Assembly (NCBI GenBank): GCA_006954465.1
Contig: LVVU01000041.1
Location: 11,533-21,783, forward strand
Length of the DNA: 10,251 bases
Direction: 5' to 3'
Source of the DNA: Candidatus Methanoprimaticola hominis
Lineage (GTDB): Archaea > Thermoplasmatota > Thermoplasmata > Methanomassiliicoccales > Methanomethylophilaceae
Shown here: positions 1 to 10,251 of the stretch, one piece after another
Layout: every line of letters begins with the position of its first letter
Position numbering within the stretch: the first letter of the stretch is position 1
The notes under the pieces: generated by a model
The model's input: only the letters and a program-made list of their open reading frames with translations
Told to the model about the DNA's origin: nothing
Database searches by the model: none
Translations under genes and position numbers: made by a program

Positions 1-760
1 TGACCACGGTCCACTCGGACCACTTGTGGCCGAGGGCGGGGATAGTCTCCGTCCTGGTCTCTCCGCAGGAGCATTTGTAGGTCTTGATTCCCGGTTCCGT
101 GCAGGTCGGTTTCTTGGTCACCGTTCCGGAGTCCCAAGTGTGGACGTGCGGCGAATCCGAAACGGATATCGAGCAGGTGGCCTTGAGATCCCCGACCGAT
201 GCGGTGATGACGGCCGTACCGGCGGAAACCGCCTTGACAGTGCCATTCGACACCGTAGCGACGGAAGTATTGGACGAATTCCATACGATATCCTTCTCGA
301 CCGCATCGGCAGGGACCACTGAGGCTTTCAGAACGATCGTCTCCCCGACCGTCATCGGGACGGACGTGTAGTCTATCGTCACTCCTGTCGCATGGATCAC
401 TTCGGCGACGGTGATGGCGATATGCCAATCGTCATCGCCGCATACTACACGCAACGTGTGCGTTCCTATAGACAGCCCTCCGGGGACGGCGAACATACCT
501 GGATTGACTGGAATAGGAGCCGAGGTCATGCCACCGTCTATGGAAACGGTGAAGTAATCCGCACCTGGTTTGTCGGAGAAGGATACGGTCAAGATGCCGT
601 AACCCGGATTCGACGAATCGATATAGCTGACAGAAACCCCGTCGTGCGACGCCGTACCCTGATTCTCTCCTGCCGTGTCGATACCCGGAAGCATCAACAC
701 AATGGCCTGGAGCAACATCAGGGATATCGCCAGGATCGCTGTCGCTTTCTTGCTATCCAT
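1..760 (-). CDS. Secreted Ig-like (Big2) surface protein with Cys/His repeats, N-terminal part
   Basis: The first 253 codons are present and the C-terminus lies beyond the left edge. Residues 1-30 form a signal peptide (MDSKKATAILAISLMLLQAI, then a hydrophobic stretch ending near DTA). Residues 41-120 look like a small beta-sandwich module. Residues 125-200 match a bacterial Ig-like group 2 (Big2) domain, with the typical run of a valine-tryptophan strand, SVATV, NGTVKAVSAGTAVITA. Residues 205-250 are a repeat common in Gram-positive surface proteins: HTW, then PTCTEPG, YKCSCG and IPALGH, and a second copy begins at HKWSEW. I chose the start at 760 because AAGGTGG lies four bases before it; an in-frame ATG at 778 overlaps the previous gene's stop. 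This is the fourth gene of the putative operon. Its role is probably surface adhesion or display; the ligand is unknown. Membrane anchoring cannot be judged without the missing end. Confidence 0.85.
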   Translation of the reverse strand, partial: MDSKKATAILAISLMLLQAIVLMLPGIDTAGENQGTASHDGVSVSYIDSSNPGYGILTVSFSDKPGADYFTVSIDGGMTSAPIPVNPGMFAVPGGLSIGTHTLRVVCGDDDWHIAITVAEVIHATGVTIDYTSVPMTVGETIVLKASVVPADAVEKDIVWNSSNTSVATVSNGTVKAVSAGTAVITASVGDLKATCSISVSDSPHVHTWDSGTVTKKPTCTEPGIKTYKCSCGETRTETIPALGHKWSEWTVV

Positions 761-764
761 GCGC

Positions 765-771
765 CCACCTT
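765..771 (-). promoter_or_regulatory. Ribosome-binding site for the left-edge Ig-like gene
   Basis: On the minus strand AAGGTGG lies four bases before the ATG at 760 and complements the archaeal 16S rRNA 3' end. It decides the start: the alternative in-frame ATG at 778 has only AGGAG one base upstream, too close for normal spacing. Confidence 0.65.
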
Positions 772-774
772 GGC

Positions 775-3414
775 TCATGCTCCTGCTCTGACGACCGTCA
801 GCGGCTGCCCGTAGTAGAATAGTCTGTTGTTGCCATCGGCAATGATGCCGTTCACCTTGTATTGCGCATTCCCATCGCCGTTGACATCGACGGTGTAGTA
901 TCCGTATCTCATAGAATCGCCAGCTACGACCGGAGTTCCGTTGAAGCTGAGCGTGAGCCCGGAATCGATGGTGAGATCGACCGTTGCATAAACGGTCGGA
1001 ACTACTTCCTTGACATACGGCGTGCTGTAGAGCACGGAATCGATCTCGTAGCAGCATGTCACCGTGACTGACTCCATCTTGGGAACGTCTTCAGGTGAGA
1101 ATATTGCCCTATTCTCGTCCTTGGTCATCTCGACAATACCTCTTAAGAACGGATTGAGTACCATTCCCTCAGGCAGTTCGACATATGCGGAATACGTTAC
1201 AACGAGCGTCTTATCAGGTGCATCCGCACCAGATTCCACGGACAATATAACGGATTGTCCACCGTTAACGAACTGTTCGACGGTTACGGAGTTGATGAGT
1301 TTCGATTCTTCGATGATACCTGTCCTAGCATAGATCGTGGTATCAGTTTCCAACGGCTTGGTCGGATCGAATGCGTTCTTGAACTCCGGATCGATGAACC
1401 AACCGAACGACATTCCTGCAGGTACTGAAGGGTTGTCCAGCACCAGCGGATCAAAGGAAGTAACAATTCTGACATCCTTGCTGTTCCCGATGATGATGGT
1501 GACTTCGATGGCCTGATAGAACTTGGTGCGGTCATCGGCCTTGGATACGAAGGTCCTGCCTTTGAGGTTGTCTGCGTTCACAGCCATCTCCGCTCCGGAG
1601 ACGTCGTAGAACGCGATGCCGTTCTGAGCGTACATCTTGGTGATGCCCGAAGGGAACGAGATCCTTTCGAGCGATGTGCATTTCGACAGCGCGTCTTTGG
1701 ATATCCTGGTGACGGTATCGGGGATGACCAGTTCCGTCGCATCGCCGGTTCCCAGAACCAGCCTGACGAGCTTGGTGCCGCCCTTCCCCCCTCCGTAATC
1801 GAGAGCGTAGACTGCTCCGTCCTTCACCTGGTAGTAACCGTTCTCCGCGGTCTGCTTGATATGCTTGACCGAAGGGATCTGGAGAAGCTGCTGCACCCAC
1901 TTGTCGAGTCCGCCCGAGTCTGACATGGAGCCGACCAGCCACGTTCCGATATCTATCGTCTCGATGCTGATCCCGTTGGTTGAGATGTTGTTGATGGCAT
2001 ACTGCCCGGACAGCCTTATCTCCTTGAGCGAAGAGCAACCCTCGAAAGCGCTCAACTCCAGACCGTTCTTGTAATCGACGCCGACATCGAGACTCTCGAG
2101 CGCGGTGCATCCCTTGAAGAATCCGGGCGAGAGGTTCACGAAGGAGTTCTCGAACTCGCTGAATATCTTCACCGATCTGAGATTCTTGCAATCCATGAAG
2201 ACATTGTTCTCGAAGTTCGCGGTCGCCCCGTTCCAGGTATTCACCTTTATCTCTATGCTCTCCAGGCCCGAGCCGCTGAATGCAGACCGTCTCAGCCCCA
2301 TATTGTCTACAGCCCTGCCGGAGAAGTCGAAGCTCCTCAGCGATTCGCATCCGGCGAACATCTCCTTGGAGATGGTCACTGATCCTATCGAGGTGCTGTA
2401 GATGATGTTCACATCGCTCAGCCGCTTGCAGTCCTTGAACAACCCCTCCGGGAAGACATAGCTGGCACGTATCGGTACATCCTTGAACGAAACCTGGTAG
2501 AGGGTTATGCTTTCGATTCCGGAACCGGATAGGGCCCCCGTGCCCATCTTGATCGACGGGTAGGTGGTGATCTCCTTCAGCGAGGTGCATCCGCTGAAAG
2601 CATAGTCCCCGATGGTGCGTGACGGACCGGACCAATCCGCTGCGTTGTACACTTCCGGCTCGATCTCATCGTATCCGATGACGACCTTCTCCAGCGAGGT
2701 GCATCCCTCGAAGGCGTTGTTGCCGACGGTCGTGACGGATTTGGGGATCCTGACGGTCTTCAGAGCGGTGTATCCCTTGAACTTCCCCTCGGGTATACCG
2801 GTGACGCCTTCCAGGAAGACGATCTCCGTGACCTTGTTCTTGGATTCCTCTGTCAGAGCGGTGTAGTCGAAATCCACTCCGATCTCCAGCTTGGATGTTG
2901 GATCAGGAGTTTTTCCGGCTATGTATACGCTATTAATTGTAAAGACCGGACTGACGTCATTTCCAGATGTGTCCTCTATAAAACCATTATCTCCGAGAGA
3001 GACGTTGAAAACGCGTTCACCAGAGATCGGGTCTGCCGAAACTTCGAAGATAAGGCTTAACAGCACTCCGTCACCTTTTAGATCCACCAGGTCGTTGCTA
3101 CTTTCACTGACACCGATCTTTATCTTCCCCGATTTCTGATAATCGGCTATCTGACTACCATTTTGATAATAGATCTCGAGCTTGTATGAGGTTCCATCCG
3201 TCGTCGCCCCTTTGTATATAAGAGCGGAATTGTCGAATTCTACGTAGAATTCCGCAATGTTGAATCCCGGGTTCGATGACACATGGATGGGAACGACCAC
3301 CCCGTCTCCTGCCGAATACTCGGTAGCATCGACAGAATCGGATGGCACGGCCAATAGGCATAACGCCATCGCCGCGACCAATAGCATCGTCGCTGACAAT
3401 TTGCTTCTCATCAT
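775..3414 (-). CDS. Secreted cohesin-domain BspA-type leucine-rich repeat protein
   Basis: The product is 879 aa. Residues 1-30 are a signal peptide ending at SDSVDA. Residues 31-168 resemble a type I cohesin: AGDGVVVPIHV, then FYVEFDNSALIYKG, then KGDGVLLSLIFEV, and a last strand ending VYIAGK, in the order of known cohesins. Residues about 176-620 carry roughly eleven BspA/LRR_5 repeats marked by FEGCTSLEKV, MDCKNLRSV and similar. Residues 631-699 form an InlB B-type repeat (FGWFIDPEF, then TTIYARTG). The remaining 180 residues are beta-rich and unrecognised. Cohesins bind dockerins in a calcium-dependent way; the upstream gene ends in a dockerin, so the two products may bind each other. 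I chose 3414 (3411 is equally possible) because it directly precedes the signal peptide and follows AGGT; the frame stays open to an ATG at 3477. There is no C-terminal membrane segment. The exact domain limits are estimates. Confidence 0.9.
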   Translation of the reverse strand: MMRSKLSATMLLVAAMALCLLAVPSDSVDATEYSAGDGVVVPIHVSSNPGFNIAEFYVEFDNSALIYKGATTDGTSYKLEIYYQNGSQIADYQKSGKIKIGVSESSNDLVDLKGDGVLLSLIFEVSADPISGERVFNVSLGDNGFIEDTSGNDVSPVFTINSVYIAGKTPDPTSKLEIGVDFDYTALTEESKNKVTEIVFLEGVTGIPEGKFKGYTALKTVRIPKSVTTVGNNAFEGCTSLEKVVIGYDEIEPEVYNAADWSGPSRTIGDYAFSGCTSLKEITTYPSIKMGTGALSGSGIESITLYQVSFKDVPIRASYVFPEGLFKDCKRLSDVNIIYSTSIGSVTISKEMFAGCESLRSFDFSGRAVDNMGLRRSAFSGSGLESIEIKVNTWNGATANFENNVFMDCKNLRSVKIFSEFENSFVNLSPGFFKGCTALESLDVGVDYKNGLELSAFEGCSSLKEIRLSGQYAINNISTNGISIETIDIGTWLVGSMSDSGGLDKWVQQLLQIPSVKHIKQTAENGYYQVKDGAVYALDYGGGKGGTKLVRLVLGTGDATELVIPDTVTRISKDALSKCTSLERISFPSGITKMYAQNGIAFYDVSGAEMAVNADNLKGRTFVSKADDRTKFYQAIEVTIIIGNSKDVRIVTSFDPLVLDNPSVPAGMSFGWFIDPEFKNAFDPTKPLETDTTIYARTGIIEESKLINSVTVEQFVNGGQSVILSVESGADAPDKTLVVTYSAYVELPEGMVLNPFLRGIVEMTKDENRAIFSPEDVPKMESVTVTCCYEIDSVLYSTPYVKEVVPTVYATVDLTIDSGLTLSFNGTPVVAGDSMRYGYYTVDVNGDGNAQYKVNGIIADGNNRLFYYGQPLTVVRAGA
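2911..3324 (-). other. Cohesin-like domain coding segment
   Basis: This segment encodes residues 31-168 of the 879-aa LRR protein. The pattern fits the nine-strand cohesin fold: a glycine followed by a VVVPIHV strand, a short strand with an FDNSAL turn equivalent to the F-x-YDP region, a central DLKGDGVLLSLIFEV strand, and a final GFIEDT to VYIAG stretch. It sits directly after the signal peptide, so it would be exposed at the mature N-terminus. By hand count the DNA at 2881-3240 is about 45% G+C, against about 55-60% in three sampled LRR lines of the same gene. The family call rests on motif order by eye. Confidence 0.75.
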
Positions 3415-3418
3415 AATT

Positions 3419-3422
3419 ACCT
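3419..3422 (-). promoter_or_regulatory. Weak ribosome-binding site for the cohesin-LRR gene
   Basis: AGGT on the minus strand lies four bases before the ATG at 3414 and seven before the ATG at 3411. It is weaker than the sites of the neighbouring genes but favours these starts over the upstream in-frame ATG at 3477. Confidence 0.4.
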
Positions 3423-3433
3423 GTGTGTATGAT

Positions 3434-3466
3434 GCAGGCCGCATCACGAATCGGTATGCGGCCTGC
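3434..3466. repeat. Perfect 11-bp inverted repeat (stem-loop) in the intergenic spacer
   Basis: The arms GCAGGCCGCAT (3434-3444) and ATGCGGCCTGC (3456-3466) are perfect complements around an 11-nt loop. It occupies most of the 59-nt gap between the dockerin gene's stop and the cohesin gene's start, ending 11 bases before the AGGT site. In the minus-strand transcript it is not followed by a U-run, so it does not look like an ordinary intrinsic terminator. On the plus strand it is followed by GTTTGTTT, but no plus-strand gene needs ending there. A role in processing, mRNA stability or differential expression is inference. Confidence 0.7.
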
Positions 3467-3473
3467 GTTTGTT

Positions 3474-6400
3474 TCATGCAGAAGTCTCTTTTATCAAGAC
3501 CTTCAGTGCCCGCAAGTCCTTCAGATTCACCAATCCATCGCCGTCGACGTCATCTGCCGAGGTCTGGATGGAATTCTTACGGTTTGCCTTCCAGACCTGA
3601 AGGTCCTTGAGGTCGACCATTCCGTCGCCGTTGACATCGCCGACCCACATGGCCTTGAAGGTGACATCGGCGGAAGCGGTCATGCCCGAGACGTATCCGT
3701 CCCATCCTTTGAACTCGATCTTGCTGCTGTTCTTGTTCACAGGAGTGTCAGGGAGGGTTATCTCCTGACCCTCGGTCACCTGAATAGTCTCCGATCCCCA
3801 TTGGGTCTCGAACGTCACAGCGTATTGCTTCACCTGAGCGGCGTCGAACTTCGCGTAGAACGTCTTGTCGCCATAGACTCCTATGGGGATCGAAGCGATG
3901 GACTCACCCTCGAAATTCCCGTTATCGTACCATCCCAGGAACTTGTGGCCACTCCATTCCGGAACGGGCAGTTCCGAACCTTCGGAGGCATAGTACCTAA
4001 GACCATCCACAGCGTCGCCCGGAGTGATGAAGGAGATCTTGTACGACGGCGCGATGCAGAAGAGATATCCCGAATCGTTGTAGTACAGGATCTCGCCGTG
4101 AGGTCCGAAGTGCACGATCTGGCTGGAGTATTCGCGGGTGTCGATCACATCCCTGAGCGGAATCGAAGTCAGGGTATTGGTTCTCTGGTCATGCTCGAAG
4201 ATATAGAGCGTCCTGGACGAATCGTACGGCACCAGATAGGAGTACACCTTGTCTCCCTGGACCGAGACCGCCATGTTCCCATGGCTCATCATGGAAGATA
4301 CCGACTTGACCGTCTTCATGGTCTCCATGTCTATGACTCTGAAGGTGGTCCCCGCATTGATGTAGCCGTAATCTCCTACGACAATCAGAGAGGACGGATA
4401 ACTGGTCGTTCCCAGTTTGTAGTAGCGGACCGTCACCGGATCGAACACCCCGTCCGATCCCAGATCGATGGAAGCTATCGAATTCCAGGAACCAGGAGCC
4501 GTGGAGAACATGTTGGAGTTGGGGGAGTATGTGTTGAAGTACGCCGTGCCGTTGTAGTAGCTGATGTACCCTGTGTTCAGATTGCCTGATTCTATCTCGT
4601 CGAATCTGAACGAGTCTATGTACTGCAACGTATCGATGTCATACGTCACCAGATACCTGTTCTGATCGCGGTCCCCGTCGAATTCCAGACCGATTATGAA
4701 TCTGTCTGTGAATATCAGATTGGATTGGCCCTGGTACCACGATATGTAGTGGGTGTATCTCGCGTCACCCGAGACCACCGGCAGCTGGATGTTGTTGGAA
4801 TCGGGATCCGAATCCGTTGCACTGAACTTGTAGACTCCGGAGTCGGTGAACACATAGAAGTACCCCTCGTTGTAGTAGGTCTTCAGTTCGCTCGATGGCC
4901 TGCCCTCCTCCAGATGGAGTCTGAACACCGGATTCAGATCCGCATCGTACACCTGGCCGGCGAATCCTGCCAGGACATATCCGTTACCGACCGTGACCAT
5001 GTTGTAGTAGAGCGAACTGGTGATCTTGCCCGTATCCACCTTCTTCACGATCTCCCCGGTGAGGAGGTCGATCTTGAAGATCTCGGTATCGGACCATGAA
5101 TACACGTAGTCGCCAAGGATGGACGGCGTGTACACCATGCCGTTGAATCCCTTGGTACCGATGGCCTTCCATACCATCTTGCATTCGTCCAGCGATGTGG
5201 GCGTCTTGATGTCGGTCTCAAGGTACGGGTAGGACGAGAGCGTGTACTCGGATGTCACGTGCACCTTCATGTCGGCTTCCGCTTCGAGAACGCGCCTGTT
5301 CTCTATCGACTTCACAGAAACCCCATTCACGATCCACTCCCGGGCCTCGAAGCCGATGGTCGGACGATAGCTGAGGAGAAGGGTCGTGTCGTTAAGCACG
5401 GACTCCCCGCTCTGTATCGTGCGATTCAGATTGAGGTCTTTGATGGTGATCGTACCGTTGTCGGCGTCAGCGACGATCTTGCGGTACACAGGCTCGGAGA
5501 CCCATCCAGCTTCGACAGATATGTCGGATACCACGCCCTTGGTGAAATCGAAGAGCTCGCCATCGACATACCATCCGGTGAAGGTCTGCCCCTCCCTGGT
5601 CGGAATGCCGGGGAATGGTACGAGATGTCCCGATACCACGGAAACGGTGGAATAGGGATCTGCTCCATTCACGGATACGAATGTGACGGTGCGTTCGGCG
5701 ATAGGTCTGATGCCGTTTACCTCCAGTTTGCAGTCCGATACGACATCGTACGAGCATACATACCTGGATCCCGACTTCTCGAACCGAAGGGGTTCGCCGT
5801 TGATCTTCACCGACAGACCTTCTCCGGAGACCTCGTACCCCTTCTCGGGGATGATTCCTATCACGATGCGCGTGCCATGGGTTATTCCATCGGTATTCAG
5901 AAGCGAATACGATACCGCTGCTCCACGTACCGCGTCAGTTGTCAGAGCGTATTTGTTCAAAACGATGTTGTTGAATGACAGGATCTTGGAACCCTGGAAT
6001 TGCGGAATCACGTACGATCCGTCGGATTCTGGAGACAGAACGGCAGAGCCGTCCTTCAGTTCGTATTCCGATCTGTTGTATGGATTCTTCAAATTCAGAG
6101 TCAGCCGCACAATGTTGCTCTCAGCTCCTATTCCGAGCGTGGCAGAATCCTTGGGGATCTGTACAAGAAGGAGGCCGTCGCCTGCGCGTACGAAATACCC
6201 GCCGAACAGCTCCAGCGTGTTTCTGTTGATTCCGGGAGTGGTCTTCAGACTGTCGACCACCTCTACGGAAGCACGGTAATCGAAAAAGACGTAGGCATGT
6301 ATGGTGGCATCCATTCCGAATGTCGGAGCATCCTTAAGCGAGTCTATAGCCACATTTCTAACGTACCTCATGGACAGGACGTCCAGGTACTCCACCGAAT

Positions 6401-9101
6401 CCGGAAGGACCACCGTATCGACGTACTCCGTGTTGGAGGCGAACGCATACGGCTCTACTCTCACGACCCCCGAGGGGATGATGAAGCAGGACGTAGACAC
6501 CTTGCTCTTGTCCACATATACGAGTTCGGCATCGGTGAGAGTACCCGAACGTCCTTTCGGCTCGAAATACAGTCCGCCATCTACGTAGCTGAAGTAGCGG
6601 TTCTCACCATCCACCGAAATGGAGCGATATGTGCGATTATCCAGAAGAGATGCTGATATCGCAACGTCATCGCGGCCGATGGATAGGAGGCTGCTGTCCT
6701 TAAGGGAGCATATCATATAACCGTCCACCAGTCCGTTGCCGGTCTGGAGCTTGACGGGCATACGGCCGTCGTCTCCGATCATAGATCCAATCATCGCCAT
6801 ATCGGATGAGACCTTGAATGCGGACCCTCCCGAGACTATGATGTTCCCGATATTGCTGGAATCGAAGATATCCCCTACAAGATTGGGCGCGGACTCTATG
6901 ATGAGGTTGTTTATTTCAGCCCCACGGAATACGGAGTTCTGGGAGAATTCCGGACATCCCCTTATCGTTACGTTCACTCCATCCGCGGTATCGGTTCCGA
7001 TATCCATGAACGCAAGACTGCCCACCGGAACTGTATCATATCTCTTCTCTACGGCCAATGTCGAAGGCAACGTGATATTCTCCAAGGATCTGCAATCTCT
7101 GAATGCATTTACTCCGATCGAGAACACCCCTTCGGGGATGTCCACGGATTCCAATCCGGTTCCGCTAAAAGCCATATCTCCGATTATCTGCAACCCTTTT
7201 GGAAGATCGATAGACTTCAGAGAAGTACAACCGTGAAACGTGCTACCGGGAATGGACGTCAGATTTTCCGGCAGGATAACCTCCGATAGCGACGAACACC
7301 CGTAGAATATACTCCCCGCTTCTGAATAGGATGTGGATGCCGAAGGGATGTATCTGAGGAGAATATCCGGATTCTCGAACACCACTCTGGTCAGATTCTT
7401 GCAATCAAAGAACACCTGCTGTTCGATCGTATTCACGGACGCAGGTATGGTCACCGATTTCAATCCCGAATCTGAAAAAGCGCCGCTATAGATATAAGAG
7501 ACTCCGGTCAGATCTATGCTCTCCAACGAGGTGCAACCGCGGAACATCCCAACCGGGATGAAGGACAGGTCCTTCGGCAATTGGACATTGCTCAGGTTCT
7601 TGCAATCCCAGAACAACGATGTACCCATAGTCAGATTGTTCATGCTGCTCTCGAATATCACCGATCCGAGCTTCTCGTTCCCATAGAACGCGCTGTTGCC
7701 TATCGAACGTATCTCCGAAGTGACGGTATATTCCATGAAAACATCTGGGACATAGTACAGTACGTTATCCGATATGACCGGTTCCGAGATGGCCGTGTTC
7801 TTGAGGGCTCCTCTCCACAGGTTCAAACCATTCGGGATGTCATGCAGCTTGGCAAGACGGGTGCATGTGGAAAGGGAGTCGGACCAGACATCCACAAGGG
7901 TGTCGCACAGATAGAGCTCGACCATATTGTCACAGGCCGTGTATGCCCAGTTGTAAATCGACCTGATGCCCTCCGGGACATGATAGATCCCAGTCTCGTC
8001 GCGAAGCGCGAATACCAGCTTATCTCCCACGATCACCTCCGTCCGAAGACTGGTGCAACCTTGGAATGGACTCGTAGTAGAGACGTGCACCAGCCGACAC
8101 CCGTTGAGATCTATCCCCTTGAGATCCGTGCAGTCCTTGAACGCATACTCCCTCAATTTGGTTAAGGTACTGGGAAACGTCACCTGCTCCAACGAACTGC
8201 AACCTTGGAAGAATGAACCGCCTATGGATTCTATCCCCTCACGAAGAACGACGGTCTTCAAACCGGTGCAATTCTCGAAGACACTGAACGTGTTGACATA
8301 GTCCCGGCCGGTGCCGCAGCCGAAGACAGCGTATTCGATGGATGAACACCCTTTGAAAGCATTGTCCACAAGCTGGATGCCATCGGGCAACACGACCCCT
8401 TCCTTCTTCTCGGAGGAGGCCGTATAAACATTCCTAAGGGCGGTGTCGCCTGAGAAACAAGTACTGATCTCTGCGAGCGAATCGGGCAGACAGACGTCTA
8501 CCAAGGATGTGCATCCCTGGAATGCACCCGACGGCAAAAGAGTCAGATTCGGACAATCGATACGGACCGTCTCCAGCCTCCCGCATCCCTGGAAAGCCCC
8601 CTTCTGATTATACCCGCCCGGAATGGTTCTGCATTCCGAAGATATCACAACGCTTTTGATCTTATCATCGCCAGCGTAAACCTTTATGATCTCGGAGCAG
8701 AGGACAAGGTGCTTGTATTCGCCCTCCATGAGGACGATCTCGCACTTCGGATAATCCTGGAGTCCGAAGATGCTGGGTATCTTGTCCTTGAAAGCGACAT
8801 ACGGTGCAATCACCGTCTTCACTTTCTCGCAATTCGAAAGACTGCCTTCGGTGATTCTCGAAACATTGTTTTCGATCAGGACCCCGTCGATTTTTGCCCA
8901 ATCCGAAGCACTCAGGTCCAGTTGTGAACTGGAATCGATATTGCTACGGATCACGAGGGTAGATCCGTCGATCGAATACGCGGATCCCCCGCTCCCGATG
9001 ACCTCGGCATCCGAGGAATCCGTCGGGGAGCAACAGATCGCGAGAACAAGTGCTACGAGAACTGCCGATAGAACGAGCTTGAAGCGACGTTCTCCATGCA
9101 T
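3474..9101 (-). CDS. Giant secreted LRR, InlB-repeat, beta-propeller protein with C-terminal dockerin
   Basis: The product is 1875 aa. Residues 1-32 are a signal peptide (basic HGERRFK, hydrophobic core, ending SSDA). About 75-920 hold some twenty BspA/LRR_5 repeats (AFQGCTSLVDV, FWDCKNLSNV, FHGCTSLKSI). Residues 1137-1200 are an InlB B-type repeat (FTGWYVDGELFDF), and 1205-1287 a divergent relative. Residues 1306-1684 contain about eight short beta-sheet repeats (DYVYSWSDTEIFKIDLLTGE; YGYINAGTTFRVIDMET), probably a PQQ/YVTN-like propeller. Two more InlB repeats (1686-1753, 1758-1819) precede a type I dockerin at 1820-1871 with two calcium loops. LRR_5 and InlB modules serve adhesion in other microbes; the dockerin should dock to a cohesin, and the next gene encodes a candidate. 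I chose 9101 because GGTGAT stands three bases upstream and a signal peptide follows; the frame runs open to 9254 but that would overlap the preceding gene. No hydrolase or membrane anchor is visible. Confidence 0.93.
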   Translation of the reverse strand: MHGERRFKLVLSAVLVALVLAICCSPTDSSDAEVIGSGGSAYSIDGSTLVIRSNIDSSSQLDLSASDWAKIDGVLIENNVSRITEGSLSNCEKVKTVIAPYVAFKDKIPSIFGLQDYPKCEIVLMEGEYKHLVLCSEIIKVYAGDDKIKSVVISSECRTIPGGYNQKGAFQGCGRLETVRIDCPNLTLLPSGAFQGCTSLVDVCLPDSLAEISTCFSGDTALRNVYTASSEKKEGVVLPDGIQLVDNAFKGCSSIEYAVFGCGTGRDYVNTFSVFENCTGLKTVVLREGIESIGGSFFQGCSSLEQVTFPSTLTKLREYAFKDCTDLKGIDLNGCRLVHVSTTSPFQGCTSLRTEVIVGDKLVFALRDETGIYHVPEGIRSIYNWAYTACDNMVELYLCDTLVDVWSDSLSTCTRLAKLHDIPNGLNLWRGALKNTAISEPVISDNVLYYVPDVFMEYTVTSEIRSIGNSAFYGNEKLGSVIFESSMNNLTMGTSLFWDCKNLSNVQLPKDLSFIPVGMFRGCTSLESIDLTGVSYIYSGAFSDSGLKSVTIPASVNTIEQQVFFDCKNLTRVVFENPDILLRYIPSASTSYSEAGSIFYGCSSLSEVILPENLTSIPGSTFHGCTSLKSIDLPKGLQIIGDMAFSGTGLESVDIPEGVFSIGVNAFRDCRSLENITLPSTLAVEKRYDTVPVGSLAFMDIGTDTADGVNVTIRGCPEFSQNSVFRGAEINNLIIESAPNLVGDIFDSSNIGNIIVSGGSAFKVSSDMAMIGSMIGDDGRMPVKLQTGNGLVDGYMICSLKDSSLLSIGRDDVAISASLLDNRTYRSISVDGENRYFSYVDGGLYFEPKGRSGTLTDAELVYVDKSKVSTSCFIIPSGVVRVEPYAFASNTEYVDTVVLPDSVEYLDVLSMRYVRNVAIDSLKDAPTFGMDATIHAYVFFDYRASVEVVDSLKTTPGINRNTLELFGGYFVRAGDGLLLVQIPKDSATLGIGAESNIVRLTLNLKNPYNRSEYELKDGSAVLSPESDGSYVIPQFQGSKILSFNNIVLNKYALTTDAVRGAAVSYSLLNTDGITHGTRIVIGIIPEKGYEVSGEGLSVKINGEPLRFEKSGSRYVCSYDVVSDCKLEVNGIRPIAERTVTFVSVNGADPYSTVSVVSGHLVPFPGIPTREGQTFTGWYVDGELFDFTKGVVSDISVEAGWVSEPVYRKIVADADNGTITIKDLNLNRTIQSGESVLNDTTLLLSYRPTIGFEAREWIVNGVSVKSIENRRVLEAEADMKVHVTSEYTLSSYPYLETDIKTPTSLDECKMVWKAIGTKGFNGMVYTPSILGDYVYSWSDTEIFKIDLLTGEIVKKVDTGKITSSLYYNMVTVGNGYVLAGFAGQVYDADLNPVFRLHLEEGRPSSELKTYYNEGYFYVFTDSGVYKFSATDSDPDSNNIQLPVVSGDARYTHYISWYQGQSNLIFTDRFIIGLEFDGDRDQNRYLVTYDIDTLQYIDSFRFDEIESGNLNTGYISYYNGTAYFNTYSPNSNMFSTAPGSWNSIASIDLGSDGVFDPVTVRYYKLGTTSYPSSLIVVGDYGYINAGTTFRVIDMETMKTVKSVSSMMSHGNMAVSVQGDKVYSYLVPYDSSRTLYIFEHDQRTNTLTSIPLRDVIDTREYSSQIVHFGPHGEILYYNDSGYLFCIAPSYKISFITPGDAVDGLRYYASEGSELPVPEWSGHKFLGWYDNGNFEGESIASIPIGVYGDKTFYAKFDAAQVKQYAVTFETQWGSETIQVTEGQEITLPDTPVNKNSSKIEFKGWDGYVSGMTASADVTFKAMWVGDVNGDGMVDLKDLQVWKANRKNSIQTSADDVDGDGLVNLKDLRALKVLIKETSA
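3489..3644 (-). other. Type I dockerin domain coding segment
   Basis: This encodes residues 1820-1871. It has two F-hand calcium loops of the form D-x-N/D-x-D-G-x-x-N/D-x-x-D: DVNGDGMVDLKD (D1822, N1824, D1826, D1830, D1833) and DVDGDGLVNLKD (D1851, D1853, D1855, N1859, D1862), each followed by a helix-like segment. All calcium ligands are intact. The pair lies at the extreme C-terminus, the usual place for dockerins. Positions 10 and 11 of both loops, which help set cohesin specificity in clostridial dockerins, are Leu-Lys. Confidence 0.92.
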
Positions 9102-9104
9102 TGT

Positions 9105-9110
9105 ATCACC
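9105..9110 (-). promoter_or_regulatory. Strong ribosome-binding site for the dockerin-LRR gene
   Basis: GGTGAT on the minus strand lies three bases before the ATG at 9101. It is a full match to the archaeal anti-Shine-Dalgarno core and fixes this start, showing that the 51-codon upstream extension of the open frame is not used. Confidence 0.75.
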
Positions 9111-9127
9111 AATTCGTGAGGTCCCTA

Positions 9128-10024
9128 TCACGCGGAAGGATATCCGGGGAATGTGGGGGAGTCGTCGCTGCTGGGGGAACCCCAGAAGATCAGGCCGATG
9201 TACGAGCTGTCGACGCTGGTGATATAATACAGGGTGGTGTTGTTGAAAGCCCATGTTCCCCTAGGATTCCCAGAAGCGGGCTCTGCGTGATATTGGGCCC
9301 AGTAGTAATATGTAGAGTCTGTTCCGGCATAGGTGCCCAGTCCGAGCAGTTGGTTGATCCATCCTGAGGATCCGATACTGTGACTCCATTGGTTTGTTGA
9401 TAGATACCACTGCAATGCAGAGAGTGCATTGAAGTTGGTATAGTTCTGGGTTTGTGCCTGAGTAACGGTGACCCAGAATCCGTTGTTGAAATCTGCCATC
9501 GTTTTCCCCGCAGGGAGTGAAACCGTTGCTCCCTGTAGCTGAGCCTCAGCATACCCCTCAGGATCGATCTTGAAGAAGAAGTGGAACTCGGTCGCATTCG
9601 CAGTAGGGCTGCTGAATACGACAACGACCACGGATGCCACATAGGGCTCGGTCAGGCCGCTACCGGTTATCTGAGCTACGAGCTCGACCGAACCTACGGT
9701 CTTGCCGTATACGGTGACCGATCCCCCGGTTGCCGTATAGATGTTCTCAGAGTCACTGAAGGATACACAATTTCCGTCTCCGATATTGGTCAGGCTCCAA
9801 CTCACATTGGAACCGCTATATCCACTCGGAATTGTACTCTCCTTCACACTGTACGTCGTCGAATGGTTGGCACCGGCAGCCACATAGATGACTGTCGTGG
9901 GCTCGTTCAATTCCAGATTGCTATTGGGTGTAAGCGAATCGGAATCGCCCGCCATACCAAACGGTATCAAGGCAGCAACCATCAACAAGGTGACCGCTAC
10001 TGCAAAGACGGTTTGTCTTTTCAT
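9128..10024 (-). CDS. Secreted Ig-like protein with possible DUF4430-like domain
   Basis: The product is 298 aa. Residues 1-26 are a signal peptide (MKRQTVFAVAVTLLMVAALI, ending near GMAG). Residues about 35-140 resemble a Big2-type Ig-like domain (NVSWSLTN, then GGSVTVYGKTVGSVELVAQI). Residues about 145-285 form a second domain rich in aromatic residues: LSALQWYLSTN, GWINQLLGLGTY, STYYYWAQYH, then an LYYITSVDSSYIGLIF strand. This order is reminiscent of DUF4430, related to the transcobalamin C-terminal domain, but the match is by eye and weak. Several N-glycosylation sequons (NVS, NAT, NYT, NNT) are present, as in archaeal surface proteins. It is the first gene after the candidate promoter, 26 nt before the dockerin gene. 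The start at 10024 is chosen for the signal peptide and an AGGA eight bases upstream; the frame's extension to 10096 begins inside the TATA box. No dockerin, cohesin or membrane anchor is visible. Function unknown. Confidence 0.87.
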   Translation of the reverse strand: MKRQTVFAVAVTLLMVAALIPFGMAGDSDSLTPNSNLELNEPTTVIYVAAGANHSTTYSVKESTIPSGYSGSNVSWSLTNIGDGNCVSFSDSENIYTATGGSVTVYGKTVGSVELVAQITGSGLTEPYVASVVVVVFSSPTANATEFHFFFKIDPEGYAEAQLQGATVSLPAGKTMADFNNGFWVTVTQAQTQNYTNFNALSALQWYLSTNQWSHSIGSSGWINQLLGLGTYAGTDSTYYYWAQYHAEPASGNPRGTWAFNNTTLYYITSVDSSYIGLIFWGSPSSDDSPTFPGYPSA

Positions 10025-10086
10025 GATTATCGTCCTGCAAATCCCCCTAGTTGGAGGCATCTGCCAATAATCATTTTCGCCAACAG

Positions 10087-10100
10087 TATATATCACTTTC
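10087..10100 (-). promoter_or_regulatory. Candidate archaeal promoter (BRE plus TATA box) of the operon
   Basis: On the minus strand GAAAGT followed by GATATATA resembles a purine-rich BRE plus TATA box. Transcription would start about 25 bases downstream, near 10064, giving a leader of about 40 nt before the ATG at 10024. A second AT-rich candidate (AATATTTAATG, near 10141-10151) would give a longer leader. No comparable TATA-like element is obvious in the short gaps between the following genes, which fits one transcript. Confidence 0.5.
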
Positions 10101-10114
10101 TATTACAACGAACC

Positions 10115-10174
10115 GCCTCAGAAAATTGACATAACAAAATCATTAAATATTACAGGTTCTATACGGTCTGAGGC
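10115..10174. repeat. 8-bp inverted repeat with 44-nt AT-rich spacer
   Basis: GCCTCAGA (10115-10122) and TCTGAGGC (10167-10174) are perfect complements flanking an AT-rich stretch between the right-edge gene and the operon promoter. It could be a weak transcript-end structure or a regulator-binding dyad. With arms of only 8 bp and a long spacer it could also be chance. Confidence 0.3.
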
Positions 10175-10185
10175 TGGTAGGTCAT

Positions 10186-10251
10186 TCAGATCGACAGCTT
10201 GAGCTTGCCCTTGCGGAACAGGCACATGTCGATCAGGTTCTGCTCGTTCTT
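10186..10251 (-). CDS. C-terminal end of an unrecognised gene
   Basis: Twenty-one codons and a TGA stop are present; the rest lies beyond the right edge. The peptide ends with LFRKGKLKLSI and is basic. Nearly every codon ends in G or C (AAG, AAC, GAG, CTG, ATC, GAC), the same bias as the other genes here, which is why I accept it as coding despite its short length. A second minus-strand frame is also open here but lacks that bias. It shares the operon's direction but is separated by 161 bp and a candidate promoter, so it is probably a separate unit. I do not recognise the family. Confidence 0.6.
   Translation of the reverse strand, partial: KNEQNLIDMCLFRKGKLKLSI

Follow-up and report, generated by a model that had tools for sequence, protein, structure and literature searches.

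A candidate non-cellulosomal cohesin-dockerin pair on adjacent leucine-rich repeat proteins of a methanogenic archaeon

Do two neighbouring genes of Candidatus Methanoprimaticola hominis, one ending in a dockerin and the next beginning with a cohesin, encode proteins that dock on one another outside a cellulosome? We addressed this question in a stretch of 10,251 nucleotides of contig LVVU01000041.1 (the window), in which four genes for secreted proteins (g1, gA, gB and gC) form a tight, co-directional run on the minus strand:

9128..10024, minus strand: g1, 298 aa, secreted; its stop lies 26 nt ahead of gA
3474..9101, minus strand: gA, 1875 aa, signal-like N-terminus, LRR_5 and Flg_new (Listeria-Bacteroides) repeats, C-terminal dockerin
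7389..7739, minus strand: best LRR_5 stretch of gA, residues 455-571 (PF13306, E 2.2e-83)
3849..4043, minus strand: best Flg_new/List-Bact repeat of gA, residues 1687-1751 (PF09479, E 1.4e-19)
3501..3641, minus strand: dockerin type I (PF00404) of gA, two F-hand repeats, residues 1821-1867
3415..3473, minus strand: gA-gB spacer, 59 nt from the gA stop to the gB ATG, with a strong hairpin
775..3414, minus strand: gB, 879 aa, signal-like segment, N-terminal cohesin, then LRR_5
2935..3333, minus strand: cohesin (PF00963) of gB, residues 28-160
2497..2835, minus strand: best LRR_5 stretch of gB, residues 194-306 (PF13306, E 2.7e-40)
2..760, minus strand: gC, first 253 aa of a secreted protein truncated by the window end; Big_2 (PF02368, E 5.2e-14)

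The C-terminus of gA, described preliminarily as a type I dockerin, matches that profile above the curated cut-off with both calcium loops intact. Dockerin_1 scores 23.5 bits in full-length gA (Pfam cut-off 22.9) and 27.7 bits (E 3.1e-6) when the last 66 residues are scanned alone. Conserved ligands are present in both F-hand loops, where positions 1, 3, 5, 9 and 12 are occupied by D or N; the two repeats have 12 of 22 residues in common, and in each the recognition positions 10, 11 and 17 are L, K and K.

The cohesin proposed at the N-terminus of gB was likewise recovered by a profile scan of its first 172 residues (33.8 bits against a cut-off of 24.1, E 4.6e-8). Cohesin was not listed at E<=1 when all 879 residues were scanned, a miss that we infer to be an effect of the HMMER speed filters. 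PF00963 was found at E<=0.001 in all eight domain sequences scanned, which were drawn from 14 distinct ones and include that of the window (32.4 bits), and precomputed matches to it occur in 19 of 21 gB homologues (the exceptions are P0006 and P0025). Identity of these homologues over the cohesin is 80-97%, a conservation that spans a narrow group. Against PDB sequences, an alignment profile of the gB cohesin gave weak matches to cohesins (best E 0.029), and the single sequence reached E 0.0051.

On the evidence of PF13306 matches above cut-off, with five LRR_5 stretches in each protein, gA and gB are BspA-type LRR proteins. Their initial characterization as LRR/InlB-type partners holds for the LRR of both and for gA, in which three InlB-type (Flg_new/List-Bact) stretches exceed the cut-off; Flg_new in gB falls below it. 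The proposal of a “surface” complex fared less well: the sole hydrophobic segment of gA is N-terminal (within residues 4-29), gB has no second one, and a hydrophobic-segment check of both full proteins found no transmembrane anchor. Homologues of both proteins include clusters (P0027 for gA, with 106 member sequences; P0009 for gB, with 105). A scan of genome contigs with patterns of two LRR words found eight bacterial loci, related in the LRR part only at 24-30% identity. One pattern scan of viral contigs confirmed no locus, and none of 17 plasmid records covered 80% of gB; the 10 listed among these 17 have <32% identity to gB and carry an LRR or surface-protein annotation or none.

The start of gB lies 59 nt downstream of the gA stop on the same strand, as first described, and an alternative in-frame ATG at 3477 would overlap that stop (ATGA). 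Read-through from gA into gB was considered and dropped, since the frames differ. The arms of a palindrome in the spacer (3434-3449 and 3451-3466) form a hairpin of -23.6 kcal/mol (z -5.24), equalled by 0 of 200 shuffles. A peptide matching the translated spacer forms the N-terminal start of 18 of the 21 gB homologues, which indicates that the same junction lies upstream of them and is conserved, as read from homologue N-termini rather than from the upstream genes themselves. P0033 and P0022, one a g1 and one a gB homologue, both have a longest contig of 57068 nt. In its N-terminal half g1 resembles an Ig-like domain; g1 gave weak global matches in Foldseek alone (TM about 0.2), and its C-terminal half, searched as part of g1, gave no outstanding match. 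Among 82 relatives of g1, the only two with organism names are Methanomassiliicoccales; they support the archaeal affiliation of the locus and its placement in that order.

We propose, with a probability of roughly 55%, that gA and gB form a cognate, non-cellulosomal archaeal cohesin-dockerin pair in which gA docks on gB. The parts are a known plug and socket, here on an unusual pair of proteins. Both proteins would be exported, to judge from their signal-like N-termini, and the dockerin at the gA C-terminus, loaded with calcium, would then bind the N-terminal cohesin of gB extracellularly. Docking would join the LRR solenoids of the two proteins in a single large complex that would bind ligands and probably be adhesive, and we infer a role in adhesion to host, fibre or microbes. 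Type I dockerins have a dual-binding mode, and the near-repeated F-hands of gA would by the same token permit two docking orientations. Co-directional packing suggests joint expression of gA and gB with g1 and gC, although the spacer hairpin could separate the expression of gA and gB. Retention of the complex on the cell would require a further protein, such as g1 or gC.

Cognate pairing is plausible in light of an archaeal precedent and a bacterial calibration. Archaeoglobus fulgidus encodes a dockerin in ORF2375 (432-506) and a cohesin in ORF2376 (29-162), for which strong specific binding has been reported (PMC9705933, cited in part). As with gA and gB, these are archaeal ORFs, consecutive by their numbers, with a C-terminal dockerin in one and an N-terminal cohesin in the next. 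The likeness is one of description rather than of compared sequences, and the cited part of the same source does not describe the A. fulgidus partners as LRR/InlB-repeat proteins (PMC9705933). Moreover, A. fulgidus is a hyperthermophile with reported binding, whereas the pairing of gA with gB is predicted from sequence.

On the bacterial side, we calibrated gene order on 148 genomes of one bacterial order, of which 59 contain cohesins and 80 contain dockerins. At 44 of 65 bacterial cohesin places, a dockerin end lies upstream at a distance of 136-283 nt, and in all 44 of these adjacent pairs the dockerin comes first and both domains share one strand. The window has the order of all 44: a dockerin-ended gene directly upstream, at close spacing, of a gene that starts with a cohesin. 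The partners themselves differ. The bacterial dockerin proteins mostly carry SH3_3 and Cadherin-like domains, neither of which is listed in gA, and no LRR is listed in the 10 scanned, whereas gA has LRR_5; in 11 of 12 pairs the cohesin protein carries a second, C-terminal hydrophobic segment, which gB lacks. The dockerin of gA matches those of the bacterial pairs weakly (best 11.6 bits, L042). With filters off, phmmer gave at best 2.9 bits between the window cohesin and the bacterial paired cohesins, and hhalign against 10 bacterial cohesins gave a probability of 29% (E 5.8e-4, 39 columns). Recent transfer of the cohesin from the sampled bacterial pairs is not favoured, because no direct sequence link was found.

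A possible, though less probable, reading is that the domains of gA and gB are genuine and serve other partners in the genome, so that the two neighbours would be parts of a larger network; other genomic cohesins and dockerins may be the true partners of each, with gA docking on an anchored cohesin encoded elsewhere and gB receiving the dockerins of different proteins. Lacking a transmembrane anchor, gB is not an obvious docking platform, and at 21 of the 65 bacterial cohesin places there is no dockerin within 1 kb. ANME archaea carry many cohesin and dockerin proteins, which, like gA and gB, are archaeal and unconnected with cellulose use and for which a part in cell-cell contact is considered possible (PMC9012536, PMC5244752, both cited in part). 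The cited parts describe large sets with scaffoldin-like multi-cohesin proteins and S-layer and ABC-transporter partners, whereas the window holds one cohesin and one dockerin. Against such a network stands the gene order itself, which is frequent among the bacterial cohesin places (44 of 65) and which, by ORF number, the A. fulgidus pair shares.

Less likely still, the two domains may be fold relatives that do not dock: the end of gA would be a calcium-stabilized EF-hand cap and the start of gB a generic beta-sandwich spacer, both stabilizing LRR adhesins. Scanned by itself, the gA end also matches EF-hand_1 above the cut-off of 25.4 bits (27.1 bits). The window cohesin scores near shuffle level with a profile built from 12 bacterial paired cohesins (9.2 bits; best of 200 shuffles 8.9). 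The cohesin fold is a nine-stranded jelly roll, and an AlphaFold model of gB built with 22 close sequences only is uninformative over this region (block-mean pLDDT 22-33 over residues 31-170). However, both profile matches (PF00404 and PF00963) exceed the curated cut-offs, and it would be strange for two near-repeated F-hands to precede a gene with a cohesin by chance, given matches to PF00963 in 1 and to PF00404 in 2 of 14 control genomes.

A minimal archaeal cellulosome, in which dockerin-bearing hydrolases elsewhere in the genome use the gB cohesin, is very unlikely. Such enzymes may lie beyond the window; yet gB has one cohesin and no array, and scans of the four window ORFs (gC being partial) gave nothing above the Pfam cut-offs for glycoside hydrolase, lyase, esterase or CBM families, in agreement with the early impression that no carbohydrate-active enzyme is visible. 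Names of enzyme pieces appear below cut-off (LRR_EndoS in gA and gB, HL_N-beta and MalQ_N in gC), as does the dockerin end of cellobiosidase CelK. Scans of g1, gA and the gC fragment listed no cohesin. A cellulosome at the locus itself was rejected: the window has a single cohesin and no several-cohesin scaffoldin, and within its four ORFs the dockerin is not on a carbohydrate-active enzyme and the scaffold has no CBM. Clostridial cellulosomes use the same two domain families with a cohesin array, CBM and catalytic families, which are absent above cut-off from the four window genes. Ruminococcus flavefaciens, like gA, combines LRRs and a dockerin in secreted proteins (PMC4081043, cited in part). 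Unlike gA and gB, these belong to a cellulosome rich in enzymes, each strain having 180-223 dockerin proteins, and the cited part of that source mentions no LRR on the cohesin side, whereas the cohesin protein gB has one (PMC4081043).

Equally improbable is docking across domains of life, with the gA dockerin or the gB cohesin plugging into partners displayed by fermenting bacteria, which may keep the methanogen beside cells releasing hydrogen and methyl compounds, on which it lives. In the bacterial order sampled, many genomes have single cohesins (59 of 148) or dockerins (80 of 148).

Animal guts are a known habitat of the methanogenic order Methanomassiliicoccales. The roles of cohesins and dockerins outside cellulosomes are largely open, above all in archaea (PMC9012536, PMC5244752, as cited in part). 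The two domains, compactly arranged on neighbouring adhesin-type proteins, offer a small and directly testable case. If the proposed docking of gA on gB is true, a methanogen would assemble large adhesins non-covalently, which would bear on how it stays attached to hosts or partner microbes.

The minus strand of the window carries four co-directional genes, separated by gaps of 26 nt (g1-gA), 59 nt (gA-gB) and 14 nt (gB-gC):

10024-9128, minus strand: g1, 298 aa
9101-3474, minus strand: gA, 1875 aa, LRR protein with a C-terminal dockerin
3414-775, minus strand: gB, 879 aa, LRR protein with an N-terminal cohesin
from 760, minus strand: gC, incomplete, ends at the window edge

Each of the four products has a signal-like hydrophobic segment at its N-terminus and shows no second one; for gC this applies to its visible part. 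gA is a BspA-type LRR protein (PF13306, E 2.2e-83) that also contains Listeria-Bacteroides repeats (PF09479), and gB likewise carries LRR_5 (E 2.7e-40). Across gA residues ~1250-1685 (window 4046-5354) no Pfam family exceeded its cut-off; by eye, propeller-like repeats are visible there.

A preliminary description made from the sequence alone had placed a dockerin and a cohesin-like domain on these neighbouring proteins, and profile searches bear this out, with both domains over their cut-offs. The gA C-terminus matches Dockerin_1 marginally above the cut-off of 22.9 bits when the whole protein is scanned (23.5 bits) and at 27.7 bits when the domain is scanned alone; its two F-hands have 12 of 22 residues in common and keep the calcium-ligand positions. 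Solved dockerin structures are among the PDB matches of this end (e.g., 4dh2, E 2.9e-4; 6kg9, E 7.8e-4), as are other calcium-binding proteins, the top match being a chain named serine protease (E 2.4e-4). When the first 172 residues of gB are scanned, residues 28-160 match Cohesin at 33.8 bits (cut-off 24.1, E 4.6e-8). The search with full-length gB (E<=1) does not list Cohesin, a miss that we attribute to HMMER filters because the domain is precomputed (PF00963) for 19 of 21 gB homologs and was recovered at E<=0.001 from all eight domain sequences tested (of 14 distinct ones). Matches of the gB cohesin to PDB sequences are weak, with cohesins at the top (4ums, E 0.0051; 10uw, E 0.032), and the AlphaFold model of gB (22 close sequences) has block-mean pLDDT values of 22-33 over this domain, too low to bear out the fold.

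The 21 gB homologs are 80-97% identical in the cohesin. In 18 of them the N-terminal peptide matches the translated gA-gB spacer, from an ATG overlapping the gA stop codon, and the gA-gB junction is therefore conserved; for the remaining three (P0011, P0012, P0014) the gene call begins at an internal ATG. In the window the upstream ATG lies at 3477, in frame with gB, and would lengthen the gB N-terminus; since the gene calls of those 18 homologs use it, gB may truly start at either ATG. The gA end is probably conserved too in the genomes of these homologs. Indirect signs of pair conservation are the member counts of a gA homolog (P0027, 94% identical in the dockerin region, representing 106 sequences) and a gB homolog (P0009, 105 sequences), and the longest contig size of 57068 nt common to a g1 homolog (P0033) and a gB homolog (P0022). 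A search with the dockerin region returned four proteins only, three of them distant. A strong RNA hairpin is predicted in the spacer (-23.6 kcal/mol, z -5.24) and might terminate or tune transcription; P0022 lacks the eight residues that its palindrome would encode. This palindrome (3434-3466) is near-perfect and highly stable as RNA. Another gB homolog, P0010 (1363 aa), has an apparent tandem duplication of ~460 residues of the LRR block.

Of the 82 homologs of g1 only two have an organism name, P0037 (Methanomassiliicoccaceae archaeon, 54% identity) and P0111 (Candidatus Methanomethylophilus sp., 36%), and on this basis we assign the window to Methanomassiliicoccales. g1 has no Pfam domain over cut-off; its N-terminal half looks Ig-like in fold, its C-terminal half gave no standout match, and YWAQY and FN columns are invariant across 63 aligned family sequences.

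For calibration we used 148 bacterial genomes from the order of a Saccharofermentans sp. MAG (G001, locus L007), the sole centre used. Cohesin was present at E<=0.001 in 59 genomes (over cut-off in 49), dockerin in 80, and both together in 49. At 44 of 65 cohesin places a dockerin lies within 1 kb, in every case upstream on the same strand and 136-283 nt from the cohesin. By hand count, at least one such pair occurs in 43 of the 59 cohesin genomes, and every cohesin place is paired in 39. Twelve of the 44 pairs were examined as sequence (L039-L050), and all 12 consist of a dockerin-ended frame followed by a frame with an N-terminal cohesin (the longest frames overlap in L045). A second hydrophobic segment, C-terminal in this pair type, is present in the cohesin protein of 11 of the 12. 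Among ten scanned dockerin proteins of these bacterial pairs, Dockerin_1 was found at E<=0.001 in all ten (nine over cut-off), Cadherin-like in nine (eight) and SH3_3 in seven (six). The L041 protein contains, by eye, a glucosaminidase-like stretch; Pfam listed none. The pair type, in which the dockerin-ended protein is secreted, looks like a non-cellulosomal, membrane-held partnership, perhaps for cell-wall work, of which a literature search and a term search of PMC11557425 gave no sign. Gene order is common to these pairs and the window, whereas the anchor and the SH3_3 and Cadherin-like domains are not. The window cohesin scores 9.2 bits against a bacterial-cohesin profile (best of 200 shuffles, 8.9), and hhalign aligns it to bacterial cohesins over 39 columns (probability 29%, E 5.8e-4). 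With similarity near shuffle level and these features not shared, we treat the window's pair as an analogue, not a copy, of the bacterial ones. The recurrent dockerin-then-cohesin order looks like the mark of proteins built to pair with each other.

We consider gA and gB a likely cognate cohesin-dockerin pair, with a probability of roughly 0.55. Both proteins would be exported, as their signal-like N-termini suggest, and the gA dockerin would dock on the gB cohesin in a calcium-dependent manner. It is possible, at lower odds, that the two domains serve other partners; 21 of the 65 bacterial cohesin places have no dockerin within 1 kb. That they are fold relatives without docking is unlikely. 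A minimal cellulosome is highly improbable; as first described, no carbohydrate-active family exceeded the Pfam cut-off across the four ORFs, where LRR_EndoS, HL_N-beta, MalQ_N and a CelK dockerin end appear below it.

The gA-gB pair is not a new kind of system. Archaeoglobus fulgidus is reported to have a dockerin in ORF2375 (432-506) and a cohesin in ORF2376 (29-162) that bind strongly and specifically (PMC9705933), an anatomy nearly that of the window, where the downstream gene, gB, has its cohesin at residues 28-160. Other papers describe many cohesin and dockerin domains of unclear function in ANME archaea (PMC9012536, PMC5244752), cohesins suggested to help anchor extracellular enzymes in a corrosive Methanococcus (PMC11452385) and dockerin proteins with LRRs in Ruminococcus flavefaciens (PMC4081043). 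Titles and abstract openings of literature on Methanomassiliicoccales (cohesin, dockerin) and Methanomethylophilus (dockerin), covering few subscription papers, contain no such pair; in one of these papers (PMC13317134) the cohesin and dockerin genes are bacterial. Neither "cohesin" nor "dockerin" occurs in the main text of PMC7883539. That paper places relatives in animal guts and counts LRR and List-Bact proteins among the adhesion factors of these archaea. The preliminary description had proposed a non-enzymatic surface complex; surface attachment does not follow for gA and gB, which have no second hydrophobic segment, and the pairing stands as likely. Docking of gA and gB would yield one large LRR complex, for which a role in adhesion is plausible.
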